This document shows, piece by piece, positions 1-64,000 of a DNA stretch of 64,000 nt. The translations under genes and the position numbers were made by a program. Source of the DNA: Aquirufa antheringensis. Its GTDB lineage: Bacteria; Bacteroidota; Bacteroidia; Cytophagales; Spirosomataceae. The notes under the pieces were generated by a model, which saw only the letters and a program-made list of their open reading frames with translations, made no database searches and was not told where the DNA came from. Location of the stretch: assembly GCF_004307425.1 (NCBI RefSeq), contig NZ_SEWZ01000001.1, positions 63,662 to 127,661 on the forward strand, in the 5' to 3' direction. Numbering within the stretch: the first letter of the stretch is position 1; each line of letters begins with the position of its first letter.

Positions 1-1914
1 CACTTTGCAGGGGAACGCGGCTAAACGGTCGTGGAAGGTGCGGTAATGTTGCATCGCTAATACCGTTGTGGGCACGAGGACGGCCACTTGTTTCGAATCT
101 GCTACGGCCTTGAAGGCGGCGCGAATCGCAATTTCCGTTTTTCCAAATCCCACATCTCCACACACCAACCGATCCATCGGATGCGGTTTCTCCATATCCG
201 CTTTCACGTCAATGGTCGCTTTCGCTTGATCCGGCGTATCCTCATATAAGAACGAGGATTCTAGCTCGGCTTGTAAATACGTGTCTGGGGAGAAGGCAAA
301 GCCTGGCGCGTTTTTGCGTTTGGCATAAAGGGAAATGAGCTCTTTGGCAATATCCTTTACCTGCTTCTTCACCCGAGATTTTTTGTTATCCCAATCCGGT
401 GAACCTAGTTTCGACATCGAAGGAGGCGCTCCTTCTTTGCCGGAATATTTCGAAATTTTATGCAGGGAATGAATCGAAACGGATAAAACGTCGTCATCGC
501 GGTAAATCAAGCGAATCACTTCCTGCTCTCCGTTCGCAGTTTCGACTAGATTCAACCCGGCAAATCGACCAATTCCGTAATCGATGTGCGTGACAAAATC
601 ACCCACTTGTAAAGACCTCAGTTCCTTTAGGGTTAAGGCCTTGTTCTTCGAGAACTTATTCTTTTCCTTATAGCGGTGGTAGCGCTCAAACAGCTGGTGG
701 TCCGGGTAAAAGGCCACTTTGGTTTGCTCGTCCACAAAACCTTCGCGAAGCGAAATCTGCAAGGGCTTGAACTGAATACTCGTGTTGATTTCGTTAAAAA
801 TCACCTCGAGGCGTTCTAATTGCCGCGGGGATTCTGAACTGATGATATTGTGAAAACCGTGGGTTTGGTTGTCTAATAAAGTCGTAGCAAGTCGCTCAAA
901 ATCCTTTTGAAAGGCCCCAGGATTCTTCGAAGGAAAGAGTATTGTTTCTGAATTTTTCAGATGAGAACGTTTGCCAAATTCGATGCAAGCAAACCCCTGA
1001 AGCGATTTTTTAATCGTCTTTGCGGTCTCCCAACGTTCCTCTGGTTTGTTTAATAGATTGATGTCAGACGAGGAATTAACCTCGTAGACCATTGTCCCTT
1101 TTTCAAAATTCTCTGTCAATACATCGCTCAATATGCTCAGGTCTTTGATCCAGATTTTTGTGTTTTCTGGTAAGAACGTGAAGAAGGATTCCCTCGTCTC
1201 CTGGATCAGTTTAGTTTGCACATCCGGGATGAGGTGCATCGCAGAAACGGATTGAATGGAAAGCTGGGTTTCTGGGTGGAACGTACGAATACTGTCTACT
1301 TCATCTCCGAAGAAATCGAGGCGGTAAGGATATTCCGCCGCGTACGAGAAGACGTCTAAAATACCTCCGCGAACGGAATATTGTCCCGCTTCGTAGACGA
1401 AATCCGTTCGTTCGAAATCATATTCGTTCAGCGTTTCGGCTACGAAATTGCGATCTATTTTATCTCCTACCCGGATGGATAAGGTGTTTTTGACCAAAGA
1501 CTTTCGGTTAATCACCTTCTCAGTCATCGCCGCCGGATAGGAAACGATGGCGAGACTTTGGCCCGAATAATTACTTAAAATATTGAGTACTTCTGCCCGT
1601 AATAACACATTCGCATTGTCCACTTCCTCCCATTCGTAGGGTTTCTTGTGGGACATCGGAAACAAGATGACAGCCGTGTCGCCTATGAGGGCCTGCAGGT
1701 CATTGTAGACGTATTGTGCCTCTTCCTTTTCTTCACAGATGATGAGGAAAGGTTGCTTCTCTTTTAGAAAGGCAGACATCAAAACGGTGTCGAGGGAGCC
1801 GCAAAGGCCTTTTAGGTGGATGGATTCGCCCGGTTTGGACGTAGTTATCTTGTCAGAAATGCTTTGGACAATTCCGTCGCTCTGGTAGATACTGAGAAAT
1901 TCTTTGACGATCAT
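1..1914 (-). CDS. mfd: Mfd transcription-repair coupling factor, N-terminal 638 codons (runs off the left edge)
   Basis: Mfd removes RNA polymerase stalled at DNA lesions and recruits UvrA. Translating the minus strand from the ATG at 1914 gives an open frame with no stop to base 1, so the C-terminal translocase part lies outside the window. The first ~400 residues look like the UvrB-homology region. The polymerase-binding CarD-like segment follows with 'FVTHIDYGIGRFAGL' at about 500-515. The helicase motor then begins with Walker A 'GDVGFGKTE', followed by 'VAVLVPTTVLAMQHYRTF'. The family is usually about 1,110-1,150 aa, so a little over half is present. It is divergent from the TPP-riboswitch receptor gene. 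Recognition is by family knowledge and is secure. Confidence 0.95.
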   Translation of the reverse strand, partial: MIVKEFLSIYQSDGIVQSISDKITTSKPGESIHLKGLCGSLDTVLMSAFLKEKQPFLIICEEKEEAQYVYNDLQALIGDTAVILFPMSHKKPYEWEEVDNANVLLRAEVLNILSNYSGQSLAIVSYPAAMTEKVINRKSLVKNTLSIRVGDKIDRNFVAETLNEYDFERTDFVYEAGQYSVRGGILDVFSYAAEYPYRLDFFGDEVDSIRTFHPETQLSIQSVSAMHLIPDVQTKLIQETRESFFTFLPENTKIWIKDLSILSDVLTENFEKGTMVYEVNSSSDINLLNKPEERWETAKTIKKSLQGFACIEFGKRSHLKNSETILFPSKNPGAFQKDFERLATTLLDNQTHGFHNIISSESPRQLERLEVIFNEINTSIQFKPLQISLREGFVDEQTKVAFYPDHQLFERYHRYKEKNKFSKNKALTLKELRSLQVGDFVTHIDYGIGRFAGLNLVETANGEQEVIRLIYRDDDVLSVSIHSLHKISKYSGKEGAPPSMSKLGSPDWDNKKSRVKKQVKDIAKELISLYAKRKNAPGFAFSPDTYLQAELESSFLYEDTPDQAKATIDVKADMEKPHPMDRLVCGDVGFGKTEIAIRAAFKAVADSKQVAVLVPTTVLAMQHYRTFHDRLAAFPCKV

Positions 1915-1948
1915 ACGTGCAAAAATTCCCTACAAATTTTACGTAGGG

Positions 1949-1978
1949 CTTGCAAAGGTAGGAAATTTTGTATCTTTG
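1949..1978 (+). promoter_or_regulatory. Bacteroidota-type promoter for the TPP riboswitch/TonB receptor transcript
   Basis: TATCTTTG at 1971-1978 matches the Bacteroidota -7 consensus TAnnTTTG, and CTTG at 1949-1952 sits 18 nt upstream as a -33 element. Transcription would start near 1985, just before the riboswitch aptamer. A reverse-strand TACCTTTG (1953-1960), a candidate -7 box for mfd, lies inside the spacer, so the two divergent promoters overlap. Confidence 0.65.
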
Positions 1979-1992
1979 TGCATCTACAAAAA

Positions 1993-2059
1993 GGGGTGCC
2001 CGTAAAAAAGGCTGAGATTATACCCATTGAACCTGATGCGGGTAGTGCCGTCGAAGGGA
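1993..2059 (+). promoter_or_regulatory. TPP (THI-box) riboswitch aptamer
   Basis: All conserved THI-box blocks are present in order: GGGGTGCC (1993-2000), GGCTGAGA (2010-2017), ACCC (2022-2025), GAACCTGAT (2029-2037) and GGGTAGTGCC...GAAGGGA (2040-2059). These form the two arms that bind thiamin pyrophosphate. The element lies 112 nt before the TonB receptor start. Downstream, GAGTTTT (2067-2073) pairs perfectly with AAAACTC (2082-2088) but has no T-run after it, so control is more likely by translation or alternative folding than by a classic terminator. Confidence 0.96.
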
Positions 2060-2171
2060 TTTTGTCGAGTTTTTAGCGCTGAAAACTCAGAAAAAATCGT
2101 CAATGTAAGGGTTAAAAAGTTAAATCATAACAGGATTTGGCTCCTTTACCTGTTGCTAAAATTCAAAAAAA

Positions 2172-4541
2172 ATGAAAAAGGCAACAACGCTTATTATTAC
2201 GCTTATTTTGTGTGTGCAAAGTGTATTTGCACAAAAAGTACAGGGAACCGTTTTTGATCAGGATACCAAAGCTCCTTTATGGGGTGCTTCTGTGACTTTG
2301 AAAGGAAGTCAGAAAGGAAACGTGACGGATGCGAAAGGGCATTTTAATTTAACCGTCTCTTCCCAGGCCGTTTTAGTCGTGCGTTTTGTGGGCTATGATC
2401 CACTAGAAATCGCTGCCGATAAAGCCAGCCAAATCGCGCTGAAAAAATCCAATTTCTTACAAGATGAAGTCGTGGTTCGAGCGACTCGGGCGGATGAAAA
2501 TTCAGCGATGGCCTATTCGAATTTCTCGGCTTCAGAATTAGGCAAAAGTAATCTAGGGCAAGACATGCCTCAATTACTCAATTTCACGCCGTCGGTTGTT
2601 ACCACGTCAGATGCAGGAGCTAGTGTGGGTTACACGGGAATCCGTATTCGTGGTTCCGATGCGACAAGGGTGAACGTGACGGTGAATGGAATTCCAATCA
2701 ACGATTCGGAATCTCAAGGGACCTTCTGGGTGAATATGCCGGATTTTGCTAGTTCGGTGAATTCAGTCCAAATCCAGCGCGGCGTGGGAACTTCTACTAA
2801 TGGGGCTGGGGCCTTTGGGGGTTCGGTGAATATGCAGACAAATACGTTTGAGCCTAAGGCTTATGGCGAAGTGAATGCGTCTGGCGGATCTTTTGGAACA
2901 CTGAAAACGACACTCAAAGCCGGTTCTGGTCTATTAGGAGGAAAATTCACCATCGATGGCCGTTTGTCTCGTATTGTTTCGGATGGTTTTATCGACAGGT
3001 CTTCCTCTAATTTATTGTCGGCTTATTTTTCTGCGGGCTATTTCGGTGCTAAAAGTTTCATTCGATTGAACTACTTCACCGGGAAAGAAAAGACCTACCA
3101 ATCTTGGTATGGGACTCCAGAAAGTAGGATTAATGGATCTGTTTCTGAGATGCAGGCCTACATCGATCGAAATTATCTAACTGCTGCGGAGGCTGATAAT
3201 TTAGTGAATAGTGGCCGTACCTATAATTATTATACCTATGACAATCAGACGGATAATTATGCGCAGGATCACTACCAATTGATCACGAATCACCGGTTGT
3301 CGGAGGTTTGGAACATAGACCTTAATGGACATTATACCTATGGAAGAGGGTATTATGAGGAGTTTAAGCCCGATGCGGCAATGTTGAATTATGGAGTGAC
3401 TTCTATTGTAGCAGCAGATGTTATTCGCCGCAAATGGCTAGACAATGACTTTTATGGTTCGACTTTTGCCTTACATTATACGGGTTCTCAAAAGTTCAAG
3501 TTTACTTTTGGTGGAGCATGGAATCGCTATGTTGGGCGTCATTTTGGAGTGTTAGTTGATCCATTGCCAGGAGTAGAGTGGTACAGAAGTCGCTCGCAAA
3601 AAACGGATATAAACCTGTATGCAAAGACGAATGTGGTTTTATCAGATCACTGGAATGCCTACTTAGATTTGCAATACCGCACGGTGGGTTACCGGATGAA
3701 GGGAACGGCTGATAAGTTTTTGGCCCTAGATGCGGACAATACCTATGACTTTTTTAATCCCAAATTTGGCCTAACACATCAAATTTCAGAACAAGCTAAA
3801 GTGTATGCCTCTGTTTCTGCTGGAAGTAAAGAGCCGAGTCGTCAGGATTTTGTGGACAACCCTTTAACAGCACCTCGTCCAGAATACGTGCAGGATTATG
3901 AACTAGGTTACCAGCGTAGCGGTGCGAAATACGGTTTTCAATTGAATGGCTATTTCATGGATTACCAAGATCAACTCGTTTTAACGGGCGCGGTAAATGC
4001 GGTGGGTGAGGCGATTCGCACAAATGCGGCGTCGAGTTACCGTTTGGGTGTCGAGGCGGTGTTGAATTACCAGCTTTCGAAGCGCTTATTTTGGAATGGC
4101 AATTTGATGTTAAGCCAAAACCGTATCCGCAATTTCCAAGAGAAAATGACTGACTACGATACCTATGATCAGGTGGTGATTAATCACGGAAATACCGATA
4201 TCGCCTATTCTCCGTCCGTTATCGCAGGAAATACGCTGACCTATTCCGTGGGTGCTTTCGAAACGAGTTTGTTGAGCAAGTATGTGGGGAAACAGTATTT
4301 GGACAACACCTCTGACGAGGCACGTTCGATCAAGGCCTATGCGACCCAAGATATTCGCTTGAAATACACGATGAAGAAAGGTCCTGCCTTTACATTATTG
4401 CTGAATAATGTGTTGAACGAACTGTATTCGTCGAATGGCTATACCTATTCGTACCGATACGGGGGCGCGACGACTACGGAGAACTTCTATTATCCGCAAG
4501 CTGGATTTAATTTCTTGCTGGGAGCTAGTATTCGATTTTAG
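2172..4541 (+). CDS. TonB-dependent outer-membrane receptor, probable thiamin (TPP-regulated) transporter
   Basis: A 789-aa outer-membrane receptor that would import a ligand using TonB energy. Residues 1-20 are a signal peptide ending VFA-Q. Residues ~22-100 form a carboxypeptidase-regulatory-like domain ('GTVFDQDTKAPLWGASVTLKG'). The plug spans ~105-225 ('GIRIRGSDATRVNVTVNGIPIND', 'VQIQRGVGTSTNGAGAFGG'), and the rest is a 22-strand-type barrel ending in the aromatic signature 'GASIRF'. The TPP riboswitch directly upstream makes thiamin or a thiamin precursor the likely substrate; TPP-controlled TonB receptors are known in Bacteroidota. No other thiamin genes are nearby. It ends at a strong bidirectional terminator, so it is monocistronic. 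The substrate is inferred. Confidence 0.93.
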   Translation: MKKATTLIITLILCVQSVFAQKVQGTVFDQDTKAPLWGASVTLKGSQKGNVTDAKGHFNLTVSSQAVLVVRFVGYDPLEIAADKASQIALKKSNFLQDEVVVRATRADENSAMAYSNFSASELGKSNLGQDMPQLLNFTPSVVTTSDAGASVGYTGIRIRGSDATRVNVTVNGIPINDSESQGTFWVNMPDFASSVNSVQIQRGVGTSTNGAGAFGGSVNMQTNTFEPKAYGEVNASGGSFGTLKTTLKAGSGLLGGKFTIDGRLSRIVSDGFIDRSSSNLLSAYFSAGYFGAKSFIRLNYFTGKEKTYQSWYGTPESRINGSVSEMQAYIDRNYLTAAEADNLVNSGRTYNYYTYDNQTDNYAQDHYQLITNHRLSEVWNIDLNGHYTYGRGYYEEFKPDAAMLNYGVTSIVAADVIRRKWLDNDFYGSTFALHYTGSQKFKFTFGGAWNRYVGRHFGVLVDPLPGVEWYRSRSQKTDINLYAKTNVVLSDHWNAYLDLQYRTVGYRMKGTADKFLALDADNTYDFFNPKFGLTHQISEQAKVYASVSAGSKEPSRQDFVDNPLTAPRPEYVQDYELGYQRSGAKYGFQLNGYFMDYQDQLVLTGAVNAVGEAIRTNAASSYRLGVEAVLNYQLSKRLFWNGNLMLSQNRIRNFQEKMTDYDTYDQVVINHGNTDIAYSPSVIAGNTLTYSVGAFETSLLSKYVGKQYLDNTSDEARSIKAYATQDIRLKYTMKKGPAFTLLLNNVLNELYSSNGYTYSYRYGGATTTENFYYPQAGFNFLLGASIRF

Positions 4542-4550
4542 TACCTACAA

Positions 4551-4584
4551 AAAAGCCTCAGACCGTAAAATCTGAGGCTTTTTT
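4551..4584. terminator. Bidirectional rho-independent terminator between convergent genes
   Basis: AAAAGCCTCAGA pairs perfectly with TCTGAGGCTTTT around an 8-nt loop, with T-runs on both strands. It serves the TonB receptor on the plus strand and the glycosyltransferase ending at 4587 on the minus strand. Confidence 0.9.
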
Positions 4585-4586
4585 AT

Positions 4587-5324
4587 TTAGTTCATTAAAT
4601 CCCATTTCCATCCCCATTTCGCGAGGCGGTATCGGACAGAGTACCAAAGTACGCCCAATCCATAGATGGAACTCCGTTTGAAATTAATCGAAGAGGCTTC
4701 GTCAAAATACTTCGTAGGGCAAGTCACTTCACCCACCTCGAAACCTTTCCAGAAAAGTTGCAAGACCATTTGGTTATCGAAAATGAAATCATCGTCACAT
4801 TTAGTAAATTTCACGGCTTCCAAGGCTTCTTTCGAAAATGCGCGGTATCCCGTGTGGTATTCGGAAAGCTTTTGGTCTATCATGATGTTTTGAAACAAGG
4901 TCAGCAAGCGATTCGCGATGTATTTGTACATCGGCATGCCGCCCTTTAAGGCCCCTTTTCCTAGGATGCGCGAAGCGAAAACCACCGGATATAAGCCATT
5001 TCCAATGATCGAAATCATCGCTTTTAATAGCATGGGAGTGTATTGGTAATCCGGGTGCAGCATGATAACGATGTCACCACCTAACTCGAGAGCCTTCGTG
5101 TAACAAGTCTTTTGATTCCCTCCATAACCCAAGTTTTTATCGTGTCGAATCACGTGCTTAATGCCTACCGCTTTCGCCACTTCTACCGTATTATCAGGGC
5201 TATGGTCATCGACTAAAATCACCTCGTCCACCCAATCGTGCGGGATTTCATGGTATGTTTTTTCCAGGGTTAGCGCTGCCTTGTAAGCGGGCATAACGAC
5301 AATGACCTTTTTACCTTCGTACAT
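4587..5324 (-). CDS. Family 2 (DPM1/GtrB-like) glycosyltransferase
   Basis: A 245-aa GT-A fold enzyme expected to move a sugar from a nucleotide donor to a lipid or glycan acceptor. The N-terminus has the family pattern 'VIVVMPAYKAALTLEKT' and the donor-binding 'VDDHSPDNT' at 38-46, then 'NLGYGGNQKTCYTKAL' and 'HPDYQY' where many GT2 enzymes carry DxD. There are no strong transmembrane helices, so this is the soluble or peripheral type rather than an integral polyprenyl-phosphate transferase. Acceptor and sugar cannot be read from the sequence. It is a single-gene unit, convergent with the receptor gene and divergent from terC. Confidence 0.85.
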   Translation of the reverse strand: MYEGKKVIVVMPAYKAALTLEKTYHEIPHDWVDEVILVDDHSPDNTVEVAKAVGIKHVIRHDKNLGYGGNQKTCYTKALELGGDIVIMLHPDYQYTPMLLKAMISIIGNGLYPVVFASRILGKGALKGGMPMYKYIANRLLTLFQNIMIDQKLSEYHTGYRAFSKEALEAVKFTKCDDDFIFDNQMVLQLFWKGFEVGEVTCPTKYFDEASSINFKRSSIYGLGVLWYSVRYRLAKWGWKWDLMN

Positions 5325-5382
5325 ATTTTTTCTAAGCTATTTTTGCGACCTTTGTGCGGCCAAAGTGTAAAATTAAATATTT

Positions 5383-6432
5383 ATGAGCGAAACGCTATTT
5401 TTTCTTCTTTTTTCAGTGGGTGTGATGGCCGTGATGTTGATTGACTTAGGAGTATTCAAAAAGGATACAGCGGAGGAAGTGACTTTTAAGGAGGCGGGTT
5501 TTTGGACCGGCATGTGGGTTTTATTAGCGATTATCTTTTACTTTTTCTTAGGGTATAACGGGGCGATGGTTCACGGGATTACCGATATGGCCAGTTTGAA
5601 AGCCGTGCAGCAGGCTTACGCTAGTCACATTCATTTAGGGACGGGTTCGTACGCGGAGGCTTTAACGATTTTTCAGGATAACTTGTCGTTGGAATTTATT
5701 ACGGGGTATTTAGTCGAATACTCTTTATCTGCTGACAATGTGTTCGTGTTCATTTTGATCTTTAATTCCTTTGGGGTTCAAAAGCGGTATTACAAGAAAA
5801 TCCTGGTGTGGGGTATTTTGGGAGCTATTATTTTGCGCTTGATTTTTATCTTCTTGGGCGCGGCTTTATTGCAGAAATTCGATTGGATTATTTACGTTTT
5901 TGGGGCGTTTTTAGTGTATACAGGGGTGAAAATTCTTTTCTCTTCTGGAGAGGAAGAGCACATCGAACCGGGTGAACATCCGGTTGTAAAGATCTTGTCG
6001 AAGTATTTTAATGTGTATAAGCGTAATGTGATTGGGCGATTCTTTGTGCGCATGAAGACAGGGAAATTATTTATGACTCCCATTTTTGTGATCGTGGTTG
6101 TCATTGCCTTTACCGATATTTTATTCGCAGTGGATTCTATTCCAGCGATTTTCTCGATCTCGAAAGATCCCTATATCGTCTTCTTTTCTAACGTTTTTGC
6201 CGTGATGGGACTTCGTTCCCTTTTCTTTTTCCTCTCTAGTTTGATGGGCTTGTTCCGTTTCTTGCCTATGGGTTTGGGCGTTTTATTGAGCTTCGTGGGA
6301 GGCAAAATGTTAGCGCATTCGAAGCTGGAAGAATGGGGTTTTGGGACACTATCTTCCTTAGGGGTGATCATCGGAATCTTGACGATCAGTATCCTGTTGA
6401 GCGTTTTATTTCCTGCGAAAAAGGAGGCTTAA
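5383..6432 (+). CDS. TerC/Alx family integral membrane protein
   Basis: A 349-aa protein with about nine hydrophobic segments and the TerC signature 'EYSLSADNVFVFILIF' (acidic plus DN in a helix), repeated later as 'FTDILFAVDSIPAIFSI'. Family members are linked to metal-ion (Mn) export and tellurite resistance, and may load metals onto exported proteins. A -7-like GACCTTTG lies at 5347-5354. The gene runs tail-to-tail into the AraC regulator, overlapping by 4 nt (6429-6432). The family assignment is firm; the ion is not determined. Confidence 0.9.
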   Translation: MSETLFFLLFSVGVMAVMLIDLGVFKKDTAEEVTFKEAGFWTGMWVLLAIIFYFFLGYNGAMVHGITDMASLKAVQQAYASHIHLGTGSYAEALTIFQDNLSLEFITGYLVEYSLSADNVFVFILIFNSFGVQKRYYKKILVWGILGAIILRLIFIFLGAALLQKFDWIIYVFGAFLVYTGVKILFSSGEEEHIEPGEHPVVKILSKYFNVYKRNVIGRFFVRMKTGKLFMTPIFVIVVVIAFTDILFAVDSIPAIFSISKDPYIVFFSNVFAVMGLRSLFFFLSSLMGLFRFLPMGLGVLLSFVGGKMLAHSKLEEWGFGTLSSLGVIIGILTISILLSVLFPAKKEA

Positions 6433-7298
6433 TGCCATTCGTTCACCATTTTACGGTATTGCAGTGGAGGCGTATTCATCCATGCTTTGAACTGCTTATT
6501 AAAATGGGAAATGTTGCCAAAACCGCTCTCAAAGCACACCTCAATCATGGGTTTATTCGTTGTGCGCAATAGGGTGCAAGCGTGTTTCACCCGAAATTCC
6601 GTCACTAATTCAACAAAGGTTTTGTTCGTCACTTTTTTGAAATAACGGCAAAAAGCCGTTTCCGTCATGTTCGCTAAATGGGCCACTTCGTCTAAATGCA
6701 CTTCTTGGGTATAATTTGCGATGACATACGCATAAACTCGATTGATCCGCTCAAGATCCCCTTCCGCGATGGCATAATTTCCTTCTGTTGTATCGATGGC
6801 CTGCACATCCGCGGTGGAAATTCCGATGGTATGAAGGATTTGTAAGAAGGCCAAAAGTCGTGGAAACGGCGCCATCTCTGCTAGAGCCAGCATGTTTCGC
6901 GCAATCTTATCTTGCGTAGGTCCCACGATGGAGAATCCCGTTTTCGCTTTTTCGAACAAATTTTTCAAGCCGGCACAGGCTTCATGGCTGAGAAATTCCT
7001 CTCCCAGAAAATCTTTCCTAAAGTGGATAACCAAAGCCTGCGCCTCTTCCGGATCGGGATCTGCTAAAAGCCAATCTTTCTGGTGGTTCTGCCAGCAATG
7101 GGGTAGGTTTTCGCCTAGTAAAACGAGATCGCCCGGTCTAAAATCCGTAATCTGGTTTCCAATGAAACGCTTGCCTTCGCCTGCGATAATGAGTGTTAAT
7201 TCTAATTCAGGGTGGAAATGGTAGGGTGCGTCAAAACGGGCCTGTTTCACATGTTTGATTTGAAATCCAGAGGTGAGGTGTTCGCGCTGTGCTTTCAT
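6429..7298 (-). CDS. AraC-family transcriptional regulator with cupin sensor domain
   Basis: A 289-aa regulator. Residues ~15-90 form a cupin-like ligand pocket ('YHFHPELELTLIIAGEGKRFIG', 'GDLVLLGENLPHCWQN'). Residues ~185-288 hold the two AraC helix-turn-helix motifs ('LDEVAHLANMTETAFCRYFKKV' and 'MIEVCFESGFGNISHFNKQFK'). Cupin AraC proteins usually sense sugars or small metabolites. It is divergent from the PhyH oxygenase at 7413, with a 114-bp spacer that holds a perfect palindrome, so the oxygenase is the probable target. The ligand is unknown. Confidence 0.9.
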   Translation of the reverse strand: MKAQREHLTSGFQIKHVKQARFDAPYHFHPELELTLIIAGEGKRFIGNQITDFRPGDLVLLGENLPHCWQNHQKDWLLADPDPEEAQALVIHFRKDFLGEEFLSHEACAGLKNLFEKAKTGFSIVGPTQDKIARNMLALAEMAPFPRLLAFLQILHTIGISTADVQAIDTTEGNYAIAEGDLERINRVYAYVIANYTQEVHLDEVAHLANMTETAFCRYFKKVTNKTFVELVTEFRVKHACTLLRTTNKPMIEVCFESGFGNISHFNKQFKAWMNTPPLQYRKMVNEWH

Positions 7299-7352
7299 TT
7301 AATTTTAGCCTTTCGGAGTGTGGGGATTCGTAAAAAGGTAAAATTGCATCTT

Positions 7353-7364
7353 TTTTGGCCAAAA
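7353..7364. promoter_or_regulatory. 12-bp palindrome, candidate operator between araC-like and phyH-like genes
   Basis: TTTTGGCCAAAA is a perfect 12-bp palindrome placed midway between the divergent starts (7298 and 7413). Its position suits control of both promoters. AraC proteins usually bind direct repeats, so this may serve another factor. The functional call is inference. Confidence 0.35.
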
Positions 7365-7412
7365 TAAAGGTAGCCCGCTAAAATATTTTCTGAAATCTTT
7401 GCCAGAAAAAAG

Positions 7413-8207
7413 ATGCTAAACCAACCCTTTCCCGTTTCGACAGAGCAAAAAGCCTATTTTGCCACAAATGGACACGCCTACATTCCTGGATTAATCTCTG
7501 CCGCTGAATTACAGCCCTATCGTCAGGCGATTTTGGACTGGGCAGCTGATTTTAGGGCGCAGCAAAAACCGATGGAGGAGCGAGATACCTATGGCAAGGC
7601 GTTTCTGCAGATGATGAATTTGTGGGAGAGTTCTGAAACAGTGAAGGAGTTCACGCTGGCAAAACGTTTCGCCTCGGCGGCTGCCCAATTATTAGGGGTT
7701 CAACAGGTTCGCTTGTACCACGATCAAGCCTTGTTCAAAGAACCTGGCGGAGGTCATACCCCTTGGCACCAGGATCAATATTATTGGCCACTGGATACGC
7801 CTAAAACAGTGACGATGTGGATGCCTTTGGTGGATATCGAAGAAGGAATGGGTATGCTTACATTTGCCTCGAAATCCTCCGATGCAGATTTACCTAAGCT
7901 GGAGATTTCCGATGCATCTGAAGCTTTAATCGGGGATTACGTGGCTAAACAGGGCTATGAAATTGTGGCCCAAAAATCCATGAAAGCGGGTGATGCCACC
8001 TTTCATTTAGGCTGGACATTGCACAATGCGCCCGGAAATCAATCGAGTAAAATGCGAGAAGTGATGACCATTATCTATATGGATGCGGAGGCTCGGGTAA
8101 TGGAGCCACAAAATCCGAACCAAGAGGCAGATCGCCAGCGCTGGTTGCAAGGTTTAGCCCCCGGATCGCCCGCAGCTTCTGCCCTAAATCCCCTTATCGG
8201 AGATTAG
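7413..8207 (+). CDS. Phytanoyl-CoA dioxygenase (PhyH) family Fe(II)/2-oxoglutarate oxygenase
   Basis: A 264-aa non-haem iron oxygenase. The iron triad is visible as H119-x-D121 in 'TPWHQDQYYWPL' and a distal H204 in 'GWTLHNAPGN'; a basic residue for 2-oxoglutarate follows in 'KMREVMTIIYMD'. The family hydroxylates varied small molecules; the substrate here is unknown. It sits alone on the plus strand, divergent from the AraC regulator. Its 3' end overlaps the end of a small lipoprotein gene on the other strand by 11 nt. A second, unrelated PhyH protein is at 46316. Confidence 0.88.
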   Translation: MLNQPFPVSTEQKAYFATNGHAYIPGLISAAELQPYRQAILDWAADFRAQQKPMEERDTYGKAFLQMMNLWESSETVKEFTLAKRFASAAAQLLGVQQVRLYHDQALFKEPGGGHTPWHQDQYYWPLDTPKTVTMWMPLVDIEEGMGMLTFASKSSDADLPKLEISDASEALIGDYVAKQGYEIVAQKSMKAGDATFHLGWTLHNAPGNQSSKMREVMTIIYMDAEARVMEPQNPNQEADRQRWLQGLAPGSPAASALNPLIGD

Positions 8208-8331
8208 GACAGTCGCAGGCATTTTTCTTAAATAAGGACCATTTTTTCTTGTAAGGCTTCGCTTGGTAGCGATGGCTCGCACACGAGCTAGCTAACATGG
8301 AAACACACAAAAGAAGAAGTATATAGCGCAT
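8197..8331 (-). CDS. Small lipoprotein, 44 aa, translationally coupled to the upstream hydrolase
   Basis: A short frame whose ATG overlaps the stop of the dienelactone-hydrolase-like gene as TAATG, a coupling arrangement also used by real gene pairs elsewhere in this window. The product starts with a hydrophobic stretch 'YILLLCVSMLASSC', with a lipobox-like cysteine at residue 16. It continues with a basic linker ('KPYKKKWSLFKK') and ends 'NACDCPNLR' with a C-x-C-P motif. It would be a lipid-anchored envelope peptide. I recognise no family. The signal, the lipobox and the exact overlap support it being real. Confidence 0.6.
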
Positions 8332-9167
8332 TATTTTAATCGAGCTTTGAAGTAATTGATCGCCATTCCCCAAGCCTCTTCAGTAGCGGCTTTATCAAAT
8401 GCCGGGTTAGAAGGATTTGCAAAGGCGTGTTGGGCGTCGAAGATTTTCGTTTGAATGCCTTTGCCAGCCGTCTTCATATTGGCCTCAAATTCCTTCACTA
8501 CCGTCGGGTTAATGAATTGTTCCTTACCCGCAAAAAGACCTAAGACGTCTGTTTGTAATAATTTTAACTGCTCTACTTCCTTCACTGGCATACCGTAGTA
8601 CATTACGCAAGCAGCTGCTTGTTTGCCCGCTAAGATGGAAGCTTTCAACGATAAAGATCCGCCAAAACACCAGCCCACCGTCGCAATCTTCGCTTTCGGT
8701 CCAGCGAAAGCAATGGCACCTTTGATGATGGCTTCCAGACGAGCTGGATTCGCACCGCCCATATATTTAGCGGCATCTTCCCGAGTGGTTGCGACTTTTC
8801 CGTCATACATATCCACCGCTAAGACATTTACGTTGCCTAAAGTGCTGTAGAAATGCTCGGCTTCTCTTTTAATGTGGTCGTTTAGGCCCCACCATTCTTG
8901 GAAAACAAGGAGTGTATATTCGGTCGGTTTGTCAGCGGGAATGTAGAAACCTTTGGCCATCTGATCATCCGGCGTCTTGAATTCGACCATCACGCCACCT
9001 GCTTTACTCACGTGGTGATATGGCTTAGGTAGTGCGTGAGATTTAATAAAGGTCTTATTAGAGGCCAAAAGCTGCATCCCATCCTTCTTTACGAAGCAGC
9101 AAGAGACCTGAGAATAGGCGAAAAACGAGGCGAAAACGAGCGCCAAGGTTGCGATATATTTTTTCAT
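8331..9167 (-). CDS. Exported dienelactone hydrolase-like alpha/beta hydrolase
   Basis: A 278-aa hydrolase. A longer frame opens at 9356, but it would overlap the divergent gene at 9253. The ATG at 9167 starts a clean signal peptide ('MKKYIATLALVFASFFAYSQ') and is chosen. The nucleophile is C167 in 'GWCFGG' and the histidine is H247 in 'DAQHAF'. The usual acid position reads 'AGKEQF', with Glu instead of Asp. E91 in 'FQEWWGLNDH' matches the conserved family glutamate. It likely hydrolyses an ester or lactone in the periplasm; the substrate is unknown. It is followed by the coupled tiny lipoprotein. Confidence 0.87.
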   Translation of the reverse strand: MKKYIATLALVFASFFAYSQVSCCFVKKDGMQLLASNKTFIKSHALPKPYHHVSKAGGVMVEFKTPDDQMAKGFYIPADKPTEYTLLVFQEWWGLNDHIKREAEHFYSTLGNVNVLAVDMYDGKVATTREDAAKYMGGANPARLEAIIKGAIAFAGPKAKIATVGWCFGGSLSLKASILAGKQAAACVMYYGMPVKEVEQLKLLQTDVLGLFAGKEQFINPTVVKEFEANMKTAGKGIQTKIFDAQHAFANPSNPAFDKAATEEAWGMAINYFKARLK

Positions 9168-9221
9168 TGCTTGATTTGATAAATTTTTTCTTAAATGTAG
9201 CCGAAAATTTCTGTTTTGCCC

Positions 9222-9229
9222 TAACTTTG
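9222..9229 (+). promoter_or_regulatory. -7 promoter element for the ThuA/sugar dehydrogenase fusion gene
   Basis: TAACTTTG is an exact TAnnTTTG match 24 nt before the start codon. No good TTTG is visible at -33. On the opposite strand TACATTTA (about 9191-9198) could serve the divergent hydrolase. Confidence 0.55.
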
Positions 9230-9252
9230 TCCCAAACCTATTTATTTTAAAC

Positions 9253-12200
9253 ATGAAAAATTCCTCGTTCGGGATCCTCCGAATCACTCTCATTTTTGCC
9301 TTATTGGTTTCTACGCTTTCTGTATTTGCACAGGCGGCTAATCCGTTAGCAGGCAAGAAAATCTTAGTTTTTTCTTCTACGAAAGGCTTCCGCCACTCCT
9401 CTATTAAACCAGGTCAAGTTGCCTTGTTTAAGATGGCCAAAGAAAAAGGCTTTTCAGTTGATACAACAGAAAATGCAGCGAACTTCACAGAGAAAAATTT
9501 GAAACAATACCGCGTGGTGGTGTTCTTAAACACGACCTCTAACGTATTAAACGATGTGCAGCAAATCGCTTTTGAGCGCTACATTCAAGCAGGTGGAGCC
9601 TATTTAGGTATTCACGCGGCAACAGATACGGAATACGATTGGGCTTGGTATACAAAATTAGCCGGTGGCCAATTTGCTTCACACCCAGGTCGTCCGAATG
9701 TACAAAAAGGAAAATTTACCGCAGTAGATCGCACACACATTTCGACGGCGCACATGCCTGAAACGTTTGATCGTACGGATGAATTTTATGACACAAAGAA
9801 CTTTAACAAAGACGTTAAAGTGTTAATTACCTTAGATGAGAAATCATATACTGATGGTAAAATGGGTGATTTCCACCCAATGGCTTGGTACCACGAATTC
9901 GACGGTGGCCGTGCGTTCTATACGAACTGGGGACACACACACGAGTCATTTGAAGAGCCCATTGTAGTACAACATTTGTGGGGTGCTTTGCAATGGTTAG
10001 CCTCAGGTCCAGCTCAGGATTATACGAAGAAACTACGTTCAGAATTGCCTCCAGAGGAGAATCGTTTCACGAAAGTGGTTTTAGATCGCAATTTGGACGA
10101 GCCTACTGAATTAGCCGTAACTGACGGAGGAAAAATCTTTTTCGGAGAGCGCAAGGGTAAATTAAAGATGTATGACCCTAAAAAGGGAAAGACGAAAGTC
10201 GTAGCTGATTTGGACGTATTCTCTAAATTTGAGTACGGTTTAATGGGGGTGAATATCGACCCTGATTACAACAAGAATCACTGGTTGTATTTGTTCTATT
10301 CTCCTCAAACAGGCAAAGCAGATACGGCACAACACTTGTCTCGTTTTACCTATGATGACGTAAAAGACACCTTGATTATGAGTTCTGAAAAAGTACTTTT
10401 AAAGGTGCCTGTTAAACGTGACGGATGTTGCCATACAGGCGGTTCGATCGCTTGGGACAAATCAGGTAATTTATTCCTTTCTACAGGAGATGACACAAAT
10501 CCATTTGATTCAAATGGGTTTGGACCCATGGATAACCGTCCAGGTCGTGCGGGCTGGGATGCACGTGCTACTTCTTCTAACACGAATGATTTAAGAGGAA
10601 AGATTTTACGTATTAAACCCACTCCAGAAGGAGGTTATACGATTCCAGAGGGTAATTTATTCCCGTCGGGTATTTACCATGCAAAACCAGAAATCTATGT
10701 AATGGGTAACCGTAATCCTTACCGTATTTCGGTGGATAAGCGTACCGGTTTCTTGTATTGGGGTGAAGTAGGTCCGGATGCGGGTGAAGATTCGAAGAAA
10801 TATGGTCCACGTGGACACGATGAAGTGAATCAAGCACGTCAGGCGGGCTATTTCGGTTGGCCATTATTTGTAGCGGATAACCGTCCTTACAACCAGCGTG
10901 ATTTTGCGAAGGATAGCACTTGGGCTACGTATAATCCCAAAGCGCCTATTAACAACTCTCCTCACAACACAGGATTCTCACACTTGCCAGCGGCTCAAAA
11001 AGCGTTCATCTACTACCCTTATGTAGATTCACCAGAATTTGGCCCGGTTATTTCCAAAGGTTCTCGTAACGCGATGGCTGGTCCAATCTATTACCGTGAA
11101 GATTTCCCATCCACATCGAAGACGAAATTCCCGGCTTATTATGACGGTAAATTCTTCGCCTACGATTGGTCACGTGATATGATCTATACGGTTTCGATGA
11201 ATGCGAAAGGTGATTTCGTTCAAATGGAACGCTTCTTGCCTAACACGACTTTCTCTCATCCAATGGATTTAGAGTTTGACAAAAACGGTACGATGTACGG
11301 TTTAGAGTATGGACCTAACTGGTTTGCGGCTAGCGAAGAGGCAGCTCTTTACAAGATAGAATACAACGCAGGAAACAGAACGCCTAAAGTGAAGGTGGCT
11401 GTGGACAAAGCGGTAGGTGCTTTACCTTTGAAAGCGAAGTTCTCTTCAGCAGGAACGGTAGATTTTGATGGTGATGCCATTAAATATGCTTGGAATTTTG
11501 GTGATGGTGGTACGAGTACAGCGGCGAATCCACTACACGTTTTCGCGAAAGCAGGTGTATACAATGTGAAATTAACCGTCAAAGATGCAGCAGGCAATTC
11601 AAATTCTGAGGTGATTAAAATTACAGCGGGTAATGAAGTGCCAGCGGTAGACGTAGCGATTGAAGGTAACAAATCATTCTATTGGAATGACAAGCCGGTA
11701 ACTTACAAGGTTTCGGTACAGGATAAAGAGGATGGAAGCTTAGCGAATAAGAAAATTGCGGAAGACGATGTCATTATGCAAATTGATTATTTAGAAGGAT
11801 TTGACAAGACGGTTATTGCACAAGGTCACCAAGCGAATACCTCCTTCTCTGCTGGCAAGCGTTTGATCGATTTATCGGATTGCAAGACGTGTCACGCGAT
11901 CGATAAGAAGTCAGTAGGACCTTCTTATACAGACGTAAGTAAGAAATACCGTGCGAGCTCACAAAACATTGATGAGTTATCGAAGAAGATCATCTCTGGT
12001 GGTGGTGGAGTTTGGGGAGAGAATGCGATGGCAGCTCACCCACAAGTTTCAGTTGCGGATGCACGTGAGATGGTGAAATACATCTTAGGTTTAGCAGACA
12101 AGAAAAAAGCATCTAAGCCAGTGGCTGGACAATATGTCCCACAAGACAAAGGAAAGCCAGGAACGTTTATCTTCCGTGCGATGTACACAGACAAAGGAGC

Positions 12201-12621
12201 GGGTAAAATTGCGCCGGTAACAGGTTCTAAAGTCGTGACTTTACGTGATGCGAAGTTCCCTGCAGTAAGCGCAGATGCAACAGCTAAAACGATGAAGTTC
12301 AAAGTAGATGGAATCGGCGAAATCTTAGTGGCTACCGCTTCGGGTGGATATGCTCGTTACGATGCCATTGACTTAACGGGTATCAAGAACCTTTCAGTAA
12401 TGGCTACCTATATGGCTGGTCAAACGGTAGGAGGTCAATTAGAGCTCAGAACAGGTAGCGTAACAGGTCCATTGTTGGGTTCTGTTGAAGTAAACGCAAC
12501 TAAAGCATACAATTTCCCTCTGAACACTTCAGGTGTTCACGATATCTATTTGGTATTTGTGAATGACAAAGTGAAAGAAGGAGCGTTATATGCGTTGATG
12601 AATTTGAACTTCCAGAATTAG
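9253..12621 (+). CDS. Secreted ThuA - PQQ-type sugar dehydrogenase-like - PKD - cytochrome c - CBM6-like fusion protein
   Basis: A 1,122-aa exported multidomain protein. The signal peptide ends near residue 27 (VFAQA). Residues ~33-250 are ThuA ('KILVFSSTKGFRHSS', 'GGAYLGIHAATD', 'WGHTHESF'). Residues ~270-700 form a glucose/sorbosone-dehydrogenase-type beta-propeller ('GGSIAWDKSGNLFLSTGDDTN', 'VYVMGNRNPYRISV'-like blades). A PKD domain spans ~710-795 ('YAWNFGDGG'). A cytochrome c has haem site C877-K-T-C-H881 and probable axial M926. The last ~150 residues look like a CBM6-type carbohydrate-binding fold. It probably oxidises sugars in the periplasm or at the surface, passing electrons to its own haem. 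Substrate unknown; the architecture is typical of Bacteroidota. Confidence 0.92.
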   Translation: MKNSSFGILRITLIFALLVSTLSVFAQAANPLAGKKILVFSSTKGFRHSSIKPGQVALFKMAKEKGFSVDTTENAANFTEKNLKQYRVVVFLNTTSNVLNDVQQIAFERYIQAGGAYLGIHAATDTEYDWAWYTKLAGGQFASHPGRPNVQKGKFTAVDRTHISTAHMPETFDRTDEFYDTKNFNKDVKVLITLDEKSYTDGKMGDFHPMAWYHEFDGGRAFYTNWGHTHESFEEPIVVQHLWGALQWLASGPAQDYTKKLRSELPPEENRFTKVVLDRNLDEPTELAVTDGGKIFFGERKGKLKMYDPKKGKTKVVADLDVFSKFEYGLMGVNIDPDYNKNHWLYLFYSPQTGKADTAQHLSRFTYDDVKDTLIMSSEKVLLKVPVKRDGCCHTGGSIAWDKSGNLFLSTGDDTNPFDSNGFGPMDNRPGRAGWDARATSSNTNDLRGKILRIKPTPEGGYTIPEGNLFPSGIYHAKPEIYVMGNRNPYRISVDKRTGFLYWGEVGPDAGEDSKKYGPRGHDEVNQARQAGYFGWPLFVADNRPYNQRDFAKDSTWATYNPKAPINNSPHNTGFSHLPAAQKAFIYYPYVDSPEFGPVISKGSRNAMAGPIYYREDFPSTSKTKFPAYYDGKFFAYDWSRDMIYTVSMNAKGDFVQMERFLPNTTFSHPMDLEFDKNGTMYGLEYGPNWFAASEEAALYKIEYNAGNRTPKVKVAVDKAVGALPLKAKFSSAGTVDFDGDAIKYAWNFGDGGTSTAANPLHVFAKAGVYNVKLTVKDAAGNSNSEVIKITAGNEVPAVDVAIEGNKSFYWNDKPVTYKVSVQDKEDGSLANKKIAEDDVIMQIDYLEGFDKTVIAQGHQANTSFSAGKRLIDLSDCKTCHAIDKKSVGPSYTDVSKKYRASSQNIDELSKKIISGGGGVWGENAMAAHPQVSVADAREMVKYILGLADKKKASKPVAGQYVPQDKGKPGTFIFRAMYTDKGAGKIAPVTGSKVVTLRDAKFPAVSADATAKTMKFKVDGIGEILVATASGGYARYDAIDLTGIKNLSVMATYMAGQTVGGQLELRTGSVTGPLLGSVEVNATKAYNFPLNTSGVHDIYLVFVNDKVKEGALYALMNLNFQN

Positions 12622-12644
12622 TCCATTGCAATAATCAGAATTTT

Positions 12645-12677
12645 AAAAAGTGAGGGCTTAGGTCTTCACTTTTTTTA
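12645..12677. terminator. Rho-independent terminator after the fusion gene
   Basis: AAAAAGTGA pairs with TCACTTTTT around a short loop, and a run of seven T follows on the plus strand. It lies 23 nt after the stop and also faces the accessory operon ending at 12710. Confidence 0.85.
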
Positions 12678-12709
12678 TTCACGGTAAAAAAGTCATCACT
12701 AGATGTTAC

Positions 12710-13249
12710 TTACTCTTCTTTTGATGAATTTTTATAGAACGCGCTTAATGCTAAGGCTAGGAAAAGATTGATTGCTACCGTTTTTGCGTAATCTTTAGTC
12801 ATTTTTGCGCTTTCAAAACTTTTTGTTATTTCCTCCTGTCTTTTCTGTAAAGAGGAGTCCTTATTCTCAATTGTTAAGCTATTCTTTGCTTCTACTTCTT
12901 CTATTCTATCCCTCGAGTTTTGAGTTTTTTTCTCAGCGTAAATTACTTTATACTCCGGGAAGAAGTAATTGTAAAAAGCTAGATTGAAGGCAAATATCAG
13001 TGAGTGAGCAGTTAGAAAAATAAGTAAGTAATTGATAAAGCGATTTTTGTAATAGCTTGAATAAGAGTCTAAGATCTTTTTTAATAAATAGATTGGGATA
13101 GCGATAAAAGCAATTAAAAAACAAATTCTCAGAATAGTGATGATACCTGTACTATCACTGAAAGTGTCTGCTAAAATTAGGATGATTCCAATCAGACCCA
13201 AAATAAGTCCTAATTGAATAGTTGACTGAAGTATTTTACTTGTTTTCAT
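12710..13249 (-). CDS. Membrane protein (DUF4199-like?), last gene of the peptide/ABC operon
   Basis: A 179-aa protein with four predicted membrane helices: two near the N-terminus (~12-28, 37-57), one at ~70-95 and one near the C-terminus (~157-172). A charged, coiled-coil-like loop lies at ~105-150 ('RIEEVEAKNSLTIENKDSSLQKRQEEI'). The layout resembles the DUF4199 family of Bacteroidota, but I am not certain. Its start overlaps the previous permease gene by 14 nt, so it belongs to the same operon. The DNA is clearly more AT-rich than the flanking genes. Function unknown; an accessory or immunity role for the transporter is only a guess. Confidence 0.7.
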   Translation of the reverse strand: MKTSKILQSTIQLGLILGLIGIILILADTFSDSTGIITILRICFLIAFIAIPIYLLKKILDSYSSYYKNRFINYLLIFLTAHSLIFAFNLAFYNYFFPEYKVIYAEKKTQNSRDRIEEVEAKNSLTIENKDSSLQKRQEEITKSFESAKMTKDYAKTVAINLFLALALSAFYKNSSKEE

Positions 13250-13961
13250 TTTGGAATTTTCTATTTAAAAACAGAACCAACAGGGTAGAAAATATAAAAT
13301 ATAAATAAAAGTATTTGATAGGGTGGTTTTCATAAAATGAAAGGATGATGTTTTGCTTGGTATAAATATTGTATGATAAAATCAATTTGCCCCAACTAGT
13401 AGGAAGCCAAAAGAAAGAATCAAAATAGCTTAAAATGGAAAAGAAAAAGTGTATTAGGTATAAGTAGGTTGTGTTTTTAAAGTAGTAAAAAAAGGAAGTT
13501 ATTATATAAATATAGGGAATAGAAAAAAGGAGGTAGGTAATCAGATTTTGAATAATAAACGATCTTGAATCTATGGGCGAATTAGGTAATTTCAACTCCA
13601 TGAAGAAAATGTACACGATTGAAAAAATACTCTCAATCAGTAAGAATAGTATGATTTTTGAGTGTATTTGAGAAAGTTTGCTAGGAGGAATTATTTCAAT
13701 TCTGTTTCGGAAATCATTTTCCAGATCTACTTGTAAATAGGATATAAATACAAAAGGGTAGATAATTAATAAACAAAAATTTAAAACTTTAAAGCTGAAA
13801 GAAACTTCTTGTAAATACAATTGATTAATAAGGCTTCCTTCTGAAGTGATATTAAAATTAAGGAGCAGTAAAATGAAGGAAAATAGAATACCACCCGTTG
13901 CTAACAGAAGCTTTTTGCTTTTGAAATAGAGATAGAGATTATATTTTAAAAGATTTTGCAT
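13236..13961 (-). CDS. ABC-2-like permease subunit, peptide/ABC operon
   Basis: A 241-aa integral membrane protein with six hydrophobic segments (~18-35, 55-75, 103-121, 135-160, 165-185, 213-233) and a basic N-terminal start, the layout of ABC-2-type permeases such as LanE/LanG. It follows the other permease with no intergenic base (13962/13961) and overlaps the next gene by 14 nt. The ATPase is two genes upstream. Its codons are AT-rich (many Ile, Phe, Tyr, Asn). By context it is one half of the membrane pore; I cannot name the transported substrate. Confidence 0.75.
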   Translation of the reverse strand: MQNLLKYNLYLYFKSKKLLLATGGILFSFILLLLNFNITSEGSLINQLYLQEVSFSFKVLNFCLLIIYPFVFISYLQVDLENDFRNRIEIIPPSKLSQIHSKIILFLLIESIFSIVYIFFMELKLPNSPIDSRSFIIQNLITYLLFSIPYIYIITSFFYYFKNTTYLYLIHFFFSILSYFDSFFWLPTSWGKLILSYNIYTKQNIILSFYENHPIKYFYLYFIFSTLLVLFLNRKFQNENK

Positions 13962-14600
13962 CTATTTGTAGGTAACAGTTTTTAATAATTTAACATTTTC
14001 ACTGCCAATTGCATGGTTTGTGGAATTCAAAAGAAGTAATAGAATTGATCCAATTAATAGGATAATGGTCTTGTTCAGTTTGTAACAATAATTCGCAACA
14101 AAAACGACAAGAGGTAGCACTACTAGTGCTTCTATTGTCATTTGGTAGAAATAGTTTGTTTTAGTAATAGGGCTATTCTCCCAATAGTGAATCGGAATAT
14201 AAGAGTCGAATTCTTTGTTTAACAATATGCTAAGGACTAACGTGAATAATGATAATAGCAGCGTGTTAACTAGTAGGTTTCCAATAAGCTCATTCCTCTT
14301 GTTTATTGGTAAAAGTTTCAGGTTTTTACTATTAACGTTTTGAGATAAAAACAGATCAAAATAAAAGACAGCTATTAAAAGCAAGACAACATTTTTATGT
14401 ATGACACTTAATTTATAAAAACAGTAAGTCGTATAGCTGCAGTTCGGTTTGTCTACATATTCAAAAAGTAGCACAGAGTTTGATTTAAAATGTAAAAAGG
14501 CAGCCAGCTGAATCAATAGGACTAGGAGCATGGCAATGATTGCGTTTCTTTTGAACGAGGACTTTATTAGTTCGAATTTGATATAAGTTAGGACCGTCAA
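13962..14600 (-). CDS. ABC-2-like permease subunit, peptide/ABC operon
   Basis: A 212-aa membrane protein with about six hydrophobic segments (~18-35, 70-86, 107-126, 155-170, 173-195 and a weaker one). A soluble loop at ~38-65 contains cysteines ('KPNCSYTTYCFYKL') that may face the periplasm. It lies 26 nt downstream of the ATPase gene and abuts the second permease. Two small unequal permeases plus a ~215-aa ATPase is the build of LanFEG-type peptide immunity/export transporters. That comparison rests on architecture, not on sequence identity I can measure. Confidence 0.75.
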   Translation of the reverse strand: MTVLTYIKFELIKSSFKRNAIIAMLLVLLIQLAAFLHFKSNSVLLFEYVDKPNCSYTTYCFYKLSVIHKNVVLLLIAVFYFDLFLSQNVNSKNLKLLPINKRNELIGNLLVNTLLLSLFTLVLSILLNKEFDSYIPIHYWENSPITKTNYFYQMTIEALVVLPLVVFVANYCYKLNKTIILLIGSILLLLLNSTNHAIGSENVKLLKTVTYK

Positions 14601-14626
14601 ATTTATTCCTGTTTAGGTAATATTTT

Positions 14627-15274
14627 CTAGTTTACTAGTATTTCCCCGTTCGTAATTTGGACGACTTTTGTGTCGAAAAGGGCAATTTCCTTCTCGTTAT
14701 TCGAAGCAATGATAAATTGCATGTTTTTATACTGAGAATAATCTCGAATAATAGAATGAATTAATGCGGCATTCTCAGAATCTAAATTCGATGTGGGTTC
14801 ATCTAAAAGAACAAGTTGGGGCTTATGTTGCATAGCCAAAAATAGGTCAAGTCGCTTTCTTTGACCGACCGATAGTTCATTCGCTTTTTTAGTAGAAATC
14901 TCAGCTAAATTCAAGGAATTAAATAATGAACTACGATAATCATGGGGGGCTAATGGATATAAATAACTGATAAGGCGTTTGTTTTCTTCAACGCTTAGAT
15001 GGTTGTAAGAAAGGCCGTTATGAAGACAAACGCCTATCTTACTTAGCCAATTTGTTCTCGTTTTTTCGTTTAGCTCATTTTGATCAATCAGCACTTGGCC
15101 CTCGATCGTACGAATACCATTATAAAATACTTTTAAAAATGAAGTTTTACCTGAACCATTACTCCCTTTAATGAATACAACTTTGTCTTCATGAGTTAAT
15201 TCTAGATGAGGGATTTTAATAGCTGGTTCACCTTTAATGTAACCAGCTATTAAATGACTTATAGAAATATTCAT
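14627..15274 (-). CDS. ABC transporter ATP-binding protein of the small-peptide operon
   Basis: A 215-aa nucleotide-binding subunit. Walker A is G37-SNGSGKT-44, the signature is 'LSVGQRKRL' at 134-142, Walker B is 'LVLLDEP' at 154-160, and the D-loop 'SNLD' follows. The switch (H-loop) position reads 'IIASNNEKE', with Asn192 where nearly all transporters carry His, so turnover may be slow or regulated. It begins one base after the peptide gene stop (TAA-A-ATG), so the two are surely co-transcribed. Two permease genes follow. Likely role: moving a peptide or lipid across the inner membrane, in export or self-protection. Confidence 0.88.
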   Translation of the reverse strand: MNISISHLIAGYIKGEPAIKIPHLELTHEDKVVFIKGSNGSGKTSFLKVFYNGIRTIEGQVLIDQNELNEKTRTNWLSKIGVCLHNGLSYNHLSVEENKRLISYLYPLAPHDYRSSLFNSLNLAEISTKKANELSVGQRKRLDLFLAMQHKPQLVLLDEPTSNLDSENAALIHSIIRDYSQYKNMQFIIASNNEKEIALFDTKVVQITNGEILVN

Positions 15275-15275
15275 T

Positions 15276-15509
15276 TTAGTTTGGCCAAAAATTATCTACC
15301 GCTTGACGAAAACCGTTATTGCACTCAATAACAGACACTTGATAGGTAAATGTAATAATTTTTAAATCTATTTCAACTGTATAATAGGACAGCTTACAAA
15401 TAATTGAAACATCAGGTAGTTCACCCCTATCAATGGTAGTTTGTGCTCGAGAATTAATCGGCGATATAATTGTAGCTAACATCGCTATACTAAAGATTAA
15501 CTTTTTCAT
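15276..15509 (-). CDS. Small secreted two-cysteine peptide, locus 1 (77 aa)
   Basis: A signal peptide ('MKKLIFSIAMLATIISP...SRA', cut near 22-23) leads to a ~54-residue mature peptide with C38 and C63, which could form one disulfide. An in-frame ATG at 15530 exists. The ATG at 15509 is preferred because it begins the signal peptide and lies exactly 20 nt after a 35-nt element that has the same spacing before the peptide gene at 52618. The mature parts align: 'CKLSYYT' with 'CETVYWT', and 'ECNNGFRQAV' with 'VCSSSGNVNAV'. It heads the ABC operon. I do not recognise the family. Toxin, pheromone or structural peptide are all possible. Confidence 0.75.
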   Translation of the reverse strand: MKKLIFSIAMLATIISPINSRAQTTIDRGELPDVSIICKLSYYTVEIDLKIITFTYQVSVIECNNGFRQAVDNFWPN

Positions 15510-15529
15510 AAAAATTGAGTTTTTTTTCA

Positions 15530-15564
15530 TCCCTACTCTTGATTGGTTTTTCGGGTTTCACCAA
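15530..15564 (-). promoter_or_regulatory. Shared 35-nt leader element, copy 1 (possible H-type pseudoknot RNA)
   Basis: On the minus strand this stretch matches 52563-52597 at 30 of 35 positions. It reads UUGGU, a 12-nt loop GAAACCCGAAAA, ACCAA, then a linker and AGUAGGGA. UUGGU/ACCAA (15560-15564 with 15543-15547) gives a 5-bp stem. The loop CCC (15553-15555) can pair with the downstream GGG (15531-15533), forming an H-type pseudoknot. It ends 20 nt before the peptide start. It could instead be a protein operator; a riboswitch-like role is inference. It resembles no riboswitch consensus I know. Confidence 0.6.
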
Positions 15565-15830
15565 CACACTTGATTTCGATGGAAACGTAGTCTTTATTAT
15601 CCTATTCTGATAAGTTATTTCACAGGTAATTCCTTGGCTTTGGTACCGAAATAATCAGTATACAAGGCCCTAATCATCTACAGCAAGTATGATTAAAACA
15701 AATTATTAAGGGGGAGAACAGGATTATTGAAGCAGAAAAGAGTCAATAATACAAAGGGATATAAGTGGTCGGAGAATTCGATTTCATCTAAACCACGATT
15801 TAAATGTAGCGTATTAAAACGAATAAACAA
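15565..15830 (-). other. Non-coding upstream region of the peptide/ABC operon
   Basis: About 270 nt without a convincing gene. On the minus strand it holds an inverted repeat TAATCAT/ATGATTA (15671-15695, 11-nt loop) and CCA/TGG and CTAC/GTAG segments just before the 35-nt element. It is AT-rich and probably carries the operon promoter, but I see no clean TAnnTTTG box. Confidence 0.4.
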
Positions 15831-15870
15831 TTTAAAAAAAAAGACCGAAGAATAACTTTCTTCGGTCTTT
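15831..15870 (-). terminator. Terminator of the ABC-F gene
   Basis: AAAGACCGAAG (15840-15850) pairs perfectly with CTTCGGTCTTT (15860-15870). Read on the minus strand the stem is followed by a T-run (15842 down to 15834), 16 nt after the ABC-F stop. Confidence 0.88.
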
Positions 15871-15885
15871 GTAAATTCAGCTAGC

Positions 15886-17751
15886 TTATCTATCCGATAA
15901 CTCGAGCCACCTCAGCTCCTTCTCTTCCAGCTTATTCTTGATGTCCTCGATAGCTTTCGCCCAATCGGTTAACAATTGAAAGTCTTCCGAGCCCTGGTTG
16001 AGTTTTTCGACGAAGGAATCTTTTTCGATTTCTAAAGCCGCCATTTCTTTTTCAAGTTCCTCGAACTCTTTTTGTTCCTTGAAGCTAAGCTTAGGTCCTT
16101 TAGGTGCTGCCGCTACGGGAGCCGATGTCGATGGAGCTTTTACGGGACTTTGCTTGGCAGCCGGCTCATCTTCCTTGTTTTCTAAAGCCGTGCGGTAATC
16201 CGTGTAGTTTCCATTAAAGAAGTTCACTTCGCCTTCACCTTCTACTAGAATTAACTGGTCTACTAGATTGTCCATGAAATAGCGATCATGGGAAACTAAT
16301 AAAAGACACCCTTGGAACTCACTTAAAAAGTCTTCTAGTAACTGTAAGGTGTCTAAGTCCAAATCATTCGTCGGCTCATCGAGAATCAAGAAATTTGGAT
16401 TCTTTACCAGCACCCGCATTAATTGTAGACGCTTCTTTTCGCCACCTGACAGCTTTTCCACCGGAGTATATTGCTGAGCAGTAGGGAAGAGGAATTTGCT
16501 CAAAAACTGGCTTGGGCTGAGTGATTCGTTCTTTCCGTAAGGGATGACTTCAGCGATTTCGGTGATGGTGTCGATGACGCGTTGTTCTGGGCGGAAATCG
16601 AAGGGAATTTGGGTATAATAGCCCACCACTAGCGTTTCGCCGGGATCGATGGTGCCTGAATCCGGTTGTTCTAAACCAGTTAAGAGTTGTAAGAACGTCG
16701 TTTTGCCGGCGCCGTTTTTGCCTACGATACCGATGCGGTCCTTCTTCTTAAACGTATACGTAAAATCGTTGATGATCTTCTTGTCTCCCCATGCCTTTTT
16801 CAGGTGGTTGATTTCGATGATCTTGTTACCTAGACGGGACATTTGGATGTTGAGTTCCAGTTTGCTGTCGTCTAGTTTTTTGTTCGCTTTTTCTTCGGTT
16901 TCGTAGAAGGCATCGATGCGGGATTGGGACTTAGTTCCACGCGCTTTGGGTTGCTTGCGCATCCACTCGAGTTCTTTCCGGTAGAGGTTTTTTGCCTTCG
17001 ACACGCTGCTGGCATCCGATGCTTCGCGCTCGGCTTTTTTCTCTAAGAAGTAGGCGTAATTTCCTTCGTAAGTATAGATGGAGCCGTCGGCTAATTCCAT
17101 CATCTTATTGCAGACCTTGTCTAGGAAATAACGGTCGTGGGACACGACAAGAACGGTGACGTTAGGGCCGGACATGATTCCTTCCAGCCATTCGATGGTT
17201 TCGATGTCCAAATGGTTAGTCGGCTCATCCAGAATCATAATATCTGGACTCTCGATAAGTAGTTTAGCGAGGGAAAGACGTTTCTTTTGGCCCCCAGATA
17301 AAGTAGAAACCTTTTGGTCGCCATCTGGAATGCCTAAGCGGCTGATAATTTGTTTCGCACGTGCCTCGTAATCCCATGCGTTGTGGGCTTCCATTAAGGC
17401 GAAGGCGTCTTCTAATTCTTTCGAATCGCCAGACAGCATCGCTTTCTCGTAGGATTTGATGGCAACTGCGCTAGGTAAATCGTCCGAGAACAGGTAATTA
17501 AGGACTTGTTCGTTTTCAGCGAAAATCGGATTCTGAGGTAGGTAACCTACGCGAATTCCTTTGCGGATGGAGATTTTTCCCTCGTCTGGCGTTTGCATCC
17601 CCATGAGAGATTCCATTAAGGTGGTTTTACCTGTGCCGTTTTTTCCGATGAGGGCTACTTTTTCGCCTTTTTGGAGGCCAAAAAATAAACCTTTAAACAC
17701 CCATCTTTCGCCTAGGTTGCGTGATATGTTCTCCGCCGATAAATAATTCAT
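15886..17751 (-). CDS. ABC-F family ATPase (Uup/EttA-like)
   Basis: A 621-aa soluble protein with two ABC domains and no membrane segment, the ABC-F plan for ribosome-associated ATPases. Domain 1 carries 'GKNGTGKTT' (~37-45), 'LSGGQKKRLSLA' and 'MILDEPTNHLDIET'. Domain 2 carries 'GKNGAGKTT' (~345), 'LSGGEKKRLQLM' and 'LILDEPTNDLDLDT'. A charged linker (~240-305) joins them. A C-terminal coiled coil at ~560-620, after a Pro/Ala-rich segment, is Uup-like. It probably acts on translation or DNA metabolism. tatC lies just upstream on the same strand with a 22-nt gap. Confidence 0.92.
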   Translation of the reverse strand: MNYLSAENISRNLGERWVFKGLFFGLQKGEKVALIGKNGTGKTTLMESLMGMQTPDEGKISIRKGIRVGYLPQNPIFAENEQVLNYLFSDDLPSAVAIKSYEKAMLSGDSKELEDAFALMEAHNAWDYEARAKQIISRLGIPDGDQKVSTLSGGQKKRLSLAKLLIESPDIMILDEPTNHLDIETIEWLEGIMSGPNVTVLVVSHDRYFLDKVCNKMMELADGSIYTYEGNYAYFLEKKAEREASDASSVSKAKNLYRKELEWMRKQPKARGTKSQSRIDAFYETEEKANKKLDDSKLELNIQMSRLGNKIIEINHLKKAWGDKKIINDFTYTFKKKDRIGIVGKNGAGKTTFLQLLTGLEQPDSGTIDPGETLVVGYYTQIPFDFRPEQRVIDTITEIAEVIPYGKNESLSPSQFLSKFLFPTAQQYTPVEKLSGGEKKRLQLMRVLVKNPNFLILDEPTNDLDLDTLQLLEDFLSEFQGCLLLVSHDRYFMDNLVDQLILVEGEGEVNFFNGNYTDYRTALENKEDEPAAKQSPVKAPSTSAPVAAAPKGPKLSFKEQKEFEELEKEMAALEIEKDSFVEKLNQGSEDFQLLTDWAKAIEDIKNKLEEKELRWLELSDR

Positions 17752-17773
17752 TCGTTTGTTGTTGAGAATTCGA

Positions 17774-18640
17774 TTAAGAATTCGATTCCATCTCTTCTTC
17801 TCTTATTTTACGCTTCAAGACGCGGCCTGAAACGCCAATACTGATTTCATATAAGCCTAAAAGTGGGAACGCCACTAAAAGCTGTGAAATCACATCTGGA
17901 GAAGGGGTGATGATCGCCGCCACGATAAAAATGACAATAAGGGCATGTCTGCGATATTCCCGCATGAAGGACGGGGTTAAAATGCCTACTTGAGATAGCA
18001 CAAAGGCTATCATCGGTAATTGGAAGGTGATTCCGCAAGCTAACGTTAACATCGATAACAAGGAAATGTAATCGTTGATGTCAAATTGGTTTTGGATGCT
18101 CGGATCTAATTTAAAGTTCGCAAGGAAATTAATGGCCATAGGTGCCACCACAAAATACCCGAAAGCAACCCCACTAAAAAACAATACAGAAACCCAAAAT
18201 ACCGCCCCACGCGCTGCTTTCAATTCCTTGCTTTTTAAGCCTGGTTTGATGAAGCGCCACAATTCGTGGAACATGTAAGGGAACGCAAATAAAAGACCTA
18301 CGATGATCGACTGTGTTAGGGCCATCATGAATTGACCTGAAACCTCTCTACTTTGAAGTATAAAATCAGCCTTCTGCATGCACAAACTAGGCATGTTGAA
18401 GAGGTCAGCGGCTTGACACAGGATTTGGTTCGTATAAAAATCCGTTTTCGTGGGACCTAAAATGATCGAACTGAAAATGAATTCACGGAAGAACCAAGCG
18501 GCCACTGCGAAAATAAAAAAGGAAGCAACAGATCGCAGAATATGCCATCTTAATTCTTCTAAATGACCTAGGAAGGACATCTCTGTGCCATCCGATGCGT
18601 CATCGTCGTCGAAATCGTCAAAATCTTGATCTGTTGCCAT
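17774..18640 (-). CDS. tatC: Twin-arginine translocase subunit TatC
   Basis: A 288-aa inner-membrane protein with six helices that binds twin-arginine signal peptides. It has the TatC N-terminal pattern 'MSFLGHLEELRWHILRS' after an acidic 18-residue extension ('DFDDFDDDDASDG'), then 'FIKPGLKSKE' and 'ITPSPDVISQLLVAFPLLGLYEISI'. The ~35-residue periplasmic loop (~60-95) is longer than in E. coli TatC and has two cysteines. No tatA/tatB is adjacent. glyA ends 6 nt upstream, so glyA-tatC-ABC-F may be co-transcribed. Confidence 0.95.
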   Translation of the reverse strand: MATDQDFDDFDDDDASDGTEMSFLGHLEELRWHILRSVASFFIFAVAAWFFREFIFSSIILGPTKTDFYTNQILCQAADLFNMPSLCMQKADFILQSREVSGQFMMALTQSIIVGLLFAFPYMFHELWRFIKPGLKSKELKAARGAVFWVSVLFFSGVAFGYFVVAPMAINFLANFKLDPSIQNQFDINDYISLLSMLTLACGITFQLPMIAFVLSQVGILTPSFMREYRRHALIVIFIVAAIITPSPDVISQLLVAFPLLGLYEISIGVSGRVLKRKIREEEMESNS

Positions 18641-18646
18641 GTGTTA

Positions 18647-19936
18647 TTATAGGTATAATGGGAATTGCTTCACCCACTCATTTACTTCTCCTTTGATAGA
18701 TTTCAATACCGCCTCATTATCGTGGTTCATCAAGGCCTTGTCGACCATCTCCACGATTTGAGCCATATCCGTTTCTTTCAAACCACGTGTCGTCATCGCC
18801 GCCGTTCCCACACGCATACCTGAAGTAACGAATGGAGACTTGTCGTCGAATGGAACCATGTTTTTGTTGATTGTAATATCGGCTTGAATCAACGTATTCT
18901 CTGCTAATTTACCACTCAATCCTTTCGGACGTAAGTCAATTAACATCAAGTGATTATCTGTGCCGCCTGAGATGATATCGTATCCTTTCGCTAAAAAGGC
19001 CTTCGCCATCGCTTGCGCATTCGTCCGCACCTGCTTCGCATATGCCTCGAATGTAGGAGTTAATGCCTCGCCAAAAGCAATCGCTTTCGCCGCAATCACG
19101 TGCTCTAAAGGACCACCCTGCGTTCCTGGGAACACGGCGCCATCTAAACACGCAGACATCATTTTCAATTCTCCTTTTAAGGTTTTAAAGCCAAATGGAT
19201 TCTCAAAATCATTCCCCATCATAATCAAACCACCACGTGGTCCACGAAGCGTTTTGTGCGTCGTAGTCGTGATAATATGGCAATGTTGAACCGGGTTATT
19301 TAATAAACCCTTCGCGATTAACGCAGATGGGTGTGAAATATCAGCTAATAAAATCGCTCCTACTTGGTCAGCGATCGCGCGTAGACGGGCATAATCCCAA
19401 TCACGAGAATAAGCAGACGCACCACAAATGATCAATCTTGGTTTTTCTTTAAGGGCAGTTGCTTCTACTTTGTCCCAATCGATCAATCCCGTTTCTTTCT
19501 CTACACCGTAGAAGAACGCTTGGAAATATTTACCCGAGAAATTCACTGGAGAACCGTGTGAAAGGTGACCACCGTGAGACAAATCAAATCCTAAGATTTT
19601 ATCGCCTGGGTTTAAGAATGATAAGAATACCGCCGCATTCGCTTGCGCACCAGAGTGAGGTTGAACGTTTGCCCAAGTCGCACCGAATAATTGTTTCGCA
19701 CGCTCAATCGCTAAGGTCTCTACTTCATCCACTACTTCGCAACCACCATAATAACGCTTTCCTGGAAGACCTTCCGCGTATTTGTTGGTTAAAACACTTC
19801 CCTGTGCTTCCATCACCTGAGGAGAGGTGAAGTTTTCAGAGGCGATTAATTCAATGCCAAATTCTTGGCGATGTGCCTCCTGGTTAATCAGGTCAAAAAT
19901 TTCTTTGTCTCGTTGTGTAGGGAAAGTGGATGCCAT
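18647..19936 (-). CDS. glyA: Serine hydroxymethyltransferase GlyA
   Basis: A PLP enzyme that converts serine plus tetrahydrofolate to glycine and methylene-THF. The start is set at 19936 (429 aa, normal for the family); a frame opening at 19975 would add 13 poorly conserved residues. Visible motifs are '[19 protein letters not shown]', '[17 protein letters not shown]', 'QPHSGAQAN', '[12 protein letters not shown]', the PLP-lysine motif '[14 protein letters not shown]', and '[15 protein letters not shown]'. It is divergent from dsbD and upstream of tatC on the same strand. Confidence 0.96.
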
Positions 19937-20086
19937 AAAAAGAAATGGGTTCTGGATTACAATTTGAAAGGTCAAAAATACGTTTTTTTCTCCAAATTGA
20001 AAAACGAAAAGAGCCTATAATAAGACAAATATCACGCACGTTTCTGCGCTTTTTTCTTAATTTTGACATTGCATTTTGAGACAAAC

Positions 20087-22084
20087 ATGAAATTAAAATA
20101 TATCGCCTTTCTTTTGTTCGCTTTCTTGGCCATTCCGGCCATTGCCCAAAAGATTACCCCCGCTAAATGGTCTTGGTCTATCAAGCCTGCAAACCCGAAA
20201 GTAGGGGAGCAAGCAGAGGTCATTTTTAAAGTCGCCATTGAAAAAGATTGGTACCTTTACTCGTCTGATTTTGACAAGGATTTAGGTCCTGTTGTGACAA
20301 CGGTTACCTTTAAACCAGGAGTTGGTTTTCAAACAGTGGGCGGCTTACAAGCCATCAATCCCCATTCGAAAACGGATACCGAGATTTGGAATGGAACCTA
20401 TACCTATTTCACTGGGCAAGCAGAATTCCGTCAAAAAATCAAAATCACCGCCTCGGCTTACACGATTGAGGGTTCCTACGATTCCCAATCTTGCTCGAAC
20501 GTTTCTGGACTTTGTGTGCCTATTAGAGGCGTTTTCGCTTTAAGTGGAATGGCGGAGAAGGTAGTTTCCGCTGACACGGCTGCCGTTCCCGTTATCGAGC
20601 CGGTGACTGTGGACTCCGTAGTGGCAAAACCTACCGTTGCGACCACACCGACTGAAGCACCCGCAGATGACTCCCTTTTCGCTTTCTTTTGGATCGCCTT
20701 AGGCGCCGGATTCTTAGCTTTATTGACACCATGTGTTTATCCCTTAATCCCGATGACCGTGAGTTTCTTTACGAAGCAAAAGGGCGGGAAAGGCTTAGCT
20801 TTCTTATACGGTGGATTTATTGTGTTGATTTATGTGTTTTTCGGAACCCTACTAGCCTTCTTTGCGGGTGCAAGTTTCGCGAACTTCCTAAGCACGCACT
20901 GGATCCCGAATATGCTCTTCTTTACGATATTTATCCTATTCGGTATTTCGTTCTTAGGTGCGTTTGAAATTGTATTGCCATCGAATCTAGTGAACACGGT
21001 GGATGCGAAGTCGGATAAAGGCGGCTTCATAGGGGTGTTCTTTATGGCTTTCACGCTTGTCTTAGTTTCCTTTTCTTGCACAGGACCACTTGCTGGGTCC
21101 ATCTTGATCGCAGCTTCTCAAGGTGCTTTCTTGAAACCAATCATCGGGATGTTAGGTTTCTCCTTAGCCTTTGCGATTCCGTTTACCTTGTTCGCGATTT
21201 TCCCTGGTTTCATGCAGAAACTGCCTAAGTCAGGCAATTGGATGAATGAGGTGAAAGTCGTTTTGGGCTTCTTAGAAATTGCGCTTGCGTTTAAATTCTT
21301 AAGCGTGGCGGATCAGGTTTACCACTGGCATCTATTGGATCGCGAGATCTTCCTAGCGATTTGGATTGCGATCTTTACGGCCTTGACCTTGTATTTATTC
21401 GGTAAGATTTCCTTGCCACACGATGGTCCTGCGAAGAATCTGTCAGTTCCACGTACCCTGTTTGCGACGGCGGTTTTAGCCTTTGTCATTTACTTGGTTC
21501 CGGGGATGTTCGGAGCGCCGTTGAAAGGGCTTTCTGGCTGGTTGCCGCCGATGAATTCGCAGGATTTCAAAGGTTCGCAAGCGGCTGAGCCTGTTGCGCA
21601 AAAAAGCGACGCATTATATAGCGATTTCTTAGAACTGCCTTTAGGCCTGGATGGTTATTTTGATTTCGAGCAGGCGAAAGCGGCTGCCTTGAAGGCAAAC
21701 AAACCCTTGTTTATCGACTTCACAGGACATGGTTGTGTGAATTGTCGGAAGATGGAGGAATATGTATGGTCTGATCCTTCCGTTTTACAGCGACTAAAAA
21801 ACGATTATGTGGTGGTGGCCTTGTATTGCGACGACAAAACGGAATTGCCGGCAGACAAGTGGTATACTTCGAAAGTAGACGGGCAGGAGAAGAAGACTTT
21901 AGGGGACCAAAACCTCGACTTTCAAATTTCTCGCTTCAACTCAAACGCGCAACCGCATTACGTTTTATTAGATCCTCGTAAGGATGATAAGCCTATGGTT
22001 CAACCGGTCGCTTTCGACGCCAATGTCTCTCACTTTGTTAGCTTCTTAGACGAAGGTAAATCCATCTATCAATCTGCGAAATAA
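20087..22084 (+). CDS. dsbD: Thiol:disulfide interchange protein DsbD
   Basis: A 665-aa inner-membrane reductant carrier that brings electrons from cytoplasmic thioredoxin to periplasmic thiols, including apocytochrome c. The ATG at 20087 begins a signal peptide ('MKLKYIAFLLFAFLAIPAIAQ') and is preferred to an upstream in-frame start. Order: N-terminal DsbD-alpha domain (~25-155), eight-helix core (~205-500) with C216 ('TPCVYPL') and C331 ('SFSCTGPL'), then a thioredoxin domain with C550-V-N-C553. Its stop overlaps the next ATG as TAATG. It fits functionally with the ccm operon at 34.5-39 kb. Confidence 0.94.
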   Translation: MKLKYIAFLLFAFLAIPAIAQKITPAKWSWSIKPANPKVGEQAEVIFKVAIEKDWYLYSSDFDKDLGPVVTTVTFKPGVGFQTVGGLQAINPHSKTDTEIWNGTYTYFTGQAEFRQKIKITASAYTIEGSYDSQSCSNVSGLCVPIRGVFALSGMAEKVVSADTAAVPVIEPVTVDSVVAKPTVATTPTEAPADDSLFAFFWIALGAGFLALLTPCVYPLIPMTVSFFTKQKGGKGLAFLYGGFIVLIYVFFGTLLAFFAGASFANFLSTHWIPNMLFFTIFILFGISFLGAFEIVLPSNLVNTVDAKSDKGGFIGVFFMAFTLVLVSFSCTGPLAGSILIAASQGAFLKPIIGMLGFSLAFAIPFTLFAIFPGFMQKLPKSGNWMNEVKVVLGFLEIALAFKFLSVADQVYHWHLLDREIFLAIWIAIFTALTLYLFGKISLPHDGPAKNLSVPRTLFATAVLAFVIYLVPGMFGAPLKGLSGWLPPMNSQDFKGSQAAEPVAQKSDALYSDFLELPLGLDGYFDFEQAKAAALKANKPLFIDFTGHGCVNCRKMEEYVWSDPSVLQRLKNDYVVVALYCDDKTELPADKWYTSKVDGQEKKTLGDQNLDFQISRFNSNAQPHYVLLDPRKDDKPMVQPVAFDANVSHFVSFLDEGKSIYQSAK

Positions 22085-22530
22085 TGTCTTGGGGAGCCTA
22101 TTCTGGTGTAATGATCGCCACGGGATTGAAGTTTATCGCTGGGCCCATCACGGGTTTTAGCCTCGGTTTAACTTGGTATGAGACGGTTTTTTTTACCTGG
22201 CTAGGGGCGATGTTAATGGTAACCTTTATTATTACATCGGGAAAAGCCATTTTAGGATTAGTCTCTAAATACCGGACCACGAAACCTAAATTATTCTCTA
22301 AACGTGTTCGCTATGCGGTAGACATTTGGCAGCGATTCGGAATTAAAGGTATTGCAGCTCTTATGCCTTTGATTTTCACACCTATAGGAGGAAGTTTACT
22401 AGCGCTTTCGTTCAAAGTACCTACTGCGCGCATCTTGTTTTTTATGGGAATCTCCTCGCTGATTTGGGCACTCATCTATGTGGCTGGAATTTACCAATTG
22501 ACTTTTTTAAGGGATATGCTGGTGCATTAA
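22084..22530 (+). CDS. Conserved hypothetical membrane protein coupled to dsbD
   Basis: A 148-aa protein with three or four membrane helices (~5-22, 30-52, 95-112, 118-140) and a basic loop 'KYRTTKPKLFSKRVRYAVDIWQRFG' between them, followed by 'GIAALMPLIFTPIGGSLLALSFK'. The layout is like small-multidrug-export/COG2426-type proteins, but I cannot fix the family. The start overlaps the dsbD stop (TAATG), so it should be made together with DsbD. It ends at a terminator. Confidence 0.75.
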   Translation: MSWGAYSGVMIATGLKFIAGPITGFSLGLTWYETVFFTWLGAMLMVTFIITSGKAILGLVSKYRTTKPKLFSKRVRYAVDIWQRFGIKGIAALMPLIFTPIGGSLLALSFKVPTARILFFMGISSLIWALIYVAGIYQLTFLRDMLVH

Positions 22531-22555
22531 TCGCACGACTCTCGCGAAAGAGCAT

Positions 22556-22584
22556 AAAAAAAGCCGGATAAACCGGCTTCTTTA
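22556..22584. terminator. Terminator between convergent genes
   Basis: AAGCCGG (22561-22567) pairs with CCGGCTT (22573-22579) around ATAAA, with an A-run before and T residues after, so it works in both directions. It serves the dsbD pair and the lipoprotein gene ending at 22604. Confidence 0.8.
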
Positions 22585-22603
22585 AAATCTATGTGATCAG
22601 GAA

Positions 22604-22852
22604 CTAGTTTCCTTGATTGATCGCTTTTCCTTTGAATAATTTCTCGCGGATGGCATTCGCTTTCACTTCTAGTTCAGGTTTTGCATCGTAGGTTAATTTC
22701 GATTGAACCGCTGCACTGTCTGGGTGAACACCGTACACATACTCATCGCCTTTGCGCACGTCTTTTTGTTTAATTGTGTTGTTTTTTTGGTAATCACAAG
22801 AAGTCGCTACCGCTAAAATGGCTACTAAAGAAAGTAAATTCGTTAATTTCAT
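22604..22852 (-). CDS. Hypothetical small lipoprotein
   Basis: An 82-aa protein with a short signal and a lipobox ('LLSLVAILAVATSC', Cys19), then a hydrophilic mature part ('KQKDVRKGDEYVYGVHPDSAAVQSKLTYDAKPE') ending in a basic helix. It should be anchored in the outer or inner membrane by lipid. I recognise no family. It has its own promoter (TATTTTTG at 22878-22885) and a terminator at 22556-22584, so it is monocistronic. Confidence 0.8.
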   Translation of the reverse strand: MKLTNLLSLVAILAVATSCDYQKNNTIKQKDVRKGDEYVYGVHPDSAAVQSKLTYDAKPELEVKANAIREKLFKGKAINQGN

Positions 22853-22877
22853 AAGGCTGTGTCAATAATTATTTGCA

Positions 22878-22885
22878 AAAATAAG
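22878..22885 (-). promoter_or_regulatory. -7 promoter element of the small lipoprotein gene
   Basis: On the minus strand TATTTTTG matches TAnnTTTG exactly, 25 nt before the lipoprotein start and inside the 51-nt gap after the M3 peptidase gene. No exact -33 TTTG is seen. Confidence 0.55.
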
Positions 22886-22903
22886 GAATAGGTCATCGTT
22901 CGC

Positions 22904-24607
22904 CTAACTTTCGGCAATTTTTTTAAGTTGATCCGCTAAAAAGTCCATTAATTCCTGGATATACGGCTTACTGAAATTGAATTCGATACCGGCAGTGGCA
23001 TAAATCGTTTTCATCGGTTGAGTATATCCCAGTGAAAGCGCGGCGATGTATTGCTCGAGGGCTTTTTTCGGATTTTGGCAATAATTACGCCAAACCGCCA
23101 GCGCTCCTAATTGCGCAATCGCATACTCAATGTAATAGAAAGGCACTTCGAACAGGTGCAATTGTTTTTGCCAAATATTCGACCGCACCTCCGCTAATCC
23201 CGTCCAATCTGTCACCGTATCCGAGAATTTCGAAACGATTTCATTCCACTTCTCTTCGCGTTGTGCCACAGAATGTGTTGGGTTCTCATACACCCAATGC
23301 TGGAAAGCATCGATGGTCGCCACCCAGGGAAGTGTCTCTAAGATGTCTTCTAGGTGCTTGATTTTGGCACGTTTCGCCTCTTCGGGATTCGTAAAATAAT
23401 GTCCCCAAAGGTCCATTGTCATCAATTCCATACTCATCGAAGCCAGCTCAGCCACTTCAGATGGGAAATTACGGAAGGAATTTAAGGCTAGGTCTTTGGT
23501 CAAAATACTGTGCACCGCATGCCCGCCTTCGTGTAACAAAGTCACCACATCACGCACGGTTCCTGCCGCGTTCATAAAGATGAACGGATAGCCCGTCTCC
23601 TCTAATGGATAGTTATAACCGCCAGGATTCTTGCCCTTGCGCGAGTCTAAATCGAAACGATCAAGCGTCACCATTTCTTTTAGGCAATTGCCTAAGAACG
23701 GATCCATCTCGTCGAAAACGCCGATTGTTTTGGTCAATAATTCTTCTCCTGTCTCAAAAGGTTTCAAAGGTCCACGACCTAATGGATCCACCGCCTTGTC
23801 AAAGGGCTTTAAGGAATCCAAGCCCATTTCTTCTTTGCGCTTCGCCGCCGCATCGTTCAATAATGGAACAACAGTTTCTGCGACTGCCTCGTGGAATTCA
23901 AAACATTCTGCCGGACCGTAATCAAAACGACCTAAGCTCGCGAAGGCATAATCGCGGTAGTTTTCAAAACCTGCATTCAAAGCCACTTGATGGCGTTTTT
24001 CAATAAGCGAAGTATACAAATCGTTTAACTCATTTTTGATTGTCAAACGCTTTTGAACCATCGTTTGGTAGACTTCTTCGCGTTCCGCGCGATCAGTGGA
24101 TTCCAACAATGCCCCCGCCTGTTGCAAGGTTTTTTCTTCGCCTTTTATCGCCACCATCAAGGCGCCAGTTAAAGCCCCGTAATTGGTTTCTAGATTTTGT
24201 AATTCTGTGAACAAGGGGATATTTTCCTCGCGGAAGATTTCGATCGCCTTCTTCATCCCGCGCAACATCACTGGGAATCCCGTTTCCGTTAGCTCGTTCA
24301 CGAACGGACTTTCGATCACTTTCTTATTCCACGCATCGTCAAAAACAGAGGCATTGGGCATGATTTCGTTCACAAACTGCGCGTAGCTCGTTTGCAAAGT
24401 CTCGTTTTGGTTATCGCAAGACATTTTGATGTAGCGCCACGCAAAGTTTTCCGATAAGTAGGATTCTAATTCGGAGCGATTCGCACAAAAATCCCGTAAA
24501 TCTGCAATGCTGGAGATTTCCGTCGCACTCAATTGCTCAAAATAAGGCAATACCGATTCCCAGGTACTTAATTGAAAATCTGCCGGTAAAAATGTTCTCT
24601 GTTTCAT
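22904..24607 (-). CDS. M3 family metallopeptidase (oligoendopeptidase F-like)
   Basis: A 567-aa cytoplasmic zinc peptidase. The zinc motif is H359-E-G-G-H363 in 'VVTLLHEGGHAVHS', with the third ligand expected in 'NFPSEVAELASMSMELM' about 25 residues on. There is no signal peptide. The family degrades short peptides. It starts one base after the stop of the ferredoxin-reductase gene (TAATATG), so it is in an operon with it and the GHL10 gene. Confidence 0.92.
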   Translation of the reverse strand: MKQRTFLPADFQLSTWESVLPYFEQLSATEISSIADLRDFCANRSELESYLSENFAWRYIKMSCDNQNETLQTSYAQFVNEIMPNASVFDDAWNKKVIESPFVNELTETGFPVMLRGMKKAIEIFREENIPLFTELQNLETNYGALTGALMVAIKGEEKTLQQAGALLESTDRAEREEVYQTMVQKRLTIKNELNDLYTSLIEKRHQVALNAGFENYRDYAFASLGRFDYGPAECFEFHEAVAETVVPLLNDAAAKRKEEMGLDSLKPFDKAVDPLGRGPLKPFETGEELLTKTIGVFDEMDPFLGNCLKEMVTLDRFDLDSRKGKNPGGYNYPLEETGYPFIFMNAAGTVRDVVTLLHEGGHAVHSILTKDLALNSFRNFPSEVAELASMSMELMTMDLWGHYFTNPEEAKRAKIKHLEDILETLPWVATIDAFQHWVYENPTHSVAQREEKWNEIVSKFSDTVTDWTGLAEVRSNIWQKQLHLFEVPFYYIEYAIAQLGALAVWRNYCQNPKKALEQYIAALSLGYTQPMKTIYATAGIEFNFSKPYIQELMDFLADQLKKIAES

Positions 24608-24608
24608 A

Positions 24609-25655
24609 TTAATCTAAGTCAATCACTACGCCAGTGCTCAATGGATGTGCCACGCAAGTTAAAATATAGCCCTTCGCGATCTCGCCTGGGGTTAAGCCGT
24701 CTTCCTCGTCCATCCCCACTTTTCCGCTCGAACATAGACCCATACAAGCCGTACACATGCCTGCTTGGCAAGAATAGGGGATGTCTAAGTCAGCCTCTAA
24801 AGCCGCCTCTAAAATGGTTTCGCTCGGTTGAACGGTAATTTTATGTTCTTTTCCTTCGTAAATCAGGGTCACTTCTTGCGTTTGCAACGTGCCATCCTCT
24901 TCGGCTTGCTCCATCTCTTCGCTGGCCACCACTCCGAAAGATTCCTGGTGAATTTGACCTGCCGGCACATCAAACATCGCTAAAGACGATTGCACTTCCG
25001 TCATCATTCCTTGCGGACCGCACAAATAATAATGGGCAGATGCGATGTCTAGGCCTAGTTCTTGTTTTAAATAATACACAATCGAAGCCTGGTTGATTCG
25101 GCCTTTCAATCCTGGCCAATTCGCAGCGGGTTGAGAGATAACGTGCAATACTTTGAAGCGATTGGAGTGCGAGGACTCTAATGCATCCAAGATCTTTTTG
25201 AAGATAATTTGATCCTCGTGACGAGAACCGTAGATTAAGTGAATTTTAGACAAGGGTTCGCCATGTAAGATCGTTTTGATCATCGATAACAAAGGCGTGA
25301 TTCCTGAACCTGCGCCCACGAATACATAATTTTTCGAAGCAGACGCCTCCGCTTCCAGGGTAAAATTCCCCATCGGTTCCAGCACCTCTAAGCTATCGCC
25401 CTCTTTCAAGGTGTCGCAAAGAAAGTTAGAAACTAGGCCACCCTCAATACGTTTTACGGTGATTGCAGGGGACATATCGGTCTTCGAAGAAGACGACAAA
25501 CTATAACTTCTACGGACTTTTTTACCCTCGATTTCGGGGATAACGGTTAAAAATTGACCCGATAGATAATGCAAGGCATTGTGAATGGGTTGCCAAAAAT
25601 GGATCGTCTTCGTATCGATCGTCTCTTCCGTAATTTCTTTAATTTTTAAATGCAT
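24609..25655 (-). CDS. PaaE-like ferredoxin:NAD(P)H oxidoreductase with C-terminal [2Fe-2S] domain
   Basis: A 348-aa flavo-iron-sulfur reductase. The ATG at 25655 is used because it follows the previous stop by one base. An FAD domain (~1-100, 'RRSYSLSSS') comes first, then an NAD(P)H domain (~110-225, 'VFVGAGSGITPLLSMI', 'YLCGPQGMM'), then a plant-type ferredoxin domain (~265-348) with cysteines in 'CQAGMCTACMGLC' and a last one in 'YILTCVAHP'. PaaE is the reductase of phenylacetyl-CoA epoxidase, but no other paa genes are present. Here it more likely feeds another oxygenase or desaturase. Confidence 0.9.
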   Translation of the reverse strand: MHLKIKEITEETIDTKTIHFWQPIHNALHYLSGQFLTVIPEIEGKKVRRSYSLSSSSKTDMSPAITVKRIEGGLVSNFLCDTLKEGDSLEVLEPMGNFTLEAEASASKNYVFVGAGSGITPLLSMIKTILHGEPLSKIHLIYGSRHEDQIIFKKILDALESSHSNRFKVLHVISQPAANWPGLKGRINQASIVYYLKQELGLDIASAHYYLCGPQGMMTEVQSSLAMFDVPAGQIHQESFGVVASEEMEQAEEDGTLQTQEVTLIYEGKEHKITVQPSETILEAALEADLDIPYSCQAGMCTACMGLCSSGKVGMDEEDGLTPGEIAKGYILTCVAHPLSTGVVIDLD

Positions 25656-25656
25656 A

Positions 25657-27150
25657 TTAATCGCTGCTAACGGGTTTAATCCAGGCGATAGCGCTCGGCC
25701 TGCTTTCATTGTGCAGACGATCGAGGGCGGTCACCGTAAATCCATAACCCGGTTTAAGGTCATCTTGTTCCAAAAATACTTCCGTTGCCTTCCCTTTGTA
25801 GATAATGTTGCTTGGATCTTCCAAGTACTTTTTGTCCTGTTTCGGGATTCGGTACACCACATAATAGGCTACCGGATCTTTATCATCCGATTCCTCGCCG
25901 GCTTGCCATGTAAGCTTTTTATTGGCTAAAAATACCTGAGTAGGCGCATGCGGCGCGATACTATCGAGCCACGGCGTCGTAGGGACTAAAGCCGGATGCA
26001 CAAAATAATGAGCACGCAACGTATCCCTAAAGCCCTTCGTATTTTTCGACAAAGAAGTCGAACTATAAAAAATCAATCCTTTGCCTTGAGACATACTTCG
26101 GCTAATTTCCACCTGCTTTTTCATTTCCTTATTCGTCCACACATCCCCTAAATGATACGAAGCCATCCCAAAATACACCGGTTTTCCATAGGAATGCGCG
26201 TTCCACCACTCGGCTAATGGCTTAAAAGGCGCCACTCGGTGTGCCGTATCCCAATACAATTGCGGCGCGATATAATCTAACCAGCCTTGTTTCAACCAAT
26301 AATCTGTATCCGCATATAAATCGTCATAAGATTGCAAACCTTTCACCGTAGGCGATCCGTTCACGGGATCAGATGTTTTATGTCGCCAAATCCCAAATGG
26401 ACTAATCCCAAACTTTATTTTCGGATTGGTTTTGCGAATGGTCTCGGAGATTTCCTGAATTAACGCACTCGTATTACGACGCCTCCAGTCTGCCCTAGAC
26501 TCACCCGAAAGTCGGTATTTTAGATAGGTATCCTCGTCATTTAATTTTGATTTCGGATCTGGATACGGATAAAAATAATCGTCAAAGTGGATTCCATCCA
26601 CATCATAATTCAAAATGATATTACGTACGAGTCCTGCGATGTAATGGCGTACAGCAGGAATACCAAAATCAAACAGCAACTGTCCCCCATAAGACAAAAG
26701 CCATTCTGGGTGTTTTCTAGCGACGTGTTCTGAACTTAATAGCGCTCTCGATGACATGGAAGCACGGTTCAGGTTTAACCAGGCGTGAAATTCCATCCCA
26801 CGGGCGTGTGTCTGATCGATCATAAATTCCAAAGGATCATAATAGGGGCTAGGCGCCTGCCCCTGTTTCCCAGAAAGGTAGGTCGTCCAAGGTTCAGCAC
26901 TTTTCGCATAAAGCGCATCAGAGGCGGTTCGAATTTGGACAAAAAGGGCATTGATTCCCGTTTTCTGATGGGAATTTAATAGATCAATAAATTCGGATTT
27001 TTGTTTCGCGCCGTCGTAATTGTGCGGGCTGGGCCAGTCTATGTTTTGGACTGTCGCCACCCAAACTCCCCTCAACTCACGCTTAGGTCCCTGCGCTAGT
27101 ACACAGGTAAATAAAAGACAAAAAATAAGGGTTGAAATTAGGCGCATCAT
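25657..27150 (-). CDS. GHL10 (YngK/DUF187-type) glycoside hydrolase-like exported protein
   Basis: A 497-aa exported protein with a signal peptide ('LISTLIFCLLFTCVLAQ'). The TIM-barrel domain starts 'KRELRGVWVATVQNIDWPS' and includes 'FVQIRTASDALYAKSAEPW', 'EFHAWLNLNRAS', 'VDGIHFDDYFYPYPD', 'KFGISPFGIWRHK' and 'DYIAPQLYWD', all typical of the family. A fibronectin-III-like domain fills ~395-490. Members are thought to cleave glycans or act on cell-wall stem polysaccharide; the substrate is not known here. It is first gene of an operon with the reductase and the M3 peptidase. Confidence 0.9.
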   Translation of the reverse strand: MMRLISTLIFCLLFTCVLAQGPKRELRGVWVATVQNIDWPSPHNYDGAKQKSEFIDLLNSHQKTGINALFVQIRTASDALYAKSAEPWTTYLSGKQGQAPSPYYDPLEFMIDQTHARGMEFHAWLNLNRASMSSRALLSSEHVARKHPEWLLSYGGQLLFDFGIPAVRHYIAGLVRNIILNYDVDGIHFDDYFYPYPDPKSKLNDEDTYLKYRLSGESRADWRRRNTSALIQEISETIRKTNPKIKFGISPFGIWRHKTSDPVNGSPTVKGLQSYDDLYADTDYWLKQGWLDYIAPQLYWDTAHRVAPFKPLAEWWNAHSYGKPVYFGMASYHLGDVWTNKEMKKQVEISRSMSQGKGLIFYSSTSLSKNTKGFRDTLRAHYFVHPALVPTTPWLDSIAPHAPTQVFLANKKLTWQAGEESDDKDPVAYYVVYRIPKQDKKYLEDPSNIIYKGKATEVFLEQDDLKPGYGFTVTALDRLHNESRPSAIAWIKPVSSD

Positions 27151-27180
27151 TCGGGATGCAATTTACCTAAAAATGGGCAA

Positions 27181-27882
27181 TTAGGCTTTGTCGATTGAAA
27201 ATAAATAGCCTACCCCCTTCAATGTTTTGATGTAATATTCTGGGATTTTTTCGCGCAATTTACGGATATGTACATCCACCGTGCGTTCCACTACGAATAC
27301 ATCTGATCCCCACACCTTTTCTAATAATTCATCACGGTTAAATACCTTATTCGGGTTCTTGGCTAAGAAAGAAAGCAATTCAAATTCCTTTTTAGGTAAA
27401 ATCAAGGCTCTTCCTTGGAATGTCGCTGCATATTGCACGCGGTCAATGACTAAATCTCCGATGGAAATAACGTCGTTTTTCGACTCAGGAACAGCTACTT
27501 CACGTGTTAGTAAGGCGTTGATTCGGCTAATTAAGGCACGTAATTTGATCGGTTTTACGACATAATCTGTGGCTCCACTTTCAAAAGCAGCGATTTCGGT
27601 GTACTCTTCACCACGTGCCGTAAGGAACAGGATGAGTGTATTTTTGAATTCGGGATTTGATTTGATTTGGCGTGCTGCTTCGATGCCATCCATTTCTGGC
27701 ATCATGACATCCATGATGATTAAATGCGGTTGGAACGTTTTCGCGGCAGCGATGGCCTCTTTTCCATTTGTTGCTTTTGCTAAAAGAAAGTTTTCTTTTA
27801 GTAAATTGTATTCCAATAACTCCAAAATGTCTGCATCATCATCTACGAGTAGAATTTTGTATGCGGGTGAAGCTTGTGCCAT
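27181..27882 (-). CDS. OmpR/PhoB-family response regulator
   Basis: A 233-aa two-component regulator. The receiver domain (~8-125) has acidic pocket 'VDDD', phospho-acceptor D58 in 'LIIMDVMMPEMDG' and the Lys in 'YVVKPI'. The winged-helix DNA-binding domain (~135-230) ends 'TVDVHIRKLREKIPEYYIKTLKGVGYLF'. No histidine kinase is adjacent, so it is an orphan here. Its candidate -7 box is at 27905-27912. Targets are unknown. Confidence 0.93.
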   Translation of the reverse strand: MAQASPAYKILLVDDDADILELLEYNLLKENFLLAKATNGKEAIAAAKTFQPHLIIMDVMMPEMDGIEAARQIKSNPEFKNTLILFLTARGEEYTEIAAFESGATDYVVKPIKLRALISRINALLTREVAVPESKNDVISIGDLVIDRVQYAATFQGRALILPKKEFELLSFLAKNPNKVFNRDELLEKVWGSDVFVVERTVDVHIRKLREKIPEYYIKTLKGVGYLFSIDKA

Positions 27883-27904
27883 AGGTTGTGAACGGATTAC
27901 GACA

Positions 27905-27912
27905 CAAATATA
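27905..27912 (-). promoter_or_regulatory. -7 promoter element of the response regulator gene
   Basis: TATATTTG on the minus strand is an exact TAnnTTTG match 22 nt before the start codon at 27882. No clear TTTG lies at -33. Confidence 0.5.
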
Positions 27913-27949
27913 GGAAGTCGTATGTTATGTAATTGTTAATTTATTAGAT

Positions 27950-29032
27950 ATGTCAAACAACACCGCTTATTCGTCCCGTTTATCTAACGCCCTCTTATCG
28001 ATGGCTTTGATTATTGCTGCGGCTTATCTACTTCAGGACTTGTTGATTTTACTTTCTTTTGCGCTCGTTCTCTCCCTTTTGTTATTGCCTGCGAGTAAAT
28101 GGATGGAGGCCAAAGGTTTTCCCCGCGCCCTGTCCATCTTCATCGCCATCTTGCTGACCTTTGCTCTGATTTCCTCTTTGCTTTTTGTCGCAGGAATACA
28201 AATCATGGAATTCTCCTCTGAGTTTCCTCTCTTCGCAAAAAAAGCCGAAAAGTGGATCTCCAGCTTGCAGTCCTTTATTTCAGCTAATTTCAATATCTCG
28301 CGTCGGAAGCAAATGTTAGAGCTGAGTAATGAGTTGATGGCCTTGTTGAAAAACTCTGGAGTGATTATTAGCACCACATTTTCGACCGCTTTGCATACGG
28401 TAACGGCCCTCATTTTAGTGCCGGTTTTCACCTTTTTCTTTTTGTTTTACCGCGATTTTTTTGAAAGCTTTTTGCAGAAAGTGTTTCCTAAGACGGAAGC
28501 ACAAGTCTTAACGAAAGTGATGGAAAAAACGGGATCCGTGGTGCAAGGTTATTTAGTCGGATTGCTGGTTGTTATGTTAATTGTAGGCGTGTTGAATTCG
28601 GTCGGATTTTGGTGGATTGGAGTGGAATATCCGGTGTTTTTCGGATTTTTGACAGGAATACTTTTATTGATTCCATATATAGGCATTTGGATGGGTGCTT
28701 TGCTTCCTATCTTATTGAGCTTGGTGACTTTGAGTCCATCGCATGCGTTAGCCGTGGTGGCGTGGGTAGCGGCGGCTCAGTTTATTGAAGCGAATTTTAT
28801 CACGCCTCTTGTGGTGGGATCGAAAGTGAGTATGAACCCGATGGTGGCGATGCTGGCCTTGTTATGTGGAGAATTACTATGGGGAATTCCAGGATTGATT
28901 TTAGCACTTCCACTCACGGCTGTGATGAAAGTGATTTTTGATTCCATCCCTAATCTAGCACCCTATGGATTCTTGTTAGGGGAAGCTCCAGCGAGAACCA
29001 CTAAAAGTTCTAAAGAGACAAAAGCTCCTTAA
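27950..29032 (+). CDS. AI-2E family transporter
   Basis: A 360-aa membrane protein with seven or eight helices of the PF01594 family ('YLLQDLLILLSFALVLSLLLLPASKWME', 'GSVVQGYLVGLLVVMLIVGVLNSVGFWWIGVEYPVFFGFLTGILLLIPYIG', 'FIEANFITPLVVGSKVSMNPMVAMLALLCGELLWG'). The family exports small molecules; some members act as Na+/H+ antiporters, and the AI-2 name reflects one early assignment. Its 3' end overlaps the convergent LytTR regulator by 23 nt. Confidence 0.92.
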   Translation: MSNNTAYSSRLSNALLSMALIIAAAYLLQDLLILLSFALVLSLLLLPASKWMEAKGFPRALSIFIAILLTFALISSLLFVAGIQIMEFSSEFPLFAKKAEKWISSLQSFISANFNISRRKQMLELSNELMALLKNSGVIISTTFSTALHTVTALILVPVFTFFFLFYRDFFESFLQKVFPKTEAQVLTKVMEKTGSVVQGYLVGLLVVMLIVGVLNSVGFWWIGVEYPVFFGFLTGILLLIPYIGIWMGALLPILLSLVTLSPSHALAVVAWVAAAQFIEANFITPLVVGSKVSMNPMVAMLALLCGELLWGIPGLILALPLTAVMKVIFDSIPNLAPYGFLLGEAPARTTKSSKETKAP

Positions 29033-29747
29033 AGCGGATCGATTGCCGGCGGGAAATTTCTATTTTCTCTGCTTTTTCGCCTTTTAAGGTTACTTGTAGT
29101 CCACCGGAAAACCAAGGTTCAATCTTCTCAATGAAGTTCAGGTTCACGATGTGTTTACGGTTGCAACGGAAGAATAATTTCGGATCTAAACGCTCCTCTA
29201 AAGAGTTGAGGGATTTGAGGACGAGAGGTTTTTGGTCGTCAAAAAACAAACGAACATAATTCCCCATCGATTCACACAAGCGCACGCGATCCAAGCGCAC
29301 AAACCAACATTTCTCCCCGTCTTTCACAAAAATCTGGTCATTACCGCCTAATACGTGATTGGCTGTAACCGATTTTTCTGTGGAAGCTGGACGCTGAAAA
29401 CGGGATTCTAATTTTTGAATACTTTCACTTAATCGCGCTAACTCGATCGGTTTTAAGACATAATCCAAAGCGTTCACTTCGAATGCCTTCAGCGCATATT
29501 CATCAAAAGCGGTTGTGAAAATAATTTCAGGCAGAAAACCATCCCATTCTTCTAGCCATTCAAAACCCGTTTTGCCAGGCATTTGGATGTCTAAAAAGAC
29601 CACATCAGGTTGTAATTCTTCGATGAGTTGACTCGCCTCGTCCGTATTCGCCGCTTCACCGATTACCTCGATGGACGGAAAATTCTCTAATAAACGTTTC
29701 AGTTCATTTCTGGCAAGGCGCTCGTCGTCTACAATGATGGCTTTCAT
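29010..29747 (-). CDS. LytTR-family response regulator
   Basis: A 245-aa regulator. The receiver domain (~1-120) has phospho-acceptor D53 in 'DVVFLDIQMPGKTG' and Lys in 'YVLKPI'. The LytTR DNA-binding domain (~145-240) has 'IFVKDGEKCWFVRLDRVRLCESMGNYVRL' and 'FFRCNRKHIVNLNFIEKIEPWF'. It lies 7 nt downstream of its likely partner kinase. Such LytS/LytR pairs in Bacteroidota control envelope or metabolic genes; targets are unknown. Confidence 0.93.
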   Translation of the reverse strand: MKAIIVDDERLARNELKRLLENFPSIEVIGEAANTDEASQLIEELQPDVVFLDIQMPGKTGFEWLEEWDGFLPEIIFTTAFDEYALKAFEVNALDYVLKPIELARLSESIQKLESRFQRPASTEKSVTANHVLGGNDQIFVKDGEKCWFVRLDRVRLCESMGNYVRLFFDDQKPLVLKSLNSLEERLDPKLFFRCNRKHIVNLNFIEKIEPWFSGGLQVTLKGEKAEKIEISRRQSIRFKELLSL

Positions 29748-29754
29748 AGGGGAT

Positions 29755-30804
29755 TTAGGCTATTGTTTCAGCAAGATACGGAATCGTGACGGAAGCGAGG
29801 ACGCGAATTTTGTCCAAAGGTTTTAAGTCAATATGAGCGGTCTCACCGAACAATAAAGTGAGTCTGTTTTGGGAGTTTATTAAACCGATGCCCGTGGATT
29901 CCCCACGAATTTTCAAATGTCCCGGATTAATCACTTGTAATTGAATTTGATCACCAATCACCTCACCCTTAATTTCGATTAATCCTTCCTTTGAAGAATG
30001 AGCAATCCCGTGTTTGATCGCATTCTCCACCAAAGTCTGCAATAACATAGGCGGAATCTGGGCTTGATTTATTTCCTTCGCGACGTCTAATTTCCAAGTC
30101 AGGCGCTCCTCATAGCGAATCTTTTCTAGGTTCAAATAGTCGATAATCGTGTCTAATTCTTCTGCGATGGAGATGGTCTTTTTACGCTCAGTGAGCAGGG
30201 AGCTGCGGAGTAGTTTGGAGAGTTGGTTGATCCCTTTTTTGGCCTTAGCCGGATCCTCTGTGATTAAGGCACGAATGCTATTGAGAGCATTGAATACGAA
30301 ATGGGGATTCATCTGCGCGCGCAAGACCTTGCCCTCGGTTTCTTGAATGGCGCGTTCGAGTTGATTATTTTCTCGCTCCATCACGAGTTGCTTTTTCGAA
30401 TATTGGAAGAAGAAATAGATCAACATCCAAATCGCGAGCGGCTTCATAAAGTTAAAGAGGTACTGCGTGATGATGAAGGGGCTCATTTGGACTTCAAAAT
30501 TCTCTCCTAATAAGTATTGATCGATGGGCAAATTCAACGCAACCAGGCAAGTCGCCATCACACAAAGGGCGATGAAATGATTACGCAACATGGCAAAAAG
30601 AGGCAAATCCTGCCAAGCAAACTGCTTTGTTATTCGCTTGTATTGATGGGTAAGCAAGATGGCTAGGGAGATGTTTGCTAGAGACGCATACAACCACGCC
30701 CAGTGCCAGCCGTATTGATTCGTGTATAACACCGCTTCATTGAGCATCCAAGCGAACCACCCGCCGGATTGCAACGCCCAATACATTCGTTGTCTTAACA
30801 TCAT
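29755..30804 (-). CDS. LytS-type sensor histidine kinase
   Basis: A 349-aa kinase with four membrane helices (~12-30, 38-55, 73-92, 108-133) and a short coiled coil (~138-165). The His_kinase domain has H168 in 'QMNPHFVFNALNSI', and a C-terminal ATPase carries 'LVENAIKHGI' and 'GIGLINSQNRL'. There is no separate sensory domain, so the signal is probably membrane-borne. The start overlaps the upstream phosphatase stop as TAATG, and the regulator follows 7 nt downstream. Confidence 0.93.
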   Translation of the reverse strand: MMLRQRMYWALQSGGWFAWMLNEAVLYTNQYGWHWAWLYASLANISLAILLTHQYKRITKQFAWQDLPLFAMLRNHFIALCVMATCLVALNLPIDQYLLGENFEVQMSPFIITQYLFNFMKPLAIWMLIYFFFQYSKKQLVMERENNQLERAIQETEGKVLRAQMNPHFVFNALNSIRALITEDPAKAKKGINQLSKLLRSSLLTERKKTISIAEELDTIIDYLNLEKIRYEERLTWKLDVAKEINQAQIPPMLLQTLVENAIKHGIAHSSKEGLIEIKGEVIGDQIQLQVINPGHLKIRGESTGIGLINSQNRLTLLFGETAHIDLKPLDKIRVLASVTIPYLAETIA

Positions 30805-31457
30805 TACATTGATTGCGGTAAATCCTCTAGGTGAATGACGCAGTTACCTTTTAATAGCCTAAATTCCTGCGCAGTATAATCGTATTGCAGGTGGTAGAGG
30901 CACAGGTTTTGGTGCGCATACTGATCCATATGGTGGAGTGGCGCGTTAAATAAATGGGTTAATAAAACCCGCATCGCACGACCGTGCATCGCGATTAAAA
31001 TAGCTTTTTCTTCCGGTCTAGACAGGAGAAGGTCGACCACTGGCTTTTGGCGTTCTAAAACTTCCACTGGACTTTCCCCCTCTTCGGATTGAACGTGGAC
31101 ATTGCCCTCGCGCCAGGTCTTCGTTAGGTTTTTATAGTATAAATCATCCTCCGTATTAGGTGATTTACCTTCCTTATTTCCCCAAGAAATTTCGTTTAAG
31201 CCTGCGTGTTGCTCCCATGGCAAACCTTTGTCGATAAACCCTTTCACCGATTGATGCGTTCTGCGCAAAGCTGAAGTATAGATTTTATCAATCGGGAGAT
31301 CTTTGTAGTGCGCAAAAAAAGCGGCAGCCTGTTTTTGGCCTAACTCATTTAAATCTGCATCAATCCCACTGCCCTGCACGACCCCCTTCCGATTGTATTC
31401 TGTTTCGCCGTGGCGAATCAGGTAAATATCTTTCACTAAATCAGGCCGAGCTTGCAT
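30804..31457 (-). CDS. Histidine phosphatase family protein
   Basis: A 217-aa phosphoglycerate-mutase-like phosphatase. The catalytic motif is 'LIRHGETEYN' with H16, and the second histidine is in 'LIAMHGRAMRVLL'. Substrates in this family range from phosphosugars to phosphoproteins and alpha-ribazole phosphate; nothing here decides. It is the first gene of a three-gene unit with the kinase and the LytTR regulator (TAATG overlap) and is divergent from the menaquinone genes. Confidence 0.9.
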   Translation of the reverse strand: MQARPDLVKDIYLIRHGETEYNRKGVVQGSGIDADLNELGQKQAAAFFAHYKDLPIDKIYTSALRRTHQSVKGFIDKGLPWEQHAGLNEISWGNKEGKSPNTEDDLYYKNLTKTWREGNVHVQSEEGESPVEVLERQKPVVDLLLSRPEEKAILIAMHGRAMRVLLTHLFNAPLHHMDQYAHQNLCLYHLQYDYTAQEFRLLKGNCVIHLEDLPQSM

Positions 31458-31502
31458 ATTAATCGTATTTTATTCCGAATTTTAGCCAAAATTACGAAAT
31501 AT

Positions 31503-31922
31503 ATGTTTAATACTTCCATCTCCCTAGACACATTGAATTCGATGTCGAAGGGAAATATGATCGAGCATTTGGGTATTGAGTTTACGGAAATTCAGCCTGG
31601 ATTTATTAAGGCCAAAATGCCGGTCGATCACCGAACAAAACAGCCACTCGGTTTGTTACATGGGGGAGCTTCCGTGGTATTAGCGGAAACTTTGGGAAGC
31701 GTGGCGGTCGTTTTGGCCGTTAAAGATCCGAAGGCGGAAACAGGAGTGGGAGTGGAGATCAATGCGAACCATTTGAAGTCTGCGCGGGGTGGTTATGTGA
31801 TTGGGACATGTATTCCATTGCGTATCGGTCGTAAGATTCATGTGTATGAGATTAAGATTCACGACGAGGAAGAAAATTTGATTTGTGCTAGCCGTTTGAC
31901 GGTGGCGATTATACCCTTATAA
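31503..31922 (+). CDS. Hotdog-fold thioesterase, probable DHNA-CoA thioesterase of menaquinone synthesis
   Basis: A 139-aa PaaI/YdiI-type thioesterase. The ATG at 31503 is chosen; an earlier in-frame ATG at 31452 would overlap the divergent phosphatase gene. Hotdog motifs are 'LGLLHGGASVVLAETLGSVAV', with the catalytic Glu in 'AETLGS', and 'VGVEINANHLKSARGG'. Its stop overlaps the start of the isochorismate synthase gene (TAATG). That neighbour makes 1,4-dihydroxy-2-naphthoyl-CoA the likely substrate (MenI/YdiI role). The reaction is inferred from context. Confidence 0.85.
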   Translation: MFNTSISLDTLNSMSKGNMIEHLGIEFTEIQPGFIKAKMPVDHRTKQPLGLLHGGASVVLAETLGSVAVVLAVKDPKAETGVGVEINANHLKSARGGYVIGTCIPLRIGRKIHVYEIKIHDEEENLICASRLTVAIIPL

Positions 31923-33010
31923 TGAAAGATGGATTCGCTTGGGAGGAAGGAATAGCTAAAGGGGCAGCGATGGCTGCTTGGCGCTTGCCGCATTGCGCGG
32001 AGGCCTTTTTAGTACAAGATTTTTCAGGAGGAACACGACTACAGGAGGGCTGGAATCTCGACGAGTTGTCCTCTGGCTTCTTAGCTGCACCTTTCATTGG
32101 TTTACCTTATTTTTTACGTGCGGATTCTTTAAGCTCTTTTACGCTTCAAGCAAGAGAACTTCCTACACCTTACGTAGCACCCCCAGAAAATCAGTCCAAG
32201 AAAACGGAATTTATGGGCTGGGTAGCAGAGGCTATTCAGGCGATTAAAAAGGGACCCTTGCAGAAAGTCGTTTTATCTAGAACGGACGAGCAAGAATTAC
32301 CAGCCTCCTTCGATGTGATGACGGCGCTTGAAGAATTAGGTGCGGCCTATCCCACGGCCTTTGTTTGCGCCTTGTCTATTCCGGCTTTAGGGGGAGTTTG
32401 GATGTGTGCGACCCCAGAGATTTTAGTAGAACAAAATGCGGAGGGAATTTTCCGTACGATTTCATTAGCAGGGACACAATCTGGAGTAGATGCGGATGGG
32501 TTTGCGATAGCCCCTTCCCAGGCGCGTTGGTCTACAAAAGAGATCGAAGAACAGGCTTTCGTTAGTCGCTATATCATTGATTGCTTTAAGAAGATTCGAC
32601 TAAGAGAATATACGGAAATAGGCCCTAAGACGATTTCTACCGGAAACTTATTGCACCTGAAAACGGAGTATATGGTTGATACGAAGGCGATGGATTTTCC
32701 ACAGTTGCCCGGTTTGATGCTGGGTTTATTGCATCCGACTTCCGCGGTTTGTGGAACGCCTAAACAGGAGGCCGTTGATTTTATCTCCAAGACCGAAAGT
32801 CACAATCGTTCGATGTATTCTGGGTATTTAGGGCCAGTGAACCTTGGAAAAGCGACGCATTTATTCGTGAATTTGCGCACGGTAGAGATCAAAGAAAACC
32901 ACGCGGTGTTCTATGCCGGATGTGGGATCACGGAAGATTCTAATCCAGCGAAAGAATGGCAGGAAACACAAATGAAATGCCAGACCTTGCAGCGGGTATT
33001 AATGCAATAA
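31922..33010 (+). CDS. menF: Isochorismate synthase (MenF-type)
   Basis: A 362-aa chorismate-utilising enzyme that makes isochorismate, the first step of menaquinone synthesis. Signature pieces are 'QKVVLSRTDEQELP', 'GGVWMCATPEILVE', 'ISLAGTQ', 'EEQAFVSRYIID', 'LLHPTSAVCGTPKQEA' and 'SMYSGYLGPV...FVNLRTVEI...YAGCGIT'. No menD or other men gene is next to it; it is coupled only to the thioesterase. Its last 12 nt overlap the convergent CorC-like gene. Confidence 0.93.
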   Translation: MKDGFAWEEGIAKGAAMAAWRLPHCAEAFLVQDFSGGTRLQEGWNLDELSSGFLAAPFIGLPYFLRADSLSSFTLQARELPTPYVAPPENQSKKTEFMGWVAEAIQAIKKGPLQKVVLSRTDEQELPASFDVMTALEELGAAYPTAFVCALSIPALGGVWMCATPEILVEQNAEGIFRTISLAGTQSGVDADGFAIAPSQARWSTKEIEEQAFVSRYIIDCFKKIRLREYTEIGPKTISTGNLLHLKTEYMVDTKAMDFPQLPGLMLGLLHPTSAVCGTPKQEAVDFISKTESHNRSMYSGYLGPVNLGKATHLFVNLRTVEIKENHAVFYAGCGITEDSNPAKEWQETQMKCQTLQRVLMQ

Positions 33011-34318
33011 TTCCGAAGAAGGCGCTTGAGTGATCTTTCCCGTAATCATGACTTTCACCGTATCGATGCGCGCGTCTGTGGTCGTTAAGATTTGGAATTG
33101 GAACGGCGCTAAGGTAATCAACTCATTGACTTGTGGAATATCCTCATATAAGCTAATTAGCATCCCTCCTAAGGTTTCGTAATCCCCTTCAGGTAGATTC
33201 CACTCGTATTTTTCGTTCAAATAGTCGATTTCGTGACGGCCTGAGAGAACGAAAGTCGTCTCATCGATTTGCTTTTCGATCCAGTCCTCCGAGTCATCGT
33301 ATTCATCTTGAATCTCCCCAAAAATCTGTTCCATCACATCTTCCATACTCACTAAACCGCTCGTCGAACCGAATTCATCCACCACTAAAGCCAGCGATTT
33401 ACGCTCTTTCGAGAACTTGATCATTAAATCATTCGCCGGCATCGCCTCTGGGACGATCGGAATGCTAGTTAGGATGGATTGAAGGTCTTTGGGTTTTTTA
33501 AATAGGGCCAAAGAATGGCAATAGCCCAACACTTCTTCTAAAGTTTCTTTGAATACTAAAACTTTCGAGTGACCACTTTCTAAGAATACTTCTTTTAACT
33601 TCTCGATGCCATCCTCTACATCAATGGCTGTAATCTCCGTTCTCGGAATCATACAATCCCGCACTTTTACCTGCTTAAACTCGAGGGCATTGTGGAAGAT
33701 TTTGTGGTCCACCTCGGCTTCCTGTTCGGTGGAGACTTTGCGGTTTAGGTTTTGGAGGTAATGGTTTAAATCCGTCAAACCAAAGGCCGGTTTCTCCTCC
33801 GAATAACTTAATCGAAGAACTTTCGTGATGAACCATTTAGAAAGACCCACGGTCACCCAAACTAAGGGAAACATCAAGGTGTAAATCACCCAAATAGGTA
33901 CAGCTAAAAATTCTAAAATGGCATCAGGATTAATTAAGAAGACACTTTTAGGGGTAAATTCTGAAGTCATCAAAATGAGGATGGTCGCCACGATGGTCGC
34001 AATCAAACGCGCCAAAATTTCATTTAACGACAGAAAATGCAAGACAACATGGTGTAAAAACTCCTCCATAAAAATACCGTAGGCCACGAGTGACAAGGTA
34101 TTTCCGATGAGCATGGTACCGATAAAACGGGAGGGCTGCTGGTTGAAATTAGCAATGATTTTAGCACTTAAAATATCCTGCTTCGCCTTGAGTTCGAAAT
34201 ACAATTTGTTCGAAGATACGAAGGCCATCTCGACGCCAGAAAAGAAGGCAGAAAAGACCATGGAAGCGATGATGCCGATGATTTGAGCATTATCCAAACT
34301 GATATTACTTGTTTCCAT
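32999..34318 (-). CDS. CNNM/CorC-type transporter-associated protein (GldE-like hemolysin family)
   Basis: A 439-aa membrane protein. DUF21 occupies ~1-200 with four helices ('SMVFSAFFSGVEMAFVSSNKL'). A CBS pair spans ~205-335 ('MIPRTEITAIDV', 'SLALVVDEFGSTSGLVSMEDVMEQIFGEI'), and a CorC_HlyC domain ~345-425 ('FVLSGRHEIDYLNEKYEWNLPEGDYETLGG'). Members bind or export Mg/Co; in gliding Bacteroidota a relative is called GldE. It overlaps the small upstream protein by 14 nt and is the last gene of the ccm operon. Confidence 0.88.
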   Translation of the reverse strand: METSNISLDNAQIIGIIASMVFSAFFSGVEMAFVSSNKLYFELKAKQDILSAKIIANFNQQPSRFIGTMLIGNTLSLVAYGIFMEEFLHHVVLHFLSLNEILARLIATIVATILILMTSEFTPKSVFLINPDAILEFLAVPIWVIYTLMFPLVWVTVGLSKWFITKVLRLSYSEEKPAFGLTDLNHYLQNLNRKVSTEQEAEVDHKIFHNALEFKQVKVRDCMIPRTEITAIDVEDGIEKLKEVFLESGHSKVLVFKETLEEVLGYCHSLALFKKPKDLQSILTSIPIVPEAMPANDLMIKFSKERKSLALVVDEFGSTSGLVSMEDVMEQIFGEIQDEYDDSEDWIEKQIDETTFVLSGRHEIDYLNEKYEWNLPEGDYETLGGMLISLYEDIPQVNELITLAPFQFQILTTTDARIDTVKVMITGKITQAPSSELLH

Positions 34319-34523
34319 CTTTCTCTTTTTTGATCCGTTCGTTCTTTGCGAATTGGTAATAGAACAAGCAGCCTACGCCATACATTAACCAGCCATAGTG
34401 GTAGAAAATCTCTCCCCAGAACTGTCCCTTTACTTCCGCGGGTGTAGGACTATTTAAATCGATGATCCAAATTAGGATGAATCCAACAGCGGCAGCTAAA
34501 CTTAAGATTTCTTTCTTTCCCAT
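34305..34523 (-). CDS. Small hypothetical membrane protein in the ccm operon
   Basis: A 72-aa protein with two membrane helices (~7-24 and 40-58) and a charged tail ('AKNERIKKEKDGNK'). It starts one base after the ccmF stop (TAATATG) and overlaps the CorC-like gene by 14 nt, so it is surely expressed with them. I recognise no family. Its place suggests an accessory part of cytochrome maturation, but this is inference. Confidence 0.75.
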   Translation of the reverse strand: MGKKEILSLAAAVGFILIWIIDLNSPTPAEVKGQFWGEIFYHYGWLMYGVGCLFYYQFAKNERIKKEKDGNK

Positions 34524-34524
34524 A

Positions 34525-37074
34525 TTAAGCCGCGGTCGCGGGTTTTAAACGGCGATACGTCGCAATAAATAAACCGATGAAAATCAAGATAGATCCGATC
34601 CACACTAAATTAATGTAGGGTTTCTCTAAGGCTTTCACGACGATTAATTCCTGTTGGGTGGTATTCCAAGCAAAACCAAACTCCTGCGCTTGCGGGTTAA
34701 TACCTGTGAATTTAATCTTAATGCCTGTTTCCTCACTTTCGAAGGCGGGCATCGCGACCATTCCCCCTTTAATCACGAAGATAGGGCTTAAGGTAAATTG
34801 CTGTGAGTTTTTGCCTAATACTTGGAAGTTCGCTTGAACCGCCGCATCGTTCTCCGCTAATTCTACGCCATCCACATTCGTTACACGCGTTACATCCTTT
34901 AGGATCGCCACGAAGTCATTGATGAAAAGCGTGTCGCCAGTTGTGACCGTTTGAGCTTCTGTCTGAGACCATTGTTTTTCAGAACCTGCCTCTGCCGCTA
35001 AGCGTGGATCAAGTGAAACGTAGGTATAAATATCGTGGTTCCAGGCGTGTTTCACGTCTGGGGAAATGGCTGTGCCCATTTTCGGATTTACTTGCCATCT
35101 CGGGAAGAGCGAAACTGCTTTTCCTTCCTCGTTCTTGAATTCTAATTCGTAATAGGTATTCTCTGGTTCTACCGTTACCGTGTCGCCTTTAGTCGCGATT
35201 TTTACGCCATCACGTTCGATGTTTTTCAAAGCTACAGCATGGAAATCGCCTTCGATAATCTCAAAATCATTCTTGTTAAAGTATCCCTTGTGTCCGCGCA
35301 CCTCGATGCGGCGTCCTTTGTAGGTTACTAGGTAGTCCTGCATTTGGGCTCCTTGACCTAACCAAAGCGGCAAGTTCTCCTTGTTTTCCTTATTGTTATC
35401 CTTCGTGAATTCTTCCACTTTCGTGCTGATCGCGAAACCCGAGCGGTTGAGCGATACGACTTTAGAATAACCCGCGGAGAATAAAATTCCGATTAACATA
35501 ATCGCTAATCCTACGTGCGCCAGCGCTCCGCCCACTAAGGAGAATTTCTCGCGAATCAAGAACCACAAGATTTTGAAGTTCGCCAAAACCGCGAATAAAC
35601 TGCTCCATAACAAGGCGATGTACGAAAACGTATAAATCTTACCAATGTTAATGAAGACCACGCTCAATAAAGTCGCCGCTAACGCTGGACTTACCAAGGG
35701 TTTGAAAGTGGTGCTCTGCTTGATTTTCCCCCACCATACATATTGTCCGATGCCACTTAAGATGGCCACCGCTAAGAAAATCCAAATTTGGATCTTGCTA
35801 TAGTGTTCCGCTTGATCTGCCGGTAAGGCGATGTTTGAAAGAACGCCAAAGGCCTCGGCAATCTTATTATAAACGGGAATCGAAGTCGTGAACGTTAATT
35901 GGAAAGCAGACAATCCTAAAACCGCTGCTCCTACGAAAACCCAAAACTCGCGGTTATACGTCCCCAGTTCTTTTTGGTCCTTAGGTATATCCTTCCAACG
36001 GTAAATCGACATGCCGATCGCCACTAAAAGGAAGGTTCCCATGTACAATAACAGTTGTCCAGAAAGCCCTAAATCCGTAAAGGAGTGTACAGAGGCATTT
36101 CCTAAGATTCCAGAACGATTTAAGAAGGTCGAATACAAGACCAAAATGAAGGTCGCAATCACTAAAATGATCGACGTCTTTAACGCTGAGCTAGACGTCT
36201 TGTGGGCAATCATCGTGTGGATAGCCCCTAATAAGACTAGCCAAGGTACGAACGACGCATTTTCTACCGGATCCCAGTTCCAATAGCCCCCAAAGTTCAA
36301 AGTCTCATAGGCCCAATACGCACCCATCATAATCCCTATCCCTAGAACACCGGCGCTAAATAAAGCCCAAGGCAAAGCGGGCATCACCCATTCCGTTAAT
36401 TTCTTCTTCCACAATCCTGCGATCAAATACGCGAACGGAACCAAGGTTAACGCAAATCCTAAGAACAAGGTAGGCGGGTGAATCACCATCCAATAGTTTT
36501 GAAGTAAAGGATTCAGACCGCGTCCGTCTTTAGGGATAAAATTCGGTTGCATACTCCAAACCGGAAGATCGGGCTGCGCCTCGCGCAACAACAAGAACGG
36601 TGAGGAGCCTATTTTTAAATCAATCCAAGGAATAATGACCCCTAAAATCATCGAAGTCAAGAACGTCTGCACTAGTGCGAAAACGGTCATGACAGGAGAC
36701 TCCCACTTTGGATTTTTGATCATCAATAACAGTCCTAAAACCGCTTGCCAAAAAATCCACAGCAAAAACGAACCCTCTTGTCCCTCCCAATAACAGGAAA
36801 TCATGAACATGGTAGGCAATTGCAAGGAGGAGTGCGTAAAGGCGTAATGGTATTCGAAATAATGGTTATAAATGATGACGAAAAGACTTGCCGCCACCAC
36901 AATCACCGAGATGAAATGCAGCCCGAATAAAACGCGCGCCGTGTTCTTCCAATCATTCTCTAATTCATTCGCTGATTGAGTCGATTTAAAGTACGCAAAA
37001 GTCGCTAACAGCGCTGTTACGAAGGAAATAATAACAAATAAATGTCCGACCGAACCGATGGTTTCGTGTATCAT
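34525..37074 (-). CDS. ccmF: Cytochrome c haem lyase CcmF
   Basis: An 849-aa inner-membrane protein that attaches haem to apocytochrome c. It carries ~14 helices, the haem-handling motif 'GGYWNWDPVENASFVPW' (~260), 'SCYWEGQEGSFLLWIFW' (~95) and 'NYWMVIHPPTLFLGFALTLVPFAYLIAGLW'. A large periplasmic segment spans ~550-810 before the last helix. The family is usually ~640-680 aa; the extra length is in this C-terminal periplasmic part, as in other Bacteroidota. It sits one base after ccmE (TAATATG). Confidence 0.93.
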   Translation of the reverse strand: MIHETIGSVGHLFVIISFVTALLATFAYFKSTQSANELENDWKNTARVLFGLHFISVIVVAASLFVIIYNHYFEYHYAFTHSSLQLPTMFMISCYWEGQEGSFLLWIFWQAVLGLLLMIKNPKWESPVMTVFALVQTFLTSMILGVIIPWIDLKIGSSPFLLLREAQPDLPVWSMQPNFIPKDGRGLNPLLQNYWMVIHPPTLFLGFALTLVPFAYLIAGLWKKKLTEWVMPALPWALFSAGVLGIGIMMGAYWAYETLNFGGYWNWDPVENASFVPWLVLLGAIHTMIAHKTSSSALKTSIILVIATFILVLYSTFLNRSGILGNASVHSFTDLGLSGQLLLYMGTFLLVAIGMSIYRWKDIPKDQKELGTYNREFWVFVGAAVLGLSAFQLTFTTSIPVYNKIAEAFGVLSNIALPADQAEHYSKIQIWIFLAVAILSGIGQYVWWGKIKQSTTFKPLVSPALAATLLSVVFINIGKIYTFSYIALLWSSLFAVLANFKILWFLIREKFSLVGGALAHVGLAIMLIGILFSAGYSKVVSLNRSGFAISTKVEEFTKDNNKENKENLPLWLGQGAQMQDYLVTYKGRRIEVRGHKGYFNKNDFEIIEGDFHAVALKNIERDGVKIATKGDTVTVEPENTYYELEFKNEEGKAVSLFPRWQVNPKMGTAISPDVKHAWNHDIYTYVSLDPRLAAEAGSEKQWSQTEAQTVTTGDTLFINDFVAILKDVTRVTNVDGVELAENDAAVQANFQVLGKNSQQFTLSPIFVIKGGMVAMPAFESEETGIKIKFTGINPQAQEFGFAWNTTQQELIVVKALEKPYINLVWIGSILIFIGLFIATYRRLKPATAA

Positions 37075-37075
37075 A

Positions 37076-37519
37076 TTAATTTTTTGCTGCTACTGAGGCG
37101 CTTGAGTCTGCTGAAATTTTACCTTCTTGGTACTTAGAAGGGCATTTTAATAGAATTTTATCGCAATAGAAAACCTTGTCAGAATGCATGCTGCCTACGA
37201 GTACAATCTTCTCAGATTTCTCAAAATCCTGCGGCTTAGGAGCGGCATAAATCACTTGATTTTCCCGGCCTAAACTGTCTTGCACTAAAAACTCTAAACG
37301 ATTCGCATCTAAGGCAGGGTTGTAATTTAAGCCCACGATTTGACCTGCTGCATCTTTTCTTAAGGTTCCCACCACGTGAACTTTCTGGTTCGGATCCTGC
37401 TGAGAAATGCGTTCCGCTTCGTCAAAACCTACATAAGTACTTGCGTCGCCTGTCGTGATCAAAATGATGCCGATAGCAACCGCAATTAAAATTAATCCGA
37501 TGATGTGTGTCTTTTTCAT
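37076..37519 (-). CDS. ccmE: Haem chaperone CcmE, cysteine-type (CxxxY)
   Basis: A 147-aa single-helix periplasmic chaperone that carries haem from CcmC to CcmF. The OB-fold region includes 'KVHVVGTLRKDAAGQIVGL' and 'VLVGSMHSDKVFYCDKILLKC'. The haem-binding motif, HxxxY in E. coli, reads C-P-S-K-Y (about residue 130-134), so the covalent ligand is a cysteine. Cys-type CcmE proteins are known from some other lineages. The start overlaps the ccmD-like stop (ATGA). Confidence 0.92.
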   Translation of the reverse strand: MKKTHIIGLILIAVAIGIILITTGDASTYVGFDEAERISQQDPNQKVHVVGTLRKDAAGQIVGLNYNPALDANRLEFLVQDSLGRENQVIYAAPKPQDFEKSEKIVLVGSMHSDKVFYCDKILLKCPSKYQEGKISADSSASVAAKN

Positions 37520-37716
37520 TTGCTGCGTTTTTCTAAATCAGTAACTTTTCTCTCTAAACGAAATAAATAGGCAAATAAGCCCATCAATACGACGCTAACC
37601 ACCGCGATCACTACGTAGATTTTTCCATCTGCACGGAATTGATCTGCCATCTCGATATCGCTCGCTTGAGCGCTGGCCGTGAAACTTAATAATAAGAGTA
37701 AAAGGAAAGCTTTCAT
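37516..37716 (-). CDS. ccmD: CcmD-like small membrane protein
   Basis: A 66-aa protein with a signal-like first helix ('FLLLLLLSFTASAQA'), one later helix (~33-52, 'IYVVIAVVSVVLMGLFAYLF') and a basic C-terminus 'RLERKVTDLEKRSK'. This matches the CcmD plan, a small protein that helps release holo-CcmE. It sits exactly between ccmC (TAATG overlap at 37716) and ccmE. Sequence identity in this family is weak, so position is the main evidence. Confidence 0.78.
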   Translation of the reverse strand: MKAFLLLLLLSFTASAQASDIEMADQFRADGKIYVVIAVVSVVLMGLFAYLFRLERKVTDLEKRSK

Positions 37717-38384
37717 TATAACTCGTTTTGTTGTTCTATGTTTTTAATACGGATACGCAATTGCGCGATCCAAAAACCCAATAAAGTCCAGCCAATAATC
37801 GCTGGATAAAAAACCATCCGCATGCGGTTATCTAAGTCCATTTTAGAAAAAGCCGGGTTTCCGCCATTTCCTGGATGCAAGGAATCGGTCATGCGTGGCA
37901 AAATCCAAATCAACACCATAAAGATGACGAACGCAAAGATGTTGTACACCGACGAAATGCGAGCTTTCTGCATCTCATCTGGCATCGAAGAACGTACCAG
38001 CGAATAAGCTAGGTAGATTAATAATCCGATCGCGACGGAATTTAATTTTGGGTCGTTTGTCCACCAATCTCCCCACGTAAACTTCGCCCAAACACTTCCC
38101 GTAATCAAGCCTAAAATGGCGAAAACCATTCCCACCTCCACATATGCACTCGAAATCAGATCAGATTTCAAATCTGATTTGCGCAAATATTGAATCGAAT
38201 GATACACAGATGTTCCTAGCAGGAAAATCATCGTGAACCACATCGTCACGTGAAAATACAGGTTTCGGATCGTCTCGTTTAAGATCGGTTGGCGCGGCAC
38301 TTGTCCGTTAAAACCGGCATAGACGGTGTAGATCAATAAAATGATCGACAAAATCTTCCAATATTGGCGTTTTACTGTTTCCAT
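37716..38384 (-). CDS. ccmC: Haem exporter subunit CcmC
   Basis: A 222-aa six-helix inner-membrane protein that loads haem on CcmE. The WWD-domain motif 'FTWGDWWTNDPKLNSVAIGLLIYLAY' lies at ~105-130, with haem-ligand histidines expected in 'YFHVTMWFTMIFLL' and 'RMTDSLHPGNGG'. It overlaps ccmB by 13 nt and ccmD by one base. Confidence 0.93.
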   Translation of the reverse strand: METVKRQYWKILSIILLIYTVYAGFNGQVPRQPILNETIRNLYFHVTMWFTMIFLLGTSVYHSIQYLRKSDLKSDLISSAYVEVGMVFAILGLITGSVWAKFTWGDWWTNDPKLNSVAIGLLIYLAYSLVRSSMPDEMQKARISSVYNIFAFVIFMVLIWILPRMTDSLHPGNGGNPAFSKMDLDNRMRMVFYPAIIGWTLLGFWIAQLRIRIKNIEQQNEL

Positions 38385-39040
38385 ATATACGGGAAAAGGA
38401 TCCCAGAAAATACAATAACGATGATATCTAAAGCGCCTAAAATGGCGATCTCATCCCAGTTTTCTGAGAGTGAAATGCCGTCAAGGGCGCTTTTAGACAA
38501 TTTTAATAATAACAAAAGCAACGGAATGATCAGCGGAAAGCTCATCACCGCCATCAAAGTGGCTGAATTTTCTCCCTGTGCCGCGATTCCAGCCACTAAA
38601 GAAAGAGTAGATGCAAACCCAATCGCACCTAAAAGTAGGGAAACAAGATACAATGGCATATTTCTCACCGGATTCCCCATGACCCAAGAATAAAAGAAAA
38701 TGCCGATTAAGGATACGCCCAGCATCACTAACGTATTGTAGATGATTTTACTGAAAATAACTGATTCAGGCTTCGCAAACGTATAATAGAAGATGTTTCG
38801 GTTCGCGGATTCTTGGGTAAAACTCTTGCCCACCGCATTCACGGCGGAGAACAAAAGGATGATCCAAAACAACGTATTCCACATGATCGGATGGATAGAC
38901 TGTTGTTTGGCTTTAAAGGATAAATAGCAGATGAAAATGGTCGCCGCTAAATACAGCACTAGCCCGTGGATCGCATATTTGTTGCGCCACTCTAATTGCA
39001 TTTCTTTGCGAATCAACACGAAAATTTCTGTTAATGCCAT
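38372..39040 (-). CDS. ccmB: Haem exporter subunit CcmB
   Basis: A 222-aa six-helix permease of the CcmAB transporter. The ATG at 39040 ('MALTEIFVLIRKEMQLEWRNKYA') is chosen over one 39 nt upstream because family similarity begins there. Other marks are 'WNTLFWIILLFSAVNAVGKSF' and 'MSFPLIIPLLLLLLKL'. It is the first gene of ccmB-C-D-E-F-(72 aa)-corC. The ATPase partner CcmA is not in the window. It is divergent from feoA. Confidence 0.92.
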   Translation of the reverse strand: MALTEIFVLIRKEMQLEWRNKYAIHGLVLYLAATIFICYLSFKAKQQSIHPIMWNTLFWIILLFSAVNAVGKSFTQESANRNIFYYTFAKPESVIFSKIIYNTLVMLGVSLIGIFFYSWVMGNPVRNMPLYLVSLLLGAIGFASTLSLVAGIAAQGENSATLMAVMSFPLIIPLLLLLLKLSKSALDGISLSENWDEIAILGALDIIVIVFSGILFPYIWKQ

Positions 39041-39078
39041 GAACCTGCAATTTACGACAGAAAAAACTATTTGTATCA

Positions 39079-39109
39079 TTTTTTAGCTCAGAAATACTTA
39101 GTACATTTG
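39079..39109 (+). promoter_or_regulatory. Promoter of feoAB
   Basis: TACATTTG at 39102-39109 is an exact TAnnTTTG box, with a T-rich -33 region (39079-39084, imperfect TTTG) 18-19 nt upstream. The start codon of feoA is 33 nt downstream. I see no obvious Fur-box palindrome. Confidence 0.6.
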
Positions 39110-39141
39110 TGTCTAATTTTGAATTATTCTAAATAGTGAGA

Positions 39142-39369
39142 ATGGTAAACTTGGCCGACTTGAAGATTGGAGAAAAGGGGGAGATAGTGGGCTTCACGGA
39201 CGAGTCACTTTCGTTAAAGCTATTAGAAATGGGATGTTTGCCGGGAACGGAGGTTGTATTGACCCATCTGGCACCTTTCGGCGATCCGATCGCTATACGT
39301 GTTTCTGGTTCCTACACGCTGTCTATGCGGCGGGAGGAGGCGGAAACGATGCTGATTAAACGAACATAA
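39142..39369 (+). CDS. feoA: Ferrous iron transport protein FeoA
   Basis: A 75-aa SH3-like domain protein that supports FeoB. It shows the family pattern 'LADLKIGEKGEIVGF', 'LKLLEMGCLPGTEVVLTHLAPFGDPIAIRVSGSYTLSMRREEAETMLI'-like spacing over nearly its full length. The ATG at 39142 is preferred to an in-frame GTG two codons earlier. feoB follows after 3 nt. Confidence 0.93.
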   Translation: MVNLADLKIGEKGEIVGFTDESLSLKLLEMGCLPGTEVVLTHLAPFGDPIAIRVSGSYTLSMRREEAETMLIKRT

Positions 39370-39372
39370 ATT

Positions 39373-41499
39373 TTGGCAAAAACACCTAAAATAGCACTGA
39401 TTGGAAATCCCAATGCAGGAAAATCCTCTCTATTCAATTCCTTAACAGGATTGAATCAGAAGACGGGTAATTTTCCGGGGGTGACCATGGAAAAGTTGAC
39501 GGGAATTTGGGAATTAGAGCCTAAGCGACCGGTAGAAATTTTAGATTTGCCAGGTATCTACAGTATTTATCCGAAGTCAATCGACGAGGAATTAGTGATC
39601 AATATCTTAGGGGATCCCACCCATCCAGATTTTCCGGATATGGCCATCGTGGTGGCGGATGCCTCTAATTTAAAACGTAATTTATTGCTGTTTTCGCAGG
39701 TACGAGACCTAGGTATACCTACGGTTTTGGCCTTAAACATGATTGATGTCGCGGAAAATGAGGGCTACGTCATTAACTCGATCAAGCTGGCACGTGAACT
39801 AAATGTGGAGGTGGCAGAGGTGAATGCTAAACGAGGGATTGGTTTAAATGGCCTGAAACTAGCCGTCGTAAAGTCGCTTGCAAATCGCTATGCTTCGAAC
39901 GATGCGCTTCCATTACCGGTCGCAGAGGAGCTCATTCAAGAGGTGCAGGCAAAGTTTGGGGACGGGGAGACTTATCGTTCGCTTTTGTGGTTAATGGAAC
40001 ATGATCGGATGAAAATGTTCTCTAAACAGCAGCGAGAATCGTTCGATGCTATTCAAAACAAGCACCATTTTTCGTCAAAGAAATACCAATCGGAAGAGAC
40101 GGTCAAGCGTTACGAGCAAATTACGGAGGTGGTAGATCGTTGTGTGATTAATTTAAATCGCCAATGGGATGCCGCACCTGTTCGGACCTGGACGGATCGA
40201 TTGGATAAATTCTTTTTACATCCGGTGGGAGGTTATGTATTCTTTTTAGCTATTCTTTTCGTGATGTTCCAGGCCATTTTTACGTGGGCTACCTATCCGA
40301 TGGACGCCATCGACGGGGGAGTGGCTGCGTTGAATGATTGGTTGAAAGGCGTGTTGCCTGATTCTGCTTTGACCGCCTTATTAACGGATGGTTTGATAGC
40401 GGGTATCGGTGGCGTTTTAATCTTCATTCCGCAAATCGCCTTTTTGTTTTTGTTCATTTCCCTCTTAGAGGAGACGGGGTATATGTCACGGGTAATGTTC
40501 ATTATGGACAAGTTGATGCGTCGATTTGGGTTGAATGGAAAGTCCGTAGTGCCCTTGATTTCTGGGGTAGCTTGTGCGGTGCCGGCGATTATGAGTACGC
40601 GATCGATCGGTTCTTGGAAGGATCGTTTGATCACTATTTTAGTGACTCCTTTGATGTCATGCTCGGCACGTCTACCTATTTATACGGTATTGATTGCCCT
40701 AGTCGTGCCGGAGAAAAATACGCTATTTGGCTTATTTAATTTGCAAGGCTTGGCTTTATTTGGGCTGTACCTGTTGGGCTTCTTCATGGCATTGGTTTCT
40801 GCTTGGGTGATGAAGGTTATTTTAAAGGCCAAAGAAAAGAGCTATTTCATCATGGAATTGCCCACCTACAAGGGGCCTCGATTCAAGCACGTGGCGATGA
40901 CCATTTTTAATTCGGTCAATGCTTTTGTGTTCGAAGCGGGTAAGATTATTGTGGCCATCTCGATTGTGCTTTGGGTATTAGCGAGTTATGGTCCTGGTGA
41001 TAAAATAGCGGAGGCTGAGGCTCGGGTTCGCCAGGAAAATCCAACTTTGCAAGGAGTTAAGCTGCAAAATAAAATCTCAGCAGAGAAATTAGAGAACTCG
41101 TATGCGGGGCATTTTGGTCATTTTGTGGAGCCTGTGATTCGTCCTTTAGGCTATGACTGGAAGATCGGGATTGCGTTAATCACTTCTTTTGCTGCCCGCG
41201 AAGTCTTCGTGGGAACCATGTCTACCATCTACAGTATGGGAGGGGAAGTGGATGATGAAAATGCAACGATTAAAAACCGGATGCGCGCAGAAATTAATCC
41301 GGCGACAGGCAAGCCCATGTACGATGCGGCCTTAGGTTTCTCCTTGTTGATTTTCTACGCTTTTGCGATGCAATGTATGAGTACGCTTGCCACGACTTAC
41401 CGCGAGACGAAGTCGTGGAAGTATCCTTTGATTCAGTTTGGCTATATGACGGCTTTGGCCTACTTATCAGCCTTCGCCGTCTACCAATTATTGTCTTAG
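39373..41499 (+). CDS. feoB: Ferrous iron transporter FeoB
   Basis: A 708-aa GTP-gated Fe(II) importer. The G domain (~1-165) has G1 'GNPNAGKSS', G2 'NFPGVTMEK', G3 'DLPGIYS' and G4 'NMID'. The membrane domain follows with Gate motifs 'VACAVPAIMSTRSI' and 'MSCSARLPIYTVLI', and the C-terminal part has 'LITSFAAREVFVGTMSTIYS'. The start is TTG, 3 nt after feoA. It overlaps the convergent hotdog gene by 4 nt. Confidence 0.95.
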   Translation: MAKTPKIALIGNPNAGKSSLFNSLTGLNQKTGNFPGVTMEKLTGIWELEPKRPVEILDLPGIYSIYPKSIDEELVINILGDPTHPDFPDMAIVVADASNLKRNLLLFSQVRDLGIPTVLALNMIDVAENEGYVINSIKLARELNVEVAEVNAKRGIGLNGLKLAVVKSLANRYASNDALPLPVAEELIQEVQAKFGDGETYRSLLWLMEHDRMKMFSKQQRESFDAIQNKHHFSSKKYQSEETVKRYEQITEVVDRCVINLNRQWDAAPVRTWTDRLDKFFLHPVGGYVFFLAILFVMFQAIFTWATYPMDAIDGGVAALNDWLKGVLPDSALTALLTDGLIAGIGGVLIFIPQIAFLFLFISLLEETGYMSRVMFIMDKLMRRFGLNGKSVVPLISGVACAVPAIMSTRSIGSWKDRLITILVTPLMSCSARLPIYTVLIALVVPEKNTLFGLFNLQGLALFGLYLLGFFMALVSAWVMKVILKAKEKSYFIMELPTYKGPRFKHVAMTIFNSVNAFVFEAGKIIVAISIVLWVLASYGPGDKIAEAEARVRQENPTLQGVKLQNKISAEKLENSYAGHFGHFVEPVIRPLGYDWKIGIALITSFAAREVFVGTMSTIYSMGGEVDDENATIKNRMRAEINPATGKPMYDAALGFSLLIFYAFAMQCMSTLATTYRETKSWKYPLIQFGYMTALAYLSAFAVYQLLS

Positions 41500-41945
41500 A
41501 AAGAGAAAGGAATCGAAGTCGCCGCTAAGTTACTTACTCCTTTTGCGAGCAGTTTGCCTTGGGCATTATGCAATTTAGCTTCTACATTAGCAATCTTCTT
41601 ACCCACGCGGTGAATCTCGGTGGTGACAGTAATAACCTCGTTCGCCTTTGCACCGTATAAAAAGTCGATGTACAAATTAATCGTCACATAGAGGTGGTCG
41701 ATCTTCGCGGTAATCAGTGTCATTCCCATCATCTCATCTAACATGGCAGAAATCACACCGCCATGGATTACTCCTGCATGGTTTAATTGATCTGGTCTAA
41801 CCACAAATTCAGCGGTTAATTTACCTGCTTCGGCTTTCACTAAGGTCCCGTCTAACCATTTTCCAATGGGAGCCGGATTTCCGTCAGCGATTTTTTTGTG
41901 TAAATTTTGATTCAGGTAGGCTAAAACTTGTTCGTTTGGTTCCAT
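41496..41945 (-). CDS. PaaI-type hotdog thioesterase
   Basis: A 149-aa hotdog-fold protein. The ATG at 41945 fits the family length; a longer frame reaches into the DUF2147 gene. The motif 'NHAGVIHGGVISAMLDEMMGMTL' carries the active-site HGG and Asp/Glu, and 'YVTINLYIDFLYGAKANEVI' follows. It likely hydrolyses an acyl-CoA of unknown identity. It lies 19 nt downstream of the DUF2147 gene on the same strand. Confidence 0.85.
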   Translation of the reverse strand: MEPNEQVLAYLNQNLHKKIADGNPAPIGKWLDGTLVKAEAGKLTAEFVVRPDQLNHAGVIHGGVISAMLDEMMGMTLITAKIDHLYVTINLYIDFLYGAKANEVITVTTEIHRVGKKIANVEAKLHNAQGKLLAKGVSNLAATSIPFSF

Positions 41946-41964
41946 GTTAGGCGGGATGATTAGA

Positions 41965-42384
41965 TTAAGAGCGTGTCCAGGTAGAAGTTCTACCAAACAT
42001 CGAGATACCCACAAAACCGCGAATATCTAATGTTTTGTTCCCGTCTTTTATTTTTAGGATGCAATCGTAGGTCTTTCCAGAGTTAGGATCGTAAATCGTC
42101 CCGTTTTCCCAGGCAGAACCGGTGAATTTGAAGTTCTTTAAAATCACGGCACCTAGTAGTTCTCTACTACGTAATTTTTCGTCTGGATTTTTACCATCTC
42201 TTCTTCCGGGTGTCTTGCCCCAGGAAATTTTTCCATGGTATTGATCTCCTTGTTTGTAAATAATGATTTTTCCGTCTTTATCTTGGGAAATCCATTCGCC
42301 TAGAATGGCATCAGAAGCCGTATTAGCGAAAATAGAAACAGATACGAATAACAGTGTAAGGAAAGTTAAGCTAAACTTTTTCAT
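41965..42384 (-). CDS. DUF2147 family exported protein
   Basis: A 139-aa protein with a signal peptide ('MKKFSLTFLTLLFVSVSIFA') and a lipocalin-like DUF2147 domain: 'ILGEWISQDKDGKIIIYK', 'YHGKISWGK', 'VILKNFKFTGSAWENGTIYDPNSGKTYDCILKI'-type strands and a final 'LDIRGFVGISMFGRTSTW'. The function of the family is unknown. It has a very clear promoter and is followed by the thioesterase gene. Confidence 0.88.
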   Translation of the reverse strand: MKKFSLTFLTLLFVSVSIFANTASDAILGEWISQDKDGKIIIYKQGDQYHGKISWGKTPGRRDGKNPDEKLRSRELLGAVILKNFKFTGSAWENGTIYDPNSGKTYDCILKIKDGNKTLDIRGFVGISMFGRTSTWTRS

Positions 42385-42427
42385 TCGTTTGTATTTTTTG
42401 TGATGGTGAAGAGCACTAATTTAAGAT

Positions 42428-42457
42428 CAAAAATACTAAACAAATCGTGACCCCAAA
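42428..42457 (-). promoter_or_regulatory. Promoter of the DUF2147 gene
   Basis: On the minus strand TTTG (42454-42457), an 18-nt spacer and TATTTTTG (42428-42435) make an almost ideal Bacteroidota promoter, 43 nt before the start codon. Confidence 0.75.
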
Positions 42458-42564
42458 AGTTTATTTTTTAAGGTAGAAATCGAGGGAAAATTGTGGCTCT
42501 CGTTTGGAATGCTTATTTTTGTGGATATTTGGCACAAAACCGTACCAATCCATTAATAAACTAT

Positions 42565-43326
42565 ATGAATTATCATTTAAATCAAATTCCAGATCGCACG
42601 GCTAAACCTCGTCAGAAAGGCTTAACCATGGTCATGGATAAAGGACTAAGTCTACGTCAAGTGGAGGATTTCTTAGAAACTGGCGCAGATTATACAGATA
42701 TCGTCAAATTAGGTTGGGCTACTTCCTATGTGACCCCTAATTTGAAGGAAAAGTTAGCTTTATATAAGTCCGCTGGAATTCCAGTGTATTTTGGAGGAAC
42801 CTTATTTGAGGCGTTTTATATTCGCGGGCAATTTGATGATTACCGTCGCGTATTAGACGAATATGGGATGGAATATGCCGAAGTTTCGGACGGTTCAATC
42901 GAAATGGAGTCTGATATCAAATGTGAATTAATTCGCACCTTAGCCACGCAAGTAACCGTTCTTTCTGAAGTGGGTTCGAAGGATGAAGCTAAAATTATTC
43001 CTCCCTACAAGTGGATCAAATTGATGCGCATGGAATTAGAGGCGGGTGCCTGGAAGGTGATCGGAGAGGCGCGTGAGGGTGGTAATGTGGGTTTGTTCCG
43101 TTCGTCTGGAGAAGTGCGTCAAGGCTTAGTAGAAGAAATTTTAACGGAGATTCCAGAGGAGAAAATCATCTGGGAAGCACCGCAGAAGTCGCAACAAGTT
43201 TGGTTCGTGAAACTGGTAGGAGCGAACGTGAACGTAGGAAATATTGCACCGCAAGAAGTAGTTTCACTTGAAACGATTCGTTTAGGATTACGTGGCGATA
43301 CATTTGACCACTTCTTAACGAAATAG
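42565..43326 (+). CDS. comA: Phosphosulfolactate synthase (ComA-type)
   Basis: A 253-aa TIM-barrel enzyme that joins sulfite to phosphoenolpyruvate, giving phosphosulfolactate. The ATG at 42565 is chosen over one 72 nt upstream because the family begins near 'KPRQKGLTMVMDKGLS'. Other family marks are 'DIVKLGWATSYV', 'YFGGTLFEAFYIRGQ', 'EVSDGSIEM' and 'KIIWEAPQKSQQVWFVKLVGANVNVGNI'. In Bacteroidota the product probably leads to cysteate and the sulfonolipids of the outer membrane rather than to coenzyme M. It is followed by dedA and aroE in the same direction. Confidence 0.88.
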   Translation: MNYHLNQIPDRTAKPRQKGLTMVMDKGLSLRQVEDFLETGADYTDIVKLGWATSYVTPNLKEKLALYKSAGIPVYFGGTLFEAFYIRGQFDDYRRVLDEYGMEYAEVSDGSIEMESDIKCELIRTLATQVTVLSEVGSKDEAKIIPPYKWIKLMRMELEAGAWKVIGEAREGGNVGLFRSSGEVRQGLVEEILTEIPEEKIIWEAPQKSQQVWFVKLVGANVNVGNIAPQEVVSLETIRLGLRGDTFDHFLTK

Positions 43327-43331
43327 TTCGG

Positions 43332-43961
43332 ATGCTACAGCTTTTGTTAGATCTCTTAAAGGATCCTTTGACGTTTTTATCAGAATTCATTGCCGCTCAT
43401 GGCGCATTGACTTATGGTCTCCTGTTTCTGATTGTTTTTGTGGAAACGGGGCTCGTGGTGATGCCTTTTTTGCCGGGCGATTCCTTGTTGTTCTCGGTGG
43501 GTTTATTAGCTGCGGCTAGTGGAGAATTATCTCTTGGAACGGTGATTCCCTTGTTAATCGGGGCGGCGCTTTTAGGGGATCAAGTCAATTATTTTATCGG
43601 TAAATATTTCAGTAATATCATTCGGGAGCGCGAACAGGTCTTGTTTTTGAAGCGCAAGCACATAGAAGAGACAGAAGCATTTTATGCCAAATATGGTCCC
43701 AAAACCGTAATCCTGGCCCGATTCATCCCGATCGTTCGTACCGTAGCGCCCTTTGTGGCAGGAGCGGGTCGAATGTCTTATCCGGTCTATTTGTTATACG
43801 GCTTTTTAGGGGCGACCCTCTGGGTAAGCAGTATTTCTGCGGCGGGTTATTTCTTAGGAGATAACGAATTTGTGAAAGCAAATTTTGAGAAAGTCGTTTT
43901 AGGAATTGTGGGAGTATCTGTTCTGCCCATTCTTTGGGGATTGATTTCAAAACGCAAATAA
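43332..43961 (+). CDS. DedA family membrane protein
   Basis: A 209-aa protein of the DedA/SNARE-associated family. Marks are 'VFVETGLVVMPFLPGDSLLFSVGLLAA', with the membrane-embedded acidic residue, and 'ARFIPIVRTVAPFVAGAGRMSY' with the conserved arginines. Recent work assigns family members to flipping of polyprenyl phosphate or phospholipids. It lies 5 nt after comA and 1 nt before aroE. Confidence 0.9.
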   Translation: MLQLLLDLLKDPLTFLSEFIAAHGALTYGLLFLIVFVETGLVVMPFLPGDSLLFSVGLLAAASGELSLGTVIPLLIGAALLGDQVNYFIGKYFSNIIREREQVLFLKRKHIEETEAFYAKYGPKTVILARFIPIVRTVAPFVAGAGRMSYPVYLLYGFLGATLWVSSISAAGYFLGDNEFVKANFEKVVLGIVGVSVLPILWGLISKRK

Positions 43962-43962
43962 G

Positions 43963-44721
43963 ATGGCTATCTCACACTTATATGGTCTGATTGGTTATCC
44001 TTTAGGTCATTCTTTTTCCAAAGCGTATTTCACGGAAAAATTTGAAAAGCTGGGTCTCTCAGAAACCCATGCTTATGAGCAATTCCCCATCCCTAGTATT
44101 GACGAGTTTAAAGCCATTTTAGTGGCGAATCCCAATCTAAAAGGGTTGAATGTAACGATTCCTTACAAGCAATTGGTGATGCCTTTGCTCGATGAGATCG
44201 ATTTAGCTGCGGCGCAAATAGGCGCTGTTAATACGATTAAAATCGCCTCTGATGGCTATACCCGTGGTTATAATACCGATTATTGGGGGTTTCGTACCAC
44301 GGTGGAGTTTTGGGATAAATTCAAAAATTTCGGATCTCTGAAGGCCTGTGTATTAGGTCAAGGTGGCGCTGCGAAAGCGATCATTGTGGCTTTAGAAGAT
44401 ATGGGATTCGAGGTGATTAAGGTTTCCCGTCAAGCCTCAGATGAAACGGTGACCTATGAACAAATGCCTGAGTTGATGGAGGAAATTGGTTTGATTGTAA
44501 ATACGACACCGCTGGGTATGTTTCCTAAGGTAGATGACAAACCGCCTATCCCTTACGACTTATTGAACAAGCAGCATTATTTATACGACATCGTCTATAA
44601 CCCATTGGAAACTGCTTTCTTGAAGGTGGGTCTAGAACACAAGGTGGGAGGCATCTATGCCGGATTGGAGATGTTGCAAGGCCAAGCCGATAAGGCTTGG
44701 GAAATTTGGCAGAAAAACTAG
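43963..44721 (+). CDS. aroE: Shikimate dehydrogenase AroE
   Basis: A 252-aa enzyme reducing 3-dehydroshikimate with NADPH. The N-domain has 'YGLIGYPLGHSFSKAYF' and the catalytic Lys in 'LNVTIPYKQLVMPLLD'. The NADP domain has 'CVLGQGGAAKAIIVAL' and 'IVNTTPLGMFPKVD'. It ends 'GIYAGLEMLQGQADKAWEIW', typical of the family. It overlaps the convergent pyrR-like gene by 4 nt. aroC is 6 kb downstream. Confidence 0.95.
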   Translation: MAISHLYGLIGYPLGHSFSKAYFTEKFEKLGLSETHAYEQFPIPSIDEFKAILVANPNLKGLNVTIPYKQLVMPLLDEIDLAAAQIGAVNTIKIASDGYTRGYNTDYWGFRTTVEFWDKFKNFGSLKACVLGQGGAAKAIIVALEDMGFEVIKVSRQASDETVTYEQMPELMEEIGLIVNTTPLGMFPKVDDKPPIPYDLLNKQHYLYDIVYNPLETAFLKVGLEHKVGGIYAGLEMLQGQADKAWEIWQKN

Positions 44722-45221
44722 GCTAAATAAACTCCTCTTTTTGCGGGATCTGATAAGATCACTTGTACATGCTCTGAAAGCGTGGTAGAAAGCTCGTATC
44801 CTTTGTAATCTGCTGAAATAGGGAAACGCTTGTAGTTGCGATCCACAATAACTGCCACCTGAATCCGCTTAACGTGCATGCTCAAGAAGGGAGCCAAACT
44901 ATAGGAGAAGGTGCGGCCAGTATTCAACACGTCGTCTACCACGATGATAACCTTGTTTTCCAGGGCATCCGTCCCTCCTTCGAATTTCACTGGATGATCG
45001 TATGGTTGCGCTTTATTTAAATCAATCTTCACCGGAATCGCCTTGATTTTAGAGATACTTTTGATCTCTTCGCACAATAGTTCGGCAAAAGCGAATCCCT
45101 CGCCTACGATCCCTGCGATAACAATTTCGGACTCTTCGAAGTTATTCTCATAGATTTGAAAGGCAATTCGTCGGATTTTTTGGAGGAGGGCAGGGCCATC
45201 AAGAACTTGTTTGGCAGACAT
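44718..45221 (-). CDS. PyrR-like phosphoribosyltransferase
   Basis: A 167-aa type I phosphoribosyltransferase. The PRPP loop is 'VIIVVDDVLNTGRTF' (~95-109), and 'IAGIVGEGFAFAELLCEEI' with 'VIVDRNYKRFPISADYKGYEL' match PyrR/UPRTase-like proteins. PyrR in Firmicutes regulates pyr mRNA; in Bacteroidota the role is less certain, and no pyr attenuator is seen here. It is divergent from the YcxB-like gene and convergent with aroE. Confidence 0.85.
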   Translation of the reverse strand: MSAKQVLDGPALLQKIRRIAFQIYENNFEESEIVIAGIVGEGFAFAELLCEEIKSISKIKAIPVKIDLNKAQPYDHPVKFEGGTDALENKVIIVVDDVLNTGRTFSYSLAPFLSMHVKRIQVAVIVDRNYKRFPISADYKGYELSTTLSEHVQVILSDPAKRGVYLA

Positions 45222-45318
45222 AGGTATTGCTTTAATTCAAATAGTGCGATTTAAAATTACCAAAATTATCCAATTTTCGTACCTTTACGCCTTAATTAGC
45301 GTTTAAAAATCATTCCAT

Positions 45319-45867
45319 ATGTCTAAAATGTACGGTGCTCAACAGCGCCAAATGCAAGCACCTTCGAATCCCTTAGCGATCAAAACGAAGAAATTCGCCT
45401 TAGAAAAAAACAAGTTTGTCGGTTTATGCATGCGTCAACTTTTCTCTAACCAGTGGAAGTTTGCGTTCATTCCTTTGGCACTCGTTTTAGGAAATGTGGC
45501 ATTGAACCTGACAGGGGCCTACAAGAACTATTGGATCTATATTTTCATCGCCATTGCAGTGATAGCCTACATTCTTTTCTGGTTAATTCAGTTTACCGGA
45601 ATCACGCAATTAGCGCAATACAAGCAACTTTTTGATAAATACCGCTACGAAATCGATAGCCGCCAAATCTTCATGAAGCTTTCTGATAAAGAAGGTGGAA
45701 TGATCAAATGGGATATGATTTTAGGCGCTTACAAAGACAAGGACGCCTACGTTCTTGAGATGGGTAAATACCAATTCTTGCACTTGCCATTCAGCGTGTT
45801 TAATAACGATAATGACAAGAAATTACTCGATAAGATTTTGCGCGACAAAGGGTATTTAAATTCCTAA
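45319..45867 (+). CDS. YcxB-like membrane protein
   Basis: A 182-aa protein with two central membrane helices (~50-68, 76-95) and a C-terminal YcxB-like domain ('YRYEIDSRQIFMKLSDKEGGMIKWDMILGAYKDKDAYVLEMG', 'FLHLPFSVF'). The family has no known function. ruvX starts 1 nt after its stop, so the two are co-transcribed. Confidence 0.8.
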   Translation: MSKMYGAQQRQMQAPSNPLAIKTKKFALEKNKFVGLCMRQLFSNQWKFAFIPLALVLGNVALNLTGAYKNYWIYIFIAIAVIAYILFWLIQFTGITQLAQYKQLFDKYRYEIDSRQIFMKLSDKEGGMIKWDMILGAYKDKDAYVLEMGKYQFLHLPFSVFNNDNDKKLLDKILRDKGYLNS

Positions 45868-45868
45868 G

Positions 45869-46282
45869 ATGGGGCGCATTCTAGCGATTGATTTTGGGTT
45901 AAAACGAACGGGTATCGCGGTCACGGATCCTTTGCAGATTATTGCAAACGGTTTAGATACCGTTCCCACCCATACCTTGTTGGTATTTTTACAAACCTAC
46001 TTTGCGAAAGAGACGGTAGATCAAGTAGTGATCGGAATGCCTAAAAATTTAGATAATACCGATACGGATTCCACTGCCGGTGTTCGCATTTTTATCAAAA
46101 GCTTTCGCAAGAAGTTTCCTTTAATCCCGTTAGAAGAACATGACGAGCGTTTTACCTCTAAGCTTGCCATGCAAGCAATGATAGCAGGAGGGATGTCGAA
46201 GAAGGATCGAAGAGAAAAAGGGACTGTCGATCGGGTCTCGGCCACGATCATCTTACAATCTTATTTAGAATCTAAATCATAA
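45869..46282 (+). CDS. ruvX: Putative pre-16S rRNA nuclease / Holliday junction resolvase-like RuvX (YqgF)
   Basis: A 137-aa RNase H-like enzyme that matures the 5' end of 16S rRNA. It carries the first catalytic Asp in 'ILAIDFGLKRTGIAVTDP', 'VVIGMPKNLDNTD', and the Glu in 'PLEEHDERFTSKLA' with the last acid in 'KGTVDRVSATIILQSYL'. It terminates at a strong hairpin (46281-46317). Confidence 0.93.
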   Translation: MGRILAIDFGLKRTGIAVTDPLQIIANGLDTVPTHTLLVFLQTYFAKETVDQVVIGMPKNLDNTDTDSTAGVRIFIKSFRKKFPLIPLEEHDERFTSKLAMQAMIAGGMSKKDRREKGTVDRVSATIILQSYLESKS

Positions 46283-46317
46283 AAAAAGCGGCCCTTCGAA
46301 AAGAGCCGCTTTTTTTT
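46281..46317. terminator. Bidirectional terminator after ruvX
   Basis: AAAAAAGCGGC pairs with GCCGCTTTTTT around a short loop, with T-runs on both strands. It separates ruvX from the convergent PhyH gene, whose stop lies within its T-run. Confidence 0.88.
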
Positions 46318-47143
46318 ATTTCGTTACCACCTTTGCAAATCGGTGGTAGAATGGAGTCTTACTTTGATCTGTTTTCGGTTTGTATTTACCCGTAATAATC
46401 GGAACATACATCACGCGACGACGGGATTTTTCTCCCACATTCGGAGAAACCTCCACGCGGTGCCATAAGCGGCCATCGTGAATGGTTAAATCGCCACGTT
46501 CGATTTCGAATGCCGCTTCTCTTGGATCTGGTTTGTGGTCGATAAATTGCTTCTTCCCAAACAATAATTTCAACACCCCTTGTGTGTGTGTTCCCGGTAA
46601 AACACGAAGGCCACCATTCGAAGAAGGGCAGTTATCTAGGTGAATTCCTACGTTTAACATCGGAAGGATTTTTTGCCCTAAGAACAAATCACGCGGACTA
46701 TCTGTGTGCCAGCCCATTTGGCTGAACTTCGAATTCGGTTGATTGATATAGTGATTAAAGACTAATCCATCTTTCTCATCTTCGCTAATACGTCCCTCGT
46801 AAGGAGCGAGCAATTCGATTAATAATTGCAAGCGAGGATCTTTGATTAATTCGGCTAAAACAGGGCTAAACTGATTCGTAAAGCACATGCGTTGAATCAT
46901 CGGATTTCCTTCGTGGTCTTTGCCAAACTTTAAAGGAATCCCTTTTACCTTTTCAATGCCTTCTTCCAGCCATTGCTTCTCGATTTTCGCTAATTCCGAA
47001 ATGAAAAGTTCCGCTGTTTCTGGCTCGATAAACTTCTTAAAGTGAATTACTCCATACTTCTTGAAGTATTCTTTCTGCTCTTCCGTCAGCTTTTCGCCTA
47101 ACGTAAAGGTTTTGTATTCAAATTTCGCAGATGGTTTTTTCAT
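46316..47143 (-). CDS. Phytanoyl-CoA dioxygenase (PhyH) family protein
   Basis: A 275-aa Fe(II)/2-oxoglutarate oxygenase. The iron motif is H-x-D in 'QMGWHTDSPRDLF' and the distal His is in 'DGRLWHRVEVSP', followed by the arginine-rich 'KSRRRVMYVP'. It is only distantly like the PhyH protein at 7413. Substrate unknown. It is a single-gene unit, and its upstream region carries an 18-nt motif also found before the GHL10 gene. Confidence 0.87.
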   Translation of the reverse strand: MKKPSAKFEYKTFTLGEKLTEEQKEYFKKYGVIHFKKFIEPETAELFISELAKIEKQWLEEGIEKVKGIPLKFGKDHEGNPMIQRMCFTNQFSPVLAELIKDPRLQLLIELLAPYEGRISEDEKDGLVFNHYINQPNSKFSQMGWHTDSPRDLFLGQKILPMLNVGIHLDNCPSSNGGLRVLPGTHTQGVLKLLFGKKQFIDHKPDPREAAFEIERGDLTIHDGRLWHRVEVSPNVGEKSRRRVMYVPIITGKYKPKTDQSKTPFYHRFAKVVTK

Positions 47144-47294
47144 AAGGTAATGGTAATGAATTCGGGATGCAATTTACGGCAATATGAATGAATTATAGTT
47201 ATCGCCTTCTTGATTTCTGATGAAAATCAAGTTTTTGATATATAAAAGCGTCAAAAAATGCCGAACTTTGCAGCTTGAATTTAAGAATTGCCTT

Positions 47295-48140
47295 ATGAAA
47301 AAAATCCTATTTATCGCGTTGCTTAGTTTAGTAAGTCTGTCTGCTTTTTCTCAACAAACGAATAAAAAGGGTTCCTATTACATCACCTGGGGGTATAATC
47401 GGTCTAGCTACGCAAATTCGGATATTCGTTTCGTGGGCCCAGGATATGATTTTACTTTGCTCAACGCGGAGGCGTTGGATGCTCCTACTCCTTTAAGCGA
47501 GTTTAAAACCTATGTGGATCCCGGTTTATTATCGATTCCGCAGTTTAATTTCCACGCGGGTTACTTCATTAGGGATAATCTTTCTATTAGTATTGGTTGG
47601 GATCATATGAAATATGTGGTGACTGACGGCCAAACCGTCAAAGTGAATGGCTATATTAATCCACAAACATCTGCTCCAGCCATTTCGGTGGACCCTGCTT
47701 ATGTGGGGACCTTTAATCAAACACCTTTAGTTTTAAACCCAGAGAAATTCGTTCATTTAGAGCATACAGATGGCTATAATTATGCCTCTATTGAACTAGA
47801 GCACTATAATTCGGTTTATCAAAGTCCTAAAAGTCGTTTTGCTATTGATTGGATGCAAGGCGTCGGAATAGGAGCCTTAGTGCCACGTTCAGATGTACAT
47901 GTTTTCGGAGTAGGCCAAAATAATTTCTGGAACCTAGCCGGCGGAGGAGCTTCCTTGAAGACGGGATTGAAGTTTAATTTAAGCAAACTTTTGTTTTTCG
48001 AAACGACCATAAAGACAGGAGCTACTAAATTATGGGATATTCGTACTACAGGACGCCCGGTAGATCATGCGGAACAGAGCATCTATTTTGCGGAGTTTTA
48101 TGGGGCTTTAGGTTTTACAATTAAAGGTTCTTCTAAATAA
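47295..48140 (+). CDS. Hypothetical outer-membrane beta-barrel protein
   Basis: A 281-aa exported protein. The ATG at 47295 starts a signal peptide ('MKKILFIALLSLVSLSAFSQ'); an upstream in-frame ATG at 47220 lacks one. The mature part alternates aromatic strands ('GSYYITWGYNRSSYANSDIRF', 'NFHAGYFIRDNLSISIGWDHMKY', 'FAEFYGALGFTIK'), the look of a small outer-membrane barrel. I cannot name the family. A -7-like GAACTTTG precedes it (47266-47273). Confidence 0.78.
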   Translation: MKKILFIALLSLVSLSAFSQQTNKKGSYYITWGYNRSSYANSDIRFVGPGYDFTLLNAEALDAPTPLSEFKTYVDPGLLSIPQFNFHAGYFIRDNLSISIGWDHMKYVVTDGQTVKVNGYINPQTSAPAISVDPAYVGTFNQTPLVLNPEKFVHLEHTDGYNYASIELEHYNSVYQSPKSRFAIDWMQGVGIGALVPRSDVHVFGVGQNNFWNLAGGGASLKTGLKFNLSKLLFFETTIKTGATKLWDIRTTGRPVDHAEQSIYFAEFYGALGFTIKGSSK

Positions 48141-48176
48141 TTTTTTAGACTAGACTAAAAATTGCTATCTTCGTGT

Positions 48177-48923
48177 ATGTTTACACGAGTGTTAATCCTA
48201 TTCTTGATTTCTTTCGCTGCTTTTTCGCAAAGCGAGGGTCGTATCGAAACAGATCGCCCGGATCAAACAGAATGTCCCTTCATCGTGAAAAAAGGATATT
48301 TGCAGGCTGAACTAGGCTTTAATCGCTCAAGCCGAGAATATTTATTTCCCACTTCCTTAGTAAAATATGGACTAAGTAAGCGATTGGAATTGCGCTATGT
48401 TTCTGTTTTAGCGAAAGAGCCAGGGATGGAAACCCGTTTTCAGACCGAGGCTTTTGGATTTAAATGGGCTATATTTCAGCCTTCCGGAGTTCAGTCATCA
48501 GGTTGGATCCCCCGCACTTCGGTGATTGTTCATTATAACTGGGATCACCAAAATCGGGATTTCTCCGAGAAAAATTTGCGTGGACACTCGATAGGTGACG
48601 TGGTTTTTACGATGCAAAACGATTTCAATGAGCGTTCCGGAATTGGTTACAACATAGGAACAGAAATGCATTCGAATGGATCATTTGAAGGGATATATCG
48701 GGTAGCACCCAATGTGTTGATTGGTAAAAGGGGCTATGCCTATGTGGAGGTTTTTGGAAGATTTCCAGCCTCTGAATTTGCGGATCATTCCTATGATGCC
48801 GGTTTTGCCTATTATGTAAACGATGACTTGAAATTAGATATATCGGCAGGCCAAAGTTTTCTCCATCCCGAAGATCAGTATATAGCGATTGGCTTATCTT
48901 TTCGACTTCGAATTGCCCGATAA
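48177..48923 (+). CDS. Outer-membrane 'transporter' of the MetA-pathway phenol degradation (PF13557) type
   Basis: A 248-aa beta-barrel protein. The ATG at 48177 starts a signal peptide ('MFTRVLILFLISFAAFSQ'); a TTG 15 nt upstream is less likely. The opening 'GRIETDRPDQTECPFIVKKGYLQAELGF' is a strong family mark, and 'LKLDISAGQSFLHPEDQYIAIGLSFRL' is the C-terminal barrel end. Members are common in Bacteroidota; the cargo is unknown. A variant -7 box TATCTTCG lies just before the start. Confidence 0.85.
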   Translation: MFTRVLILFLISFAAFSQSEGRIETDRPDQTECPFIVKKGYLQAELGFNRSSREYLFPTSLVKYGLSKRLELRYVSVLAKEPGMETRFQTEAFGFKWAIFQPSGVQSSGWIPRTSVIVHYNWDHQNRDFSEKNLRGHSIGDVVFTMQNDFNERSGIGYNIGTEMHSNGSFEGIYRVAPNVLIGKRGYAYVEVFGRFPASEFADHSYDAGFAYYVNDDLKLDISAGQSFLHPEDQYIAIGLSFRLRIAR

Positions 48924-48959
48924 TGCGGTCAATGAATCAGGATTTCTTAAATTGCAGTA

Positions 48960-50333
48960 ATGAGACGGATTTTCATTTTCTTTTGGGTCTTTTTTCTCGC
49001 TTTCACCGAGTTGCGTGCACAAGCCACCTTACTTGTGGGGGAGAAAAGCATTACCCTAGAGGAGAATTTCGCTTTGTCCTTTGTTTTTAAATCGGCTAAT
49101 GCAAGTGTGGAAACGCCTACTTATAAATTCCCAGAACTTCCAGGTCTGCGAAAACTAGGGGTTTCTCGTTCGAAAGCTACCGATATTCAAAACGGAGAAT
49201 CGGTTTATTCCTTTACCTTTTCGCAATATTACCAAGCCTCTAATCCGGGGACCCTACTTATTCCTGCAGCCGAAATCATAGTGAATCAGCAGTCCTTAAA
49301 AATGGATGGTTTTGCGCTGCAAGTGAGTGCTTCAGAACAAAAAGAAGAGATTGTTGAAGAAACTAAAGCGCAAATTGAAGAACTTTTTAAGGGTCAAAAC
49401 TCTGTTTTTTTGGCATTAACCTCCACTCAGTTACAGCCTTTCGTGGGCCAAGGGTTTACCCTTAAGTTCTCCCTATTTATTCCAGACGATAATTCGACAC
49501 GCTATAGCTTTGATCGAAATGATATTCAAATTCCAGCCTTAATTCAGAAAATTCGCCCTAAAAACTGCTGGGAAGAGAGTTTTGGCTTGCAAGAAGTGAA
49601 GGTTTCGAAAGTGGTTTATAAGAATAAAAAATATACGGAGTACCGATTCTTTCAATCGACCTATTTCGCTTTAGACAATCAAAAAAGAGTGATTCCATCG
49701 GTGAGTTTGCAGCTGTTAAAAAATGCGGATAAGGTTGTTTTTAGCTCGAAGCCTATCGTTATTATGCCTAAAGAATTGCCTAACCATCCCTTAAAGGGAA
49801 AGGTGCCTGTGGGGGATTTTCGATTAATCGAAACCTTATCACGGGAGCAGGTTCAGACAGGAGACACGGTTGTTTATGTTTCGAGTGTGGTGGGTGATGG
49901 GAATAGTATTCTGTGGGATTCGAAGTTAATCGAGTCCGATTATTTCTTGAATTTCTTTCCCGTGGGGACTCAAAGTTCCGTTTATCCCTATGGCGATAAA
50001 ATGTTAGGCAATAAAACAGAGAAAATACTGATTATTCCATCGCAACCGGGTAAATTTGCATTTAAATCCTATTTTAAATGGATCTATTTTAACACGCGGA
50101 CGGCGAGCTATGATACCTTGCGCTCTGGCATTACGCTTGCGGTGAGTGGTCAACCTTCGGATCGCCTTTTAAATACACAATCGGAAACGATGTTGTTGTA
50201 TAGGGGACTGGAGAAATTAGCGGCAGACAAAGTGATTGGCTATCGCTGGATTGATTGGAAACAGATTTTTAATGCTTTTTTAGGGCTGGTTTTACTCTGG
50301 CTTTTCATTTTGATAATTAAGGCCAAAAAATAA
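48960..50333 (+). CDS. BatD-like (oxygen tolerance) membrane protein
   Basis: A 457-aa protein with a signal peptide ('[18 protein letters not shown]'), a large extracytoplasmic part of repeated Ig-like beta domains ('[24 protein letters not shown]', '[17 protein letters not shown]', '[18 protein letters not shown]') and one C-terminal helix (~433-452, '[18 protein letters not shown]') with a short basic tail. This is the BatD plan from the Bacteroides aerotolerance operon. Other bat genes are not present here. aroC follows after 4 nt. Confidence 0.82.
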
Positions 50334-50337
50334 TAGT

Positions 50338-51429
50338 ATGGGCAGTATATACGGTAAGATATTTCAAATTAGTACGTTCGGCGAGTCGCACGGTGCTGCA
50401 GTAGGTGTTGTGGTTACGGGATGTCCGGCAGGAGTTGATTTCGATTTGGATTTTATTCAATCGGAATTAGATCGCCGCAAACCGGGTCAATCGCGCATCA
50501 CAACGCAACGTAAAGAAGCGGATTCAGTGGAAGTAGTTTCCGGTGTATTCGAAGGAAAAACGACGGGTACGCCTATTGCGATGCTTGTTTGGAATGGAGA
50601 CCAGCGCTCGAAAGATTATTCACACATTGCGGATCAATTCCGTCCTTCGCACGCCGATTTTACCTACCAAGAAAAATATGGTGTTCGCGATTACCGTGGA
50701 GGCGGCCGTAGCTCGGCGAGAGAAACGGTGGCGCGGGTGGCTGCTGGGGCTTTGGCAAAATTAGTATTAAACCAATTAGGGGTTAAAATTACCGCCTACG
50801 TTTCACAAGTAGGAACCTTAAAATTAGTAACGCCTGTAGAGCAACTGGATTTAGCGGTTGCAGAAACAAACGCCGTGCGTTGTCCTGACACCCAATTAGC
50901 CGAAGAAATGTTCACCTATATCGATGAAATCCGCAAGCAAGGGGATTCCGTGGGAGGTGTCGTTTCTGCCTACATCACGGGTTGCCCGGTGGGTTTAGGC
51001 GAACCTGTTTTCGATAAATTACACGCTGAATTAGGCAAGGCGATGTTAAGCATAAATGCCGTAAAAGGCTTTGAATACGGTTCTGGATTTGATGGAGTTG
51101 AACTCCGCGGATCTCAGCACAACGATATCATCGTCAAAGACGAAGCCGGAAAAGTAAGCACGGTTACCAACCATTCAGGCGGTATTCAAGGAGGGATTTC
51201 GAATGGCGAGCCCATCTATTTTCGCGTAGGATTCAAGCCGGTGGCTACGATTATGCAGGATCAGGATAGTTTGAACAATTCTGGAGAAAAGATTGTTGTA
51301 TCAGGCAAAGGTCGTCACGATCCTTGTGTCGTGCCACGCGCCGTGCCTATTGTGGAGGCGATGTCTGCGATCGTATTATTAGATTTCTATTTACGTCATC
51401 GTTTGACAAAATTATCGGACGTTTTATGA
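50338..51429 (+). CDS. aroC: Chorismate synthase AroC
   Basis: A 363-aa FMN-dependent enzyme that makes chorismate from EPSP. It shows all family signatures: '[20 protein letters not shown]', '[17 protein letters not shown]', '[37 protein letters not shown]', '[26 protein letters not shown]' and '[18 protein letters not shown]'. Its stop overlaps the tadA start (ATGA). Confidence 0.97.
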
Positions 51430-51866
51430 TTCCAAACGAGGATGAATATTATATGAGCCTTGCGCTGAAACAAGCGGAGCGGGCTTTAGAGGACGAAGAA
51501 ATTCCGGTAGGAGCAGTGGTCGTTTGCCAAGGAAAAATTGTGGCAAAGGCCTATAACCAAACGGAAATTTTGACCGACGTAACGGCGCACGCAGAGATGA
51601 TTGCGATCACCTCTGCCGCCCAAACAATCGGCGCTAAGTATTTGAAAGATTGCACGCTTTACGTGACCCTGGAACCTTGCCTCATGTGTGCAGGGGCCAT
51701 TTATTGGTCGCAGTTAGGGCGATTAGTGTACGGTGCTTCAGAAGAGAAGCGCGGCTTTGAAAAACTAGGAACAGGCATTTTACACCCGAAGACAGAGATT
51801 GTTGGCGGGGTTTTGGCAAACGAATCAGAACAACTACTAAAGGAGTTCTTTTCGATGCGACGCTAA
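51426..51866 (+). CDS. tadA: tRNA-specific adenosine deaminase TadA
   Basis: A 146-aa zinc deaminase that makes inosine at position 34 of tRNA-Arg. The catalytic motif is H55-A-E57, and the zinc cysteines are C85 and C88 in '[10 protein letters not shown]'. The ATG at 51426 overlaps the aroC stop and gives the usual length; an earlier in-frame ATG inside aroC is rejected. It is the last housekeeping gene before the accessory island. Confidence 0.95.
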
Positions 51867-51870
51867 TAAA

Positions 51871-51955
51871 ATGGTAAATGGTGAATGGTTAATGGTAAAT
51901 GAGGTGCCATTCATAAATGGTGAATGGTAAGTGGTAAATGGTGAATGAGGTGCCA
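51871..51955 (+). repeat. Tandem ATGGTRA heptamer cluster at the left island border
   Basis: Eight copies of a 7-nt unit (ATGGTAA, ATGGTGA, ATGGTTA, GTGGTAA) occur in two blocks, each closed by ATGAGGTGCC. The array begins 5 nt after the tadA stop. It resembles short tandemly repeated sequences of some bacterial genomes. No coding role is seen. Confidence 0.8.
51914..51947 (+). repeat. Left copy of a perfect 34-bp inverted repeat flanking the 6.6-kb island
   Basis: These 34 bases are the exact reverse complement of 58595-58628. The unit is built from heptamers (TAA, ATGGTGA, ATGGTAA, GTGGTAA, ATGGTGA, ATG). It could support inversion of the island by homologous recombination, or mark the edge of an insertion. 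No transposase or recombinase is encoded between the copies. Confidence 0.9.
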
Positions 51956-52157
51956 GTCTAGTTGGACTTTTATAAATGCTGTTTTGGGAGATAAGCAAAA
52001 AGCTTTCTTTCGATTTCTAATGATTTTGCAGTTTCTCAATTCTTGAGTATAAATTTTATTAAAAACTCCTTACATTTTAGATTTTCTTAAATTGAATAAT
52101 AAGATTAAAAATTGTATTATTCGTCGTTAAAATATAATTATATTTTTTGTTTTTAGG
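51948..52157. other. Non-coding AT-rich stretch between the repeat and the LuxR-like gene
   Basis: About 210 nt with no convincing open frame. It is strongly AT-rich after 52000. I see only the end of the heptamer array and the promoter of the next gene. Confidence 0.5.
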
Positions 52158-52187
52158 TTGCAAGTTCTTTGGATACTTGTATGTTTG
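52158..52187 (+). promoter_or_regulatory. Promoter of the LuxR-type HTH gene
   Basis: GTTG (TTG at 52158-52160), a 19-nt spacer and TATGTTTG (52180-52187) form a near-perfect Bacteroidota promoter. The leader to the ATG at 52216 is about 22 nt. Confidence 0.75.
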
Positions 52188-52215
52188 TATCACTAACCCT
52201 AATTCAAAAAAATAT

Positions 52216-52446
52216 ATGACACAACACCTAACTCTACCTAATAATTTTGATTTTACTTCTCGAGAAGCTCAAGTTATTCAATTTTCTAAGGATAATTTTA
52301 CATGCAAAGAAATTGCCGAACATTTATTTATTTCTGAAAATACGGTGCGTAAACATCGTCGAAATATCATGACTAAAATAGGTGTTTCAGGTAAAAAGGA
52401 TTTCAGAAAATTTCTTCGGGACTATCCCTCCCTTCTTTTCAAATAA
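52216..52446 (+). CDS. LuxR/GerE-type HTH-only transcription regulator
   Basis: A 76-aa protein that is almost only a GerE DNA-binding domain: 'FTSREAQVIQFSKDNFTCKEIAEHLFISENTVRKHRRNIMTKIGVSGKKDFRKFL', where 'CKEIAEHLFISENTVRKHRRNI' positions cover the helix-turn-helix. There is no receiver or ligand domain. The ATG at 52216 is used because the promoter above would place the transcript start after an earlier in-frame ATG at 52147. It is the first gene of the island and the natural candidate to control the peptide gene 170 nt downstream, and perhaps the related locus at 15.5 kb. Confidence 0.85.
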   Translation: MTQHLTLPNNFDFTSREAQVIQFSKDNFTCKEIAEHLFISENTVRKHRRNIMTKIGVSGKKDFRKFLRDYPSLLFK

Positions 52447-52494
52447 TAAGAATTATTATACATTTTATTGTAACAATTTAATTTTATACTACAA

Positions 52495-52566
52495 AAATAC
52501 TACATTAGGTAGTATTTGCCAGATAAAGGATTGCTAATACCTTTAAACCAAGTTTCGAAGCCTTGG
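52495..52566 (+). promoter_or_regulatory. Structured 5' leader of the locus-2 peptide gene
   Basis: Three hairpins follow one another: AAATACTAC/GTAGTATTT (52495-52517, 9 bp, loop ATTAG), TAAAGG/CCTTTA (52524-52545) and CCAAG/CTTGG (52548-52566). The last overlaps the UUGGU arm of the shared 35-nt element, so the two folds exclude each other. This looks like a regulatory RNA switch; function is inferred. Confidence 0.5.
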
Positions 52567-52597
52567 TGAATCCCGAAAAACCACTAAGCAGTAGGGA
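52563..52597 (+). promoter_or_regulatory. Shared 35-nt leader element, copy 2 (possible H-type pseudoknot RNA)
   Basis: It matches copy 1 (15530-15564, minus strand) at 30 of 35 bases. UGGU (52564-52567) pairs with ACCA (52580-52583). The loop CCC (52572-52574) can pair with GGG (52594-52596). It ends exactly 20 nt before the peptide ATG, the same distance as in copy 1. Confidence 0.6.
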
Positions 52598-52617
52598 AAA
52601 AATCTAATGTATTCATT

Positions 52618-52803
52618 ATGAAAAAGTTACTCTCTTTAGTTGTCCTTGGGCTCGCGCCCTTTATCAGTAGTGCGGAATATTGTGAAACAGTCTACTGGAC
52701 TTCATCCCACAATGTTGATTATGGTTACAAAGTATGTTCATCAAGTGGAAATGTAAACGCAGTTCAAAGTTACATAGCTATGCTAAAACGGACCTCATAT
52801 TAA
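52618..52803 (+). CDS. Small secreted two-cysteine peptide, locus 2 (61 aa)
   Basis: A Sec signal peptide ('MKKLLSLVVLGLAPFISSA', cut near 19) leads to a ~42-residue mature peptide rich in Ser, Tyr and Val, with C22 and C40. It aligns with the locus-1 peptide at 15276: C-x3-Y-[YW]-T around the first cysteine, and C-x(2,3)-G-x3-A-V around the second. A strong terminator follows directly, so the peptide mRNA is probably made in excess of the genes behind it. I know no family with this pattern. It could be a bacteriocin-like, signal or surface peptide, perhaps modified by the UGT-like enzyme in the island. Confidence 0.72.
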   Translation: MKKLLSLVVLGLAPFISSAEYCETVYWTSSHNVDYGYKVCSSSGNVNAVQSYIAMLKRTSY

Positions 52804-52808
52804 TTTTT

Positions 52809-52848
52809 AAAGAGAATGGATTTGATTTTTAGATCCATTCTCTTTTTA
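52809..52848 (+). terminator. Terminator/attenuator between the peptide and the GLPGLI genes
   Basis: AAAGAGAATGGAT (52809-52821) pairs with ATCCATTCTCTTT (52833-52845), followed by Ts. The stem is 13 bp. No new promoter is obvious before 52865, so partial read-through may feed the downstream genes. Confidence 0.85.
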
Positions 52849-52864
52849 CTAAAACTATTTGACT

Positions 52865-53596
52865 ATGAAAAAGTACGTTATTGTAATTCTTTTATCCTTA
52901 TTGCCGCGTATGTTTTTAGCGCAAAATGGCATTATTGTCACGTATGAAGAAAATCAATTTGGGAATACCAATACAATGCGATTGACTAGTAATGGAGAAA
53001 TGAGTATCTATAAAATGATGGCGAGAAAGGAGCGACAACAAAATCCAGCTCAAGTAATGAGAGCAATACAAGATATGGACAAAAACGCTATTTATCTTGT
53101 GAAACTTTTTAAGGATAATAAAATTTTGTATCCCGCGATTCGTGTTTTTGATCGAAAAAAAGAGATTATTTCCGATTCTTTAAATTCAATCAAATGGAAA
53201 ATTATGTCTAATATTCCACCGACAAAGTACCTAGGTAGAAAAGTGAAAATAGCTAAATGTCGATTTCGGGAGAGAAACTATATCGCTTATTATTGTCCCG
53301 ATATCCCTATTTCTGATGGGCCCTTTAAATTTAATGGGTTACCAGGTATAATATTGAAAATAGAAACCGATGATCACATGTTTTCTTTTTCAGCGACAAA
53401 AATTGAGTTTGTAGAGAATCCTCAGATTAAGATAGCGCCCAAGTATTTCAGCAATCAAATTCCATTTTGGGCCTATGTGAAGTTAGCCAAAAAAGAAATG
53501 GCAGAAAATTATAAACAGTTTTTGTCTACTCTGCCTCCAGATCAAAGGAATACAAAATTTGATGTGAAAATCGACAGGCTCGAAATGGTATTTTGA
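52865..53596 (+). CDS. GLPGLI family protein, paralogue 1
   Basis: A 243-aa exported protein. The ATG at 52865 begins the signal peptide ('MKKYVIVILLSLLPRMFLAQ'). The family motif appears as 'ISDGPFKFNGLPGIILKIETDD' positions ~155-176, preceded by 'KYLGRKVKIAKCRFRERNYIAYYCPDIP'. GLPGLI proteins are specific to Bacteroidota and often sit beside outer-membrane receptor genes; no biochemical role is established. It has a second paralogue directly downstream. Confidence 0.88.
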   Translation: MKKYVIVILLSLLPRMFLAQNGIIVTYEENQFGNTNTMRLTSNGEMSIYKMMARKERQQNPAQVMRAIQDMDKNAIYLVKLFKDNKILYPAIRVFDRKKEIISDSLNSIKWKIMSNIPPTKYLGRKVKIAKCRFRERNYIAYYCPDIPISDGPFKFNGLPGIILKIETDDHMFSFSATKIEFVENPQIKIAPKYFSNQIPFWAYVKLAKKEMAENYKQFLSTLPPDQRNTKFDVKIDRLEMVF

Positions 53597-53631
53597 GCCG
53601 GAATAATATAACAAAGCTAAATTTTACAATT

Positions 53632-54384
53632 ATGAAATGTCTTAAACAGGTGTTGTCGTTTTGCTTTATCCTTTTGTCGAATGTAGTGGTTGCGCAATCT
53701 TCTATCTCAGTTGAATACAAAGAATGGTGTCCGCTTCCTGACTATATTTCTGGTGGTACAAATATTCATAAATTGATTCTTTATCCTACTTATTCGGTTT
53801 ATTTTCAATCTAAATTCATTAAAAATAATTCGCCCTATTTTGCGGCTTCGGAACCTGAGGATACATTCAAAAAGGCCAATGATTTATTGTTTAAGTTTTA
53901 CCAAGGCAAGAAGATTCTGTTTCTTTCACCGAAAATCAATAAGGCCTATTTTGTGGTATCTGATTCGTTGAATTTGATGAAATGGAAAATTCAAAAATCA
54001 AAACCTATTCGGTATTTGGGATTAGATTGTTATGAAGCTAAAGCGCATTTTAGAGGAAGAAATTATACCGCCTATTTTGCTCCTAAAATAAAGAAATCGG
54101 ATGGGCCATTTAAGTTTTCTGGACTTCCAGGTTTGATTATTAAAGTTGCTGCTGATGATAATTATACTATTTGGCAAGCGATCAAAATCAATTACAACGA
54201 AAAAGCTAATGTAGGAATAACTGAAAAATTCAAGGAAAAACCTGTACCGTTTCATACCTATGCTAGTTGGCAAAAAATGGAAGACAAAAGAGCGATTAAA
54301 GATTTGATAAAAAGGTATCCTGCGCCTCCAGGTGAAATACGTATTCATGAATTTCCGCACTTAGAAAAAAACCTTCAGCTTTAA
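53632..54384 (+). CDS. GLPGLI family protein, paralogue 2
   Basis: A 250-aa exported protein with a signal peptide ('MKCLKQVLSFCFILLSNVVVAQ'). The exact 'FSGLPGLIIKV' motif occurs at ~163-173 after 'PIRYLGLDCYEAKAHFRGRNYTAYFAPKIKKSDGPF' positions. It is clearly a tandem duplicate of the previous gene ('RYLG...AHFRGRNYTAYF' against 'KYLG...CRFRERNYIAYY'). The start is 35 nt after the previous stop. Likely envelope-located; role unknown. Confidence 0.87.
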   Translation: MKCLKQVLSFCFILLSNVVVAQSSISVEYKEWCPLPDYISGGTNIHKLILYPTYSVYFQSKFIKNNSPYFAASEPEDTFKKANDLLFKFYQGKKILFLSPKINKAYFVVSDSLNLMKWKIQKSKPIRYLGLDCYEAKAHFRGRNYTAYFAPKIKKSDGPFKFSGLPGLIIKVAADDNYTIWQAIKINYNEKANVGITEKFKEKPVPFHTYASWQKMEDKRAIKDLIKRYPAPPGEIRIHEFPHLEKNLQL

Positions 54385-54468
54385 GTTTTATTTATAGCAA
54401 TTTAGAGGGTTCGATTTTCTATTTATGTAGGTAAGTTCTTTAGGGGAATATTATAAATCGTTTATACA

Positions 54469-55800
54469 ATGACAAAAATTAAAATCATTTGCATTATTGA
54501 AAATTCGATTAGTCACTTAAACCCTGTTTTTAATTTATTCCATGCGCTTTTAAGAAGAGGCAATGATCTTGACCCTTATTTTATTTCTCATATTTCTTTT
54601 CAATCTAGCATCGAAGAAAATGGTTTTCATTTTATTGAGTGTAAATCATTGAATTTCGGTTTAGAAAATCACGAGATTTTTTGCCAAAACTATTTACAAA
54701 AACTTCATTTCTGCTTGAATGAAAATAATTTTGAAAATAGGAGAATTGATCTTTTGGAACATATCGAAAAAATAAGGCCTGATTATGTTTTTGTTGATTC
54801 GATGCTTTGGGGAGACCAAGTAGTTTTAGAAAAAATCAAATCTGCAAAACTTGATTTTAAGATTAAAGGAATCCAGACCCTATTTAACGCGGATTTTTCT
54901 ACAAAAAACTTACCACTTCATTCTAGGTTTGTTCCCACTTCTTTTGACCTCGTAGGAAGGATGTCGATTACCTTAGTTTGGTTAAGGTATTGGATCATCA
55001 AATTTGTTAGAAATACTGTATATCAATTTAAGTTTTTGGGCTATACCGAATTTCGAAAAATTAAAACCCAATTAAAAGAAATAAATAAAACCCGAAAAGT
55101 TAAGTTGAAAATTAATAAATGGAACTCTTTTAGTCCTCGATTATCAACTATAGAAACCATACTATTACTTCCTAAATCTGTTGAGTTTTCAAGTGAAGGC
55201 AGTAGTTTAATTAAGCATTTAGGCTATTTCGAAAATACAGTGCTTAATTCAGATGAGGCAAACTTATTTTTAAAGAATTCCATAAAATATGAAAAAGTAA
55301 TTTTACTAAGTCAAGGTACATTGCAACGGGAATTAAATTCAGATTTGAATTCATTTTATCAAAAGTTTTTAGAATTGGTAAAATGGTATCCCACGTATTA
55401 TTTCATAGCTTCTTTTGATCAAACGTTTTTAGAATCGACTGATTTAAGTGCATATGCAAATTTATATGCTACTCATTTTTTACCTCAAAGGAGTTTACTG
55501 ACTCAGGTAGATCTGTTTATTTCTCATGGTGGTGCGAATTCCATTTTAGAAAGCATCTTAGCCGAATGTCCTATTTTAATCACACTCAATAATTTTATTT
55601 TTGATCAAAATGGAAATGCCGCACGAATTAAATATCACGGATGTGGAGAATTTGTAGATTTTAATCAGCCCTTGAATGAATGGACAAATAGGATGGACCT
55701 GTTAATTCAACAAAGCAATTCTTATAAAATTAGAATTCAACATTTGAAGAAAAAGATACAGGAAGAAGTTTATGATTTAGAGAATTTACTATTTGCCTAG
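54469..55800 (+). CDS. UGT/MurG-like (GT-B) glycosyltransferase
   Basis: A 443-aa cytoplasmic or peripheral enzyme with a two-domain GT-B look. The N-domain begins 'KIICIIENSISHLNPVFNLFHALLRRGND', like the acceptor side of UGT/MGT enzymes. The C-domain has the donor signature 'FISHGGANSILESILAECPILIT' followed by 'DQNGNAARIKYHGCGEFVDF'. Similar enzymes glycosylate lipids, macrolides or other small acceptors. Its place inside a secreted-peptide island suggests the peptide or a surface lipid as acceptor, which is speculation. AT-rich like its neighbours. Confidence 0.85.
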   Translation: MTKIKIICIIENSISHLNPVFNLFHALLRRGNDLDPYFISHISFQSSIEENGFHFIECKSLNFGLENHEIFCQNYLQKLHFCLNENNFENRRIDLLEHIEKIRPDYVFVDSMLWGDQVVLEKIKSAKLDFKIKGIQTLFNADFSTKNLPLHSRFVPTSFDLVGRMSITLVWLRYWIIKFVRNTVYQFKFLGYTEFRKIKTQLKEINKTRKVKLKINKWNSFSPRLSTIETILLLPKSVEFSSEGSSLIKHLGYFENTVLNSDEANLFLKNSIKYEKVILLSQGTLQRELNSDLNSFYQKFLELVKWYPTYYFIASFDQTFLESTDLSAYANLYATHFLPQRSLLTQVDLFISHGGANSILESILAECPILITLNNFIFDQNGNAARIKYHGCGEFVDFNQPLNEWTNRMDLLIQQSNSYKIRIQHLKKKIQEEVYDLENLLFA

Positions 55801-55824
55801 TTTTAAAATTCTGATTCATTTAAT

Positions 55825-58422
55825 GTGTATTTCGAATATGTGGAAAAAACTTGGAGATTGACTAAGCAGCTTTTTACTTCTTTATCGTTTTGTGTAGTAT
55901 TTTTTTGCTCATGGCAGGGAATGGCTCAAAATTCTATGTATCGATTTCAGCTTTTAGACGGTGCTACAGGAAAGCCTATTCACAGGGGCATAATTACCTA
56001 CGAAGATACACTCGGGAATTTTGTCAAATTCACCAAAATAGATTCTAGTATTTCAAAAGATGAGGTTCCCAACAAGGTGCTCAAGCTGTCCATTAATTCA
56101 ATAAATTATCATACTTATTCAGATGTAATCCATTTTCCTGTGCGCGAGACCCAGTATTTTTTCATGAAAAAAGATACGGCCTATCAGCTTACAGAAGTGA
56201 TTGTTCGACCTAAAAATTATAATTATTTACCTGATACCGTATCTATCAAGGTGAAAGATTTACGAATCTCAACGGATAAAAAAATAGAAGATCTATTGAG
56301 GAGATTTCCAGGAGTCAAAGTGGAAGAAAGTGGTAGGATGACCTATCGAAATAAGCCGGTTGAAACAGTGCTTTTGGATGGAGATAACCTGATGGAATCT
56401 AATTACACAATGGCTACTAAAAATATCAATATAGATGAAATTGAAGAAATAGAAGCATATGACCATTTTTCCGAAAATTCCATTGTGGCAGGTTTAGGGT
56501 CATCGCAATCTGTTGCGCTTAATCTTAAGTTTGCTAGGAATTTTTCTTACACCCAATTTGGAGAAGCTAATATGGCCGTAGTGGAAGATCAACTGAATGG
56601 TTATTCCATTAAATCCAATTCTATAATCAATACAAAATATGTTAAGACCTTCGCCTTGCTTACCTCCAATAATGTAGGGGATAATCAATCATCTATTAAT
56701 TATTCGGATTACCGGGATATGAGTCCGATGTATGAAAATCTTCCTAGTTTTCCTCTGAACTATGGAGGAAGCTTCCCAAATGAAGGGAAGCTAAAATTGA
56801 ACAGGAATAAGCAGCTGAATGTGAATGTAAATAATATATTTAAAATCCATAGAAAACTTACCCTTAAATTATTTACTACTTATTTGAATGACGAATTCTC
56901 TAATCAAAATGCTAATCATACCGAAATCAAACTGCCAGGATATAGTTTTATTACCTCTGATGTGTATGATTTTCACACCTTACCTAAAAAATGGGGACAA
57001 TCAGTTAATTTAAAATATCAACCTAATGGGTATGTCATAATGGAAGGAAAGTATTATTTGAATAGAGGTGAAATTCAATATGTCACTAATCAAACAATTA
57101 ATACCGAATTAGGATTTGAGTCCAATCAAAAAAGTCTAATCAAGGATTATTATGTAGAAACATTGAGCACGATAAAGACTGGGGAAAATTCTGCATTTCA
57201 ACTGTTGATTCAAAATTTAGCGAGTCAAAATGAGGTCGATTTGCGAATGGCTTACCAAAATCCACTTAACCTAAAAATCAATCAGAATTTGCTTCATCAA
57301 TATCAAGAGAATAAAAGTACAGGAAAGTGGATAAAAGTATGGATTCCAAGAATTCTAATTGCTGAAACTTCCTATGAAAATTTTAGGCTCACACAAAGCT
57401 TACTAAGAGTTCAAAAAGAGGCCTCTAGATTTGAAGAGGAACGGTCTACTGTCCGCCAGGAGTTTAAGGGAAATTTGGATGGGTGGGTTTATCGAATGAG
57501 TGTAGAAAATGCTCGCATTAAAGTTTATAACAATAACTTAAGTGGTTCTTTTCAGCGATTTAATTTTGATGCAGCGATTAATTCCAAGTTATTTAAACAG
57601 AGCTTTAGTATTGATTACTCGCGCAGAATAAACCCTACTTATCGGAATTATTATTTAAACGACACCTTGTATATAGACAGTAGAAATCAACGGATTGATT
57701 CTATCCAAATTGGATTCCCAGTGGTAGAAAAATGGAATTTTAATTTGTCAAATTACTTTTTATCCAAGGTGCATTACGAATTATCGTATTCTGTGAATCA
57801 TTCAGAAGGAGATTTTTTTAATAATAATTTGGTCTCTAATTTGTTTAGCCTACAGAAAAACCAATGGTTGCAAATTCAGTCGTCGCAACAATTACTTCAA
57901 GGCGAACTAGCATTTTACTCGAAAGAGCTAGGTATTACTTTTAAAACGAAAGGAGCGTATTCAATCTATAAATTTGCCAATTTAATTAATGATGGAATCT
58001 TACGAAATAATCTTTCTACTAACCAGTCATTAACCCTTAGTGTAAAATCTGGCTACATAAAAGCATTTAATTTTTATCAAGCTTTTACGATTGAGCAAAG
58101 TGATTTTCAAAATCAATTTACCGATTTCAAAAACACCTTGTATAGAAATGAAATGCAATTATATTTTGTAAAAAATAGAGTCAATAGTTTTCTACAATTA
58201 AACTCTTATCAATTTTATTCAGGGGGACCATTTTTGCATTTTTTAGGAATGGGTTTCGATTTGAAATCGAAAAACAGTCAATTGACTTATTCAATTAATT
58301 TGCACAATCTACTAGATGTACGAGAGCGTAATTTTTATGTGATTAACGATTATTCAAGATCTGAATTTAAAAACAATTTGGTAGGTAGAATGATTTCTTT
58401 AGGTATTCTCTTTTCATTATAA
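55825..58422 (+). CDS. Outer-membrane beta-barrel protein with carboxypeptidase-like regulatory and plug-like domains
   Basis: An 865-aa exported protein. No ATG starts this frame: the candidates are GTG at 55825 or 55840 and TTG at 55858, the last giving the neatest signal peptide ('TKQLFTSLSFCVVFFCSWQGMAQ'). A regulatory-like domain (~37-130, 'YRFQLLDGATGKPIHRGIITY') leads to a plug-like part ('DKKIEDLLRRFPGVKVEESGRMTYRNKPVETVLLDGDNL', 'INIDEIEEIEAYDHF'), then a long barrel ending 'LVGRMISLGILFSL', without the usual final Phe. This is the OMP_b-brl_3 kind of TonB-receptor relative. With two GLPGLI genes upstream it is likely a peptide- or export-related outer-membrane partner. Confidence 0.85.
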   Translation: MYFEYVEKTWRLTKQLFTSLSFCVVFFCSWQGMAQNSMYRFQLLDGATGKPIHRGIITYEDTLGNFVKFTKIDSSISKDEVPNKVLKLSINSINYHTYSDVIHFPVRETQYFFMKKDTAYQLTEVIVRPKNYNYLPDTVSIKVKDLRISTDKKIEDLLRRFPGVKVEESGRMTYRNKPVETVLLDGDNLMESNYTMATKNINIDEIEEIEAYDHFSENSIVAGLGSSQSVALNLKFARNFSYTQFGEANMAVVEDQLNGYSIKSNSIINTKYVKTFALLTSNNVGDNQSSINYSDYRDMSPMYENLPSFPLNYGGSFPNEGKLKLNRNKQLNVNVNNIFKIHRKLTLKLFTTYLNDEFSNQNANHTEIKLPGYSFITSDVYDFHTLPKKWGQSVNLKYQPNGYVIMEGKYYLNRGEIQYVTNQTINTELGFESNQKSLIKDYYVETLSTIKTGENSAFQLLIQNLASQNEVDLRMAYQNPLNLKINQNLLHQYQENKSTGKWIKVWIPRILIAETSYENFRLTQSLLRVQKEASRFEEERSTVRQEFKGNLDGWVYRMSVENARIKVYNNNLSGSFQRFNFDAAINSKLFKQSFSIDYSRRINPTYRNYYLNDTLYIDSRNQRIDSIQIGFPVVEKWNFNLSNYFLSKVHYELSYSVNHSEGDFFNNNLVSNLFSLQKNQWLQIQSSQQLLQGELAFYSKELGITFKTKGAYSIYKFANLINDGILRNNLSTNQSLTLSVKSGYIKAFNFYQAFTIEQSDFQNQFTDFKNTLYRNEMQLYFVKNRVNSFLQLNSYQFYSGGPFLHFLGMGFDLKSKNSQLTYSINLHNLLDVRERNFYVINDYSRSEFKNNLVGRMISLGILFSL

Positions 58423-58594
58423 CCTAGTTGAGTTGAATTTTCCAGAGCATAAATAAGTTAAGTTTAGTGGTTTGCAGTAAACGAAATTGTGGAACTAACT
58501 CACGAATATTTCAGTTTTATAACTAACTTCGGCATTCGATTTAAAACTAATTTTAATCAGTTAATTGATAATGCGCTAGGCGGTATTTACGCTA

Positions 58595-58628
58595 CATTCA
58601 CCATTTACCACTTACCATTCACCATTTA
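58595..58628 (-). repeat. Right copy of the perfect 34-bp inverted repeat flanking the island
   Basis: Exact reverse complement of 51914-51947. It ends 12 nt before the superoxide dismutase start codon, so it occupies the space where that gene's promoter or leader would lie. Confidence 0.9.
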
Positions 58629-58640
58629 AATTATACTATT

Positions 58641-59252
58641 ATGTCATTTACATTAGCCCCATTACCTTATGCAAACAATGCGTTAGAGCCGCATTTCGAT
58701 GCATTAACCATGGAAATCCACCATGATCGTCACCACAATGCGTATGTGACTAACTTGAACGCAGCGGTAGCTGGAACGGAATTAGAAGGAAAGTCTTTAG
58801 AAGAATTATTCACTTCTATCTCTACCTTATCTCCGGCAGTTCGTAACAACGGTGGTGGTCACTTTAACCACGATTTATTCTGGAATATCTTATCGCCAAA
58901 CGGTGGTGGAGCTCCAGTAGGCGCTTTAGCGAAAGCGATTGATGCGAAATTTGGTTCTTTTGATGCCTTTAAAGAAGAGTTTAAGAAAGCGGGTTTAACG
59001 CGTTTCGGTTCAGGCTGGGCGTGGTTAGTAGCGCAGAAAGATGGTTCAGTAGCGGTTTCAAGCACGCCTAACCAAGACAATCCATTGATGGATGTGGCTG
59101 ATGTAAAAGGCTTCCCTGTGATTGGATTAGACGTTTGGGAGCATGCTTACTATTTGAAATTCCAAAACAAGCGTCCTGATTACATCGATGCATTCTGGAG
59201 TGTAGTGGATTGGAACAAAGCAGAAGCGCGTTACCAAGCGGCTCAGAAATAA
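58641..59252 (+). CDS. Superoxide dismutase (Fe/Mn family)
   Basis: A 203-aa cytoplasmic enzyme that removes superoxide. Metal ligands are visible: H27 in '[13 protein letters not shown]', a second His in '[10 protein letters not shown]' (H77), and Asp/His in '[21 protein letters not shown]'. 'FGSGWAWLV' is a family mark. Iron or manganese cannot be decided safely. No TAnnTTTG promoter is visible between the island's last gene and the start; the inverted repeat sits there instead. Confidence 0.95.
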
Positions 59253-59261
59253 TACAATTGG

Positions 59262-59291
59262 ACGGGAGGATGAAAATTCTCCCGTTTTTTT
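59262..59291 (+). terminator. Terminator of the superoxide dismutase gene
   Basis: ACGGGAG pairs with CTCCCGT around a 10-nt loop and is followed by seven Ts, 10 nt after the stop. Confidence 0.88.
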
Positions 59292-59300
59292 CGGCTTTCT

Positions 59301-59331
59301 TTTGCAATATTGGAAGCTTTGCGTATTTTTG
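59301..59331 (+). promoter_or_regulatory. Consensus promoter of tRNA-His
   Basis: TTTG (59301-59304), exactly 19 nt, then TATTTTTG (59324-59331): a textbook Bacteroidota primary-sigma promoter, 12 nt before the tRNA. Confidence 0.85.
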
Positions 59332-59342
59332 CAGTCCCAAAT

Positions 59343-59417
59343 GGCGGTTGTAGCTCACTCGGTTAGAGCACTGGTTTGTGGTACCAGGGGTAGTGGGTTC
59401 GAATCCCATCATCCGCC
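59343..59417 (+). tRNA. tRNA-His (anticodon GTG)
   Basis: The cloverleaf is complete: D arm AGCTCACTCGGTTAGAGC, anticodon stem CTGGT/ACCAG with loop TTGTGGT (GTG), T arm with GTTCGAATC, and the His-specific G-1:C73 pair (59343 with 59417). The acceptor stem has one U-U mismatch (59348/59412). CCA is not fully encoded. Confidence 0.95.
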
Positions 59418-59419
59418 CA

Positions 59420-59453
59420 GAATGCCTCAGTAGAAATACTGGGGCATTTTTTG
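59420..59453 (+). terminator. Terminator after tRNA-His
   Basis: AATGCCTCAGTA pairs with TACTGGGGCATT (one G-U) around GAAA, followed by a T-run. Confidence 0.88.
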
Positions 59454-59493
59454 TGGTTTTTTTTCTTATATTAGAATGCTCTTAAAATAGTAA

Positions 59494-59539
59494 ATGCCCC
59501 ACCGAGGCGGGGCATCGGCCCAAAGATGCTATCTTTGGG
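59494..59539 (+). promoter_or_regulatory. Twin hairpins before the NYN nuclease gene, the second overlapping a -7 box
   Basis: ATGCCCC/GGGGCAT (59494-59515) is followed by the perfect 9-bp repeat CCCAAAGAT/ATCTTTGGG with a 3-nt loop (59519-59539). The second arm contains TATCTTTG (59530-59537), an exact TAnnTTTG. So either a promoter lies inside an operator-like inverted repeat, or the leader RNA is structured. Confidence 0.5.
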
Positions 59540-59575
59540 GGAGCTCAACACAAAGATAAATTTAAGCACAGGCGA

Positions 59576-60202
59576 ATGCAAGCAGATGAAAAGAAAAAAT
59601 TACGAGTAATGGCCTATGTAGATGGGTCTAACTTGTATTTTGGGATGATTGAATCCGGCGCTCGCAAATGCAAGTGGTTAAATGTCTATCAATTGATGAA
59701 GAGCTTTGTTCGTTCGAATCAAGAACTAGTGGGGGTGAAGTTTTTTACCAGTCGAATTACCCATAATCCGCCCAAAGAGAAGCGTCAAACCACTTACCTA
59801 GAAGCGCTTGAATCGACAGGTGTAGAGCTGATTTATGGTTCTTATCACGCGAAATTCGAGGATTGCAGGGAATGCGGGCATCAATGGGTCGTACCTTCTG
59901 AGAAGATGACGGACGTGAATTTAGCGACTCACTTGATCATGGACGCGCATTTAGATGTGTACGATATAGCCATTGTTGTTTCTGGGGATAGTGACTTTGT
60001 CCCCTGCATCGAGGCCGTGAATACGACCTTTTTAGATAAGTCGGTGGTCGTATTTTTTCCTCCGGGACGGCACAATAATTCAGTGGCAGAGGTCGCTCGG
60101 GCAAATCAAATCATTGGCCGCCCTAAATTAGTTGAAAGTCAATTTCCCCCTAAAGTGGTGAAAGTAGATGGATATGTCTTAGAAAAGCCGGAAGGCTGGT
60201 AA
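59576..60202 (+). CDS. NYN domain (LabA/PIN-like) protein
   Basis: A 208-aa predicted endoribonuclease-fold protein. Acidic residues of the NYN pocket are D16 in 'MAYVDGSNLYF', Asp in 'EKMTDVNLATHLIMDAH' and Asp in 'IVVSGDSDFVPCIEAV'. An insert at ~95-110 carries 'DCRECGHQW', a half zinc-knuckle with two cysteines. Family members degrade or bind RNA; the target is unknown. The cruF gene follows 9 nt later. Confidence 0.88.
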   Translation: MQADEKKKLRVMAYVDGSNLYFGMIESGARKCKWLNVYQLMKSFVRSNQELVGVKFFTSRITHNPPKEKRQTTYLEALESTGVELIYGSYHAKFEDCRECGHQWVVPSEKMTDVNLATHLIMDAHLDVYDIAIVVSGDSDFVPCIEAVNTTFLDKSVVVFFPPGRHNNSVAEVARANQIIGRPKLVESQFPPKVVKVDGYVLEKPEGW

Positions 60203-60211
60203 ATTAATCCT

Positions 60212-60850
60212 ATGAATCCTGTATTTCTGAAACGTTTTTTGATTGTCTTGTATGCGGCCGGTTTAATCGGGATGCATTTACCTGCAACAGCGGCCTTGTT
60301 TACGTCACTCGTTCCATTGACCCTTTGGTTTACGGCCTTCATTTGTCTGGTGTATTTTCCCAAACCTTCGTTTCAAGCCTACCTTTTTCTAGGTGTATTG
60401 GCGATTGCGGCTTGGTATTTAGAGGTGCAAGGTGTGAGAACGGGTCAAATTTTTGGTCAGTACTCGTATGGTAAGACCTTAGGTTTTCAAGTATTGAATG
60501 TGCCTATTACAATTGGTTTGAATTGGTTAGTGCTGGTAGTAGCAACGAATGCGCTGGTAGAGGAGTGGAACATAGCCGGAAAAATCAGTAAAGCAGCTTT
60601 AGGCGCGGGATTAATGACGGCTTTGGATTTCTTAATTGAGCCAGTGGCTGTGCATTTTGACTTTTGGACCTGGGCTGGAGTCCAAGTGCCCACCCAAAAT
60701 TTTATTGCCTGGTGGTTTGCTTCTTTTGTTTTTCATTTGGCCTATCAAAATACGCCCTTCCCGTCGAAATCTAGCCTATTTAGACTCATTGCTGCCCTGC
60801 AATTTTTGTTCTTTTTAGGACATTGGCTATTTTTGCAATTTAATTTCTAA
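60212..60850 (+). CDS. cruF: Carotenoid biosynthesis protein, CruF type (DUF422)
   Basis: A 212-aa membrane protein with seven helices. Family marks are 'RTGQIFGQYSYGKTLGFQVLNVPITIGLNWLVLV', 'MTALDFLIEPVAVHFDFWTW' and 'QNFIAWWFASFVFHL'. CruF hydrates the psi-end of carotenoids (1',2'-hydratase) in acyclic or monocyclic carotenoid synthesis. It is followed 31 nt later by a CarH-like regulator, which suits light control of pigment genes. Confidence 0.85.
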   Translation: MNPVFLKRFLIVLYAAGLIGMHLPATAALFTSLVPLTLWFTAFICLVYFPKPSFQAYLFLGVLAIAAWYLEVQGVRTGQIFGQYSYGKTLGFQVLNVPITIGLNWLVLVVATNALVEEWNIAGKISKAALGAGLMTALDFLIEPVAVHFDFWTWAGVQVPTQNFIAWWFASFVFHLAYQNTPFPSKSSLFRLIAALQFLFFLGHWLFLQFNF

Positions 60851-60881
60851 ACATTTTCATTAACCTGGTGTTACCACTATA

Positions 60882-61763
60882 ATGAACGTATACTCCATAA
60901 AGGATTTAGAGAATTTCAGTGGTATCAAGGCCCATACCATACGTATTTGGGAGCAGCGCTACCATTTGCTGAGTCCTGTGCGTACTGAGACCGGCATACG
61001 GACCTATTCTGATGTAGAGTTAAAGCGAATTTTAAATATTGCAACCCTCCAAAATAAAGGAGGAATCAAGATTTCCAAGATTGCCGAATTATCCGAAGCG
61101 GAAATTTCCGAGAAAATTTTACAGCTTTCAGGGGGTGATTTAGATTATCCGGAGCACATTCAGGCCATTACGGTGGCCATGATGGATTTAGATGAGTACC
61201 GTTTCCAGGAATTGGCGAAGTCCATTACCGAGGCTTATGGTTTTGAGAACTTCATGCTAAAAGTGATTTACCCGTTTTTAACGCGACTAGGCACCTTGTG
61301 GCTTTCTGGTTCTGTGGGTCCAGCGCAAGAGCACTTCATTACGCATTTAATTCGCCAAAAAATCATCGCAGCCATCGATTCTCAAATGGCTAAGCCGAAG
61401 GCGAATGCCAAGAAATTCTTACTATACCTTCCAGAAGGGGAATTGCATGAAATTGGCTTGCTTTTTGCGAGTTATTTAATCCGTGCACGACAGCATTCAG
61501 CGGTTTATTTAGGACAATCTTTACCCTTCGATGAATTGTGTTTGGCCTACGAAATACATCAACCGGATTATGTATTCAGTGTTTTTACGACCGAACCTTC
61601 CCAAGATGTTTTGCCCACTTACGTGGCAGACCTAGATAAGCACCTACCAGAGGCTACGATTATGTTAACGGGATATAATGTGTTGCATTCACCTGAGCCC
61701 ATTCCGGCTAGAATTCAATTGATAAGCGACTTTAATTCCCTGATTCAGTTGATTGAGTCCTAG
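60882..61763 (+). CDS. MerR-family regulator with cobalamin-binding domain (CarH/LitR-like)
   Basis: A 293-aa regulator. The MerR HTH (~1-70) reads 'YSIKDLENFSGIKAHTIRIWEQRYHLLSPVRTETGIRTYSD'. A helical B12-cap domain (~85-165) has 'LWLSGSVGPAQEHFITHLIRQKI', matching the W...EH cap motif. A Rossmann B12 domain (~175-290) has 'LPEGELHEIGLLF', the E-x-H-x-x-G form of the cobalt-ligand motif. CarH proteins repress carotenoid genes in the dark and let go when light breaks the Co-C bond of adenosylcobalamin. The adjacent cruF supports that role here. It overlaps manC by 4 nt tail-to-tail. Confidence 0.88.
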   Translation: MNVYSIKDLENFSGIKAHTIRIWEQRYHLLSPVRTETGIRTYSDVELKRILNIATLQNKGGIKISKIAELSEAEISEKILQLSGGDLDYPEHIQAITVAMMDLDEYRFQELAKSITEAYGFENFMLKVIYPFLTRLGTLWLSGSVGPAQEHFITHLIRQKIIAAIDSQMAKPKANAKKFLLYLPEGELHEIGLLFASYLIRARQHSAVYLGQSLPFDELCLAYEIHQPDYVFSVFTTEPSQDVLPTYVADLDKHLPEATIMLTGYNVLHSPEPIPARIQLISDFNSLIQLIES

Positions 61764-62821
61764 CTGAAGTTCGGATCTAGCTTTGTCGCATCTTCCACGA
61801 ATTGTTTCACTTGCTGCTCCTGATCTTTGGGACAAATCATCAACACATTTCCATGTTCCGCTACGATGTAATTCGATAAGCCGTGAATCACCACTAATTT
61901 ATCCTTAGGCGCCTTGATGATGCAATCGGTCGTTTCATATAGCATCACTTGCGCATCTACAGCATTTTGCAACTCATCTTTTTCATTGATTTCGTGCAAG
62001 GATTTCCAGGTGCCTAAATCAGACCAACCGATGTCCGCTAAAATCACTTTCACCTCGCGTGCTTTCTCCATCACCCCGTTGTCCATCGAAATGCTCTTGC
62101 AAACGGCATAAACCTTCCGAATAAATTCAGGCTCTTGTTCGGTATAATAAAAGGCGCGACCCTCTTCGAATTGCTCTGCTAAGCGGGAAAGGTATTTTGT
62201 TAACTCGTGTTTAAAAGTAGGAATCGAGAAAACGAATAATCCAGCGTTCCATACGTAATCGCCGCTCTCTAAAAAAGCCTCAGCTAATTCTACGTTAGGT
62301 TTTTCCGTAAAGGTTTTCACCGTTTTCGCTGTTTCGTTCGACTCTTGGTATTGAATGTAGCCATAACCGGTGTCAGGTCGTGTAGGAACGATGCCCAAGG
62401 TCACTAAAACAGGTTCTTTCGCTGCCTCTAAAGCCTCGTTAACACGCGCCTTGAACGCCTCTTCTTTTAAAATGACGTGATCCGCTGGAGCTACGATTAT
62501 TTTCGCTTTTGGATGCTTTTTGCTGATCTTATAAGCCGCATAGGCGATGCAAGGAGCCGTATTTTTGCGTTGCGGTTCTTTGAGGATTTGGTCTGGACTT
62601 AAGAAAGGCAATTGTTCTTGTACGATCCCCGCGAATTCCTCGCTGGTGACGACGTAGATGTTTTCTGGAGCGACAATTCCTTCAAAACGTTCTGCCGTTT
62701 GTTGCAGCATCGTTTTGCCCACGCCTAAGACGTCGTGGAATTGTTTAGGATAATTACTTCTGGAGATGGGCCAAAACCGGGTTCCGATTCCACCCGCCAT
62801 AATGACAAGGCAAGTAGGCAT
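61760..62821 (-). CDS. manC: Mannose-1-phosphate guanylyltransferase
   Basis: A 353-aa nucleotidyltransferase that makes GDP-mannose. The pyrophosphorylase signature is 'VIMAGGIGTRFWPISRSNYPKQF'. Further marks are 'EPQRKNTAPCIAYAAY', 'VAPADHVI', 'RPDTGYGYIQY', 'FTEKPN' and 'YVWNAGLFVFS'. There is no C-terminal isomerase domain, so it is the short form. It is 4 nt downstream of the DUF3089 gene on the same strand. Confidence 0.94.
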   Translation of the reverse strand: MPTCLVIMAGGIGTRFWPISRSNYPKQFHDVLGVGKTMLQQTAERFEGIVAPENIYVVTSEEFAGIVQEQLPFLSPDQILKEPQRKNTAPCIAYAAYKISKKHPKAKIIVAPADHVILKEEAFKARVNEALEAAKEPVLVTLGIVPTRPDTGYGYIQYQESNETAKTVKTFTEKPNVELAEAFLESGDYVWNAGLFVFSIPTFKHELTKYLSRLAEQFEEGRAFYYTEQEPEFIRKVYAVCKSISMDNGVMEKAREVKVILADIGWSDLGTWKSLHEINEKDELQNAVDAQVMLYETTDCIIKAPKDKLVVIHGLSNYIVAEHGNVLMICPKDQEQQVKQFVEDATKLDPNFS

Positions 62822-62825
62822 AAGC

Positions 62826-63857
62826 TTATTTTTGACTGAGGAACGTGTTCACACGTAAGACAGCGTTTTCTCTAATGTTGTGGTAAAATAAATTAATGTC
62901 CGCTTTGTGCCAGTTTTTCAACTTAACAAATGCGCGACCGGGTACATAGGGGGTATTTGTCCAAAGAACCCCCAAATGATTCTGTGCATCCGCGAACTCT
63001 TTCACGTATTTAAAACCATAGGATACGCCACCGATGTTCTTTTCTTTCGAAACAAAATTCTCATCGGTAGACCACGTCAATGGATTAACGGAGGCTAATT
63101 CTGTCACCGTTCCTGGATGCCAAGGTGGTAAATAACCTTGCAAAAAGGTAGTATAAGCGACAAAACATCCAGTTTGTGTAGGTGAACTGCAAACAGGGAT
63201 ATTTTTAAACGTGTTGGTAGGCGTCGCTATCCCAATGATATAGGCCGCCACGAGTTGTTTTCCCAGGTCTTTTCCATCAAAATACTCTTTCAAAAGACGA
63301 CTAGCATGGACCGTTCCTTGGCTATGGCTGGCGATGATAATGGGTCTGCCTTTATTCTCATGAGTTACATAATAGTCAAAGGCTCTTTTCACATCGGAAT
63401 AAGCTACGTCTAATGCCGCGTCCTTATCCTCTTTATATTCCGTGACAAAAGCTTGGTAATGTGCCTGGCGGTACCGGGGAGCGAAAATGCGTCCAGCGGC
63501 ATTAAAAGCGGTGGCCTGATTTAGGATGGTTGAACTATCTACGCTGGTGTTCAATGCCGCATCTGTCATGGAGGCATTCCAAACGTATTCGTTTTCCGGC
63601 TTATAAGTGAAAATGGTGGGGTGAATGAAGAAGACGTCCGCTTTCGCATCCGCTTGCCCATCCTGTAGTATTGATTTCCGGGGGACTAAATCTGCTGCAT
63701 CGTATCGGGATGGCAAGGCAGCCCAAGCGGCTGGGTTTGCATAATCCATTTCAGCTGGCTGGGGAGCGTCTTTCCACCTGGTGCTCAGGACATAAGGCGT
63801 CTGGTTGCTTGCGCAAGCGCTCAGGAAAAGTAGACATAAAAAAGCAAGAGCTCTCAT
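62826..63857 (-). CDS. DUF3089 lipoprotein (alpha/beta-hydrolase-like)
   Basis: A 343-aa protein with a lipoprotein signal ('ALAFLCLLFLSACAS', Cys15) and a DUF3089 domain. 'ADVFFIHPTIFTY' opens the fold, and the nucleophile elbow 'IIASHSQGTVHASRL' lies at ~185. The conserved 'YIIGIATP' and 'TGCFVAYTTF' follow. It is likely an esterase or lipase at the envelope; substrate unknown. The exact -7 box TAGCTTTG lies 17 nt upstream. manC follows 4 nt later. Confidence 0.88.
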   Translation of the reverse strand: MRALAFLCLLFLSACASNQTPYVLSTRWKDAPQPAEMDYANPAAWAALPSRYDAADLVPRKSILQDGQADAKADVFFIHPTIFTYKPENEYVWNASMTDAALNTSVDSSTILNQATAFNAAGRIFAPRYRQAHYQAFVTEYKEDKDAALDVAYSDVKRAFDYYVTHENKGRPIIIASHSQGTVHASRLLKEYFDGKDLGKQLVAAYIIGIATPTNTFKNIPVCSSPTQTGCFVAYTTFLQGYLPPWHPGTVTELASVNPLTWSTDENFVSKEKNIGGVSYGFKYVKEFADAQNHLGVLWTNTPYVPGRAFVKLKNWHKADINLFYHNIRENAVLRVNTFLSQK

Positions 63858-63873
63858 AGCAGGAAATTATACA

Positions 63874-63904
63874 CAAAGCTACTAGTTTAATCCCCCTTTT
63901 TAAA
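63874..63904 (-). promoter_or_regulatory. Promoter of the DUF3089-manC unit
   Basis: On the minus strand TTTA (63901-63904), a 19-nt spacer and TAGCTTTG (63874-63881) fit the Bacteroidota consensus. The bases from 63905 to 64000 are AT-rich and show no gene. Confidence 0.65.
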
Positions 63905-64000
63905 ATTAAATGATTGAGCGGTCGACTTTGTAGATAAGCGATTAAATTATTTTCTGAAAAACTAGTAATTTTTTAATACAAACATAGTGTTGAATACTGA

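Follow-up and report, generated by a model that had tools for sequence, protein, structure and literature searches.

The window, the 64,000-nt stretch of DNA analyzed here, harbors two copies of a 35-nt element, each lying a short distance upstream of a gene for a small secreted peptide (Table 1). Copy A (minus strand, TTGGTGAAACCCGAAAAACCAATCAAGAGTAGGGA) and copy B (plus strand, TTGGTGAATCCCGAAAAACCACTAAGCAGTAGGGA) are identical at 30 of 35 bases, and the runner-up match to either copy elsewhere in the window reaches 22 of 35. When base composition only is considered, about 3e-4 pairs of such quality are expected by chance per orientation, or about 0.0006 in total. Both copies are followed by 20 nt and then ATGAAAAAG. 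For copy A this distance presumes the second ATG, since ORF 15276-15530 opens with a more upstream, in-frame ATG that overlaps the element by one base, its last. Counted from AGTAGG, and again assuming the second ATG for copy A, the distance to ATG is 22 nt in both copies; relatives show this spacing most often (20 of the 151 listed that lie within 60 nt). The near-identity of the copies and their placement 20 nt before a peptide ATG, as described in a first-pass annotation of this DNA, are thus borne out.

The same annotation had proposed an H-type pseudoknot, and its two components, a UUGGU/ACCA stem (P1) and a CCC/GGG pseudoknot pairing, are present in both copies, with both helices covarying across relatives (see below). 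The CCGAAAA loop and the AGUAGG tail are likewise exact in both, while the base preceding AGUAGG is C in copy B and G in most relatives. Fold energies from a plain secondary-structure method that cannot model pseudoknots are unremarkable (z of 0.41 and -0.20 for the two copies), and for copy B this method favors another, upstream hairpin; an upstream competitor pairing, ACCAAG/CUUGGU, is found in this copy.

On the minus strand (13236-15509), peptide A, an ABC transporter ATPase and two probable membrane proteins form an arrangement that resembles peptide export or immunity operons. On the plus strand (52216-54381), a stand-alone GerE-type HTH protein precedes copy B (the LuxR-like protein at 52216; GerE domain, E 3.3e-14), and peptide B is followed by two Porph_ging proteins, the second of which scores slightly below the Pfam cut-off. 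Elsewhere in the window, a TPP riboswitch (RF00059; 1982-2076, plus strand, 73.5 bits) precedes an ORF at 2172.

Table 1. Coordinates of the two elements, their predicted helices and their neighbors in the window
Feature	Position	Strand	Basis
Copy A, DUF805b-type element	15530..15564	-	RF02914 33.4 bits, E 2.4e-8, cut-off 35.6; independent model R2 36.2 bits, E 4.8e-10
Copy A, P1 5′ strand UUGGU (partner ACCAA, 15543-15547)	15560..15564	-	Sequence and P1 covariation
Copy A, P1 3′ strand ACCAA	15543..15547	-	Sequence and P1 covariation
Copy A, pseudoknot 5′ strand CCC	15553..15555	-	Outer pair covaries GC/UA/CG/AU
Copy A, pseudoknot 3′ strand GGG	15531..15533	-	Covariation
Possible -7 promoter box TACGTTTC (TAnnTTTG, one mismatch), 17 nt from copy A	15582..15589	-	Read from sequence; inferred via excess of exact box in relatives
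Small secreted peptide gene A, 77 aa (84 aa from ATG at 15530)	15276..15509	-	ORF; hydrophobic N-terminus (simple rule); no Pfam match
ABC transporter ATPase, directly downstream of peptide A	14627..15274	-	PF00005, E 4e-24
Two ORFs (212 and 241 aa) after the ATPase, probably membrane proteins	13236..14600	-	No Pfam match; membrane nature judged by eye
Copy B, DUF805b-type element	52563..52597	+	RF02914 16.8 bits, E 0.011; R2 19.6 bits, E 1.5e-4
Copy B, P1 5′ strand UUGGU (UGGU pairs with ACCA, 52580-52583)	52563..52567	+	Sequence and covariation
Copy B, P1 3′ strand ACCA	52580..52583	+	Sequence and covariation
Copy B, pseudoknot 5′ strand CCC	52572..52574	+	Covariation
Copy B, pseudoknot 3′ strand GGG	52594..52596	+	Covariation
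Possible -7 promoter box TACCTTTA (one mismatch), 17 nt from copy B	52538..52545	+	Read from sequence; inferred
Small secreted peptide gene B, 61 aa	52618..52803	+	ORF; hydrophobic N-terminus (simple rule); no Pfam match

Relationship to DUF805b and DUF805 RNAs

By sequence and structural alignment, copies A and B are divergent members of an already catalogued family, DUF805b (RF02914, clan CL00115), rather than a new element. A permissive Rfam scan aligns both copies end to end with RF02914, at 33.4 bits (E 2.4e-8) for copy A and 16.8 bits (E 0.011) for copy B. Both scores lie below the curated cut-off of 35.6 bits, which is the curators' score line and no structural feature, and neither copy appears in the list from a default Rfam scan. 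The apparent lack of a known consensus, taken at first as a sign of novelty, therefore does not hold; of the earlier suggestion of a new cis-regulatory RNA, the selected cis-acting RNA survives, given the covariation, and the novelty does not.

Several features are shared between the window copies and DUF805b: the 35-position core, the P1 hairpin around CCGAAAA, the AGUAGG tail and a place directly upstream of ORFs (20 nt to ATG in the window). Apart from their scores below the cut-off, the window copies differ in the letters of P1 (UGGU/ACCA, as compared with the Rfam consensus AGGc/gCCU) and of the pseudoknot (CCC/GGG, as compared with gCC/GGc), and the genes downstream encode small secreted peptides rather than DUF805 proteins. 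The 3′ half of DUF805 RNA (RF03081), which belongs to the same clan, is the same kind of pseudoknot unit, but in DUF805 another such unit lies upstream of it, and the spacer is usually shorter. Its extra upstream hairpin, GUGG..CCAC followed by ACGGGG, is not found at the window copies, and an RF03081 search of the window's genome at E 1e-4 gave no match.

Two other small pseudoknots offer further comparison. The preQ1-I riboswitch is similar in size and has an H-type fold, but the genes downstream are unrelated, and preQ1 families are absent from the Rfam matches to copies A and B up to E 10. The leader of phage T4 gene 32 also contains a small pseudoknot, joined to the start codon by an unstructured A/U-rich leader, and acts on translation. 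That pseudoknot serves a single autoregulated gene, whereas DUF805b precedes many unrelated genes.

DUF805b is widespread in Bacteroidota and also occurs in some viral sequences. At E 1e-3, RF02914 matches were obtained in 118 of 395 genomes of the phylum, 76 of them above the cut-off and with up to 16 matches per genome, and in none of 14 control genomes. Further copies with covarying stem pairs, which the first-pass annotation had suggested looking for in Bacteroidota, do exist. Although the two copies noted there are both real, the window's genome has five clear copies, with RF02914 scores of 35.9, 33.4, 29.3, 23.0 and 16.8 bits, only the first of which passes the cut-off. All five score at least 30.5 bits with a custom model whose alignment includes four of them, and the next match scores 14.3. 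R2, a 58-sequence model that excludes same-genus copies, recovers the window copies at E 4.8e-10 and 1.5e-4, the next match having an E of 0.15. RF03081 matches (E 1e-4) occur in 62 of the 395 phylum genomes and in one control, Bacteroides ihuae. A DUF805 RNA is also seen in a Pseudomonas huaxiensis record (L089, 5989-6057, minus strand, 61.9 bits), before a small protein gene; this 8-kb locus has 63% G+C, and the gene plus its leader were possibly acquired by lateral transfer.

The DUF805 and DUF805b motifs reportedly come from the work of Weinberg and colleagues in 2017. In the open-access literature searched, DUF805b is named in no paper, and the papers that name DUF805 deal, to judge by their titles and abstract openings, with subjects other than this RNA; a search there for the DUF805 motif or for orphan pseudoknots in Bacteroidetes gave no result. 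As far as could be seen, both are orphan RNA families. Possibly new are the pseudoknot, the reading of DUF805 as a tandem and the copies in intercistronic positions, all described below.

Covariation of the pseudoknot and the architecture of DUF805

Pattern scans yielded at least 117 genome stretches and at least 120 viral stretches. The search pattern fixes CC and GG of the pseudoknot as well as CC of P1, such that the inner pseudoknot pairs cannot vary within the pattern set, while the outer pseudoknot pair (formed by the bases that precede CC and follow GG) was never a selection criterion. Among the matches listed, P1 pairing is carried by 164 of 271 pattern matches, comprising 89 of 124 in named genomes, 29 of 33 in the window's family and 46 of 114 in viral contigs. 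Pattern matches that lack P1 are mostly attributable to chance, with a few resembling true copies in another P1 register.

The unselected outer pair is Watson-Crick in 116 of the 164 listed matches with P1, where 44.5 are expected, and takes all four forms (GC 54, UA 33, CG 18, AU 11). It is likewise Watson-Crick in 41 of the 46 listed viral-contig matches with P1, as compared with 25 of the 107 listed matches that lack P1. Its presence varies with the spacer: among the matches listed, it is formed in 86 of 100 with 7-10 nt and in 26 of 56 with the 5 nt typical of DUF805, and the latter have A-A at this position in 16 of the 30 cases without the pair. In the 30 best Rfam-model loci, the three inner P1 positions are always paired, and at two of these positions all four Watson-Crick types occur. 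Pairing of the outer P1 position is seen in 22 of the 30, three times as wobble, and that of the outer pseudoknot position in 28.

Two alignments were compared with shuffled controls. A2 contains 74 of 78 candidate rows (L303, L306, L115 and the second L106 copy being left out), 46 of them pattern matches that passed filters for GG, an inner P1 base that pairs and a loop of five bases; the other 28 rows are Rfam-model matches. Paired cells amount to 98.4% in A2 and 77.9% in the shuffles, and covariation to 0.503 and 0.098, respectively, falling to at most 0.051 when the partners are slid. A3 retains 58 of these rows, without the nine from the window's genome and genus and without L319, L320, L060, L092, L159, L162 and the second L059 copy, and behaves similarly (paired cells 96.5% versus 75.0%; covariation 0.513 versus 0.120; slid, at most 0.054). 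Two of five measures in A2, the pairs changed on both sides (339/500) and the further pair types (463/500), are not above the shuffles because few pairs vary at all; in A3 one measure is not above them (379/500). On this comparative evidence, the H-type pseudoknot is a real folded RNA, both helices of which covary strongly. Fourteen columns are invariant in the 74 sequences, several of them unpaired, most being fixed by the search pattern in 46 of the 74 rows.

From alignment A4, which combines 29 of 30 RF03081 loci (the duplicate L350 being left out) with seven of eight further RF03081 matches (all but L164), we read DUF805 as two consecutive DUF805b-like pseudoknots with compensatory changes in both. 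In all cells counted, CC of the upstream hairpin loop is paired to the first GG of ACGGGG, the changes including UA, UG and GU, and in the downstream pseudoknot CU/AG replaces CC/GG in four of 36 sequences. The two-pseudoknot appearance was noted at L345, L352, L355, L356, L358, L362, L363 and L364. Against the tandem reading, 22 of 36 sequences do not form the outermost downstream pair, and sliding the partners by +2 leaves a covariation of 0.137, as compared with 0.186 observed, although the paired cells drop from 93.0% to 46.2%. Two DUF805b-like units directly in tandem ahead of one gene were also seen by eye at L154 and L163, the second unit of L163 scoring above the Rfam cut-off.

Position relative to genes

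Among the matches listed, AGUAGG is separated from the start codon by a median of 23 nt. A separation of 18-28 nt applies to 117 of 164 matches, made up of 88 of 118 cellular and 29 of 46 viral ones, as compared with 18 of 107 control matches. In 98 cellular copies among those listed, the spacer is poor in G (5.8% versus 14.3%) and seldom contains words resembling a Shine-Dalgarno (SD) sequence (2/98 versus 21/392). The openness of the start region is 0.586 for the element, 0.515 for other starts and 0.570 for G-poor control starts; the open, G-poor spacer is in part a general trait.

An exact TAnnTTTG box 18-48 nt upstream of the element is in excess among the matches listed, both in 116 cellular copies (12 versus 1.9 shuffled) and in 46 viral copies (3 versus 0.6), and therefore at least some elements would be situated near the 5′ end of a transcript. 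The box positions scatter, unlike the near-fixed spacing between element and start codon, and across all copies the upstream positions carry little information except A-richness near the element. A more local pattern is seen in genomes of the same genus (L326, L328, L329, L332, L334, L335), where about 60 nt upstream (CTACAAA...GAGCTTTACATCAAGTTGGCC) are common to different small peptide genes, which suggests duplicated promoter-leader units.

Of 152 copies examined among the matches listed, 12 are separated by less than 30 nt from a same-strand ORF that is 80 aa or longer. On several viral contigs, the element resides within short same-strand gene gaps, mostly 6-12 nt past a stop codon. The order stop, 10 nt, element, 26 nt, ATG occurs twice in succession on L256; the element lies 6 nt past an Erf-like gene on L242; two copies on L235 begin 7 and 12 nt past a stop, the latter following an ORF and preceding an exonuclease gene; and on L199 the start of the element touches the stop codon, with an HNH gene downstream. 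A promoter inside the upstream gene of such copies is possible. Ten proteins from these contigs were scanned, of which six match PHROGs; the four without a match come from L208, L268, L199 (where a second protein does match) and L256, the contig with the clearest intercistronic arrangement. The viral contigs may contain some host DNA. Searches for annotated phage relatives of two viral loci found none across the element, one being empty and the other matching 94 bases of the Erf-like gene at a distance from the element.

The genes downstream are diverse. Pfam was run on the 144 cellular proteins among 174 non-redundant downstream proteins, the 30 viral ones being left out, and 58 families were matched (for the matches listed). 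The best 25 of these 58 include DUF805 (11 proteins), SCO4226-like proteins (5), outer-membrane barrels, PixA, subtilases, DUF2589, and a single aquaporin-like channel and rhodopsin; shared but unnamed functions among proteins that match no Pfam family are possible. Small secreted peptides, with which the element was originally linked, are part of this set but too narrow a description of it: among the matches listed, 45 of 144 proteins have at most 100 aa, a simple rule assigns a hydrophobic N-terminus to 59 of 144, and a crude double-glycine leader rule applies to 12 of 144, two of them doubtful. Hydrophobic N-termini are found in 35 of 58 downstream proteins of at least 150 aa, as compared with 168 of 454 other, unvetted six-frame ORFs of the same loci. 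Two downstream proteins match a RiPP precursor family. By eye, the peptides encoded downstream at L005 (74 aa) and L147 (59 aa) resemble each other in their C-terminal part, GVLDGxKxNT...LFGxxIF, and differ in their N-terminal leaders, one resembling a signal peptide and the other a double-glycine leader.

A putative role in translation initiation

The two readings that place the element outside RNA function or treat it as mobile DNA fare poorly. It had been suggested that the element is a DNA site for the LuxR-like protein, whose gene lies upstream of copy B. This is rejected because covariation in two interleaved helices points to RNA; in addition, none of four Pfam-scanned ORFs downstream of copy A encodes a GerE protein, the copies are spread across the phylum and into viral contigs, and their position is tied to the start codon, so that a LuxR site seems scarcely credible. 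The end of a mobile cassette, or a recombination site copied along with small peptide genes, would account for the upstream leader of about 60 nt in same-genus genomes, where promoter and leader may sometimes be duplicated together, but covariation across families and the near-uninformative upstream positions make this very improbable.

Readings at the RNA level deserve more weight. A small-molecule riboswitch, in which an aptamer pseudoknot of preQ1-I size would sense a global signal and gate the start codon, is conceivable, if doubtful. The 35-nt length, the H-type fold and the tandem copies, as seen with some riboswitches, are in keeping with it, and a ligand-binding aptamer could likewise explain the strong conservation of unpaired bases, with the reservation that the pattern itself fixed most of the 14 invariant columns in 46 of 74 rows. 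No common pathway is visible among the 58 downstream families, though, a terminator would hardly fit into the spacer of about 23 nt, and copies lie intercistronically ahead of a viral exonuclease gene and an HNH gene. Anti-aptamer pairing with the flanks is also not above chance: the P1 5′ strand pairs with upstream sequence in 3 of 163 listed matches, copy B being one of them, as compared with 3.5 in shuffles, and pairing with the next 60 nt was found five times for GUAGG (4.0 shuffled) and twice for GAGUA (7.0). An element of mRNA stability or processing, whether a protective structure at the 5′ end or a landing site for an RNase, appears rather unlikely. A stabilizing role at the mRNA 5′ end is possible given the promoter-box excess, and the intercistronic copies are potential processing sites; yet the near-fixed distance to the start codon is unneeded for stability alone, while the promoter box scatters.

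We somewhat favor the reading of DUF805b as a cis-acting RNA that is recognized at translation initiation, by the ribosome or a general RNA-binding factor rather than by a pathway-specific metabolite. What leads us to prefer it to a DNA site, a terminator switch or a riboswitch tied to one pathway is the structure itself, where it stands with respect to the start codon, the absence of visible alternative pairing, the diversity of the genes and the intercistronic copies; the family relation and the covariation were counted in its favor as well. The element is an H-type pseudoknot of about 30 nt in an mRNA 5′ leader or intercistronic gap, with P1 formed by GGN/N′CC plus an outer pair in many copies, the pseudoknot helix by XCC/GGX′, and GAAAA and AGAGUA conserved and unpaired. 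About 20 nt of G-poor sequence then lead to the start codon. In the proposed mechanism, the folded RNA would sit just upstream of the area covered by an initiating 30S subunit, and its presumed reader, the ribosome or a general RNA-binding factor, would raise or gate the initiation of that one gene in cis. The setting for this would be bacteria whose ribosomes ignore SD sequences.

According to passages of PMC9976891, the ribosomes of Bacteroidia do not recognize the SD sequence, the 16S tail being held by bS21, bS18 and bS6. Where SD sequences go unread, a structured start-site signal would be useful, which makes a link to DUF805b conceivable; such a conserved signal would have consequences for the selection of genes for translation there. 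The pseudoknot, the tandem build of DUF805, the near-fixed start distance and the viral intercistronic copies together narrow what DUF805 and DUF805b can be. A broader version of the translation-initiation reading is offered tentatively: the DUF805/DUF805b pseudoknot might be a portable, SD-independent translation signal of Bacteroidota, located about 23 nt before the start codon, read directly by the initiating ribosome or, alternatively, a general factor at the ribosome's mRNA exit, and used singly or in tandem in host genes and between genes of one transcript in their phages.

Two RNA-binding proteins, Hfq and CsrA, were considered as general readers and rejected in that role. The former is present in none of the 395 phylum genomes, and the latter, present in 53 of the 395, is absent from the window's genome. 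Compared by eye, the CsrA-containing genomes include ten of the 118 that are positive for RF02914.
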